A stretch of DNA of 41,559 bases from Elioraea tepidiphila DSM 17972 (lineage in GTDB: Bacteria; Pseudomonadota; Alphaproteobacteria; Acetobacterales; Acetobacteraceae): the NCBI RefSeq assembly GCF_000378465.1, contig NZ_KB899920.1, positions 1 through 41,559 of the forward strand. The letters run 5' to 3'. Under the pieces are notes generated by a model. It saw only the letters and a program-made list of their open reading frames with translations, was not told where the DNA came from and made no database searches. Shown here piece after piece: positions 1 through 41,559 of this stretch; position 1 is the first letter of the stretch, and every line of letters begins with the position of its first letter. The position numbers were made by a program, and so were the translations under genes.

Positions 1-264
1 GTGCTCGACAATCTCGGCAGTCACAAGGGCGTCGCCGTCCGCCGCGCCATCCGCGCCACCGGCGCCCACCTGCTGTTCCTGCCGCCCTACAGCCCGGACC
101 TGAACCCGATCGAGATGATGTTCGCCAAGCTCAAGACCCTGCTGCGAAAGGCCGACGAGCGATCCATCGCCACCGTATGGCACCGCATCGGCGCCCTGCT
201 CGGCGAGTTCTCACCCACCGAATGCGCCAACTACTTCCGGCACGCAGGCTATGCTTCACCGTAA
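1..264 (+). CDS. IS630-type DDE transposase, C-terminal part (cut by window edge)
   Basis: The reading frame is already open at base 1, so this is the 3' part of a gene that begins outside the window; the first codon shown, GTG, need not be the true start. The 87 visible residues start with a LDNLGSHK motif carrying the second catalytic aspartate of the DDE fold. They continue with PPYSPDLNPIEMMFAKLK, the signature of IS630-family transposases (the DDE_3 domain) that supplies the last acidic residue. The enzyme would catalyse cut-and-paste transposition into TA targets. About 13 bases after the stop there is a CTAG containing a TA, a plausible element end. The missing N-terminal half cannot be judged, so whether the copy is functional is unknown. 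Confidence 0.85.
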   Translation: MLDNLGSHKGVAVRRAIRATGAHLLFLPPYSPDLNPIEMMFAKLKTLLRKADERSIATVWHRIGALLGEFSPTECANYFRHAGYASP

Positions 265-279
265 ATGGATCAGGCTCTA
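1..279 (+). mobile_element. Right end of an IS630-family insertion sequence (partial)
   Basis: This contains the transposase tail and a short non-coding end running into TAAATGGATCAGGCTCTAG. IS630 elements insert at TA dinucleotides, and a TA occurs at 278-279, so the element probably ends close to 277. The other end is outside the window, so the inverted repeat cannot be matched. The boundary is therefore an inference. Confidence 0.5.
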
Positions 280-475
280 GGCACGATTTTTTCATCCTCG
301 AGGTGGTCACGGCCTGGATCGATCCTCCGCAACGCAACCCACGCACGATCCAGCACCGTGGCCATGGCCGCTTCGTTGTGGACGGCGAGACGATCCGGCT
401 GAAGTCACGGATGCCCTGAGGCGCGCGTCTGTCTGCGCGAGCCGGCCCGGCAGTCCCCGCTGGGAGCCGTGCCGC

Positions 476-685
476 ATGCCACATGAAACCCACGCCGATC
501 TTCCGCCGCGTGTCCGTCACGCCCTCCCTGAGCACGCGCAGGACATCGACCGCGCAGCGTTCAACACTGCCTGAATGAGGCGACGTGACACGGTCGACGA
601 GGCCACGCTGCACCGCATCGCCTGGGCCGCGGTCAAGCGCAGCTCTGTCAAGGTGAACGGCGTCCGGCGCCGTCGAGCAGGATGA
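476..685 (+). pseudogene. chaB-family gene broken by an in-frame TGA
   Basis: An ATG at 476, with GGGAG about 9 bases upstream, opens a frame reading DLPPRVRHALPEHAQDIDRA and then AFNTA. This is the hallmark N-terminal half of ChaB-family proteins (small proteins, classically the ChaB cation-transport regulator). At 572-574 the frame hits TGA exactly where the family normally has tryptophan (AFNSAW). The same frame then carries on with TVDEATLHRIAWAAVKRS, the family's conserved C-terminal HRVAWAAVK motif, and stops at 683-685. A TGG-to-TGA change is the simplest explanation. The tail after AAVK is also unlike the usual lysine-rich ending, which suggests further decay. It sits next to an IS end, typical of a degraded stretch. 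The bases between the IS end and this gene (280-475) hold nothing I recognise. Confidence 0.72.
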
Positions 686-727
686 TCGTCCTGTGCGCTA
701 ACTCCACGGCCGGTGGCGAATGCACGC

Positions 728-1177
728 TCAACCCGGCTCCGACTCGAACGCCGTCAGCTTTGCGACACGACGGCGATGATCGTCATTGGCGTCGAAGCGT
801 GCCTCCAGGAACGACTTGACCAGATCGCGCGCGAGCCAGGGCCCGACGATCTGTGCGCCGATGCACATGACGTTGACGTCGTCATGCTCGACAGACTGGT
901 GCGCCGAGTGCACGTCGTGACAGACCGCTGCCCGGATACCCTTTCGCTTGTTAGCCGCGATCGAGGCTCCGACCCCTGTGCCGCAGACCAGCATGCCACG
1001 CTCGGCCTTTCCGGAAACAACCCGATCACAGACAGCTCGGGCGATGTCCGGGAAATCGACCGGGTCCGCAGAATGCGTACCCAGATCCTCAACCTCGTGG
1101 CCAAGCGCACGGATCACCTCCAGCACCTGGGCCTTCATCGGGAAACCGGCATGGTCGCAGCCGAGAGCGATACGCAT
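728..1177 (-). CDS. rpiB: Ribose-5-phosphate isomerase B (RpiB/LacAB family)
   Basis: A 149-residue protein of normal family length. It begins with GCDHAGF (Asp8, His9), has the CGTGVG loop with catalytic Cys65, and has EHDDVN with His98 in the place of the acid/base histidine of E. coli RpiB. The family interconverts aldose and ketose phosphates (ribose-5-P/ribulose-5-P; some members act on allose-6-P or tetrulose phosphates) in the cytoplasm. An AAGGAGG ribosome site lies just before the ATG. It is the last gene of the operon rbsK-dctPQM-rpiB, 16 bases after dctM. The context says it handles a phosphorylated sugar made by the upstream kinase. The precise substrate cannot be told from sequence. 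Confidence 0.9.
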   Translation of the reverse strand: MRIALGCDHAGFPMKAQVLEVIRALGHEVEDLGTHSADPVDFPDIARAVCDRVVSGKAERGMLVCGTGVGASIAANKRKGIRAAVCHDVHSAHQSVEHDDVNVMCIGAQIVGPWLARDLVKSFLEARFDANDDHRRRVAKLTAFESEPG

Positions 1178-1193
1178 TCTTCGTTGTCCTCCT

Positions 1194-2468
1194 TCAGCGG
1201 ATCAGGCGGGGAATGGCGAGCACCAGATCCTCCCACAGGGTGATCGTGGCGAGCGTGGCAAGCAGCGGCACATAGAAGGGCACCATCGCGCGCAACAGTA
1301 CCTTCATGCTGATCTGGGCAATGTCGCAGATCAGGAACAGCGCCAACCCCATCGGCGGCGTCAGCAACCCGATCATCAGATTGAACACCACGAGCAGGCC
1401 AAGATGCACCGGATCTACACCGGCCGAGACCACCGGCGGGGCGATGATCGGCACGATCAGCAGTGTCGCCGTCGTGCTGTCGAGGAACATGCCGGCGATG
1501 AAGAAGATCACGTTCACCAGCAGCAGCAGCACCAGCCGATTGTCTGACAGTCCGGCGATCGCGGCGCCGAACGCCTGCGGGATCTCCTCGATCGCGAGGA
1601 TCCAGCCGAACATCGCCGCCGCCGCGACGATCACCAGGATCGCCGAGGTGTTGCGCGCGGTCAGCAGTGCGGCCTGGAGCACGTGTCCGAGCGTCATCTC
1701 GCGGTAGAGCACGAACCCGATTGCGAGCACATAGATGGCGGCGGCCGCTGCAGCCTCGGTCGGCGTGAAGATTCCGCTCAGCATGCCGGCGATCAGGAAG
1801 ACCGGCGCGAGCAGGGCGGGCAGCGCCGGACCGAGCGCGTTGATCACCTCGCGCGGCGTCGGCCAGCGATCGGCGCGCGGATAGTCGGCACGCAATGCGA
1901 CGATCGCGGCCGTCACCATCAGCGCGGCGGCGCAGAGGATCGCCGGCAGGATCCCCGCCATCAGAAGCTGGATGATCGAGACCGAGGTGACCGAACCATA
2001 GACGATCAGCGGAATCGAGGGCGGGAAGATGGGGCCGATGATCGCGGAGGAAGCCGTGACCGCAGCCGCGAAGGGCGCATCGAAGCCGCGCTCGCGCATC
2101 GCCTTGATCTCGACGCGCCCGAGCCCGCCGACATCGGCGAGCGCCGCCCCGGAGATGCCGGAGAAGATCAGGCTCGCGAGGATGTTCACCTGCGCGAGAC
2201 CGCCATGCAGGCGCCCCGCGAGCGTGCTCGCGAAGCGGAAGATGCGGTCGGTGATGCCGCTCAGGTTCATCAGATTGCCGACGAAGATAAACACCGGCAC
2301 GGCAACGAGCGGGAAGCTGTCGAGCGCATAGACGACGCGGCTCGCGAGCAGCGTCGGCGGCAGGCCCTCGATCAGCACGTAGGCGATGCTCGGGATCAGC
2401 ACCGCGTAGATGACCGGCACGCCCCAGATGAACAGGGCGGCGAAGCCGATGATGACAGCGAGGCCCAA
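1194..2468 (-). CDS. dctM: TRAP transporter large permease (DctM)
   Basis: A 424-residue, very hydrophobic protein with the repeated amphipathic/transmembrane pattern of the DctM family (about 12 segments). It has the family stretches FPLVAVPVFIFVGNLM, ASLIFSGISGAALADVGGLG and IIGPIFPPSIP. It is the channel-forming subunit of a sodium-driven TRAP importer and works with the small subunit DctQ and periplasmic receptor DctP encoded just upstream. It lies 8 bases after dctQ and 16 before rpiB, so it is clearly part of the same operon. The operon partners (ribokinase and RpiB) suggest that the transported solute is a sugar rather than a dicarboxylate. Confidence 0.93.
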   Translation of the reverse strand: MGLAVIIGFAALFIWGVPVIYAVLIPSIAYVLIEGLPPTLLASRVVYALDSFPLVAVPVFIFVGNLMNLSGITDRIFRFASTLAGRLHGGLAQVNILASLIFSGISGAALADVGGLGRVEIKAMRERGFDAPFAAAVTASSAIIGPIFPPSIPLIVYGSVTSVSIIQLLMAGILPAILCAAALMVTAAIVALRADYPRADRWPTPREVINALGPALPALLAPVFLIAGMLSGIFTPTEAAAAAAIYVLAIGFVLYREMTLGHVLQAALLTARNTSAILVIVAAAAMFGWILAIEEIPQAFGAAIAGLSDNRLVLLLLVNVIFFIAGMFLDSTTATLLIVPIIAPPVVSAGVDPVHLGLLVVFNLMIGLLTPPMGLALFLICDIAQISMKVLLRAMVPFYVPLLATLATITLWEDLVLAIPRLIR

Positions 2469-2476
2469 CGGTGTCT

Positions 2477-2953
2477 CTACAGCACGACGCTGCCACCGTC
2501 CTGCCCGCGGCGGAGACGGCGCAGATGCAGGAAGGCGGCGCCCGCGAAGCCGAAGGCCGCTGCGGCGAGATAGATCCAGAACGGAATGCGCAGTGTCGGC
2601 GTCATGTTGCGGGGATTGGCCGCGAGCGCCTCCCAGGTCGCCCAGACCATGATCAGGGCCGCTGCCGTGCAGGCGAGGCCGATCAGCAGGTCGGAGGCAT
2701 GGCGGAGCCGGGGGGGCAGACCCGCCTTCAGCTCCGCCATCACGATGTTCTCGCCCGCCGACACGACCAGCGGATACGCGATCCAGACCATCAGGATCAT
2801 GAGCATCCGCGTCACTTCCTCGAGCCCGACAATGGGCGCGAGAAAGATGTCGCGCAGCACGATCTGCGCAGCCAGGATCGCCACCAGGCCGAGCAGCAGT
2901 GTGACCGCCACGGCGCCGGTGGCGCCGAGCAGCAGGCGGGCGAGCACCTGCAC
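2477..2953 (-). CDS. dctQ: TRAP transporter small permease (DctQ)
   Basis: A protein of about 158 residues with four predicted membrane helices and the DctQ feature GLEEVTRMLMILMVWIAYPL. It is the small membrane subunit that pairs with DctM. The start is a GTG at 2953, two bases past the dctP stop. A second in-frame GTG six bases further in is an alternative. No ATG is available in the right place, and the short spacing suggests translational coupling to dctP. Length and topology are normal for the family. Confidence 0.88.
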   Translation of the reverse strand: MQVLARLLLGATGAVAVTLLLGLVAILAAQIVLRDIFLAPIVGLEEVTRMLMILMVWIAYPLVVSAGENIVMAELKAGLPPRLRHASDLLIGLACTAAALIMVWATWEALAANPRNMTPTLRIPFWIYLAAAAFGFAGAAFLHLRRLRRGQDGGSVVL

Positions 2954-2955
2954 CG

Positions 2956-3963
2956 TTACGACGCGGCCTGCACCTGGCCGATCCGCTCGATCAACGAGGT
3001 CCAGTTCGGATAGTCGCGGCGGATCTGCGCCTGCACCGCGGTCCGGAAGGCCGCGTTGTCCAGCCCCTCGGCTTCGGTGATCACGGTCATCCCGCGCTGC
3101 TTGAGCACCTGCACCAGCTCCGCGTCCGCCGCCTCGGCCCAGGCGAGCGACTCGTTCGCCTTCTCGGCAAGCGCGGCACTGATCGCGTGGCGCTCGTCCG
3201 CGGGCAGGCGCTGCCAGGCGCGGTCGTTCGCGAACACGGCCAGGACCGACAGCATGTGTCCCGTGAGTGAAACGTGCGACTGCACCTCGAACAGCTTGTT
3301 CGCGTTGATCATGGTGAGCGGGTTCTCCTGCCCGACCACCACGCCGGTCATCAGCGCGGTCGGCAGCTCCGACACCTCGACCGGCGTCGGCACGGCACCG
3401 AAGCCGCGCACCATCGACACCCAAAGATCGACCGGCACGGCGCGGAACGGCCGGTTGCGCAGATCCTCGGGCTTGCGGACCGCGAAGCGCGCGGTGATAT
3501 GGCGCGGTCCACGATAGATGCGGCCGACGATGCGGATGCCGGCCGCAGCGACCAGCTTGTCGTTCAGCTCCTTGGCGACCGGCGAGCGCTCCGGGTCGGT
3601 CGCGGCGAGCGCATGCCGGCCATCGCGATACACATAGGGGGCGTTGAACACGCCGAGCTCGGGCACGTACTTCGTCAAGGACGCGAAATCATGGTGCGCC
3701 ATCTGGATCGCGCCGGTCTGCACGCCATCCACCATCTCCGAGACGCCGCCGAGCTGGCTGTTGCCGAACACGCGGATATCCGTGCGGCCATTGCTCTTCT
3801 GCCTGGCCAGGGCCGCGAACTCCTCGGCGAACCGGGTCTGCACGTCACCCGGCGCGCCGACATGGGCATAGCGCAGCGTGGCTGCGCGCGCGTCGCGCGC
3901 GATGAAGGGCAACGTCGCGGCCGCAGCGGCGGTCGCGAGCATCGTGCGTCGGGTCACGATCAT
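2956..3963 (-). CDS. dctP: TRAP transporter periplasmic solute receptor (DctP)
   Basis: A 335-residue protein with an export signal. Its N-terminus has a twin-arginine-like TRRTML followed by an alanine-rich hydrophobic stretch ending ARA. The mature part begins ATLRYAHVGAPGD, typical of DctP/TeaA receptors, and has the domain-linking region around the conserved arginine (RGPRHITARFAV, then NRPFRAVPVDLW). It binds the solute in the periplasm and delivers it to DctQM. The ATG overlaps the end of the ribokinase gene by four bases (ATGA), so the two are translationally coupled. Receptor family alone does not identify the ligand. The neighbours point to a pentose or related sugar. Confidence 0.92.
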   Translation of the reverse strand: MIVTRRTMLATAAAAATLPFIARDARAATLRYAHVGAPGDVQTRFAEEFAALARQKSNGRTDIRVFGNSQLGGVSEMVDGVQTGAIQMAHHDFASLTKYVPELGVFNAPYVYRDGRHALAATDPERSPVAKELNDKLVAAAGIRIVGRIYRGPRHITARFAVRKPEDLRNRPFRAVPVDLWVSMVRGFGAVPTPVEVSELPTALMTGVVVGQENPLTMINANKLFEVQSHVSLTGHMLSVLAVFANDRAWQRLPADERHAISAALAEKANESLAWAEAADAELVQVLKQRGMTVITEAEGLDNAAFRTAVQAQIRRDYPNWTSLIERIGQVQAAS

Positions 3964-4949
3964 GGTCTGGTTTCCTCTGCTTGACGTGAGTCCGCCCGGT
4001 CCCGGCGGGCCAAGCCGGCCGCGATCTCCGCGCGGTCCGGCAGGGACGGCACCGCACCGCGGCGCCCGCAGGCAAGCGATCCGGCAACGACGCCGGCGGT
4101 CAGCGCCCCGGCGAGTTCGGCGCCGAGCGCGAGATGAGCCGCGACCGCGCCGACAAAGGCATCACCCGCCCCAGTCGTGTCGACGACGGCCACCCGCGGC
4201 GCCGGTACGTGCAGACCCTCCGGCGCTTCCGGCGCGGCCAGGAAGGCACCCTCCGCGCCCACCGTCACGACCGCGGCCGCGCCGCCGGCAAGACGCCCGC
4301 GCAGGGCCCTGCTCAGCCGCGCTCCACCCGCCTCCGCCGGCAGGCCTGTGACCGTCGCTGCTTCACCTTCATTGGCGACGACGAGATCGGCGAGGTCGAA
4401 CAGTTCAGCGGGGATTGCCTTGCTCGCCGGCGCGATGTTGAGCAGGGTGCGCGCGCCCTCGGTGCGGGCTCGCTCGAACGCGGCGAGCGTTGCTTCGATC
4501 GGGGTCTCAAGCTGCGCGAGGACCAGCGCTGCATCGGCAAAGATGCCGGCAGCTTCGGCCTCGGCGATCAGGGTGCGGTCGAGGAGCGCATTCGCGCCCG
4601 CGACGACGACGATCTGGTTCTCGCCGGCCGCGTCCACCTCGATGATGGCGGTGCCTGTCGGCTCTCCGACCCGGCGGACCGCGCGGGCGTCGATCCCTTC
4701 CTGGGCCCACAGCGCGAGCGCAGTCGCGCCGGGTTCGTCGGCGCCGATGGCGGCGACGATCGCCACGGGGGCACCGCACCGCGCGGCCTGGACGGCCTGG
4801 TTGCTCCCCTTGCCCCCATGCGCCGTCAGCAGTCCGTGCGCGAGTACGGTCTCGCCTGGGGCCGGGAAACGATCGAGCCGGACGACGATGTCGCGATTGT
4901 AGGACCCGATGACGACAATCCTGCCGCGGCGGCGACCGCTGGCGGTCAT
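3960..4949 (-). CDS. rbsK: Ribokinase-like sugar kinase (PfkB family)
   Basis: A protein of 329 residues when started at the ATG at 4949, which has GGGGAGGAA at ideal distance. An upstream ATG at 5000 would put the gene through the operator palindrome and is less likely. Visible PfkB motifs are the glycine-rich sugar-binding site AHGGKGSN (43-50) and the ATP/anion-hole motif DTTGAGDAF with catalytic Asp263. Early GSYNRDIVVRLD also fits ribokinase. It phosphorylates a free sugar after uptake. As first gene of the operon it is followed by the TRAP receptor and, at the end, RpiB. The sequence therefore reads as capture, phosphorylation and isomerisation of one sugar. Ribose is the simplest guess but is not proven. 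Confidence 0.85.
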   Translation of the reverse strand: MTASGRRRGRIVVIGSYNRDIVVRLDRFPAPGETVLAHGLLTAHGGKGSNQAVQAARCGAPVAIVAAIGADEPGATALALWAQEGIDARAVRRVGEPTGTAIIEVDAAGENQIVVVAGANALLDRTLIAEAEAAGIFADAALVLAQLETPIEATLAAFERARTEGARTLLNIAPASKAIPAELFDLADLVVANEGEAATVTGLPAEAGGARLSRALRGRLAGGAAAVVTVGAEGAFLAAPEAPEGLHVPAPRVAVVDTTGAGDAFVGAVAAHLALGAELAGALTAGVVAGSLACGRRGAVPSLPDRAEIAAGLARRDRADSRQAEETRP

Positions 4950-4990
4950 GCATTCCTCCCCTGCCCAGCGGTGACGCGTTGCTGGACGAC

Positions 4991-5010
4991 CTTTGCACAC
5001 GTGTGCAAAG
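4991..5010. promoter_or_regulatory. Perfect 20-bp palindromic operator for the LacI-family regulator
   Basis: CTTTGCACAC is followed directly by its own reverse complement, giving a 20-bp perfect palindrome with a central CG step. This is the layout of LacI/GalR-family operators (TTGCNNNCGNNNGCAA-like). It lies between the divergent kinase (start 4949) and regulator gene (start 5057), 42-47 bases from each start. It could therefore control both directions, including autoregulation. Confidence 0.85.
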
Positions 5011-5056
5011 CTTTCATCGATTGACCTCCGCCGTCAAGTCGGTGTCAGGAGGATGC

Positions 5057-6181
5057 GTGGACGACGAGATCGTGGAGCCGGGCACCGGCGGGCGCCGGTG
5101 GGTGACCTCGGCCGATGTCGCGCGCGAGGCCGGGGTCTCGCGCGCCGCTGTCAGCCGTGCCTTCACGCCGGGCGCCTCGGTCGCACCTGAGACACGCCGA
5201 CGCATCCTGGCTGCCGCCGACGCGGTCGGATATCGCCCCAACGCGATCGCCCGCAGTCTCAATACGCGCCGCTCGGGCATCATCGGCGTCGTCATCACCG
5301 AGATCGCCAACCCGTTCTACGCGCGCCTGCTGGAGGCGCTCGGCATCGCGCTGCAGGAGCGCGGTCTGATGCCGCTCGTCTCGGTCGCGCCCGATCCAGA
5401 GGCGACGGACGAGCTGCTCGTACGGCTCCTGTCCTATCAGGTCGATGGCGTCGTGGTCGCTTCGGCGACCCTCTCATCCGGTATCGCCGCGCGCTGCGCG
5501 GCGGCGCGCACGCCGATCGTGCTGGTCGACCGGCGCGCGGGAGAGCACGGGCGCGAGGCTGCACTCGTCGGTGCGGACAACGTGGGCGGCGGACACCTGG
5601 TCGCCGACCTGCTGGCCGCGGCGGGCCATCGCCGCCATGCCTTCCTGGCCGGCATCGAGGCGACGTCCACCAGCACCGAGCGTGAACGCGGGTTCGTCTC
5701 CGGCCTCGCCGCGCACGGGCTGACCTTGACCGCGCGCGAGGTGGGCCGGTTCAGCTATGTCGGCGGGCGGGACGCCGCGCTTCGCCTGCTGGGGCGGGCC
5801 GACCGCCCCGATGCCGTGTTCTGCGCCAATGACGAGATGGCGCTCGGGCTGATGGATGCGGCGCGCGCCACCTTCGGCCTGCGTATTCCGCAGGACCTCT
5901 CGGTGGTGGGCTTCGACGATACGCCCTCGGCCGCCCTCGCCTCCTACAGGCTGACGACCGTGGCGCAGGACGTCACTGAGCTCGCGGAGGCGGCCGTCAC
6001 CGCCGTCCAGGAGCACACCGGATCTGTGGCCGCCAGCGCACGATACCGCCTGATCCCATGCCGCTTGGTGCTGCGGGAGTCGGCACGCCTGCCGCCCCCT
6101 CCGGCATCCACGCTCCACGACCCGAACGCGATGACAACAGCGGCTGTACCGCCATCAGGACGGATGCCGGCAGCAGGGTGA
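5057..6181 (+). CDS. LacI/GalR-family transcriptional regulator of the sugar operon
   Basis: A 374-residue protein from the GTG at 5057, preceded by CAGGAGG. An upstream ATG at 4979 would run through the operator and lacks a ribosome site. Residues 16-36 form the helix-turn-helix (VTSADVAREAGVSRAAVSRAF). Next comes the hinge region (YRPNAIARSLNTRRSG) and then a periplasmic-binding-protein-like effector domain (IIGVVITEIANPFY, CANDEMALGLMDAA, VVGFDDTP). It is divergent from the kinase-TRAP-rpiB operon with a perfect palindrome between, so it most likely represses that operon until its sugar or a sugar phosphate binds. The last 20 or so residues are low-complexity and not conserved in the family. 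Confidence 0.9.
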   Translation: MDDEIVEPGTGGRRWVTSADVAREAGVSRAAVSRAFTPGASVAPETRRRILAAADAVGYRPNAIARSLNTRRSGIIGVVITEIANPFYARLLEALGIALQERGLMPLVSVAPDPEATDELLVRLLSYQVDGVVVASATLSSGIAARCAAARTPIVLVDRRAGEHGREAALVGADNVGGGHLVADLLAAAGHRRHAFLAGIEATSTSTERERGFVSGLAAHGLTLTAREVGRFSYVGGRDAALRLLGRADRPDAVFCANDEMALGLMDAARATFGLRIPQDLSVVGFDDTPSAALASYRLTTVAQDVTELAEAAVTAVQEHTGSVAASARYRLIPCRLVLRESARLPPPPASTLHDPNAMTTAAVPPSGRMPAAG

Positions 6182-6200
6182 TCACGGGGAGCGGATCCGT

Positions 6201-6222
6201 GACCCGGCTCCTGAGCGGGGTC
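6201..6222. terminator. GC-rich hairpin between convergent genes
   Basis: GACCCGGCTC and GAGCGGGGTC pair with a single mismatch around a two-base centre. It lies between the end of the lacI-type gene and the end of the TAXI permease gene on the other strand. There is no clear T run, so a terminator role is inferred from position only. Confidence 0.4.
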
Positions 6223-6230
6223 GATCTCCT

Positions 6231-8078
6231 TCAGTCCGCCGCCACCTCGGCCCGCGCCCGGCGCCGCGACGCCAGCTGCAGCAGCACCACCAGCCCGACG
6301 AGCGCCGCACCGATCGTGTCCGTCATCCAGCCCGGCTGGATCAACGTCACGGCCGCACCCACCATCAGCGCACGTTCAAGCCAGGTGGCGCGCGTCAGCA
6401 GATAGCCATGCAGCCCCGCCGCCAGCAGCAGACACCCGGCCGTGGCCGTGAATGACGCATGCGCGACGTCGATCCAGTCGCCGATCAGCAACAGCGACGG
6501 CGAGTACACGAACATGAAGGGCACGATGAATCCGGCCGCGCCCATCTTCACCGCCGCGATGCCCGACTGCCACTGATCGCTCTTCGCCAGTCCGGCCGCG
6601 GCGAACACCGCCAGGGCCACCGGCGGGGTGATCGCCGACAGGATCGCGAAGTAGAACGCGAACAAGTGCGCCGCGGGCGGCACCACGCCCAGACGGATCA
6701 ACGCCGGCACCAGCAACGCCACCATCACGATATAGGCCGGCGTGGTCGGCATCCCCATGCCCAGGATGATGCCGGCGATCATCGTCAGCACCAGCGCGAG
6801 CATCAGGCTGTTCTGCGCCGCCGCCAGCACGAACTGCGTGAAGATGATGCCCAGGCCCGAAATGGTGATCACCGCGATCACGATGCCCGCGCAGGCGCAC
6901 GCCATGGCGACCGCCAGCGCCCCCTTGGCGCCGTCCACCATCGCACCCCAGAGGTTGCTCAGCGTCACCGTGTCGCGCGAGTTCGCGCGCAACGCCGCGA
7001 CCGGAAAACAGGCGAGCGTCCCCGCCAGCGCCGACAGGGGCGCGGAGTAGCCCGAGAACAGTCCGCCCAGGATGATGAAGATGGGAATGAACAGATGGCC
7101 GCTGCTGCCCAGCACGACCGCCAGGCGCGGCACCTCGTCACCCGACAGGCCCCGCAGCCCTGTCCGCTTCGCCTCGAAATGCACCGCCCCGAACGCCGCC
7201 ACATAGAAGAGCAGTGCCGGCAGCAACGCCCAGGTGATCACCTCCAGATACTGAACCTGCAGGAACTCGGCCATCACGAACGCGGCCGCGCCCATGATCG
7301 GCGGCATGATCTGACCGCCGGTGCTCGCCACCGCCTCCACGGCAGCGGCGAACTGGGGCCGGAACCCGGTGCGCTTCATCAGCGGGATCGTCACCTGGCC
7401 CGTGACCATCACATTCGCCACGGCGGAGCCGGAGACGGAGCCGAACAGGCTCGACGAGATCACCGCCACCTTGCCCGGCCCGCCCGCCGCGCGGCCGGTC
7501 AGCGCCAGCGCGAACTCCATGAACAGACGCCCGACACCGGATCGTTCCATGAACGCGCCGAACAACACGAACACAACCACGAACCCGGCCGAAACACCGA
7601 GCGTCGAACCGAAGATGCCCTCGGTCGTCAGGTAGAGCTGGTCGATCAGGATGGGCAGCGGCTGCTCCAGCACGGTCGCGCCGAGCAGCAGGAAGACGAA
7701 CGCCGTCAGCGGCAGTGCCAGACCGATGACACGGCGTGCCGCCTCCATCACCAGCACGACGCACATCCAGCCCCAGAACGTGTCCTGGGGCGTCGGATCG
7801 TCGATATAGATGATGCGATAGACGACGTATTCGTAGTTGATGAACAGGTGCGCGACCGAGCCGACGGCCAGGACGAGCAGGATCCAGTCCTCGAGCCCGG
7901 GAGTGTCGCGCTTGCGCGTCGGGTGTGTGAGGAACACCAGCGCAAAGGCGAAGATCAGGTGCGTGCCGCGAAAGAACACCGCCTCCGGCGGGCCGAAGGC
8001 GGTGGTCCACATGTGATACAGCGACATCGCCACCGCGACGACGGCGGTCAGCAGGCCGACGCCGCGGGCGTATGTCAT
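6231..8078 (-). CDS. TRAP transporter fused permease (4TM/12TM, TAXI-associated)
   Basis: A 615-residue membrane protein that fuses the DctQ-like small subunit (first about 130 residues) to a DctM-like large subunit. Family landmarks are SLFGSVSGSAVANVMVTGQVTIP, EAVASTGGQIMPPIMGAAAF and GIILGMGMPTTPAYIVM. It imports a solute with ion coupling, and its receptor is the TAXI protein encoded just upstream. Fused permeases of this kind regularly go with TAXI receptors, as here. The start is the ATG at 8078, 23 bases after the receptor's stop; the ribosome site is weak, so translation may be coupled. The solute is unknown. Confidence 0.92.
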   Translation of the reverse strand: MTYARGVGLLTAVVAVAMSLYHMWTTAFGPPEAVFFRGTHLIFAFALVFLTHPTRKRDTPGLEDWILLVLAVGSVAHLFINYEYVVYRIIYIDDPTPQDTFWGWMCVVLVMEAARRVIGLALPLTAFVFLLLGATVLEQPLPILIDQLYLTTEGIFGSTLGVSAGFVVVFVLFGAFMERSGVGRLFMEFALALTGRAAGGPGKVAVISSSLFGSVSGSAVANVMVTGQVTIPLMKRTGFRPQFAAAVEAVASTGGQIMPPIMGAAAFVMAEFLQVQYLEVITWALLPALLFYVAAFGAVHFEAKRTGLRGLSGDEVPRLAVVLGSSGHLFIPIFIILGGLFSGYSAPLSALAGTLACFPVAALRANSRDTVTLSNLWGAMVDGAKGALAVAMACACAGIVIAVITISGLGIIFTQFVLAAAQNSLMLALVLTMIAGIILGMGMPTTPAYIVMVALLVPALIRLGVVPPAAHLFAFYFAILSAITPPVALAVFAAAGLAKSDQWQSGIAAVKMGAAGFIVPFMFVYSPSLLLIGDWIDVAHASFTATAGCLLLAAGLHGYLLTRATWLERALMVGAAVTLIQPGWMTDTIGAALVGLVVLLQLASRRRARAEVAAD

Positions 8079-8101
8079 CGGATCAGACCTTCATCCGAGA
8101 G

Positions 8102-9043
8102 TCAGAGCGCGCCGGCCTCGCGGTAGAAGCGCTGCGCGCCCGGGTGCAGCGGCACGCCGATGTCCATCGCCATCGTCTTCGGGGTCAGACCGCGAATGCC
8201 GCCGAATACCGCGGCCATGCCCTCCACGTTCTCGGCCATCGACTTGACCATCGTGTGGATCATCGCCTCAGGCAGCTCGCAGGACGCGATGATGTGCGTG
8301 AAGTAGCCCGGCACGGTGACAGTCTGGGTCTGCTTCGGATACGTCCCCGCCGGGATCGGCACGCCGACGAAGCCCGGGTTGAGCTTGCGCAGGCCCTCGA
8401 TGTAGGGCGCCAGATCCATGACGTGGATATCGCGGGCCGAGGCGAGGTCCATCACCGAACTCGCCGGGATCGCGGTCCCCAGCGTGAACACCTGCGCATT
8501 GCCGTCGCGCATCAGCCCGACCGCGTCGGTGTAGGACGCCTGGAAGTTCGCGCGGATGTCGTTGTAGGTCATCCCCGCGACCTGGAGAATCTGTGCCGTC
8601 ACCACCTCGGCCGTGTTGCCGCGCGGCTGCAGCGCGACCTGCCGGCCGCGCAGGTCCTCGATGCGGCGGATGCCGGAATCGGCCAGCGCGATCACCTGGA
8701 AGTATTGCGGGTAGAGGGTCGCCAGATTGCACACCTTGGTCACCTGGCGCGGGAACGGCGGAGCCCCGGCGAGGCCATCCACGGTCGTGATCGAGTTGCC
8801 GAAGCCGAGCTGCGCACGGCCCTCGTCGATGCCGCGCACATTCGCAACACCGGCGCCGGGCACGGCCTGCACCGACACGCCCGGGATCGCGGTCTCCCAC
8901 ATGTTCTTGAGGGCACCGCCCAGCGGCACCCACACGCCGCCCTGCGGGCCGGTCATGAAGCGCAGCGTCTGGGCATCAGCCTGCGTCAGCGGCGCGGCCA
9001 TCAGAAGCGCGGCCAACGCGGTCGTCTTCAGTCCCAGCCTCAT
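8102..9043 (-). CDS. TAXI-family TRAP solute receptor
   Basis: A 313-residue protein from the ATG at 9043, which has GGGAGGA about five bases upstream. Starting further upstream would add a non-signal leader. Residues 1-24 form a Sec signal peptide ending ADA. The mature part begins QTLRFMTGPQGGVW, the TAXI-family opening with its glycine-rich ligand loop. It includes NVRGIDEGRAQLGFGNS and a LRGRQVALQPRGNTAEVV segment. It should capture the ligand in the periplasm and hand it to the fused permease. TAXI receptors bind glutamate, other organic acids or unknown compounds, so no ligand can be assigned. Confidence 0.9.
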   Translation of the reverse strand: MRLGLKTTALAALLMAAPLTQADAQTLRFMTGPQGGVWVPLGGALKNMWETAIPGVSVQAVPGAGVANVRGIDEGRAQLGFGNSITTVDGLAGAPPFPRQVTKVCNLATLYPQYFQVIALADSGIRRIEDLRGRQVALQPRGNTAEVVTAQILQVAGMTYNDIRANFQASYTDAVGLMRDGNAQVFTLGTAIPASSVMDLASARDIHVMDLAPYIEGLRKLNPGFVGVPIPAGTYPKQTQTVTVPGYFTHIIASCELPEAMIHTMVKSMAENVEGMAAVFGGIRGLTPKTMAMDIGVPLHPGAQRFYREAGAL

Positions 9044-9120
9044 CGTGTCCTCCCTCGGAAACCGGCTTGATTGCGGCCTCGGGCCGCCTGCCGCCATTGA
9101 TACGAAGTGCGGCACCGGGG

Positions 9121-9966
9121 TCAAGCCGCGACACTGGCCTCCGCCTGCATCGTGACGTATCCATCGGCGTCGCGCACCGAGAGCTGCGCCATCCCGCCGT
9201 TCTCCACGCCCGCCACCGTAAAGGGGGCGAGGTCGAACAAGGGTCGCACGCCGCGATAGGCGATCCGTGCCAGGCGCTGGCCCGGCCGGGCGCGGAGAAG
9301 CAGCCCCGCCATCAGCGTCGCCTGGAGCGGGCCGTGCACGATCAGCCCGGGATAACCCTCAACCTCGGTGACGTAGCGCCGGTCATAGTGGATGCGATGC
9401 CCGTTGCCGGTCAGCGCCGAGTAGCGGAACAGCATCACCGGATCGGGGACCACGGTCTCGGTGAATGCGCCTTCCGGCAGCGGCGGCGGGGGTTCGGCCA
9501 CCTTCACCGCAGCCCCCTCCAGCCCGCGATAGACGATGTCCTGTTCCTCCTCGATCGCGACGCCGCGAGGGCCCGACACGACATGGCGGACGGTGACGAA
9601 CACGAGCGCGCCGGTCGAGCCGGTCTTCTCGCGGATCGTCGCGATCGTGCTCTGGCGCGTGATCGCGTCACCGGCGAACAGCGGGCCGCGGAACATCACG
9701 CGTCCACCGGCCCACATGCGCCGCGGCAAGTGGTGCACCGGCGGCAAGAACCCCCCCCGCTTCGGGTGTCCGTCCGGCCCGAGCCCCGACTGCGGCACCC
9801 AGTGCTGGAAGAACATCCAGTGCCAGAGCGGGGGCAGCTCGCCCTCGGGCGCGAGCGCGTCGAGGGGCCGGTCGAGCGTGGCGGCGAACCCCGTGAGCCG
9901 CAGCCGGTCGATCCCGTCCTCCGCCGTCTCGGTCCGTCCCACCCAGGCCTGGTAGTCCTCGCCCAT
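9121..9966 (-). CDS. Hotdog-fold acyl-CoA hydratase (mesaconyl-C4-CoA/itaconyl-CoA hydratase-like)
   Basis: A 281-residue protein from the ATG at 9966 with AAGGGAGGG before it. It has an N-terminal FAS1/HTD2-like half carrying PLWHWMFFQHWVPQSGLG and RRMWAGGRVMF. The C-terminal MaoC-like half carries ALTGNGHRIHYDRRYV, with the hydratase aspartate/histidine pair replaced by the family form HRIHYD, and LIVHGPLQATLMA. This architecture matches hydratases of the mesaconyl-C4-CoA/itaconyl-CoA type, which add water to short unsaturated acyl-CoAs. It lies downstream of no obvious partner enzyme. It may be co-transcribed with the TAXI genes that follow 77 bases later on the same strand, which would suggest a C4-C5 acid substrate. 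That link is an inference. Confidence 0.75.
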   Translation of the reverse strand: MGEDYQAWVGRTETAEDGIDRLRLTGFAATLDRPLDALAPEGELPPLWHWMFFQHWVPQSGLGPDGHPKRGGFLPPVHHLPRRMWAGGRVMFRGPLFAGDAITRQSTIATIREKTGSTGALVFVTVRHVVSGPRGVAIEEEQDIVYRGLEGAAVKVAEPPPPLPEGAFTETVVPDPVMLFRYSALTGNGHRIHYDRRYVTEVEGYPGLIVHGPLQATLMAGLLLRARPGQRLARIAYRGVRPLFDLAPFTVAGVENGGMAQLSVRDADGYVTMQAEASVAA

Positions 9967-10033
9967 CGCGCCCTCCCTTGCCAGCGCCGAGGCGGTAGCG
10001 CGACAAGGCGTCCTCGGCCAGGGGGTACGCCGC

Positions 10034-10777
10034 ATGGAGCCCGACGAATACGACCGGATGGATCGCGTCGAGGACGCGATGTGGTGGTATCGCGCGCTGC
10101 ATCGCCGGGTGATCGAGGCGCTGCGCCGCGAGCCCGGCGATCCGTCCCTGCCCCTGCTCGACGCGGGCTGTGGTACCGGCGGCCTGCTGCGGCGCCTCGC
10201 CGAGACGTTCCCCGACCGTGCCCTGGCCGGGGTGGATGTCGCCGAGGCCGCGGTGCAGCGAGCGCGGCGCAAGGTGCCGGGGGCCGCGCTCGCGGTCGGC
10301 TCGATCGCCGCCCTGCCCTTCCCCGACGCCCGGTTCGGCGCAGTGGTGTCCTGCGATGTGCTCTGCCACCGCCTGGTGGACGAGGCGGCGGCCCTCGCCG
10401 AGCTTCGCCGCGTGCTGGCCCCGGGCGGCGTGCTGGTGCTGAACCTGCCGGCGCACCAGTGGCTGCACTCGGCGCATGACCGGCGCGTGCACAACGCGCG
10501 CCGCTACAACCGGGCGGGCCTCCGCCAGGCGCTCGAAACTGCCGGTTTTCTGCCGGTTTCCCTCCGGTTCTGGAACTCCTTGCTGCTGCCGCTGATGGTG
10601 GTCCAGCGAAGGGTGCTGGGGCGGTTCCGCGCCGAGGACGCCTCCGACGTCGCCGCGTTTTCGCCACCGATCGATGCCATCTTCCGCGCCGTTACGGACA
10701 CGGAAGCGGCGCTGGCCCGCATCGGCCTGCGCTTCCCGGCCGGGGGCTCGCTCCTCGCCGTCGCGCGCCGTGCCTGA
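10034..10777 (+). CDS. Class I SAM-dependent methyltransferase
   Basis: A 247-residue protein with the SAM-binding motif LLDAGCGTGG at 41-50, an acidic loop (GVDVAEAA) and the later motif LRRVLAPGGVLVLNLP. The segment RRYNRAGLRQALETAGFLPVSLRFWNSLLLPLM resembles membrane-associated methyltransferases found beside glycosyltransferases. It is followed after 24 bases by a GT2 glycosyltransferase and then a small flippase-like protein, so it probably modifies a lipid-linked sugar or envelope glycan. The acceptor is unknown. Confidence 0.8.
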   Translation: MEPDEYDRMDRVEDAMWWYRALHRRVIEALRREPGDPSLPLLDAGCGTGGLLRRLAETFPDRALAGVDVAEAAVQRARRKVPGAALAVGSIAALPFPDARFGAVVSCDVLCHRLVDEAAALAELRRVLAPGGVLVLNLPAHQWLHSAHDRRVHNARRYNRAGLRQALETAGFLPVSLRFWNSLLLPLMVVQRRVLGRFRAEDASDVAAFSPPIDAIFRAVTDTEAALARIGLRFPAGGSLLAVARRA

Positions 10778-10801
10778 CAGAACCTGCCGGGACCACCCAC
10801 G

Positions 10802-11785
10802 ATGTTGCAGATCACGCCCCCAGGGCCCCTCGCGCCGGAGACCGGACCGGCGCTGTCGGTCGTCATCCCGGTCTACAACGGTGCCGCCACCATCGGCGAA
10901 CTCGTCCACGCCCTCGCCGGGCTCGATGTGCCGGGCGGGCTCGAGATCGTGCTGGTGAACGACGGCAGCCCCGATCACAGCGACGCGGTCTGCCGCCGCC
11001 TGGTCGGCACGGTGGATGTGCCCATCACCTATGTCGAGCACGCGCGCAACTACGGCGAGCACAACGCGGTGATGACCGGGCTCCGCCACGCGCGCGGCGA
11101 CTACGCCATCACCATGGACGACGACCTCCAGAACCCGCCCGAGGAGGTACTGCGGCTGTTCCTGCACTGTCGCGACGGCAACTACGACGTCGTCTACACC
11201 CGCTACGCCGAGAAGCAGCACGCGGCCTGGCGCAACCTGGGCAGCCGCTTCGCCAACCGGGTCGCCGACATGCTGATCGACAAGCCGAAGGGGCTCTATC
11301 TCTCCTCGTTCCGGTGCATGAGCCGGCTCGTGATCGATGGCGTGACGCGCTACGAGGGACCGTTCCCTTATGTCGACGGGCTGATCATGCAGGTGACGCA
11401 GCGGATCGGCACGCTGGAGGTGCGGCACCTGCCGCGCGCGCAGGGGCGGTCGAACTACACGTTGAAGCGGCTGGTCAATCTTTGGCTGAACCTCGCCTTC
11501 AACTTCTCGCTGCTGCCCTTGCGCCTTGCCGTTCTCCTGGGGCTGACCATGGGCCTGATCGGCGGCATCGGCGCACTCTACGTGATCGGCCACGCGCTGT
11601 TCGGCAGCCCGCCGGAGGGCTGGGCCAGCACCATGGTTGTGGTTCTGCTGCTTTCGGCCGCGCAGTTCGTGATCCTCGGCATCGTCGGCGAGTATCTCGG
11701 CCGGACGTTCCAGACCGGCAATCGCAAGCCGCAGGGGATCGTGCGCAGCGTGCTGCGCGCCAGCGTGGCGGAACGCGTGCAGTGA
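10802..11785 (+). CDS. Polyprenyl-phosphate glycosyltransferase (GT2, ArnC/DPMS-like)
   Basis: A 327-residue protein. The GT-A domain opens with LSVVIPVYNGAATIGELV, has LVNDGSPD near 51-58 and the metal-binding DDD at 106-108 (ITMDDDLQNPPEE). Two C-terminal membrane helices (about 241-267 and 276-305) end in EYLGRTF. This is the ArnC/GtrB type, which moves a sugar from a nucleotide donor to undecaprenyl phosphate on the inner face of the membrane. The QGRSNYTLKRL motif before the helices is typical. Its stop overlaps the start of the next, SMR-like gene by four bases. The pair therefore looks like the makers and flippers of a lipid-linked sugar used to decorate the envelope. Confidence 0.87.
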   Translation: MLQITPPGPLAPETGPALSVVIPVYNGAATIGELVHALAGLDVPGGLEIVLVNDGSPDHSDAVCRRLVGTVDVPITYVEHARNYGEHNAVMTGLRHARGDYAITMDDDLQNPPEEVLRLFLHCRDGNYDVVYTRYAEKQHAAWRNLGSRFANRVADMLIDKPKGLYLSSFRCMSRLVIDGVTRYEGPFPYVDGLIMQVTQRIGTLEVRHLPRAQGRSNYTLKRLVNLWLNLAFNFSLLPLRLAVLLGLTMGLIGGIGALYVIGHALFGSPPEGWASTMVVVLLLSAAQFVILGIVGEYLGRTFQTGNRKPQGIVRSVLRASVAERVQ

Positions 11786-12117
11786 CGCTGCACTGGGCGT
11801 CGCTTGGCGCGGCGCTGGTCGCGGGCGTGATCGGGCAGTTGCTGCTGAAGGCGGGCGCCACCGGCCCGGGCGACTTCGTGGTCCAGCTGCTGCGCCCGGC
11901 GACCATCGTGGGGCTCGGCTTCTACGGCCTTGCAGCGATGCTCTACATCGTCGCACTCCGGGGCATCCCCGTCTCGGTCGCGTTCCCCGCCGCAGCGACG
12001 CAGTACGTGATCGTCGCGATGGTGGGCTGGTTCGTCTATGCCGAACCGGCCGGGCTGCAACAGATCGGCGGGCTGGCGCTGATCGTCATCGGCGTGCTGA
12101 TGCTGGCGACGGCTTGA
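11782..12117 (+). CDS. Small SMR/EamA-type membrane protein (ArnE/ArnF-like flippase subunit)
   Basis: A 111-residue protein starting at a GTG that overlaps the glycosyltransferase stop (GTGA). It has four membrane segments, including LGAALVAGVIGQLLLKAG at the start and GLALIVIGVLMLATA at the end. The pattern of four helices with GQLLLK and VSVAFPAAATQYV is that of the small multidrug resistance fold, including the ArnE/ArnF subunits that flip undecaprenyl-linked aminoarabinose. Coupling to an ArnC-like enzyme favours the flippase role over drug efflux. The paired subunit expected in Arn systems is not visible, so it may act as a homodimer. Confidence 0.75.
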   Translation: MTLHWASLGAALVAGVIGQLLLKAGATGPGDFVVQLLRPATIVGLGFYGLAAMLYIVALRGIPVSVAFPAAATQYVIVAMVGWFVYAEPAGLQQIGGLALIVIGVLMLATA

Positions 12118-12148
12118 CCCGCGTTGCCGCGCGGGCCAGCGTCCGCGC

Positions 12149-13438
12149 ATGCCCGACACCGACACGCTCGCCCGCCTCTCCGCCGCGGTGAACGCGAGTT
12201 TCGACCGTCAGGTCGCGTTCCTCGCCGACATCGTCCGCTTCCCGTCGCTGCGCGGCGCAGAAGCGCCGTTGCAGGACTGGCTCTCACGCGCGTTCCGCGA
12301 CCGCGGCTATGCGGTGGATCGCTTCACCCTCGCCGACGTGCCGCTCGACGCACACCCGAAGGCGAGCCCGATGGTCGATGTCGATCCGGCGGGCTCCGTT
12401 CAGGTCGTGGCGGCGCATCGGCCAGCAGCACCCTCCGGCCGCAGCCTGATCCTGCAAGGCCATATCGACGTCGTGCCCGAAGGGCCGACGGAGATGTGGA
12501 CGCATCCACCCTATGCCGCGGTGATCCGAGACGGCTGGATGTATGGTCGCGGTGCGCACGACATGAAGGCCGGGGTCGCCTGCATGGTGTTCGCGATGGA
12601 TGCGATCCGCGCCGCCGGCTTCGCGCCCGCCGCCGATGTCTATCTCCAGACCGTCACCGAGGAGGAGAGCACCGGCAACGGCGCGCTCGCGACCTTGCTG
12701 CGCGGCTACCGTGCGGACGCGGCCCTGATCCCCGAACCGACCGGACACGCCATCACGCGCAGCCACACCGGCACGCTCTGGTTCCGGCTGAAGGTGCGCG
12801 GCGCGCCGGTGCATGTCGCGGTGGCGCAGGACGGGTCGAATGCGATCATGTCCGCGATGCATCTGGTGAACGCGCTCTATGCGCACACCCGCGCACTGAA
12901 CGCGGCGGCGAAGGCGGATCGCTGGTATGGCGGGATCACCGATCCGATCAAGTTCAACCCCGGCATCATTCGCGGCGGCGACTGGGCCTCGTCCACCCCC
13001 GCCTGGTGCGAGGTGGATTGCCGCATCGGGCTCCTGCCCGGCACCGAGGTCGCGGACGCGATGGCGGGCGTGGAGCGCGCGGTGCGCGAGGCAACCGCCG
13101 GCGATGCGTTCCTCGCCAACAACCCGCCCGAGCTCGTCTGGCATGGGTTCCAGGCCGACGGCTACGTGCTCGAACCCGGCAGCGAGGCCGAGGCCGTGCT
13201 TGCCTCCGCGCATGCCCAGGTGCACGGCGGGGCGATGCCGGAGCGCCGCTCGACCGCGGTGAACGACACCCGCTTCTACGGGCTCTATTTCGGCATCCCG
13301 GCCCTCTGCTACGGGCCGAAGGGCGAGGGCGCGCACGCCTTCGACGAGCGCACCTCGATCGAGGATCTGCGACGCTGCACGCTGACGATCGCGGCCTTCA
13401 TCGCGGACTGGTGCGGGCTGACGCCCCGCGCGGCCTAA
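12149..13438 (+). CDS. M20-family metallopeptidase/deacylase (ArgE/DapE-like)
   Basis: A 429-residue cytoplasmic enzyme. Metal-binding motifs are GHIDVVP (His105, catalytic Asp107), GRGAHDMKAG (Asp138) and TEEES (Glu171/Glu172, base and ligand). A dimerisation domain sits between (SHTGTLWFRLKVRGAPVH), and the last ligand histidine is in GEGAHAFDE. The family removes acyl groups from amino acids or cleaves small peptides. It converges, with a four-base overlap of the gene ends, on the PLP-enzyme/Opp operon. It is likely to process the same imported compounds. The exact substrate cannot be assigned. Confidence 0.87.
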   Translation: MPDTDTLARLSAAVNASFDRQVAFLADIVRFPSLRGAEAPLQDWLSRAFRDRGYAVDRFTLADVPLDAHPKASPMVDVDPAGSVQVVAAHRPAAPSGRSLILQGHIDVVPEGPTEMWTHPPYAAVIRDGWMYGRGAHDMKAGVACMVFAMDAIRAAGFAPAADVYLQTVTEEESTGNGALATLLRGYRADAALIPEPTGHAITRSHTGTLWFRLKVRGAPVHVAVAQDGSNAIMSAMHLVNALYAHTRALNAAAKADRWYGGITDPIKFNPGIIRGGDWASSTPAWCEVDCRIGLLPGTEVADAMAGVERAVREATAGDAFLANNPPELVWHGFQADGYVLEPGSEAEAVLASAHAQVHGGAMPERRSTAVNDTRFYGLYFGIPALCYGPKGEGAHAFDERTSIEDLRRCTLTIAAFIADWCGLTPRAA

Positions 13439-14595
13439 TCCAGCACGGCGCGCATCGCCGCGATCAGCGCGGGATCATCCTCTGGTCGCAACGCCTGCGG
13501 ATCGACGAGCAGCACCCCCTCGCCCGCGCGCCGCTCGCCGACATGCACCGCCGGATCGCCGGCGCGCAGCCGTGCGGCAAGCCCTGGCGCATCCGCCACA
13601 TGCAGCGCGAGCTGCGGCGCGCGCCCGGTCGTCGCGGCATCGAGCAGGGTGCTCCGCACCGGCAGCGCCGCGGCGATCACTCGCAGCCGCGCCTCCAGTG
13701 CCGCCTGCTCGGCTAGCTCCTCGCGCGCCAGGAAACGACGCAGCGCCACGAGCAGGCCAACGATCTCCTCCTTCCCCGCCTTGAAGCCGCGCCCGAGCCC
13801 GTGATGCGGCACGCCGGCGATCTGCACACCGAGCGGCGCGCGCCAGGTCGCGACCGGCACATCCATGTCGAGCATCTGCATCAAGGCCGAGGCGATCAGC
13901 GTGCGCCTCCCGGCGAGGATGCCAGAGGATTGCGGCCCACCGATCGCCTTGCCGCCCGAGAAGGCGACGAGATCGGCGCCATCGGCAATGAAACGGCGCA
14001 GATTCGAAGCCGGCGGCAGTTGCGCTGCCGCGTCGACGATCACCGGCAGGTCATGCGCATGCGCGGTGCGCGCGATCAGCGGCAGATCGGGTGCGCTCCA
14101 CGGCGTCGCAGCGACGAAGACCGCGGCCGTGCGCGGGCCGATCGCCGCCTCGATCTCCCACGCCTCGACGCCGCGGATGCCGGCGCCGGTGCCGCGATCG
14201 TTGTGACCGAAATCGACGAGGCGCGCGCCGGCAACCGCAAGTGCGCGCGTGTAGGCGCTGCGGTGCGTTCGGTGCACCAGGATCTCAGTGCGTCCGTCCT
14301 CGATCCGCGGCAAAGCGGCCATGCGTGCCGGATCGAGCCCGGCGAGTGCGGCGGCCGCCGCGAGCGTCAGCCCGGCAGCCGCCCCCGTAGTGACGAGCCC
14401 AGCCTCGGCGCCGGTCGCGGCGGCGATCTCGGCGGAAGCCCGTTCCTGCAGAGCCGCCATATCGAGTGAGGCCCGCGCGGCCGCGGCCATCGCCGCGATC
14501 ACCTCCTCGGCCATCGGTGCGCCGCCAAGCCGTGTCAGGGTGCCGGCGGCGTTGATCACGCGCGCGAGCCCGAGTTCAGCCAGGACGCCCCCCAT
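13435..14595 (-). CDS. SelA-like PLP-dependent enzyme (ammonia-lyase/DgaE type)
   Basis: A protein of 386 residues from the ATG at 14595, whose A is shared with the stop of the upstream ABC gene (TGATG). A TTG seven codons earlier is a less likely start. It opens with RVINAAGTLTRLGGAPM, the signature of the SelA/DgaE family. Asp188 (PVIVDAAAQLPP) fits the pyridine-nitrogen ligand, and Lys216 in SGGKAIGGPQSSG is the Schiff-base lysine. True SelA makes selenocysteinyl-tRNA and is longer; this shorter form resembles the lyases of amino-sugar acid or amino-acid catabolism. As last gene of an Opp-type importer operon it is probably a catabolic lyase. No tRNA-Sec or selB is seen here to support the SelA role. 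Confidence 0.78.
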   Translation of the reverse strand: MGGVLAELGLARVINAAGTLTRLGGAPMAEEVIAAMAAAARASLDMAALQERASAEIAAATGAEAGLVTTGAAAGLTLAAAAALAGLDPARMAALPRIEDGRTEILVHRTHRSAYTRALAVAGARLVDFGHNDRGTGAGIRGVEAWEIEAAIGPRTAAVFVAATPWSAPDLPLIARTAHAHDLPVIVDAAAQLPPASNLRRFIADGADLVAFSGGKAIGGPQSSGILAGRRTLIASALMQMLDMDVPVATWRAPLGVQIAGVPHHGLGRGFKAGKEEIVGLLVALRRFLAREELAEQAALEARLRVIAAALPVRSTLLDAATTGRAPQLALHVADAPGLAARLRAGDPAVHVGERRAGEGVLLVDPQALRPEDDPALIAAMRAVLD

Positions 14596-15559
14596 CACGC
14601 GTCGAGCAGATGACAAGCGGCGCGTCGGCCGGGCGTGACCTCGCGCAGCATCGGCGTCTCCTGGCGGCAGCGCTCCATCACGAACGGACAGCGCGTGTGG
14701 AAGCGGCAGCCCGAGGGGGGATTCAGCGGAGACGGCACGTCACCTTCCAGCACGAGCGTATCCCGTTTCGCGCGCGGATCGGGGATCGGAGCGGCGGCGA
14801 CCAGTGCCCGCGTGTAGGGGTGCTTCGGCTCGTCCAGCACCACCTGCTTCGGACCGATCTCGACGATCTCGCCGAGATACATCACCGCGATGCGATGGCC
14901 GATATGCTCGACGACCGCCAGATCATGGCTGACGAACAGATAGGCGAGGCCGAACTCCTCCTGCAGGTCCATCATCAGGTTCAGCACCTGCGCCTGCACC
15001 GAGACGTCGAGTGCGGAGACCGGCTCATCGGCGACGATCAGCTTGGGATTGAGCGCGAGCGCACGCGCAAGCCCGATGCGCTGGCGCTGCCCGCCCGAGA
15101 ACTCGAACGGATAGCGTCCCACGCCCTCCGGCCGCAGCCCGACCTTCGCGAGCAGCCCGGCGACGCGCTCCTCCAGCGCTTTACCCGAGAGGCCCTCGTA
15201 GTTCTCAAGCGGCTCGCCGACGATCTGCCCGACCTTCAGCCGCGGATTGAGCGAGGCGTAAGGATCCTGGAACACCATCTGCACGCGCTTGCGGAATGGC
15301 GCGAAGGCGCGTTCGTCGAGCGCAGTGACGTCGGTGCCGTCAAGCCGGATCGTGCCGCCGGTCGGCTCGTCGAGGCGCAGCACCAAACGGGCGACCGTCG
15401 ACTTGCCGCAGCCGGACTCGCCCACCAGGCAGAGCGTCTCGCCGGGCTCGATCGCGAAGGACACGCCGTCCACCGCCCGCACCCAGGCGACCGGGCGACG
15501 CAGCACGCCGCGCAGGATCGGGAAATGCTTGACGAGGCCGTCGACGGCGAGCACGGCAC

Positions 15560-15563
<4 letters not shown>
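14595..15563 (-). CDS. Opp/Dpp-type ABC transporter ATP-binding protein (second ATPase)
   Basis: A 322-residue ATPase from the ATG at 15563, which overlaps the stop of the other ATPase gene by four bases. It has Walker [10 protein letters not shown], the Q-loop in [12 protein letters not shown], signature [14 protein letters not shown], Walker [13 protein letters not shown] and the switch histidine in VSHDL. The C-terminal oligopeptide/dipeptide extension ([14 protein letters not shown], with its cysteines) marks it as the OppF/DppF type. It powers the importer with its partner ATPase and permeases of the same operon. Confidence 0.92.
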
Positions 15564-16543
<980 letters not shown>

Positions 16544-17440
16544 CTACATCCGCCGCGCGAGCCGTGGGTCGAGTCGATCGCGCAAGCCGTCGCCCAGCAG
16601 GTTGATCGACAGCACGACGAGGGCGAGACAGGCACCGGGGGCGAAGATCGTCCAGGGGGCGCGCGCGAGGAACAGCCGCGACTGCGCGATCATGTTGCCC
16701 CAGGTCGGAATCTCGGGCGGCACGCCCGCGCCGAGGAAGGACAGTCCCGCCTCCACCAGGATCGCCGAGGCGCAGAGATAGGTGGCCTGCACGATCAGCG
16801 GCCCCACCGTGGAGGGCAGGATGTGGCGCAGGATGATCTTCTGCGATGGCGAGCCGACCGAGATCGCGGCGTCGATATAGGGCCGTTCGCGTACGGTCAG
16901 GACGACCGAGCGCACGAGACGCACCACGCGCGGGATGTCCGGTACCGTGATCGCGACGATGACAATGGCGATACCCCCGCCCGTCAGCGCCACAAGTGCG
17001 ATGGCGAGCAGGATCGAGGGGATCGCCATCAGCGCGTCCATCACGCGCATCACGATCGCATCGACCACGCGGAAATATCCGGCTGCCAGGCCGATCGCGA
17101 GGCCGATCAGCGTCGCCAGGATCGAGACCGTGATGCCGACCACGAGCGAGATGCGCGTACCGTGCACCGTGCGGGCGTAGATGTCGCGCCCGAGATTGTC
17201 GGTGCCGAAACGGTCGATCTTGCCGGCGGCGAAGAAGTCGGCGAAGGAGGGCGGCTTCAGCCGGTCCACGGGCGAGACGGTGAACGGATCGCCCGAGATC
17301 CAGGGCGCGAAAACAGCGACGAACACCATCACCAGCAGCATCGCTCCGCCGATCACGATGGTCGGGTTGCGGCGCGCGAAGCGCACGAACCCGCCGCGGG
17401 TGGAAATCAGTGGCGTCACGACGGTGGCCGCGGTTGCCAT
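16544..17440 (-). CDS. Opp/Dpp-type ABC transporter permease (OppC-like)
   Basis: A 298-residue permease from the ATG at 17440, with the initiation codon overlapping the stop of the upstream permease (TGATG). The N-terminal OppC domain (FARRNPTIVIGGAMLLVMVFVAVFAP) is followed by FGTDNLGRDIYARTVHGTRISL and five or so further helices. The EAA loop is present as YIDAAISVGSPSQKIILRHILP. With OppB it forms the channel for peptides or peptide-like compounds. Confidence 0.92.
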   Translation of the reverse strand: MATAATVVTPLISTRGGFVRFARRNPTIVIGGAMLLVMVFVAVFAPWISGDPFTVSPVDRLKPPSFADFFAAGKIDRFGTDNLGRDIYARTVHGTRISLVVGITVSILATLIGLAIGLAAGYFRVVDAIVMRVMDALMAIPSILLAIALVALTGGGIAIVIVAITVPDIPRVVRLVRSVVLTVRERPYIDAAISVGSPSQKIILRHILPSTVGPLIVQATYLCASAILVEAGLSFLGAGVPPEIPTWGNMIAQSRLFLARAPWTIFAPGACLALVVLSINLLGDGLRDRLDPRLARRM

Positions 17441-18381
17441 CAGTAGCGAACCCGCGGATCGAACAGCGTGTAGGAGAGATCCACGGCGAGATTCACCAGC
17501 ACATAGATCGCCGAGAACACCAGCATGACGCCCTGGATGATCGGATAGTCGCGCCGCGTGATCGCATCCACCACCAGTCGGCCGACGCCGGGGATGTTGA
17601 AGACAGTCTCTGTAATCACCACGCCGCTGATCAGCAGGGCGACGCCGATGCCGACCACGGTCACGATCGGCACGGCCGCGTTCTTCAGCGCGTGTTTGAA
17701 CAGCATGGGCCGCGTCGCGACTCCCTTCGCCTGGGCAGTGCGGATGTAGTCCTCTGCCAGGATTTCCAGCATGGTGGTGCGCGTGATGCGGGCGATCAGC
17801 GCGAGATAGGCGAGGCCGAGCGCGATCGAGGGCAGGATCAGACGCTCCAGCCAGGGCCAGAACCCTTCGGCGATCGGACGGTAGCCCTGCACCGGCAGCC
17901 AGCGGAGTTCGATCGCGAACAGATAGACCAGCAGGTAGCCGACCACGAACACCGGCAGCGAGAACCCGGCGACCGCGAGTCCCATCACCGAGCGGTCGAT
18001 GCCCGAGCCCGCCTTCCACGCCGCGAGCACGCCGAGTCCGATCGCGATCGTCACCGCGAAGATCAGGGTCGTGATCGCGAGCGAGATCGTGGGTTCCGCG
18101 CGTTGCAGGATCAGTTCGGCGACACCGCGGTTCCAGAACAACGACTGGCCGAGATCCCCCTGGAGCACGCGCCAGATCCAGATCGCAAACTGCTCCCAAA
18201 GCGGCCGGTCGAGCCCGAGCGTCGCGCGGATCGCGGCGATCTGGTCCGAGGTCGCGTTGTCGCCGGCGATCACCGAGGCCGGGTCGCCCGGCGCGAGATG
18301 CACGAGCAGGAACACGATGACCGCGACCAGCAGCATGACCGGAATGGTCGCGATGAGACGGCGAATGATATAGGCAATCAT
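17440..18381 (-). CDS. Opp/Dpp-type ABC transporter permease (OppB-like)
   Basis: A protein of 313 residues from the ATG at 18381. A longer frame would add 16 residues unlike the family. It opens with MIAYIIRRLIATIPVMLLVA, the classic DppB/OppB start. Next come HLAPGDPA, WRVLQGDLGQS and the EAA loop DYIRTAQAKGV. No good ribosome site is visible; the gene may rely on the transcript from the substrate-binding protein 100 bases upstream. Confidence 0.92.
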   Translation of the reverse strand: MIAYIIRRLIATIPVMLLVAVIVFLLVHLAPGDPASVIAGDNATSDQIAAIRATLGLDRPLWEQFAIWIWRVLQGDLGQSLFWNRGVAELILQRAEPTISLAITTLIFAVTIAIGLGVLAAWKAGSGIDRSVMGLAVAGFSLPVFVVGYLLVYLFAIELRWLPVQGYRPIAEGFWPWLERLILPSIALGLAYLALIARITRTTMLEILAEDYIRTAQAKGVATRPMLFKHALKNAAVPIVTVVGIGVALLISGVVITETVFNIPGVGRLVVDAITRRDYPIIQGVMLVFSAIYVLVNLAVDLSYTLFDPRVRY

Positions 18382-18417
18382 CGCGTGTATCTGGACCTGG
18401 CTACGCCCTCCCCCGCC

Positions 18418-18441
18418 CCTCTCCCCCATGCGGGGGAGAGG
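18418..18441. repeat. REP-like palindrome CCTCTCCCCC-ATGC-GGGGGAGAGG
   Basis: A perfect 10-bp stem with a four-base loop, between the substrate-binding protein gene and the first permease gene. Such CT-rich/GA-rich palindromes are common interspersed elements in GC-rich alphaproteobacteria. Its place after the receptor gene fits a role in partial termination or mRNA protection, giving more receptor than permease. Confidence 0.65.
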
Positions 18442-18480
18442 AACGGGGAAGAGGGGTACCGCGCCGCAATGTCCGCGGCG

Positions 18481-20088
18481 TCACGTCTTGCGGACGTTCC
18501 AGAACGGAACCACGCCCGGACTGTTGATCCAGCCCGTGACGTTGCGCCGATGCGCGATCGGCGTCCTCCATTGGCCATAATACACATGCGGCACGAAGTT
18601 CCAGGCGTTCTCCTGAAGCCGCTGCGTGACCTTCTGGCGCGTCTCCAGGTCCGGCGCCTGCACCCACTCGTTACGCAGCCGCTCGTGAAGCTCGTCGGAG
18701 GGCCAGCCGAACCAGCCGCGCTCGCCGGTCGCCGCGTGCGCCGCGGCCCAGATCGGGTTGGACGACGAAAGCCCGTCGGCCGAGGTGATGAAGATGTTCC
18801 ACCCGCCCTGATCGGGCGGCGCCTTCACCGCACGCCGCTGCACCACACCCGACCAGTCCATCGGCACCATCTGGATGTTGAAGCCGACCGCGCGCAGCTC
18901 CTGCGCGAGGATCTGCGCCGAGTTGGTCATGTAGAGGATGTTGGTCGCCTGGAGCAGCGTGACCGGCTCGCCGTTGTAGCCGCTCTCGCGCAGAAGCTGA
19001 CGCGCCCGCTCGCGGTTCGGGCCGCGCTGGAACCACTCCGTGTTCGCGTTGCTCTCGTAGGGCGTGCCGCAGGTCAGGAAGGAGCCGCACTTCATGTAGA
19101 ACCGCGGATCGACGAAGGTCGCCTTCAGATGCGCCTCCTGATCGACCGCCCACAGCACGGCCTGGCGCGCCTTCACGTTGTTGAACGGCGGGTGGAGGAA
19201 GTTGAGCCGGATCCAGCCCACATTGCCGAGCGGGTTGCGGTCCATCAGCGCGATGTCCCGATCGGCCTCCAGCGCGGGAACGGCATCGATCGGCGGCTGC
19301 TCGACATAATCCACCTCGCCCGCCTGCAAGGCGGCGATCGCGGTCTGCACGTCGGGCATGTTCTGGAAAATGACGCGCTCGACATGCACGACCTTGCCGC
19401 CGGCGATCCAGGAGGGCGGCTCGCTGCGCGGCTGGTAGTTGGGGTTGCGGTCATAGACGTACTGGCTGCCGGGCCGCGTCTCGCGCTCGTTCATGATGAA
19501 CGGTCCCGAGCCGACGATGGTCTCGATCTTCTGCATGGGATCGGTCATCGCCTCGCGCTCGCGCATCATGAAGCAGATCGGCGTCGAGGTCTTGGCCATC
19601 GCGTCGGCGACCAGCCCGTAAGGCTCCTTCAGCCGCATCACGATCGTCTTCGCATCGCGCGCGGAGATGTCCTGCACGCGCTCCATCATGTGCTGGCCCG
19701 CACCGTCGCGCGCGGCCCAGCGGCGGAGCGAGGCCACGCAGTCGCGGGCGGTGACGTCGGTGCCGTCGGTCCACTTCAGCCCGTCGCGCAGCTCCATGGT
19801 CAGGGTGAGCTTGTCGTCCGACAGCCCGTGTCGGCCCACCATCTGCGGTTGCGGCTGGACATTCTCGTCGATGCCGAACAGCGTGTCGTAGACCATGTTG
19901 CCGTGGTAGGCAGCCATATTGGCCGTGGTCCAGATCGGGTCGAAGGTCGGCACGTCGCCGTGCATCACCGCGCGTACGGTGCGCGCGGCCGGCGGACGCG
20001 GCTGGCTCCGGACGATCCCGGGTGCCGCCAGCAGCGCCGACCCGGCCACCCCGGCCCCGAGCACCTGACGTCGTGTCGTCTTCATCAT
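18481..20088 (-). CDS. ABC transporter substrate-binding protein (SBP_bac_5, peptide type)
   Basis: A 535-residue periplasmic protein. The N-terminus has a twin-arginine signal (TTRRQVLGAG, then a hydrophobic stretch ending IVRSQ). The body has family 5 landmarks: VPTFDPIWTTANMA, LRDGLKWTDGTDVTARD, ETIVGSGPFIMNE and AVLWAVDQEAHL. It delivers its ligand to the Opp permeases encoded downstream. The start is ATGATG with GGGAGAG upstream; the first ATG is used here. Ligands of this family range from peptides to opines and nickel. The operon enzymes favour an acylated amino acid, a peptide or a modified amino acid. Confidence 0.92.
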   Translation of the reverse strand: MMKTTRRQVLGAGVAGSALLAAPGIVRSQPRPPAARTVRAVMHGDVPTFDPIWTTANMAAYHGNMVYDTLFGIDENVQPQPQMVGRHGLSDDKLTLTMELRDGLKWTDGTDVTARDCVASLRRWAARDGAGQHMMERVQDISARDAKTIVMRLKEPYGLVADAMAKTSTPICFMMREREAMTDPMQKIETIVGSGPFIMNERETRPGSQYVYDRNPNYQPRSEPPSWIAGGKVVHVERVIFQNMPDVQTAIAALQAGEVDYVEQPPIDAVPALEADRDIALMDRNPLGNVGWIRLNFLHPPFNNVKARQAVLWAVDQEAHLKATFVDPRFYMKCGSFLTCGTPYESNANTEWFQRGPNRERARQLLRESGYNGEPVTLLQATNILYMTNSAQILAQELRAVGFNIQMVPMDWSGVVQRRAVKAPPDQGGWNIFITSADGLSSSNPIWAAAHAATGERGWFGWPSDELHERLRNEWVQAPDLETRQKVTQRLQENAWNFVPHVYYGQWRTPIAHRRNVTGWINSPGVVPFWNVRKT

Positions 20089-20119
20089 CGCTCTCCCTGC
20101 CTTTGCTCCGCTACCCGGC

Positions 20120-21589
20120 TCAGTGGATCAGGCCGGGCGTGGTCTTCTCATCCAGCGGCCAGATCGGCCGCTCGATCCGAGTATACGGCACCTTGCGGTA
20201 GTCTCGCGCCAGCGGCCCGTCGCTGTCCACATAGATCACCTTGGCGGCGATCGGGCCGAAGGCGGCGCGGAAATGGTTGGTGGACTTCACGACCACCAGC
20301 TTCCTGGCGGTCGGCTCGATGCCGAGGTTGCGGAACAGCTCGAGCCCGAGCGCCTGGGTTCGGTTGCTGATCAGCACCACGTCGATCCCCCCCACCCGGA
20401 TCGCCGCCGTATCGCCGAGCGGCACCCGCGTGGGGCCGAAGCTCTGCCAGCAGTCGCGCGCGAGCTTCGTCACCTCGACCACCGCATCCACGGGGGGGCC
20501 GGAGGCCGGGCCGATCTTGCCGCCGAAGCGCAGCGGGATGCGCGCGCCCTCGCCCGCATCCGTGCAGAGCCGCACCGCGATCGGGTCCCAGATCGGGCCG
20601 AGGGCCGCGTCCTTCACGTCGCGCGCGATCATCGCCCGCAGGATCGTGGTGTTGTCGGACGGCGCGCCGCCGCCCGCGTTGTCGGCCGGATCGGCCATCA
20701 CCACGGGCGCGCCGTTGAACTCGACGGCGAAGGTGATGCCGTCCTCGACCGAGAGATAGGGCGGCGCGGTCTTGCCGCGCATCGCGACGAATTCCTCGCC
20801 GATCGCGGTCGCGACCGCGTCGGCCTTCGCCTTCGCCCCATCCGTGATCACCAGCACCCGGCCGGTCAGCTCGGGCACGTCGGCGTAGGGGAAGCAGTGG
20901 CCGAGCGAAATCGAGAGGATGCCGTCCTTGCCCTCCATCGCGCTCACCTTGTCGACGAAGGCGCGCATCAGCGGTTCGGTCGTCGGGTAGCTGCCGATCT
21001 GGCGGCAGTCGTAGAGCGACATCACCGGCCTGATCTCCTTGCGGATGGTCCGCAGAACCAGGGTCAGCACCTCCTCCGCGCGCTCGACCACGTCCGTGTG
21101 CGGAAACTCCTTGTAGAGGATGATGATGTCCGCTCCGGCGACCCTCTTCTTCGTCAGGTGACAGTGGGGATCGAGTTCGACGCCGATCACGCAGTCCTTG
21201 CCGACGATCGCACGCACGCGCTCGATGATGTCGCCTTCGACGTCGTCATAGCCGTGCGCGACCATCGCGCCGTGCAGCCCGAGCAGCACGCCGTCGAGCG
21301 GCATTGCCGCCTTCACCTGGTCGAGGATCTCGTCACGCATGAACTCGTAGTCGGCGCGGTTGGTCGTCCCGGCGGGCGAGGCGGCGAAGCACGACCCCTC
21401 GATCAGCGTGAAGCCTTCCGCGGCCGCCCGCTTCCGGGCCACGAACAGCGGCGCAGTGCACATCAGGGGCGTGTCGGCTGGATGCTCGCCGGGACGGAGG
21501 AACACGCCCTCCTTGTAGGCCGCCAGGCTCGTGGGCAGGGGCGAGAAGGTGTTGGTTTCGGTGGCCAGTGTCGCGGCAAACAGACGCAC
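20120..21589 (-). CDS. M81-family metallopeptidase (MlrC-like)
   Basis: A 489-residue protein of full family length, with a GTG start at 21589 preceded by GGAGGGA. It opens FAATLATETNTFSPLPT and has the metal-binding-type segments LLGLHGAMVAHGYDDVEGD and ELDPHCHLTKKR. A C-terminal MlrC domain (PVVMADPADNAGGGAPSDNT, STNHFRAAF) completes it. The family is named for microcystinase C, but most members sit in ABC-importer operons in proteobacteria and have unknown substrates. As first gene of this operon, next to an AstE-like deacylase, it is probably part of breaking down the imported compound. Confidence 0.9.
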   Translation of the reverse strand: MRLFAATLATETNTFSPLPTSLAAYKEGVFLRPGEHPADTPLMCTAPLFVARKRAAAEGFTLIEGSCFAASPAGTTNRADYEFMRDEILDQVKAAMPLDGVLLGLHGAMVAHGYDDVEGDIIERVRAIVGKDCVIGVELDPHCHLTKKRVAGADIIILYKEFPHTDVVERAEEVLTLVLRTIRKEIRPVMSLYDCRQIGSYPTTEPLMRAFVDKVSAMEGKDGILSISLGHCFPYADVPELTGRVLVITDGAKAKADAVATAIGEEFVAMRGKTAPPYLSVEDGITFAVEFNGAPVVMADPADNAGGGAPSDNTTILRAMIARDVKDAALGPIWDPIAVRLCTDAGEGARIPLRFGGKIGPASGPPVDAVVEVTKLARDCWQSFGPTRVPLGDTAAIRVGGIDVVLISNRTQALGLELFRNLGIEPTARKLVVVKSTNHFRAAFGPIAAKVIYVDSDGPLARDYRKVPYTRIERPIWPLDEKTTPGLIH

Positions 21590-21717
21590 GTTATCCCTCC
21601 GGTTCGTTGGCGTGAGTGAAGCACGGGCGCGCGCGCGCGCAAAGACCGTTTCAGGGGCTTGTCTGGATTCTTACGCCGCCGGATGCTCAGCGCCGCAACG
21701 ACACCGACGAGGACGGC

Positions 21718-22713
21718 ATGGACCGGCAGACGCGCATCTTCACCAATGTCGAGTACGACCGGGACGGCAAGCAGGTGGACTATCTCTATCTGCCGCATTC
21801 GGTCACGCGCAGCGCCTATGGCGCGATCGCCATCCCGATCGCGGTGATCCGCAACGGCGCGGGCCCCACGGCCTTCTTCATGGCGGGAAACCATGGCGAC
21901 GAGTACGAGGGCCAGGTCGCGCTGTGCAACCTGGTTCGTGAGATGAAACCGGAGCGCATCAAGGGGCGAATCATTATCGTCCCGGCAGCGAATCTTCCAG
22001 CCGCGATGGCCGGCACGCGGGTGAGCCCGATCGACGACGGCAACCTGAACCGCAGCTTCCCGGGCGACCCCGAGGGGACGGTGACCAAGCAGATCGCGTT
22101 CTACATCGACAGCGAGCTGTTCACCCGTGCCGACCTGTTCCACGACTTCCACTCGGGCGGAGGGTCCCTGGCCTATGTGCCCTTCGCCTCGACTCATCAC
22201 GGCCCCGATCCGGCAATCAACGCCCGCGGGCTTGCCGCGCTGCGCGCATTCGGCGCGCCGACCTCGCTCGTCTGGCGCCACGGGGCGGACCCGCGCTACT
22301 CACCGGCGGCGGCGATGCGGCGCGGCGTGGTGGCGCTTGGCGGTGAGTTCGGCGGGGGCGGCTCGCTCAGCCGCATCGGGCTTGCCATGGTCGAGGCCGG
22401 GATCGAGCGGCATCTGCGTGCGCTCGGCATCCTGCCTGGTGCCGTGGAGGCGCCGCCGACGCGGATGCTGGAGGTGCCGTCGCGCAACTGCTTCGTCTAT
22501 GCGCCGCATCCGGGGGTGTTCGAGCCGGCCACCGATCTCGGCGACGTCGTTGCGGACGGCGATCTGTGCGGGCGCGTGCATTTCGTCGACGATCCCGCCC
22601 GGCCGCCGGCGGAGGTGCGGTTCGGCCATGGCGGAATCGTGGTGTGTCAGCGCCATCCGGCGCGCGTCGAACGCGGCGACTGCGTGGCGCACACGGCGGT
22701 CGAGGTCAGATAG
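21718..22713 (+). CDS. Succinylglutamate desuccinylase/aspartoacylase-family deacylase (DoeB-like)
   Basis: A 331-residue zinc enzyme from the ATG at 21718 with GAGGA just upstream. Zinc ligands are seen in MAGNHGDEYEG (His59, Glu62) and DFHSGGG (His145); a later GGEFGGGG likely bears the catalytic glutamate. The length and C-terminal beta-rich domain (PHPGVFEPATDLGD) match the AstE/AspA/DoeB branch, which removes acyl groups from N-acyl amino acids such as N-acetyl-diaminobutyrate. It is divergent from the M81/Opp operon with a 128-base shared control region. It probably acts in the same pathway. Confidence 0.87.
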   Translation: MDRQTRIFTNVEYDRDGKQVDYLYLPHSVTRSAYGAIAIPIAVIRNGAGPTAFFMAGNHGDEYEGQVALCNLVREMKPERIKGRIIIVPAANLPAAMAGTRVSPIDDGNLNRSFPGDPEGTVTKQIAFYIDSELFTRADLFHDFHSGGGSLAYVPFASTHHGPDPAINARGLAALRAFGAPTSLVWRHGADPRYSPAAAMRRGVVALGGEFGGGGSLSRIGLAMVEAGIERHLRALGILPGAVEAPPTRMLEVPSRNCFVYAPHPGVFEPATDLGDVVADGDLCGRVHFVDDPARPPAEVRFGHGGIVVCQRHPARVERGDCVAHTAVEVR

Positions 22714-22716
22714 CCG

Positions 22717-23865
22717 TTACGCGGCGATCAGCCCGCCGGTATCCGCAAGCCGGCGCAGGTGGAACTCGGCATTGCCGAACATCGCCTCGATCGCCCCGAG
22801 CCGGGCCATGCAGTGCGCCACCGCGTATTCCATGGTGATGCCGATGCCGCCATGGAGCTGCACCGTCTCCTCGGCGACGAACTTGGCCGCCCGGCCGATC
22901 TGCGCCTTCACCGCCGACATCGCCCGGGATCGCTCCGCCGCGTCCGGTTCGTCGAGCGACATCGCCGCGTACATTGCCATGCTGCGCGACTGCTCGATCG
23001 CCATCATGATGTCGGCGGCCCTGTGCTGGAGCACCTGGAAACTGCCGATCGGCACCCCGAACTGCTTGCGCATCTTCAGGTAGTCGAGCGTGAGCTTCTG
23101 CGCTGCGGTCATCACGCCGACCGCCTCGGCGGCGAGCGCAGCGATCGCCTCGTCCACCACGCGCTCGATCAGCGGCAGACCGTCGCCCGGATCGCCAAGC
23201 ACGTCCTCGGCCGCGACCCGCACGCCCGACAGCGTCACCTCGGCGGCGCGACGCCCATCATTGGTGCGGTGGCCGCGCCGCGTCAGCCCGGCGGTCGTGG
23301 CGTCCACCAGGAAGACGCCGATGCCCGTGCAATCGCGCCGGTCGCCGCTGGTGCGCGCCGTGACGACCAGCCTGTCCGCCGCATCGCCGTGCAGCACCAC
23401 GACCTTGCGCCCCTCCAGCACCCAGCCGTCGCCGTCGCGCTTTGCCGTGGTAGCGACATCGTGCAGGTCCCAGCGCGACTGCGCCTCGGTCTGCGCGAAG
23501 GCGAGCAGCAGCGTTCCATCCGCGATCGAGGGAACGAGCGAAGCGCGACGATCCGCCGACGCACCGTGGCGCAGGAACCCGCCGCCCAGCACCACGGTCG
23601 CGAACCAGGGCTCCAGCGTCAGCGCCTCGCCGAGCGCCTCGGCGACCAGCATGGTCTCGACCGCGCCGCCGCCGAAGCCGCCTTCCGCCTCGGCGAAGGG
23701 CAGGCCGAGAATGCCGAGTTCGGCATAGGCCGCCCACATCGCCCGGCTCCATCCGTCGGGGTCGCGCGCATAGGCCTTGCGCTGCTCGAAGCCGTAGCGG
23801 TCGGCGAGCAGGCGCGTCAGGCTCGCGCGCAGCAGGCGCTGTTCCTCGCTCAGATCGAAATCCAC
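22717..23865 (-). CDS. Acyl-CoA dehydrogenase (smaller partner of a pair)
   Basis: A 382-residue flavoenzyme-fold protein. It has the N-terminal helical domain (DLSEEQRLLRASLTRLLADRYG), a middle beta domain (AFAQTEAQSRWDL) and the C-terminal helical domain with KMRKQFGVPIGSFQVLQHRAAD and VQLHGGIGITMEY. The adjacent gene, 10 bases upstream, encodes a second, larger acyl-CoA dehydrogenase. Such unequal pairs often form heteromeric (alpha2beta2) enzymes, known from sterol side-chain and other bulky acyl-CoA oxidation. Heteromer formation is an inference from the arrangement. It is last in the operon after the FadJ-like gene. Confidence 0.9.
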   Translation of the reverse strand: MDFDLSEEQRLLRASLTRLLADRYGFEQRKAYARDPDGWSRAMWAAYAELGILGLPFAEAEGGFGGGAVETMLVAEALGEALTLEPWFATVVLGGGFLRHGASADRRASLVPSIADGTLLLAFAQTEAQSRWDLHDVATTAKRDGDGWVLEGRKVVVLHGDAADRLVVTARTSGDRRDCTGIGVFLVDATTAGLTRRGHRTNDGRRAAEVTLSGVRVAAEDVLGDPGDGLPLIERVVDEAIAALAAEAVGVMTAAQKLTLDYLKMRKQFGVPIGSFQVLQHRAADIMMAIEQSRSMAMYAAMSLDEPDAAERSRAMSAVKAQIGRAAKFVAEETVQLHGGIGITMEYAVAHCMARLGAIEAMFGNAEFHLRRLADTGGLIAA

Positions 23866-23875
23866 GTCTCTCTCC

Positions 23876-25084
23876 TCAGAGGCCCAGGAATGCCTTGGCC
23901 ATGATGTTGCGCTGGATCTCGTTGGTGCCGCCGTAGATCGAAAGCTTGCGCCAGTTCATCCAGATCGGCTGCGCCATCGCCGCCCAGTCGGGCACGATCT
24001 CGGGCTCGTTCGCGCCCTCCGGCGCCTCCTCCATCGGCGCGGCGATGCCATACGGCCCGGCCGCCTCGACCATCAGAGCGCTGATCGACTGGAGAATCTC
24101 CGACCCCTTCACCTTCAGCAACGACGAGGCCGGATCGGGCTTTCTTGCGCCGAGCGCCTTCTGCTCGGCCGCCACCACGCGCATCGTGGTGATCTCCAGC
24201 GCCTTCAGCTCGACCTCGACCGCGGCGAGGCGTTCGCGGAAGCGGATATCCTCGATCAGCGGCCGTCCGCCTGCCGGCGTCTCGGAGGCGATGCGCTTCA
24301 GACGCCGGATACGCTCCTTCGACATCCCCACACGCGCCTGTCCTGTGCGCTCGTTGGAGAGCAGGAACTTCGCACAGTCCCAGCCGCGCCGCTCGTCGCC
24401 GACCATGTTCTCGACCGGCACTTTCACGTCGTCGAAGAACACCTCGTTGATCTCGTGTTCACCGTCGATCGTGACGATGGGGCGCACGGTGATGCCCGGG
24501 CTCTTCATGTCGATCAGCAGGAAGCCGATGCCCTCCTGCTTCTTCGGCGCGGCCGGGTCGGTGCGCACCAGCGCGAAGATCCAGTCCGCCCAGTGCGCGA
24601 GCGTGGTCCAGGTCTTCTGCCCGTTGACGATGTAGTGGTCGTCAACGCGCCTGGCCGAGGTCTTGAGCGAGGCAAGGTCCGAGCCGGCGCCGGGCTCGCT
24701 GAAGCCCTGGCACCACCATTCGGCGCCGCTGCGGATACCGGGCAGGAAGCGCCTCTTCTGCGCCTCCGAACCGAAGGCGATGATCACGGGCCCGACCATC
24801 ATGGTGCCGAACTGTTGCGGCTGCGGCGCCGGCGCCTGCTGCAGCTCCTCGCGGAAGATGTAGCGCTGCACCGGCGTCCAGCCGGGTCCGCCATGTTCCT
24901 TCGCCCAGTCGGGCACCGACCAGCCCTGCTCGTAGAGCCTGCCGTGCCACCAACCCCACTGCTGCTTGGTCGGCGTGCGGCCCGACGCCATGCGCGCGCG
25001 GGTCTCGTCCGGCAGGGTGCGGTCGATGAAGTCGCGCACTTCGGTGCGGAAGGCGCGTTCCTCGGCGGTGAAGCGCAGATCCAT
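23876..25084 (-). CDS. Acyl-CoA dehydrogenase (larger partner of a pair)
   Basis: A 402-residue acyl-CoA dehydrogenase. It opens MDLRFTAEERAFRTEVRDFI and has EPGAGSDLASLKTSA with YIVNGQKTWTT (flavin and acyl contacts). It ends with IYGGTNEIQRNIMAKAFLGL, the FAD-contacting C-terminal signature. It introduces the double bond in the first step of beta-oxidation and passes electrons to ETF. It starts 12 bases after the FadJ-like gene and is followed by the smaller dehydrogenase, making a three-gene operon. The chain-length preference is unknown. Confidence 0.92.
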   Translation of the reverse strand: MDLRFTAEERAFRTEVRDFIDRTLPDETRARMASGRTPTKQQWGWWHGRLYEQGWSVPDWAKEHGGPGWTPVQRYIFREELQQAPAPQPQQFGTMMVGPVIIAFGSEAQKRRFLPGIRSGAEWWCQGFSEPGAGSDLASLKTSARRVDDHYIVNGQKTWTTLAHWADWIFALVRTDPAAPKKQEGIGFLLIDMKSPGITVRPIVTIDGEHEINEVFFDDVKVPVENMVGDERRGWDCAKFLLSNERTGQARVGMSKERIRRLKRIASETPAGGRPLIEDIRFRERLAAVEVELKALEITTMRVVAAEQKALGARKPDPASSLLKVKGSEILQSISALMVEAAGPYGIAAPMEEAPEGANEPEIVPDWAAMAQPIWMNWRKLSIYGGTNEIQRNIMAKAFLGL

Positions 25085-25096
25085 CCTCGTCCTCCC

Positions 25097-27163
<2,067 letters not shown>

Positions 27164-27292
27164 GGGCCCTCCCTGCGCGTTCCCTGCAGGGTGCTGCCTC
27201 AAGCGCCCCCGCGCAAGCCATCGCCGGGCTTCCTGGACGCACTGCGGACGCCTATTGTCGGCAGTCAACAGACAAGACCGGGAGGATCATCG

Positions 27293-28252
27293 ATGCATCG
27301 CCGCATCCTGCTCGCCGCCATTCCGACCTTCACGCTGGCCCGGCCGACACTCGCGCAGTCATGGCCGTCGCGCCCGGTGCGCATCATCGTGCCCTTCGCC
27401 GCCGGCGGCCCCGCGGACATCTATGCCCGCCAACTCGGCGAACGCCTCGGCCCGCAGCTCGGCCAGCCCTTCGTGGTCGAGAACCGGCCCGGCGCCGGCG
27501 CCGTGATCGGCACCGAAGCAGCCAAATCCGCAACCGACGGGCACACGCTGCTGATGATGTCGAACACCCACACCGCGAATGAGACGCTGCTGCCCAACCG
27601 CCCCTATGTGCTGCTGCGCGACTTCGTGCCCGTTGCCCCGGTGAACATCGCCAATCACGCCCTGATCGCGCGGCCCGACCTAGACGTCGCCTCGCTCGCC
27701 GATCTGATCGCCATGGCAAAGGCGCGGCCCGGCACGCTGAACTACGCGTCCTCGGGGCCTGGCACGCCCTATCACATCGCCGGCGCGAAGTTCTGCCATA
27801 TGGCGCAGATCCAGGTGGAACACATCCCGTTCCGCGGCTCGGGCGAAGCGCGCAGCGCCATCATGGGCAGCACCGTGGATTGGATGTTCGACTCCATCAC
27901 CACCCAGATCCAGAACGTCCAGACCGGGCGCGTGAAGGGGCTCGCCACCAGCGGCGAACGGCGCAGCCCCCTGCTGCCCGAATTGCCGACCGTCGCGGAG
28001 GCCGGGGTCGCCGGCTACACCTCCTCGATCTGGCTCGGCATCGTCGCACCCGGCGGCACGCCCGACGCCGTGGTGCAGCGGCTGAACGAGGCGATCACCC
28101 GCATCGCCACCGCCGAGGACACCCGCGCGGCGTGGGCGCGCCAGGCGGTCGATCCCATGCCGATGTCGGCGGCGGAGTTCCGCGCCTACATCGAACGCGA
28201 CATCCAGGATCAGGCCGAGGTGATCCGCGCGGCGAATATCCGCGTCGGGTAG
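27293..28252 (+). CDS. Bug-family tripartite tricarboxylate transporter receptor (TctC-like)
   Basis: A 319-residue periplasmic receptor from the ATG at 27293 with GGGAGG seven bases before. It has a Sec signal peptide ending LAQS, followed by the typical Bug opening WPSRPVRIIVPFAAGGPADIYAR. Next come VENRPGAGAVIGTEAAKSA, NYASSGPGTPYHIAG and LLPELPTVAEAGV. Such receptors bind carboxylates and related small molecules; many stand alone without TctAB genes, as here. It is divergent from the beta-oxidation operon. The shared control region (27164-27292) suggests joint regulation but holds no clear palindrome. Confidence 0.92.
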   Translation: MHRRILLAAIPTFTLARPTLAQSWPSRPVRIIVPFAAGGPADIYARQLGERLGPQLGQPFVVENRPGAGAVIGTEAAKSATDGHTLLMMSNTHTANETLLPNRPYVLLRDFVPVAPVNIANHALIARPDLDVASLADLIAMAKARPGTLNYASSGPGTPYHIAGAKFCHMAQIQVEHIPFRGSGEARSAIMGSTVDWMFDSITTQIQNVQTGRVKGLATSGERRSPLLPELPTVAEAGVAGYTSSIWLGIVAPGGTPDAVVQRLNEAITRIATAEDTRAAWARQAVDPMPMSAAEFRAYIERDIQDQAEVIRAANIRVG

Positions 28253-28270
28253 ATAAAACGATCGCGGGGG

Positions 28271-28292
28271 CGAAGGGGCAGTCGCCCCTTTG
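28271..28292. terminator. Hairpin terminator between convergent genes
   Basis: AAGGGGC and GCCCCTT form a perfect 7-bp stem around AGTC, extendable by two pairs. It lies between the Bug receptor (plus) and ruvC (minus), which converge. The stem carries A's on one side and T's on the other, so it can work in both directions. Confidence 0.65.
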
Positions 28293-28321
28293 CCCCGCCC
28301 GCCCAATCCCTTGACCGTACG

Positions 28322-28840
28322 CTACGGCGCCCGAAGGAGCCGGGCCGCCGTCGCGCGGTGGTGCGCGTGGCAGATCGCCACCGCCAGCGCGTCCGCCGCG
28401 TCCGCGCGGCCCGGCGCGGCACCCGGCAGCAGGATGCGTACCATCGCCTGCACCTGCTGCTTCTGCGCGTGCCCCTGCCCGACCACAGCGCGCTTGACCG
28501 CCGTCGCCTGGTACTCGGCGACGGGGATGCCCGCGAGCGCCGGGGCCAGCAGCACCACACCCCGGGCCTGGCCGAGTTTCAAGGTGCTCAACGGGTTGCG
28601 GTTGACGAAGGTCTCCTCCACCGCCGCCTCGTCGGGCCGCCACGTGGCGATGAGACCGGCCAGCGCCCCGTGCAACGCCGCGAGCCGGGCCGGCAGCGCA
28701 AGCGCCGCATCCGTCTCCACCACTCCGTCGGCGACGTGACGCAGCCGGTTGGCCTTCGCCTCGATGACGCCCCAGCCCGTGACGCCGAGCCCCGGATCGA
28801 GCCCAAGCACCCGCAGCCGCCGAGGAAACCCGTCAGGCAC
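28322..28840 (-). CDS. ruvC: Crossover junction endodeoxyribonuclease RuvC
   Basis: A 172-residue resolvase of normal length. It begins [18 protein letters not shown] (first catalytic Asp15), has [12 protein letters not shown] with the catalytic glutamate, and ends with [15 protein letters not shown] carrying the last acidic residues. It cuts Holliday junctions together with RuvAB, which are not in the window. Its start overlaps the end of yebC by eight bases, the common yebC-ruvC arrangement. Confidence 0.95.
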
Positions 28841-29582
28841 TCAGCTTCGCCAGCACGGCGTCGGAGACCTCGAAATTGGCGAACACGGCCTGCACGTCGT
28901 CGAGATCCTCCAGCGCATCGATCAGCTTCAGCACCGAGGCCGCCTGCTCCTCATCCACCGGCGCGGTCGTTTTCGGCCGCCAGTCGAGCTTCGCCTCCTC
29001 CGGGTCGCCGAACCGCGCCGCCAGCGCATCGCGCACCGCGAACAGGTCCTCCGGCGCGCAGGTGACCTCGTGGCCGCCCTCGCCGCTCTCGACATTCTCG
29101 GCACCGGCCTCGATCGCCGCCTCCAGCATGGCCTCCGCATCCGCGGCCGCCGCCGGGTAGCGGATCACGCCGAGCCGGTCGAACATGAACGACACCGCGT
29201 TGCTCTCGCCGAGCGCCCCGCCGTGCTTGCTGAACAGCGAGCGCACGTCGGAGGCTGTCCGGTTCAGGTTGTCGGTCAGCGCCTCGACGATGATCGCGAC
29301 CCCGCCGGGACCGTAGCCCTCGTAGCGCCGCGCAACGTAGTCCTCGGTCCCGCCCTCGCCCGACGCCTTCTTGATCGCGCGCTCCACCGTGTCCTTCGGC
29401 ATATTGGCCTGGCGCGCGGCGATCACCGCGGCGCGCAGCCGCGGATTGGCGTTCGGGTCCGGCAGACCCTGCCGGGCCGAGACCGTGATCTCGCGGATGA
29501 TCTTGGCGAAGGCGCGCGCCCGTTTGGCATCCTGCGCGCCCTTGCGGTGCATGATGTTCTTGAACTGCGAATGGCCGGCCAT
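28833..29582 (-). CDS. yebC: YebC/PmpR-family protein (translation/transcription factor)
   Basis: A 249-residue protein from the ATG at 29582. It opens [20 protein letters not shown], the invariant start of the family. Also present are [36 protein letters not shown] and the [18 protein letters not shown] segment. YebC-type proteins are described as DNA-binding regulators and, more recently, as factors helping ribosomes through proline-rich stretches. It is followed directly by ruvC in the same operon. In-frame upstream sequence exists, but this ATG gives the conserved N-terminus. Confidence 0.95.
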
Positions 29583-29681
29583 GGCCGCCTCGTGGTCCTT
29601 CGAGTCGTGTGCCTGGGGGGCTGTGGTCGGGCTGTGTAGCAGGGCGCGAACGGGCCGGGAACAGGGACGGGAAACCAGGGG

Positions 29682-30635
29682 GTGATCGATCGCGCGAGCC
29701 TGGAGCGGCATCAGGTGTGGGTCTATCTCGTCGCGATCGCGCTGGGTTTGGCGCTCGGCACGGCCGCGCCGGGATTGGCACCGGCCTTCGAGACCGCGCT
29801 CTGGCCGGTGCTCGGCCTGCTGCTCTACACCACCTTCACCCAGGTGCCGCTGACCCACCTCGGCGAGGCGATGCGCGACGCACGCTTCGTCACCACCGTG
29901 CTCGGCGGCAACTTCCTTGCCGTGCCGCTGCTCGTGGCCGCGCTGCTGCCGCTCGTGCCCGTCGATCCGGCGGTGCGGCTCGGCGTCGTGCTGGTGCTCG
30001 TCGTGCCCTGCACCGACTGGTTCATCACCTTCACCCATCTGGCGCGCGGCGACACCGCCCGGGCTATCGCCGTCACGCCGCTCCTGCTGCTCGCGCAGCT
30101 CCTGCTACTGCCCGCCTATGCTTGGCTGCTGGTTGGCGGCGGCGTCACCGCGGAGGTGCCGCTCGACCATGTCGCCACCGCCTTCGGCGCGCTGATCATC
30201 CTGCCGCTGGTGGGTGCCTGGCTGACCGAACGCCGCGCCGAGCGCGACGGCGGCGCGCTGATCGCCCGCCTTGCCTGGGCGCCGGTGCCGCTGCTCGCTG
30301 TCGTGGTGTTCCTGATCGCGGCCTCGCAGGTGGGCGCGGTGGCGGAGGCTTTGCCCCTGCTGGCAAAGGTCACAGTGGCGTTCGTGCTGTTCCTCGCGAT
30401 GACGCTCGCGCTTGGGGTCGGCCTTGCGCGCGCGGCCGACCTGACCGGGCGGGCCGGACGGACGCTGACCTTCAGCCTCGGCACGCGCAACTCCTTCGTG
30501 GTGCTGCCGCTCGCCCTCGCCCTGCCACCGGCGTGGCACACCTCCGCGATCGTGATCGTGGTGCAGTCGCTGGTCGAGCTGTTCGGCATGCTCGTCTTCC
30601 TGCGCCTGGTGCCGCGCCTGCTACCGGAGCGCTAG
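29682..30635 (+). CDS. Bile acid:sodium symporter / ACR3-type arsenite permease-like protein
   Basis: A 317-residue membrane protein with about ten helices, starting at a GTG at 29682 with a weak GGGG before it. The stretch [22 protein letters not shown], with a cysteine in the fourth helix region, and [17 protein letters not shown] near the end match the BASS superfamily branch annotated as arsenic resistance permeases. It may export arsenite or carry an organic anion. There is no arsR, arsC or other ars gene next to it, so the arsenic role is uncertain. It is divergent from yebC with a 99-base gap. Confidence 0.75.
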
Positions 30636-30720
30636 CGCCAACGCGATCACACGCAGCCGCAATGTCGGGCTATGCTCGACACGCACGTTGTTGCTCTTCC
30701 GTGACATCCAGGAGGCGAGG

Positions 30721-32682
30721 ATGCGCCTGTCGGCACCGGTCGTCGGCCCCTACACCCCGATGGGCGCCACGCTCGTTCCCGGCGGCGCCACCTTCCGCAC
30801 CTGGGCACCGACGGCACGCAGCGTCCATGTGGTCACGGATGCGCACGTGGACGCAGACTGGTCGCGCTGCACGCCGTCGGACGACACGCGGCTTGCCCCG
30901 CTCGGCGACGGCACCTGGGGCGGCTTCGTCCCGGGCATCACCGACGGCACGCCATACCTGTTCTGGATCCAAGGCCCGGAAGGCGGCAGCGAGGGCCTGA
31001 AGCGCGACCCCTACGCGCGCGAGCTCGCGACGTGCCCCGAGTTTCCCGACTGCCCGTGCCTGGTCCGCCCGGCGCATAACTACCCATGGCATGATGCGCG
31101 CTGGCGCCCGCCGCCGTTTCATGAGCTGATCATCTATCAGCTCCATGTCGGCGTGTTCTGGGGCGCCGACCCCGAGGTGCCGCACTACGGCACCTTCCTC
31201 GACGTGGTCGCGCGCATCCCCCATCTGCGCGACCTCGGCGTGACCGCGATCCAGCTCCTGCCGATCCAGGAGTATGATGGACATTTCGGCCTGGGCTATG
31301 CCGGGCTCGACTATTTCTCTCCCGAGATGCTCTACCAGGTGGAGGATCAGGCCGAGCTCGCGCGGCATCTCGTGGCGGTGAACGCACTGCTCGCCAAACA
31401 TGGTCAGGCGCCGCTCACGCTCGCCGAGCTCGTCACGGGGCCGAACCAGCTCAAATGCCTGATCGATCTCTGCCACCTGAACGGGATCGCGGTGATCCTG
31501 GATCTCGTGTTCAACCATGCCGGCGGCGGGTTCGGTGATCGCAGCCTCTACTTCTACGACCGCCAGCCCTGGGGCGACGACAACCGCAGCCTCTACTTCA
31601 CCGACAAGGGCTGGGCAGGAGGCAAGGTGTTCGCCTACTGGCAGGCGCCGGTGCGCCAGTTCCTGATCGACAACGCCTGCTTCTTCCTCACCGAGTACCG
31701 GGCCGACGGCATCCGCTACGACGAGGTGACGGTCATCCACGAGCACGGCGGCGATCCGTTCTGCCGCGACCTCACGAGCACCGTCCGCTACGTCAAGCCG
31801 GCAGCGATCCAGATCGCAGAATACTGGAACTGGGACCGCGCCTATCCGGTCACGAAATCACCGGACGGCCTCGGCTTCGACGCCGCTCTCGGCGACCGCC
31901 TGCGCGACGCCCTGCGCGGCATGCTGGCCGAGGCTTCCGGCGGGGCAGAGGCGCATGTCCGTCTCGACCGCGTGGCCGAGGCGCTGCTGCCGCCGCCGGG
32001 ATTCCCGGCGGCCTGGACCGTGGTGCAGTGCCTGGAGAATCACGACGTGGTACGCTGGGACTACGACAGCCATGCGCCGCGCGCGCCGCGCGTGGCGGCG
32101 GTAGCGGATCCGTCGCACCCGCATTCCTGGTACGGCCGCAGTCGCGCGCGCGTCGCCACGGCCCTGCTGCTGACCGCGCCCGGCATCCCGATGCTGTTCA
32201 TGGGCCAGGAGATCCTCGAGGCGCGGCCCTGGCACGATGACATCCGCTTCTGGTCGCAGTTCCTGATCGGCTGGAATGAGGTGGACCACGTCCGCGCCAA
32301 GCGCGACTTCCTGCGCTTTGTGCAGGATCTGGTAGCGTTGCGCCGCCAACACCCCGCGCTCAGCAGCGAGGGTGTGCGCGTGCCGCAGGTTCACGAGCGC
32401 GACCGCGTCCTGGTGCTGCATCGCTGGGTCGAGGGCGAGGGCCGCGATGTCGTGGTGGTCGCGAGCGTGAACGAGCAGGCGCTCGACCACTATCCCGTCA
32501 CCCTGCCGTGGCCTGGACGTTGGCGCGAGGTGTTCAACAGCGACGTGTACGATCCGTTCCCGAACGTTGCGCCGGTGGGCAATTTCGGCGCCATACATGC
32601 CGATCCCGCCTCGGGTTTCGCCTATCCCTTCGCCGCGCGCATGCGCCTGCCGGCGAACGGCGTGATCGTGCTCACGCGCTGA
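30721..32682 (+). CDS. GH13 glucan enzyme (branching-enzyme/trehalohydrolase-like)
   Basis: A 653-residue protein from the ATG at 30721 with CCAGGAGG upstream. An N-terminal CBM48-like domain (ATFRTWAPTARSVHVVTDA) is followed by a GH13 barrel. The four conserved regions are visible: DLVFNH (Asp261), GIRYDEVTV with nucleophile Asp334, QIAEYW with acid Glu367, and ENHD with Asp442. A C-terminal beta domain completes it. The catalytic triad is intact. Domain order suits 1,4-alpha-glucan branching enzyme or maltooligosyl-trehalose trehalohydrolase; it is shorter than most GlgB. It stands alone, with no glycogen or trehalose genes near. A 30-residue insert after PEMLYQVED departs from either family's usual loop. 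Confidence 0.8.
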   Translation: MRLSAPVVGPYTPMGATLVPGGATFRTWAPTARSVHVVTDAHVDADWSRCTPSDDTRLAPLGDGTWGGFVPGITDGTPYLFWIQGPEGGSEGLKRDPYARELATCPEFPDCPCLVRPAHNYPWHDARWRPPPFHELIIYQLHVGVFWGADPEVPHYGTFLDVVARIPHLRDLGVTAIQLLPIQEYDGHFGLGYAGLDYFSPEMLYQVEDQAELARHLVAVNALLAKHGQAPLTLAELVTGPNQLKCLIDLCHLNGIAVILDLVFNHAGGGFGDRSLYFYDRQPWGDDNRSLYFTDKGWAGGKVFAYWQAPVRQFLIDNACFFLTEYRADGIRYDEVTVIHEHGGDPFCRDLTSTVRYVKPAAIQIAEYWNWDRAYPVTKSPDGLGFDAALGDRLRDALRGMLAEASGGAEAHVRLDRVAEALLPPPGFPAAWTVVQCLENHDVVRWDYDSHAPRAPRVAAVADPSHPHSWYGRSRARVATALLLTAPGIPMLFMGQEILEARPWHDDIRFWSQFLIGWNEVDHVRAKRDFLRFVQDLVALRRQHPALSSEGVRVPQVHERDRVLVLHRWVEGEGRDVVVVASVNEQALDHYPVTLPWPGRWREVFNSDVYDPFPNVAPVGNFGAIHADPASGFAYPFAARMRLPANGVIVLTR

Positions 32683-32686
32683 CGCG

Positions 32687-33496
32687 TCACTCCGGCATCG
32701 CCGGCGCGAGCCGCCCGCCCTGCCGCACCGGCGCGATCCGCCGCGCCAGTCCGGTTGCGTCGTCGGTCTCAACGAACACGCCGCAGATCGTCGCCTCGCC
32801 CTCGGCCGGCGCGAGCCGTTCGCCGGGCAGCTTCTTCACGAAGCGCAGCGACGCCCCCTCCTTCTGCATGCCGATGACGCTGTCGTAGTCGCCGCACATC
32901 CCGGCATCGCTCTGGTAGCCAGTGCCGCGCGGCAGGATCTGCGCGTCCGCCGTCGGCACATGGGTGTGCGTGCCCACCACCAGCGACGCCCGCCCGTCCA
33001 CGTGATAGCCGAAGGACTGCTTCTCGCTCGATGCCTCGGCGTGGAAGTCGATCACCGCGGCATCGACGGTGCGGCCGATCGCGTGCGCGGCGAGCAGCGT
33101 GTCGATGCCACGGAACGGGCAGTCGAGCGCATCCATGAACAGCCGGCCCATCGCGTTCACGACGAGAACCTTACGCACGCCCGCCGTGAACACGCCGGCA
33201 CCGCGCCCCGGCGTGCCCGGCGGATAGTTGAAAGGACGCAGCAGTCGCGGTTCGCCCTCGATATAGGGGATGAGCTCGCGCCGATCCCAGGCGTGGTTGC
33301 CGAGCGTGAGCACATCCGCGCCGGCGGCGAACAGCGCGCGCGCAATCTCGGGAGTGAGCCCGAACCCGTGCGCGGCGTTCTCGGCATTGATGATGACGAA
33401 CTCGGCGCCGAGCCGCGCCCGCAAGGACGGCAGCGCCGCGATCACCGCATCGCGCCCCGTGCGGCCGACGACGTCGCCGAGGAACAGGATCTTCAC
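32687..33496 (-). CDS. YmdB/TIGR00282-family metallophosphoesterase
   Basis: A 269-residue protein opening MKILFLGDVVGRTGRDAV with a metal-binding aspartate. It continues with INAENAAHGFG (Glu39, Asn40), LTLGNHAWD, DFHAEASSEKQ and GTHTHVPTAD, the complete di-metal centre of the family. Characterised members hydrolyse 2',3'-cyclic nucleotides. Its ATG overlaps the end of the formyl-THF ligase gene by four bases, so the two are co-translated; together with 6S RNA and zapA they form a conserved alphaproteobacterial neighbourhood. Confidence 0.9.
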   Translation of the reverse strand: MKILFLGDVVGRTGRDAVIAALPSLRARLGAEFVIINAENAAHGFGLTPEIARALFAAGADVLTLGNHAWDRRELIPYIEGEPRLLRPFNYPPGTPGRGAGVFTAGVRKVLVVNAMGRLFMDALDCPFRGIDTLLAAHAIGRTVDAAVIDFHAEASSEKQSFGYHVDGRASLVVGTHTHVPTADAQILPRGTGYQSDAGMCGDYDSVIGMQKEGASLRFVKKLPGERLAPAEGEATICGVFVETDDATGLARRIAPVRQGGRLAPAMPE

Positions 33497-34062
33497 GCGC
33501 GCAGTACTCCCTGTTCGGTGACGATCGCATCGAGGCGCTGATCGTGCGCCCCAACCGGCAAGGTGGCGGCCTGCTGGGAGGCATAGCCGCAGCCGAGCGC
33601 GACCACGGCACGGCGCGCCCTGAGCACCGCGAGCGTCGCGTCGTAATAGCCGGCGCCGTGGCCGATCCGCACGCCCGTTGCATCGAACGCAACCACCGGG
33701 ACCAGCAGAAAGGTCGGTGCCAAGGCCTCCGCGTCGGCGTCAGGCTGACGCGTGCCGAAGGGTCCCACCACCAGCGGATCGCCGAAGCGGAAACGGCGGA
33801 AGACCAGCGGCGTGCCGCGTTTCCCAGTCACCGGAAGCACGAGCGGATGGCCGCGTCCCGCGAGTGCGAGCATCAGCGGCCTAGGATCGATCTCGCGACC
33901 GAGCGGCCAGTACCCGGCCACGACCGCGCCCGGCGGCGGCGCGAACCGCTCCAGCACGTGGCCGGCGAGCCGCAGGCCGGCGCGCGGATCGCCGGCTTCG
34001 CGCGCGGCAAGCCCGGCTGCGCGTGCAGCCCGCTTGGCCTCGATGAGCGTGACGGTGGACAT
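33493..34062 (-). CDS. 5-formyltetrahydrofolate cyclo-ligase
   Basis: A protein of 189 residues from the ATG at 34062. A GTG at 34080 is possible but falls inside the 3' arm of the 6S RNA, so the ATG is preferred. It has the N-terminal basic helix (LIEAKRAARAAGLAAREAG), the phosphate-binding region (VVAGYWPLGREIDPRPLM) and the Mg-ATP motif GHGAGYYDATL near the end. It converts 5-formyl-THF to methenyl-THF. It lies directly downstream of the 6S RNA gene, as ygfA does in E. coli. Confidence 0.9.
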   Translation of the reverse strand: MSTVTLIEAKRAARAAGLAAREAGDPRAGLRLAGHVLERFAPPPGAVVAGYWPLGREIDPRPLMLALAGRGHPLVLPVTGKRGTPLVFRRFRFGDPLVVGPFGTRQPDADAEALAPTFLLVPVVAFDATGVRIGHGAGYYDATLAVLRARRAVVALGCGYASQQAATLPVGAHDQRLDAIVTEQGVLRA

Positions 34063-34069
34063 GGAGAAG

Positions 34070-34227
34070 CGCGGAGCCACCCTGGCCGTTGGCGGATCAT
34101 CCTCCCAAGGCCTGCTCTCAGCAGGTGGGCGCCGTGTACCGCGGCCACGACCGCGACAGGGACAGCTCCCAATGGGAAGATCACTGGCCCCGGGGATGAA
34201 GTGCCTGACGCACCGGGCAGCCCCGCG
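34070..34227 (-). ncRNA. ssrS: 6S RNA
   Basis: The 158-base stretch between zapA and the formyl-THF ligase gene can fold as one long rod. The outer stem pairs the 5' arm (34213-34227, CGCGGGGCUGCCCGG) with the 3' arm (34070-34085), 14 of 15 pairs counting G-U. A second stem further in pairs AUCUUCCCA (34173-34181) with UGGGAGGAU (34099-34107). Between these lies the middle region with GGCGCCCACCUGCUG. Length, rod shape and gene order (zapA - ssrS - fau) are those of 6S RNA, which sequesters housekeeping RNA polymerase. The exact ends are approximate; the call was made by eye. Confidence 0.78.
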
Positions 34228-34235
34228 ACCTGAAG

Positions 34236-34541
34236 CTAGGCGCGCGCCAGCTTCGACGCAACGCCGTCCAGCCTGCGCGCGAGGCGGGTCAGCCGTTCGG
34301 CCGCCTCGGCCTCGAACGAGGGGGCGGGTGCCTGCCCGGCTCGCGCATCGGCGAGTTCGTCCGCCAGCATGATCCCGGCCATCGCGAGCAGGCGCGCCTC
34401 GCCGAGATTGCCGACCTGCGCGCGGATCGAGCTCACCCGCGCATCGAGCTCGGCGCCGAGCGCCTCCAGATGCGCCTCCTGACCGTCCGGGCAGCCGAGC
34501 ACATAGGGGTAGCCGTTGATCTTCAGCGTGACCTGGCCCAT
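34236..34541 (-). CDS. zapA: Cell division protein ZapA
   Basis: A 101-residue protein opening GQVTLKINGYPYVLGCPDGQEAHLEALGAELDARV, the ZapA globular head with the conserved Y-x-L-x-C-x-x-G-x-E. A helical coiled-coil tail follows. It promotes FtsZ bundling at midcell. It comes four bases after a short coiled-coil gene and just before 6S RNA, the usual alphaproteobacterial order. Confidence 0.9.
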   Translation of the reverse strand: MGQVTLKINGYPYVLGCPDGQEAHLEALGAELDARVSSIRAQVGNLGEARLLAMAGIMLADELADARAGQAPAPSFEAEAAERLTRLARRLDGVASKLARA

Positions 34542-34545
34542 GCGG

Positions 34546-34764
34546 TCACTCCTGTTCCAGTACGGCCGAGAGCCGTGCGATCACCGCATCGAGCCGCTGC
34601 GCAGCCTCGGCCATCGCGGCGGCGGCCTCCGCGTCGGGCGGGGTCGCGGCCTGCTCCTCCGCGCGGTGCGCCAGCGCCTCGGCCACGTCCTCGAGCCGGC
34701 TCACCGCAGCCTCCAGCGCGGCGGCGGCATCGGCGAGGGTGGGCGCGGCGTGGGCGTCGGGCAT
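34546..34764 (-). CDS. Small coiled-coil protein upstream of zapA (DUF4164-like)
   Basis: A 72-residue, alanine- and glutamate-rich, almost wholly helical protein from the ATG at 34764. Heptad-like spacing of leucine and valine is seen in AALEAAVSRLEDVAEAL and AAQRLDAVIARLSAVLEQE. It resembles the short coiled-coil proteins often found just before zapA in alphaproteobacteria and may be a division-associated partner. No catalytic motif. The family name is tentative. Confidence 0.65.
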   Translation of the reverse strand: MPDAHAAPTLADAAAALEAAVSRLEDVAEALAHRAEEQAATPPDAEAAAAMAEAAQRLDAVIARLSAVLEQE

Positions 34765-34837
34765 GGCGGACTCGCGGGTTCGTGGGGCGATGCGCGACCC
34801 TAGACAGGCCGCTTCCGCAGGGTCAACAACGCCGCCG

Positions 34838-35236
34838 ATGCGGGCGGTGATCGTGCACGGGCTCGACGATGCGCGCGCGGCCCTCACAGCCGCGGCGGCG
34901 ACCGGATGCGGCGTGACGCTGCTCTCCGCGCCGGGTGCGGCCGGCTATGCCGGGTTCGGCTGGTGGCGCGCGCTGGTCGCCGCCGCGCGCGAGGCGGTGC
35001 CGGGCGTGCCGGTCGAGGACGTGCTCGACTGCGACGATCTCGCCGGCATCGCGGTCGAGGCGCTGCACGCGGGCTGCCGCGCGATCGTGTTTGCCGGCAA
35101 CGATGCCCAGGCCGCGCAACTTGCCGCCCTGGCGGCGGTCTGCGGCGCGCGGATGCTGCGCGAGCCGCCGCCCGCGCTCGATCTCGCCCTGCCGGGCGCG
35201 CGTCGCCGCCTTGCCGCCTGGCTCACCCCGGGGTGA
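34838..35236 (+). CDS. Conserved-looking hypothetical protein
   Basis: A 132-residue protein from the ATG at 34838; in-frame start codons further upstream would overlap the divergent coiled-coil gene. It reads like a Rossmann-type alpha/beta fold. It alternates short strands (MRAVIVHG, GVTLLSAPG, RAIVFAGND) with alanine-rich helices, and has a FGWWRALVAAAREAVPG segment and a CDDLAGIAVEALHAG segment. I do not recognise a function. It is divergent from the zapA group and 62 bases upstream of the aldolase gene on the same strand. Confidence 0.6.
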   Translation: MRAVIVHGLDDARAALTAAAATGCGVTLLSAPGAAGYAGFGWWRALVAAAREAVPGVPVEDVLDCDDLAGIAVEALHAGCRAIVFAGNDAQAAQLAALAAVCGARMLREPPPALDLALPGARRRLAAWLTPG

Positions 35237-35298
35237 CAGGAGCGCCGCTTTGCTCTAGGCAACCGCCATCCCGGCACCCCAGCGACGGAGACCCCGCC

Positions 35299-36219
35299 AT
35301 GCGGATCACCAGGCGCGTCAAGGACATTCTCGCCAACTACGAGAGCGACAATCCCGGCACCAAGGCCAACCTTGCGCGCATCCTGATGGAGGGGAAGCTC
35401 GGCGGCTCTGGCAAGCTGGTGATCCTGCCGGTGGATCAGGGCTTCGAGCACGGCCCGGCGCGCAGCTTCGCGCCCAACCCGCCGGCCTATGACCCGCACT
35501 ACCACTTCCAGCTCGCGATCGACGCGGGGCTGTCGGCCTACGCCGCCCCCCTCGGCATGATCGAGGCCGGCGCCGACACCTTCGCCGGCGCGATCCCGAC
35601 GATCCTCAAGGTCAACTCCTCGAACTCCCTCTCCACCACCAAGGACCAGGCGGTGACCGGCAGCGTGAACGACGCGCTCAGGCTCGGCTGTTCGGCGATC
35701 GGCTTCACGATCTATCCGGGCTCCGAGGACCAGTTCGAGATGATGGAGGAACTGCGCGAGCTCGCCGAGGAGGCGAAGTCGGCCGGGCTCGCGGTCGTGG
35801 TGTGGTCGTATCCGCGCGGGCCGATGCTGGACAAGGCGGGCGAGACCGCGTTCGACATCTGCGCCTATGCCGCCCACATGGCCGCCCTGCTCGGCGCCCA
35901 CATCATCAAGGTGAAGCCGCCGACCGAGCACCTGTCGCTCGACGCCGCGAAGAAGGTGTACGAGAAGCAGGCGATCGACGGCGCCACGCTGGCCAAGCGC
36001 ATCGAGCACGTCGTGCAGGCCTGCTTCAACGGCAAGCGCATCGTCGTGTTCTCGGGCGGCGAGGCGAAGGACCTGGACGGCATCTACGCCGAGTGCCGCG
36101 CCATCCGCGACGGCGGGGGCAACGGCTCGATCATCGGCCGCAACACCTTCCAGCGCCCGAGGGACGAGGCGCTGGCGATGCTCGCCAGGATCATCGAGAT
36201 CTACCAGGGCAAGGCGTGA
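35299..36219 (+). CDS. Class I fructose-bisphosphate aldolase (DhnA/FbaB type)
   Basis: A 306-residue barrel enzyme from the ATG at 35299. It has [16 protein letters not shown], the DhnA-type phosphate/substrate region, and [14 protein letters not shown], whose lysine (204 or 206) is the Schiff-base former. FSGGEAKD and [15 protein letters not shown] form the phosphate-binding loops at the barrel's end. It splits fructose-1,6-bisphosphate without metal. Its stop overlaps the start of thiE, so the two are translated together. Confidence 0.92.
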
Positions 36220-36869
36220 GCGCGCCGGGGCCGGCGGATCGCTGCCGGCTCTACCTGATCACCCCACCCGCGCTCGACCCCCTCGCCTTCCGCGACACGC
36301 TCGCCCGCGCGCTGGATGCGGGCGATGTCGCGGCGGTGCAGCTTCGCCTCAAGGGCGTGGACGACGACGCGATCCGCCGCGCGGCCGACGCGCTGCGCCC
36401 CGTCGCGCAGGACCGCGGGGTCGCGTTCCTGATGAACGACCGGGCCGACCTCGCGGTCCAGACCGGCTGCGACGGCGCCCATCTCGGCCGGACCGACGGC
36501 GACCTGCGTGCGGCACGGAAGCTGCTCGGCCCCGACCGCACGCTCGGCGCGACCTGCCACGACTCCCGTCATCTCGCGATGGAGGCGGCCGAGGCGGGGG
36601 CGGACTACGTCGCCTTCGGCGCGTTCTTCCCGACCGGGACGAAGGCGACCACGCACCGCCCCGACCCCGAGATCCTGACCATCTGGTCCGAGACCACCGA
36701 GATCCCCTGTGTCGCGATCGGCGGCATCACGGCGGAGAACTGCGGCGTGCTGGTGCGCGCCGGCGCCGACTTCCTCGCCGTGATCGGCGCCGTCTGGAAC
36801 CACCCCGAGGGGCCGGAGGCGGGGGTGCGCGCGCTCAATGCCGCGATCGCGCGGGCGGCGGCGCTTTAA
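36216..36869 (+). CDS. thiE: Thiamine-phosphate synthase (ThiE-like)
   Basis: A 217-residue barrel protein starting at a GTG that overlaps the aldolase stop (GTGA). It has [65 protein letters not shown] and [11 protein letters not shown]. These are the pyrimidine- and thiazole-phosphate sites of ThiE. Two departures are noted: GAHLGRTD for the usual VHLGQ-D, and QLRLKG for Q-R-K. The aldolase-thiE pairing is common in alphaproteobacteria, where this copy may be a ThiE paralogue. Confidence 0.85.
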
Positions 36870-36870
36870 G

Positions 36871-36885
36871 CCCCGCGTTTCGGGG
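36871..36885 (+). terminator. Short hairpin after thiE
   Basis: CCCCG and CGGGG pair around CGTTT directly after the thiE stop. The stem is short and has no T run, so it is a weak terminator candidate. Confidence 0.35.
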
Positions 36886-36921
36886 AAGGACGTGGCGGAT
36901 CAGCGCCTTCGCCGCGCTTGG

Positions 36922-36945
36922 CTTTAAGACTTTAATCCTTTAAGC
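36922..36945. promoter_or_regulatory. Three tandem 8-bp repeats (CTTTAAGA, CTTTAATC, CTTTAAGC) before the AbrB-like gene
   Basis: Three copies of CTTTAA plus two variable bases follow each other with exact 8-bp spacing, ending seven bases before the ATG of the AbrB-like gene. This AT-rich island stands out in GC-rich surroundings and probably holds the promoter. Tandem sites next to an AbrB-type antitoxin gene suggest self-regulation. That is an inference. Confidence 0.55.
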
Positions 36946-36952
36946 TTGGTCC

Positions 36953-37228
36953 ATGCCGACCGTGCTCAAGCTCTCCCGCCAGCGCCAGCTCACCCTCAAC
37001 CGCGCCATCGTCGCCGCCATGGGCAATCCGCGCTTCCTCGAGGCGCGCCTCAATCCCGACCGCTCGCTGACGCTGATCCCCGCCGATCGCCTGGATCTCC
37101 GCGAGGAGGTGCCGAAGGTGTACCGCGAGGCCGGGATCACCAAGGACGTGCTGATCGAGGCGCTGCGCATCGTGCAGCGGCGCGAGAAGGCGCGCGCGGC
37201 CGGCGCCGGGCGCACGGAGGATGGGTGA
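36953..37228 (+). CDS. SpoVT/AbrB-like small DNA-binding protein (antitoxin-like)
   Basis: A 91-residue protein from the ATG at 36953. Residues 3-43 (VLKLSRQRQLTLNRAIVAAM and then FLEARLNPDRSLTLIPA) follow the SpoVT/AbrB swapped-hairpin pattern: strand, QLTLN in place of QITLP, helix, then strands with a loop. The C-terminal part (REEVPKVYREAGITKDVLIEAL) is helical, as in antitoxins that clamp a toxin. No toxin gene follows on this strand. The next gene is a broken methyltransferase on the other strand. Residues from Ala-19 on are repeated almost unchanged 2,315 bases downstream. Confidence 0.6.
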   Translation: MPTVLKLSRQRQLTLNRAIVAAMGNPRFLEARLNPDRSLTLIPADRLDLREEVPKVYREAGITKDVLIEALRIVQRREKARAAGAGRTEDG

Positions 37229-37269
37229 TCTTTTTCCTATCCCATGCGGACAGGGGTGGAGTCAAGCGC
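37011..37269. repeat. Direct repeat, copy 1 (3' part of AbrB-like gene plus flank)
   Basis: Bases 37011-37200 match 39326-39515 with a single difference (A at 37142, G at 39457; Lys to Glu). The next 69 bases match less well but without gaps. They include an 18-base identical block after the stop (37234-37251, TTCCTATCCCATGCGGAC). The offset stays at 2,315 throughout. Confidence 0.9.
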
Positions 37270-37490
37270 GCCCGGCCGCAACGCGCGGGAGCGAGCGCGG
37301 TCACCCTGCGCATCATCTTCGTCCCGCTTGATCACGGCCATCGTCCGGTCCTAGAGCCGCCCCCGGCGGCGCGGCACAAACCGTCCGTTTCATAGACGGA
37401 AGACGCTCAGGGCGTGTGAGGTGGGGTCGCGTCGCCACCGCTCCCTCGGCGCATGCGACGGCCCGCCTCGCGCGCTGCCGGCCCGCCCGC

Positions 37491-39320
37491 TCAGCCGCCC
37501 AGCAGCGCCTCGACCGCGGCGTCGAGCTCGGTCGCCACGCCGGCATCGGCGAGCGCGCGGCGGATCGCCGCCCGCTGGGCGGTGAAGTGCCCGCCCTCGC
37601 GCACCTCCACCGCGGCGGCGAGGCGCTCGGCCCGCTCCGCCACGGCGGCAAGGCGGCGATGCTGCGGGTTGCGGGCGTCGTAGTCGGGGATGCGCAGCTC
37701 CCAGACCAGCTTGTCGAAGTGGCGTGCGCCCCATTGGCCGCGCGCCTGCATCCCGGCGATGCGCCGGCGCGTCGCCTCGGCGTTCAGCACCGCCGCGAGG
37801 TAGCGCGCCTCGCCCTCGTGGCGCGCCGGTGCCCAGTAGGCCATGTGGTCCACCAGCGCCGCGGGATTGCGGAGACTGGCGGCGGCCAGCAGCGTGCCGG
37901 CCTTGGCGTACACCACGCGCAGCGGCGCCGGCGGGTGCTGCACGGACAGCTTCCGCAGGTGATCCAGGTTCTCCCGCAGCGTCATCTTCGGCGTCGTCCC
38001 GTCCGGCGTCTTGGCCGCGTGCGCCGCCCACTTCGCCTCGGCGTCGCCGAGCCAGGCCGCGAGATGCGCAAGCCCGGCCAAGGCGGCGCCGCGCGCGTCC
38101 ATCACCGCGCCGCGCCCGTCCAGCGGCATCACGGCGAGCGCGGGCTCGCGCAGCCGGAACGGCAGGATCGTCTCGCCCAGCACCACCGGGCGCAGATACG
38201 CCGCCTCCACCGGCCCTTCGGGCGGCGTCACGCCTTTCCACGGCGCCTTGTCGAGGCCCCCTTCCCGCCCGCGCACGCGCGGCGCAGCCGGATTGGCGCC
38301 CAGCCGCCCGGCGGGCATCTTCTCCACGAAAAAGAACCGGCGCGGATAGATCGTCGCTCCGTCGCGGAATCGCGCGGCATACACGCTGGCAGGCATCCGC
38401 GCCGGCCCGGCCGGCCAGGGCTCCTGCCCCACCGTCAGCGCCGCATCGGCCTCCGCCTCGGTGGCGTCGCGCCGCGGCAGCGCGCCCCGATACGCGCGCA
38501 GCCCGGCCGGCAGCGCCACCGCCGCCCCCTCGGCGCGCGCCAGCCGGCGCGCGAACAGCGCGCAGGCCGGCACCGGAAACAGCGGCTGCACCCCCTCGTC
38601 GAAGCTCCAGGCCGCGCCGATCGCGAGGCGAACCCGCGCGTGGTGCCCCTCGCGCAGCCCCCGATAGGCCGGCCGGTTCAGCGCCGCATAGGGCAGCAGG
38701 AAGGCGATCGTGCCGCCCTCCTTCAGATACCGCTCGGCCGCGCGCACCCAGAACAGCGCGGAGAGGTCCTGCTGGGTGGCGAACCGCCCGCCCTGCCACA
38801 GGTTCTCGGCCCGGCACGCCGCGCGCACCCGCGCCTGCAGTTCCGGCGCCATGTAGCGGAAGGCCAGCCAGGGCGGATTGCCGATCACCACATCGGCCCG
38901 GTTCTCCGGCCGCGACAGCCAGAGCGGGCGCACCAGATTGCGCAGCACGAACGGCCAGACATCGTCCCGGCCCGCGGCATGGAGCGCGCGCAGCCGCCGG
39001 AACGGCGCGACCATCGCCCGCGCATCGTGCTCGCCCACCCCGGGCAGGCGGGCGAGCGACGCCACCAGCGCCTTCTCCTCGCCGCCGCCCAGCGCCGCCT
39101 GCACCAGCGCCAGCCCCGCGTCATAGGCGGCCTGGTTCTCGGCGAACCCCGCCGGGATCGTGATCGGGCTGTCGTCCGGCACGCGCACCACCACGTCGCG
39201 CCCGCCCGCCACCTCGCGCAGGTTCCATTGCAGCGAATCGCCGAGATAGACCGGCACCGCGAGCGTGCCCCGCCGGTGCCGCACCGCCTCGCCCAGCGCC
39301 AGCAGCCAGGTCACGCGGGC
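37491..39320 (-). pseudogene. DNA adenine-N6 methyltransferase, truncated at the 5' end
   Basis: About 608 codons remain. The retained part starts at RVTWLLALGEAVRHR and runs through VYLGDSLQWN and the catalytic motif ADVVIGNPPWLAF (NPPW at 38868-38879), the mark of N6-adenine methylases of the Eco57I/PglX-like type. Then come AERYLKEGGTIAFLLPYAALNR and a C-terminal specificity-like region (HMAYWAPARHEGEARYLAAVLNA, WELRIPDYDARNPQHRRLA). Intact relatives have several hundred residues before this, with the SAM-binding DPACGSG motif. Here that part is missing, and the frame instead runs into the antisense of the AbrB-like repeat at about 39320. Without motif I it cannot be active as an ordinary methylase. 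It may derive from a restriction or phage-defence locus. Confidence 0.8.
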
Positions 39321-39321
39321 G

Positions 39322-39543
39322 ATGATCGCCGCCATGGGCAATCCGCGCTTCCTCGAGGCGCGCCTCAATCCCGACCGCTCGCTGACGCTGATCCCCGCCG
39401 ATCGCCTGGATCTCCGCGAGGAGGTGCCGAAGGTGTACCGCGAGGCCGGGATCACCGAGGACGTGCTGATCGAGGCGCTGCGCATCGTGCAGCGGCGCGA
39501 GAAGGCGCGCGCGGCGGGCAGCGGGCGCACGGAGCGAAGTTGA
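39322..39543 (+). pseudogene. Truncated second copy of the AbrB-like gene
   Basis: It lacks the first about 18 residues of the AbrB-like domain, including the QLTLN strand. An in-frame ATG at 39322 could give a 73-residue product starting MIAAMGNPRFLEARL. It would keep the helical C-terminus that usually binds the partner toxin but lose most of the DNA-binding fold. Whether it is made is unknown; no ribosome site is seen. It begins exactly where the methyltransferase gene is cut. Confidence 0.7.
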
Positions 39544-39584
39544 CATTCTTCCTATCCCATGCGGACGGGGCTGGAGTCAGGCGC
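39326..39584. repeat. Direct repeat, copy 2
   Basis: The partner of 37011-37269: 190 bases with one mismatch, then 69 bases of weaker but gap-free similarity. Its left end coincides with the methyltransferase breakpoint, and its right end lies 127 bases before the TTG of the TnpB-related gene. Confidence 0.9.
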
Positions 39585-39618
39585 CTGACGCACGCGACCC
39601 GACGACGCCCGATGACGT

Positions 39619-39642
39619 CTGATTCGGACGTAGTCGGATCAG
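39619..39642 (+). promoter_or_regulatory. Inverted repeat upstream of the TnpB-related gene
   Basis: CTGATTCG and CGGATCAG (one G-U pair) are separated by eight bases, 69 bases before the TTG start. It may be an operator, an mRNA hairpin or part of a mobile-element end. There is no T run, so a terminator is less likely. Confidence 0.4.
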
Positions 39643-39711
39643 TCCCGCGCCGATTCCCCTTGATCGACTCCCGACGCGCGGGCCGAATGGGGGCGCATCG
39701 AGGGAACCCGC

Positions 39712-41559
39712 TTGAACCCATCGCCGCCCAGGACCAAAGCCGTCCTCCGTGTCGTCCGCTTCGGCCTGCACGCGCCGTCCGCCCGCAAGCGCGCGATGCT
39801 GGACGATGCGCTGCGCCGCCAGACCGTCGCCTATGGCCGCGCGCTGGAGGCGGCACGCCCGCACGCGATCGCCCGGCTGCGCATCGCCGCCCGGCTCGCG
39901 CGGACGACCGACAAGGACACACGCGCCGCCCTGATCATCGAGGACCGCGCGGCGCAGCGCGAGATCGCCAACGCCGCCCGTCGCGCGGCAACGACCGCAT
40001 ACACTTCCTCGATCATGGCCGACGGCCTCGCCAAACACGTCAAGGATACCGTCCAGTCCTGGATCGGCTGGCGCGAGAAGTTCCGCGCCGAGCGACCCGG
40101 CCGCATCGCGCGCGCACTCGACCGGCTGCGCGAGGTCGAGGCCGACCCCGCCGCCACCGTCGAGGCCCTGCAGAAGCGCCGCCCGCGCGCGGCCATCACG
40201 GTCGAGCACGTGATGACGAGCGCGACCCGCCGGCTCGAACGCGAGCGCGAGCGCCGCCCGCCCGCCTACCCCGCCGGCCCGCGCATCGCCGCGCCGCCGG
40301 AGGACCGTGCCGCGCTGCTCGGCGAACTCGCGCTCACCGCGCGCAAGGAGGACGAGGACCGGCTGCGCGACCGCCTCGCGACCGATCCGAAGATCGGCCG
40401 CACGCCGCTCTCCTGGTCGCGCGCCTCGGGCGATCTCAAGCGCGGCGTGTCCCTGATCCGCGGCGACGGTGGACGGATCGACGCCTTCCTGCCCGGCGTA
40501 CTGCCGGATCGGGCGCGCCGCGCCGCCAAGGTCGCCTGGACCGGCGACAAGACTCTGGTCGGGATCAAGTCAGAGCGCACGATGCCGCGCAGCATCGGCC
40601 TGCGCGTGCCGCTCTCCTTCCCGCGCCACGCCTGGCAGTATCTCGACGACTGGACGCCGCGCACCGCCAAGCTGGTCGCGTTCCCCGCCGAACGCGGCTG
40701 GCGCTACGAACTGCATGTCGCCTTCGCGCGTCGGGTCGAGACGGTGCAGCCGAATCCCGAGCAATGGATCGGCCTGGATCGCGGTGTCGCCAATGTCGTC
40801 GCCGTGGCGGATGCGTCGGGCGCCGAGGGCTACCTTTCCGGCAACCGCCTCGCCCCCGTCGAGCGGCGGCTGCGCAACCAGCGCGAACGCGACCAGCAGC
40901 GCGGCCGGGCGCGGGCGATGCGTGCGACGAAGCGCGCGTTCCGCGATGCCGCGCGCAACGAGGTCAACCGCATCGCCAAGCATGTCGCGCGGCTGGCGGT
41001 GCGGCGGGGTGCCATGGTCGCGGCGGAGGACCTGCGCGCCTTCGCCCGCGGCGATGCGCGCACGCTCAGCCGCGCCCAGTACGCCGCGCTGCTCGCCGCC
41101 GTGGAGCGGCGGCTTGAACTGGCCGGCTACCGGCCGGTCGCGGCCAAGGGCAAGCGGGTGTGGCAGGTCCAGCCGGCCTACACCAGCACGACCTGTCCGG
41201 AATGCCGCAAGGTCGATGCGGCGTCGCGCATCGACCGCGACCACTTCGTCTGCACCGCCTGCGGCCACGCCGCGGATGCGGACCTGAACGCCGCGCGCAA
41301 CATCGCGCGCAAGGGTCACGAGACCCACGGGATCGCCCGCCGCCGGAAGGCGGCGCGGCGTGGGGGCGAAGGCCCGCCGGCATCCGCCGGTGGGGTCGTT
41401 GCGGCTCCCGCTTCTGCTGCGGGGGCTACGGTCCCTCGTGGTGGGGCGAACAGACCAAAGGCCGGTGGAGACGCTGACGGGGCACGCACCCCGCCGCGCG
41501 CACGGAGTGCATCACCGGCCGTTTTCGAGGCAGGCTCGGAGGGGAAAAACGCAGCCGCG
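39712..41559 (+). CDS. Large TnpB-related / Cas12-like RuvC nuclease with zinc ribbon (cut by window edge)
   Basis: The frame is open from the stop at 39661 to the window edge. The only suitable start is TTG 39712, with GAGG eight bases before; ATG 39796 would drop the VLRVVRFGL strand. At least 616 residues are encoded. The RuvC site is complete: Asp356 in WIGLDRGVANVVAVAD, Glu439 in VAAEDLRAFA, and Asp524 in DADLNAARNIA. A zinc ribbon sits between the last two (Cys495, Cys498, Cys514, Cys517; TCPEC and CTAC). This is the core of TnpB/Cas12. TnpB is usually about 400 residues with RuvC-I near 190; here about 355 residues precede it, closer to compact Cas12 forms. WRYELHVAF before RuvC-I matches TnpB. 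The last 85 residues are low-complexity, Ala/Gly/Arg/Pro-rich. No tnpA or cas gene is in view. RNA-guided cleavage is inferred from the family. Confidence 0.8.
   Translation, partial: MNPSPPRTKAVLRVVRFGLHAPSARKRAMLDDALRRQTVAYGRALEAARPHAIARLRIAARLARTTDKDTRAALIIEDRAAQREIANAARRAATTAYTSSIMADGLAKHVKDTVQSWIGWREKFRAERPGRIARALDRLREVEADPAATVEALQKRRPRAAITVEHVMTSATRRLERERERRPPAYPAGPRIAAPPEDRAALLGELALTARKEDEDRLRDRLATDPKIGRTPLSWSRASGDLKRGVSLIRGDGGRIDAFLPGVLPDRARRAAKVAWTGDKTLVGIKSERTMPRSIGLRVPLSFPRHAWQYLDDWTPRTAKLVAFPAERGWRYELHVAFARRVETVQPNPEQWIGLDRGVANVVAVADASGAEGYLSGNRLAPVERRLRNQRERDQQRGRARAMRATKRAFRDAARNEVNRIAKHVARLAVRRGAMVAAEDLRAFARGDARTLSRAQYAALLAAVERRLELAGYRPVAAKGKRVWQVQPAYTSTTCPECRKVDAASRIDRDHFVCTACGHAADADLNAARNIARKGHETHGIARRRKAARRGGEGPPASAGGVVAAPASAAGATVPRGGANRPKAGGDADGARTPPRARSASPAVFEAGSEGKNAAA
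41340..41559 (+). other. Possible guide-RNA scaffold region overlapping the nuclease 3' end
   Basis: After the zinc ribbon the coding sequence turns repetitive and forms strong hairpins. CCGGC-ATCC-GCCGG is at 41377-41390. GCTCCCGC and GCGGGGGC are around TTCTGCT at 41404-41426 (one G-U). In TnpB loci the guide (omega/re) RNA overlaps the 3' end of the gene and runs past it to the element end. The low-complexity protein tail fits selection for RNA structure rather than protein. This is suggestive only; the true 3' end lies outside the window. Confidence 0.28.

What the first reader, a model, noticed from the sequence alone, without database searches (positions are those of the whole stretch)
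39712..41559. Unusually large TnpB-related nuclease with intact RuvC triad: candidate undescribed RNA-guided system
Seen: an open frame of at least 616 codons from a TTG start to the window edge, with D356/E439/D524 and four zinc-ribbon cysteines in the TnpB/Cas12 order. Known: TnpB (about 400 residues) and Cas12 use this core for RNA-guided DNA cleavage. Inferred: the 355-residue N-terminal region, almost double that of TnpB, may be a REC-like RNA/target-binding extension, placing the protein between transposon TnpB and compact Cas12. There is no tnpA beside it, so it may be a stand-alone or exapted nuclease. The unusual start and open end make it easy to miss.
Basis: partly seen in the sequence, partly recalled or inferred. 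Interest (0 to 1): 0.88.

Follow-up and report, generated by a model that had tools for sequence, protein, structure and literature searches.

The report
Rare Cas12f-like CRISPR nuclease clade
The gene at the window's edge belongs to a rare group of small DNA-cutting CRISPR-type proteins, found in phages, plasmids and bacterial chromosomes, most of whose other members sit beside a CRISPR array; it looks most like the known mini-nuclease Cas12f but forms its own branch.

Summary
The frame, the RuvC triad D356/E439/D524 and the four-cysteine zinc ribbon are real. Known profiles match only the C-terminal half. Searching outward gave nine further lineages of the same full-length architecture: two genomes of the host's unnamed taxonomic family, a Nitrospirota MAG, a Pseudoalteromonas plasmid and phage, a Salinibacter plasmid, two Salinibacter-type phage lineages and another viral contig. 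With the window they form one clade (100/99) apart from the sampled TnpBs. Eight of the nine have a CRISPR array beside the gene; phage J2-1 shows none. The window's own array cannot be seen: after its last base the contig reads N for 1,510 bases. One Salinibacter plasmid spacer matches Salinibacter phage at 35 of 39 bases. The closest fold is AsCas12f1, on a middling model. No Y1 transposase was found in the genome. Verdict: a compact type V effector, probably Cas12f-like in mechanism, from a rare clade for which I found no open-access description. The window's guide RNA is weakly supported.

The parts
39712..41559 (+). Open reading frame of the effector (TTG start, no stop before the window edge)
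   Evidence: profile A6, of which the window is itself one of eight rows, scores it 475 bits over positions 2-453 of 455
39712..40638 (+). N-terminal half (residues 1-309): first strand, family motif at residues 20-26 (HAPSARK here), then a helical REC-like part with insertions private to this copy
   Evidence: the best-scoring profile stretches lie outside it or only touch its end, from residue 268 at the earliest; aligned with relatives; model shows a strand then long helices
40639..41316 (+). C-terminal half (residues 310-535): RuvC and zinc ribbon with the strands before them
   Evidence: NCBIfam guided_TnpB 80.5 bits over 310-534, PADLOC Cas12f 343-536
40777..40779 (+). RuvC-I aspartate D356
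   Evidence: invariant in the 8 rows of A6
41026..41028 (+). RuvC-II glutamate E439
   Evidence: invariant in the 8 rows of A6
41194..41262 (+). Zinc ribbon C495, C498, C514, C517
   Evidence: Pfam PF07282; cysteines invariant in A6
41281..41283 (+). RuvC-III aspartate D524
   Evidence: invariant in the 8 rows of A6
41317..41559 (+). Open tail after the conserved protein; the place where the putative tracrRNA part lies in L126 and L127. Holds a 35-base block (41383-41417) with 28 of 35 bases as in L127
   Evidence: 1 of 500 shuffles as good against L127, 25 of 500 against L126, 2 of 500 against L008 (a different, hairpin-like stretch), 173 of 500 against L039. Against: RNA model R1 finds no match here; folding energy z -0.51

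Best explanation
The gene encodes a compact, probably catalytically active type V CRISPR effector of a rare clade that is Cas12f-like in fold, size and locus plan. Inferred mechanism: the array next to the gene is transcribed; a tracrRNA-like RNA encoded at or after the 3' end of the gene pairs with the repeats; the effector, perhaps as a dimer as in Cas12f, uses this guide to recognise and cut phage or plasmid DNA with its single RuvC site. New spacers would come from adaptation genes elsewhere in the cell. Shown here: the family, its clade, its intact triad, and arrays beside 8 of 9 other lineages; one spacer with a phage target. Inferred: that the window copy also has an array (it would lie in the run of N), the tracrRNA, dimerisation and cleavage.
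For: Full-length family of 10 lineages: profile A6 gives 283-653 bits over nearly the whole model, against at most 152 bits for the best other hit (75 of 109 rows printed). Eight of the ten are rows of A6 and match by construction; the two that are not, L126 and L127, score 309 and 283. One clade, 100/99, in a tree of 81 rows of the last ~260 residues, and in all of 200 bootstrap trees. Arrays with near-identical repeats and differing spacers: L008 5 repeats, L021 8 and L022 5, L023 6, L026 8, L039 16, L126 5 and L127 15; in L126, L127 and L008 the first repeat begins at or a few bases after the stop codon. Control: of the 65 other rows printed, 16 have an array within 1.5 kb; 15 of these are look-alike viral loci (scores 106.7-111.1; those of them in the tree form one near-identical clade), the other is L003. 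Plasmid pSR16 spacer 3 matches Salinibacter phage 4_12 gene 22 at 35 of 39 bases, last 25 exact. Fold: the first hits are AsCas12f complexes, E 5.7e-15, TM-score 0.54 by query and 0.71 by target; CnCas12f1 is rank 9, OsCas12f 10, the first TnpB 23. PADLOC Cas12u3 covers L027 (14-455 of 483) and L021 (13-462 of 488), 3.4e-33 and 2.8e-28. Repeats fit their own 3' region better than the others' repeats do: 10 of 720 permutations as good, six members tested (L021 and L026 left out beforehand). L126 and L127 share a 6-bp hairpin with two double changes (read by eye). No Y1 transposase found.
Against: No array is visible in the window's own locus: the stretch after the gene reads N. The member in phage J2-1 has no array in the stretch examined. 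RNA model R1 from L126+L127 finds neither the window tail nor L008 nor L039; the tails of L008 and L039, and of L126 and L008, are no more alike than shuffles (395 and 341 of 500), so a family-wide RNA is not shown; folding energies of the 3' stretches are ordinary (z between -1.41 and 0.15) except L008 (-3.96). The window's N-terminal half matches no Cas12f profile, and the AlphaFold model is weak (mean pLDDT 69.3, pTM 0.52). Only one spacer target was found: the L127 array gave best E 1, the L021 array none in phages and only itself in plasmids, the L026 array, in the 12 of 182 rows printed, only phage arrays; the arrays of L008, L039, L126 and L023 were not searched in public collections.
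Confidence: 0.77

Rival explanations
1. A TnpB that outlived its transposon: an omega-RNA-guided nuclease without CRISPR array, guided by sequence at its 3' end.
For: C-terminal half resembles TnpB (NCBIfam guided_TnpB 80.5 bits); an RNA overlapping the 3' end of the frame is the TnpB habit (recalled); no array visible at the window itself; the J2-1 member has none nearby.
Against: Below the guided_TnpB cut-off of 100; groups with array-bearing members, 100/99; 8 of 9 other lineages have arrays; single copy and no Y1_Tnp match in the genome.
Confidence: 0.12
2. An effector whose own array is lost or degraded, so that it is a relic or borrows crRNAs from another CRISPR system of this genome.
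For: The genome has three Cas1 loci of different kinds and an array about 0.7 kb from one of them; the window row is a long branch, 1.48, as expected if constraint is relaxed.
Against: Triad and zinc cysteines intact; frame open over its whole visible length; in six members tested the repeats fit their own 3' region, which speaks against sharing arrays of other types.
Confidence: 0.09
3. A nuclease-dead RNA-guided repressor of the TldR kind.
For: RuvC-dead relatives of TnpB are known (recalled).
Against: All three catalytic residues are present in the window and invariant in the 8-row alignment.
Confidence: 0.02

Closest known systems
Cas12f1 (subtype V-F, formerly V-U3; AsCas12f1 and kin)
   Same: Compact single effector, RuvC triad plus zinc ribbon, closest fold in PDB; locus plan effector - putative tracrRNA - array without adaptation genes, as in passages of PMC7229846; Cas12u3 profile covers two relatives nearly end to end.
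   Different: The window's N-terminal half matches no Cas12f profile; the family is diverse, 24-31% identity of the window to seven members and 23-96% among all eight; the array begins at or just after the stop codon in three members (L126, L127, L008) and lies upstream of the gene in one (L021).
TnpB of IS200/IS605 and IS607
   Same: RuvC and zinc ribbon of the same superfamily; TnpBs match the C-terminal half.
   Different: No Y1 transposase found in the genome; different N-terminal half; CRISPR arrays beside relatives; separate clade from the TnpBs sampled.
TnpB-derived type V variants (candidate systems collectively V-U; about 50 independent TnpB-to-CRISPR events per passages of PMC12669027)
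   Same: This clade looks like one such event.
   Different: I could not tell whether it is one already catalogued there; the data files were not readable here.
Cas12m (V-M) and LaTranC
   Same: Weak C-terminal similarity (UnCas12m4a 1.5e-6, LaTranC 1.1e-4).
   Different: First Cas12m fold hit is rank 17, behind the Cas12f hits; [quoted passage not shown]

Membership tests
Cas12f (subtype V-F) | Compact effector with intact tri-split RuvC and zinc ribbon | tested here: met
Cas12f (subtype V-F) | CRISPR array beside the gene | tested here: inconclusive
   Present in 8 of 9 other lineages (not in J2-1); at the window the next 1,510 bases read N
Cas12f (subtype V-F) | tracrRNA with anti-repeat | tested here: inconclusive
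   Swap test 10 of 720; hairpin with double changes in L126/L127; RNA model negative for window, L008, L039; anti-repeat scan mostly within shuffled range
Cas12f (subtype V-F) | Full-length match to a Cas12f profile | tested here: not met
   Window: best stretches lie within residues 268-556 for every Cas12f model. Nearly met for two relatives with Cas12u3
Cas12f (subtype V-F) | Cas12f fold | tested here: met
   AsCas12f first, TM 0.54/0.71, on a model of middling confidence
Cas12f (subtype V-F) | Branches inside Cas12f in a tree | not tested
   the tree held no named Cas12f reference rows
Cas12f (subtype V-F) | Dimer that cuts dsDNA with a 5' PAM | not testable with these tools
   needs biochemistry; one protospacer is too few for a PAM
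TnpB (IS200/IS605, IS607) | Reaches curated guided_TnpB score | tested here: not met
   80.5 against 100 bits
TnpB (IS200/IS605, IS607) | tnpA or IS607-type recombinase beside it | tested here: not met
   no Y1_Tnp match at E 0.001 in the genome; the 3 resolvase matches lie on contigs C39, C7, C24, not C11
Type V clade described here | Full-length profile match and single clade | tested here: met
   the window is one of the rows of the profile, so its own match is by construction, the clade is not

The most novel reading that the evidence does not exclude
The clade is a separate origin of a type V CRISPR system from TnpB, not a branch of Cas12f: in the chromosomal members its tracrRNA still lies in the 3' end of the effector's own reading frame, as the omega-RNA does in TnpB, while the Salinibacter phage and plasmid members have it in a non-coding spacer. 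It would be a living series of steps from omega-RNA to tracrRNA plus array, used in conflicts between phages and plasmids of one host where both sides carry the same system.
Probability: 0.3. Interest if true: 0.78.

Novelty: new variant of a known kind. Interest (0 to 1): 0.62.

Why it matters
A rare clade with full-length members in phages, plasmids and chromosomes of at least three phyla (Pseudomonadota, Nitrospirota, Rhodothermota by record titles and taxonomy lines) widens the small RNA-guided nucleases. If the guide RNA overlaps the gene in some members and stands free in others, the step from omega-RNA to tracrRNA becomes testable inside one family. The Salinibacter pair (plasmid spacer against phages that carry the same system) is a ready model of one mobile element aiming a CRISPR nuclease at another.

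Tried and rejected
Ordinary TnpB, IS605/IS607 membership, TldR-like repressor: see rivals and membership table.

Tried without result: viral-contig scans with the window protein, with A1 and with L021 gave no relative. The scan with A3 found 116 relatives and kept 80; by profile only L039 of these was a new member, the others being copies of members already known (L028, L030-L032, left out) or C-terminal matches; 36 were never seen. RNA model R1 gave no match to any member in 29 sources, only three weak ones elsewhere with E 4.2 to 7.5. Rfam found only 6S RNA in the window. Spacers of L127, L021 and L026 gave no usable target. Pattern GGNGATCGGGGG (from the L008 repeat) gave 13 scattered matches in the own genome. 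A ten-base resemblance between the first bases after the N run and the reverse complement of the L008 repeat was seen by eye and dropped as untestable. The anti-repeat scan against mononucleotide-shuffled flanks beat all 20 shuffles only for L022 (+) and for the short stretch L021b (-); the swap test was used instead, but 10 of 720 is modest. The stop-free-tail count used a wrong frame for L126 and is not used for it; for window, L127 and L008, 1004, 203 and 234 of 2000 shuffles stay open. An earlier count said 27 of 35 for the block shared with L127; recounted it is 28 of 35.

Full report
What is there. The frame at 39712-41559 is open from a TTG to the window edge. Residues 310-535 carry the RuvC and zinc-ribbon core; D356, E439, D524 and C495, C498, C514, C517 are in place. 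Profile libraries see only this half: Pfam Cas12f1-like_TNB 2.7e-15, PADLOC Cas12f 3.7e-19 and Cas12u3 4.3e-19, NCBIfam guided_TnpB 80.5 bits, below its cut-off of 100, a PDB chain of AsCas12f (8j12) 3.2e-12 over 393-532.

The end of the window. In the host contig (144,976 bases) the gene runs into 1,510 bases that read N, starting at the first base after the window. In 447,666 bases of own-genome and window sequence (partly overlapping, about a tenth of the genome) this is the only such run. It may be an assembly gap or a withheld stretch; I cannot tell and did not try to fill it.

Relatives. A pattern-based scan of the genome-contig collection gave one relative, full-length, in a Nitrospirota MAG (L008), with five 36-base repeats and 30-base spacers directly after the gene. 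With L008 as query, a Pseudoalteromonas plasmid (the 1 of 46 matching plasmid records with at least 80% coverage) and 182 Salinibacter phage records (of 186 matching; 182 with at least 80% coverage) followed; then Pseudoalteromonas phage J2-1 (two records of one phage), Salinibacter plasmid pSR16 (H43, its N-terminal part recognised), a second Salinibacter-type phage (L026) and viral contig L039 (recognised). With profile A6, 10 of 397 genomes of the host's taxonomic family pass E 1e-30, of which 3 are full-length: the window, G247 and G139. At E 1e-45 only the own genome is found in samples of 385 of its class and 398 of its phylum; in a sample of 245 of the Nitrospirota genome's phylum 6 pass 1e-30 and 1, the MAG itself, is full-length.

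Arrays. Of nine other lineages, eight have an array beside the gene: L008, L021 (upstream), L022, L023, L026, L039, L126, L127. J2-1 has none within bases 2300-7000 of its locus. In L126, L127 and L008 the frame stays open through the tail and stops inside or a few bases before the first repeat. As a control, 16 of the 65 other rows printed (75 of 109 rows were printed) have an array within 1.5 kb: 15 look-alike viral loci and L003. Flanks differ between loci (about 1.5 kb for genome-search loci, up to 4 kb for viral ones), so this control is rough.

Clade. In a tree of 81 rows from the last ~260 residues (rows with profile score 75 or more reaching position 448 or beyond; exact copies dropped), the ten lineages are one side of one branch (100/99; all of 200 bootstrap trees; 0 of 500 label shuffles as low). 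The window row is a long branch (1.48), so its place inside the clade is open. The tree had no named Cas12f reference rows, so it does not decide whether the clade lies inside or outside Cas12f.

Fold. The AlphaFold model from window, L008, L039, L024, L026 and L028 has mean pLDDT 69.3 and pTM 0.52. Its best PDB matches are AsCas12f complexes (E 5.7e-15), then CnCas12f1 and OsCas12f; the first TnpB is rank 23. By sequence profile the best PDB match is an AsCas12f chain, 2.6e-31, but only over positions 236-451 of 455. PADLOC Cas12u3 covers the J2-1 protein (14-455 of 483) and the Pseudoalteromonas plasmid protein (13-462 of 488) nearly end to end; passages of PMC7229846 group V-U3 with Cas12f1 and describe loci as effector, putative tracrRNA, array. 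Passages of PMC13186708 describe Cas12f REC domains as variable in length between clades, which fits the long N-terminal half here.

Guide RNA. Between gene and array the Salinibacter phage and plasmid lineages align over some 370-430 bases (mean column identity 72%, three sequences, two of them close) while the proteins are 45% identical; RNAalifold gives 22 of 101 pairs with a kept double change, on only three sequences and with a weak covariation term of -1.48. L126 and L127 tails are clearly alike (0 of 500 shuffles) and share, within the coding tail, a 6-bp hairpin with two double changes and unchanged flanks (read by eye); they are close relatives and the stretch is coding, so coding constraint may explain part of this. 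Own repeat against own 3' region beats swapped repeats in all but 10 of 720 permutations of six members. Against a family-wide RNA: L008/L039 and L126/L008 tails are no more alike than shuffles (395 and 341 of 500), R1 misses L008 and L039, and only L008 has an unusual folding energy (z -3.96; the other six between -1.41 and 0.15). For the window the support is thin: a 35-base block shared with L127 (28 of 35; 1 of 500 shuffles) and a 30-base block at the same place with L126 (23 of 30; 25 of 500); R1 misses it and its folding energy is ordinary (z -0.51).

Targets. pSR16 spacer 3 matches gene 22 of Salinibacter phage 4_12 at 35 of 39 bases. The pSR16 array matches something in 181 phage records, 145 of them at 90-95% identity; the 20 rows printed all show this spacer. 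Those phages carry the same system. Passages of PMC6060240 mention additional minor arrays in plasmids of strains M1 and SP73 that could act in trans; the nuclease beside the pSR16 array is not mentioned in the passages I saw.

Transposon reading. One copy in the genome, no Y1 transposase match, three resolvase matches on other contigs. The host has three Cas1 loci of different kinds, so adaptation could be supplied in trans (inference).

Print. Searches of the open-licence library showed no description of this clade in their listings; Tordoff 2025 and Altae-Tran 2023 are not held, and PMC12669027, of which I saw passages, says about 50 TnpB-to-CRISPR events have been inferred. So the clade may be an unnamed row in a published tree.

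Verdict. A real, rare, probably active compact type V effector clade, Cas12f-like in mechanism; the window is a divergent member whose array is unseen.

Noticed in passing
L003 (G092:C16, same class as the host), frame 1183-2853 on the minus strand, repeats 983-1435: A TnpB-type gene outside this clade with about seven 36-base repeats (66-67 base period) at the 3' end of its open frame: apparently another, separate TnpB-CRISPR association.
   Followed up: partly
window 36996-37269 and 39311-39584: A 274-base direct duplication, 92% identical, brackets much of a minus-strand type IIG restriction-methyltransferase-like frame (37491-39530) that covers only part of its profile; the second copy ends 128 bases before the effector.
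   Followed up: partly
own genome, contigs C24, C10, C7: Three Cas1 loci of different kinds (best models Cas1g, Cas1_II, Cas1e) and an array of about 10 repeats near the first.
   Followed up: no
L022 (pSR16) and Salinibacter phage records: Plasmid and phages of the same host species both carry members of this clade, and the plasmid array holds a spacer against the phages.
   Followed up: partly
L064-L092 in part (IMG/VR contigs): A look-alike viral group of TnpB-like frames, most about 635 codons, with arrays about 100-170 bases after the gene.
   Followed up: no
window 40920-41319: Three overlapping 200-base windows over the RuvC-II/zinc-ribbon coding part fold more stably than shuffles (z -3.1 to -3.6, 40 shuffles each), unlike the tail. 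Unexplained.
   Followed up: no
window 34070-34226, minus strand: 6S RNA, 63.6 bits.
   Followed up: no
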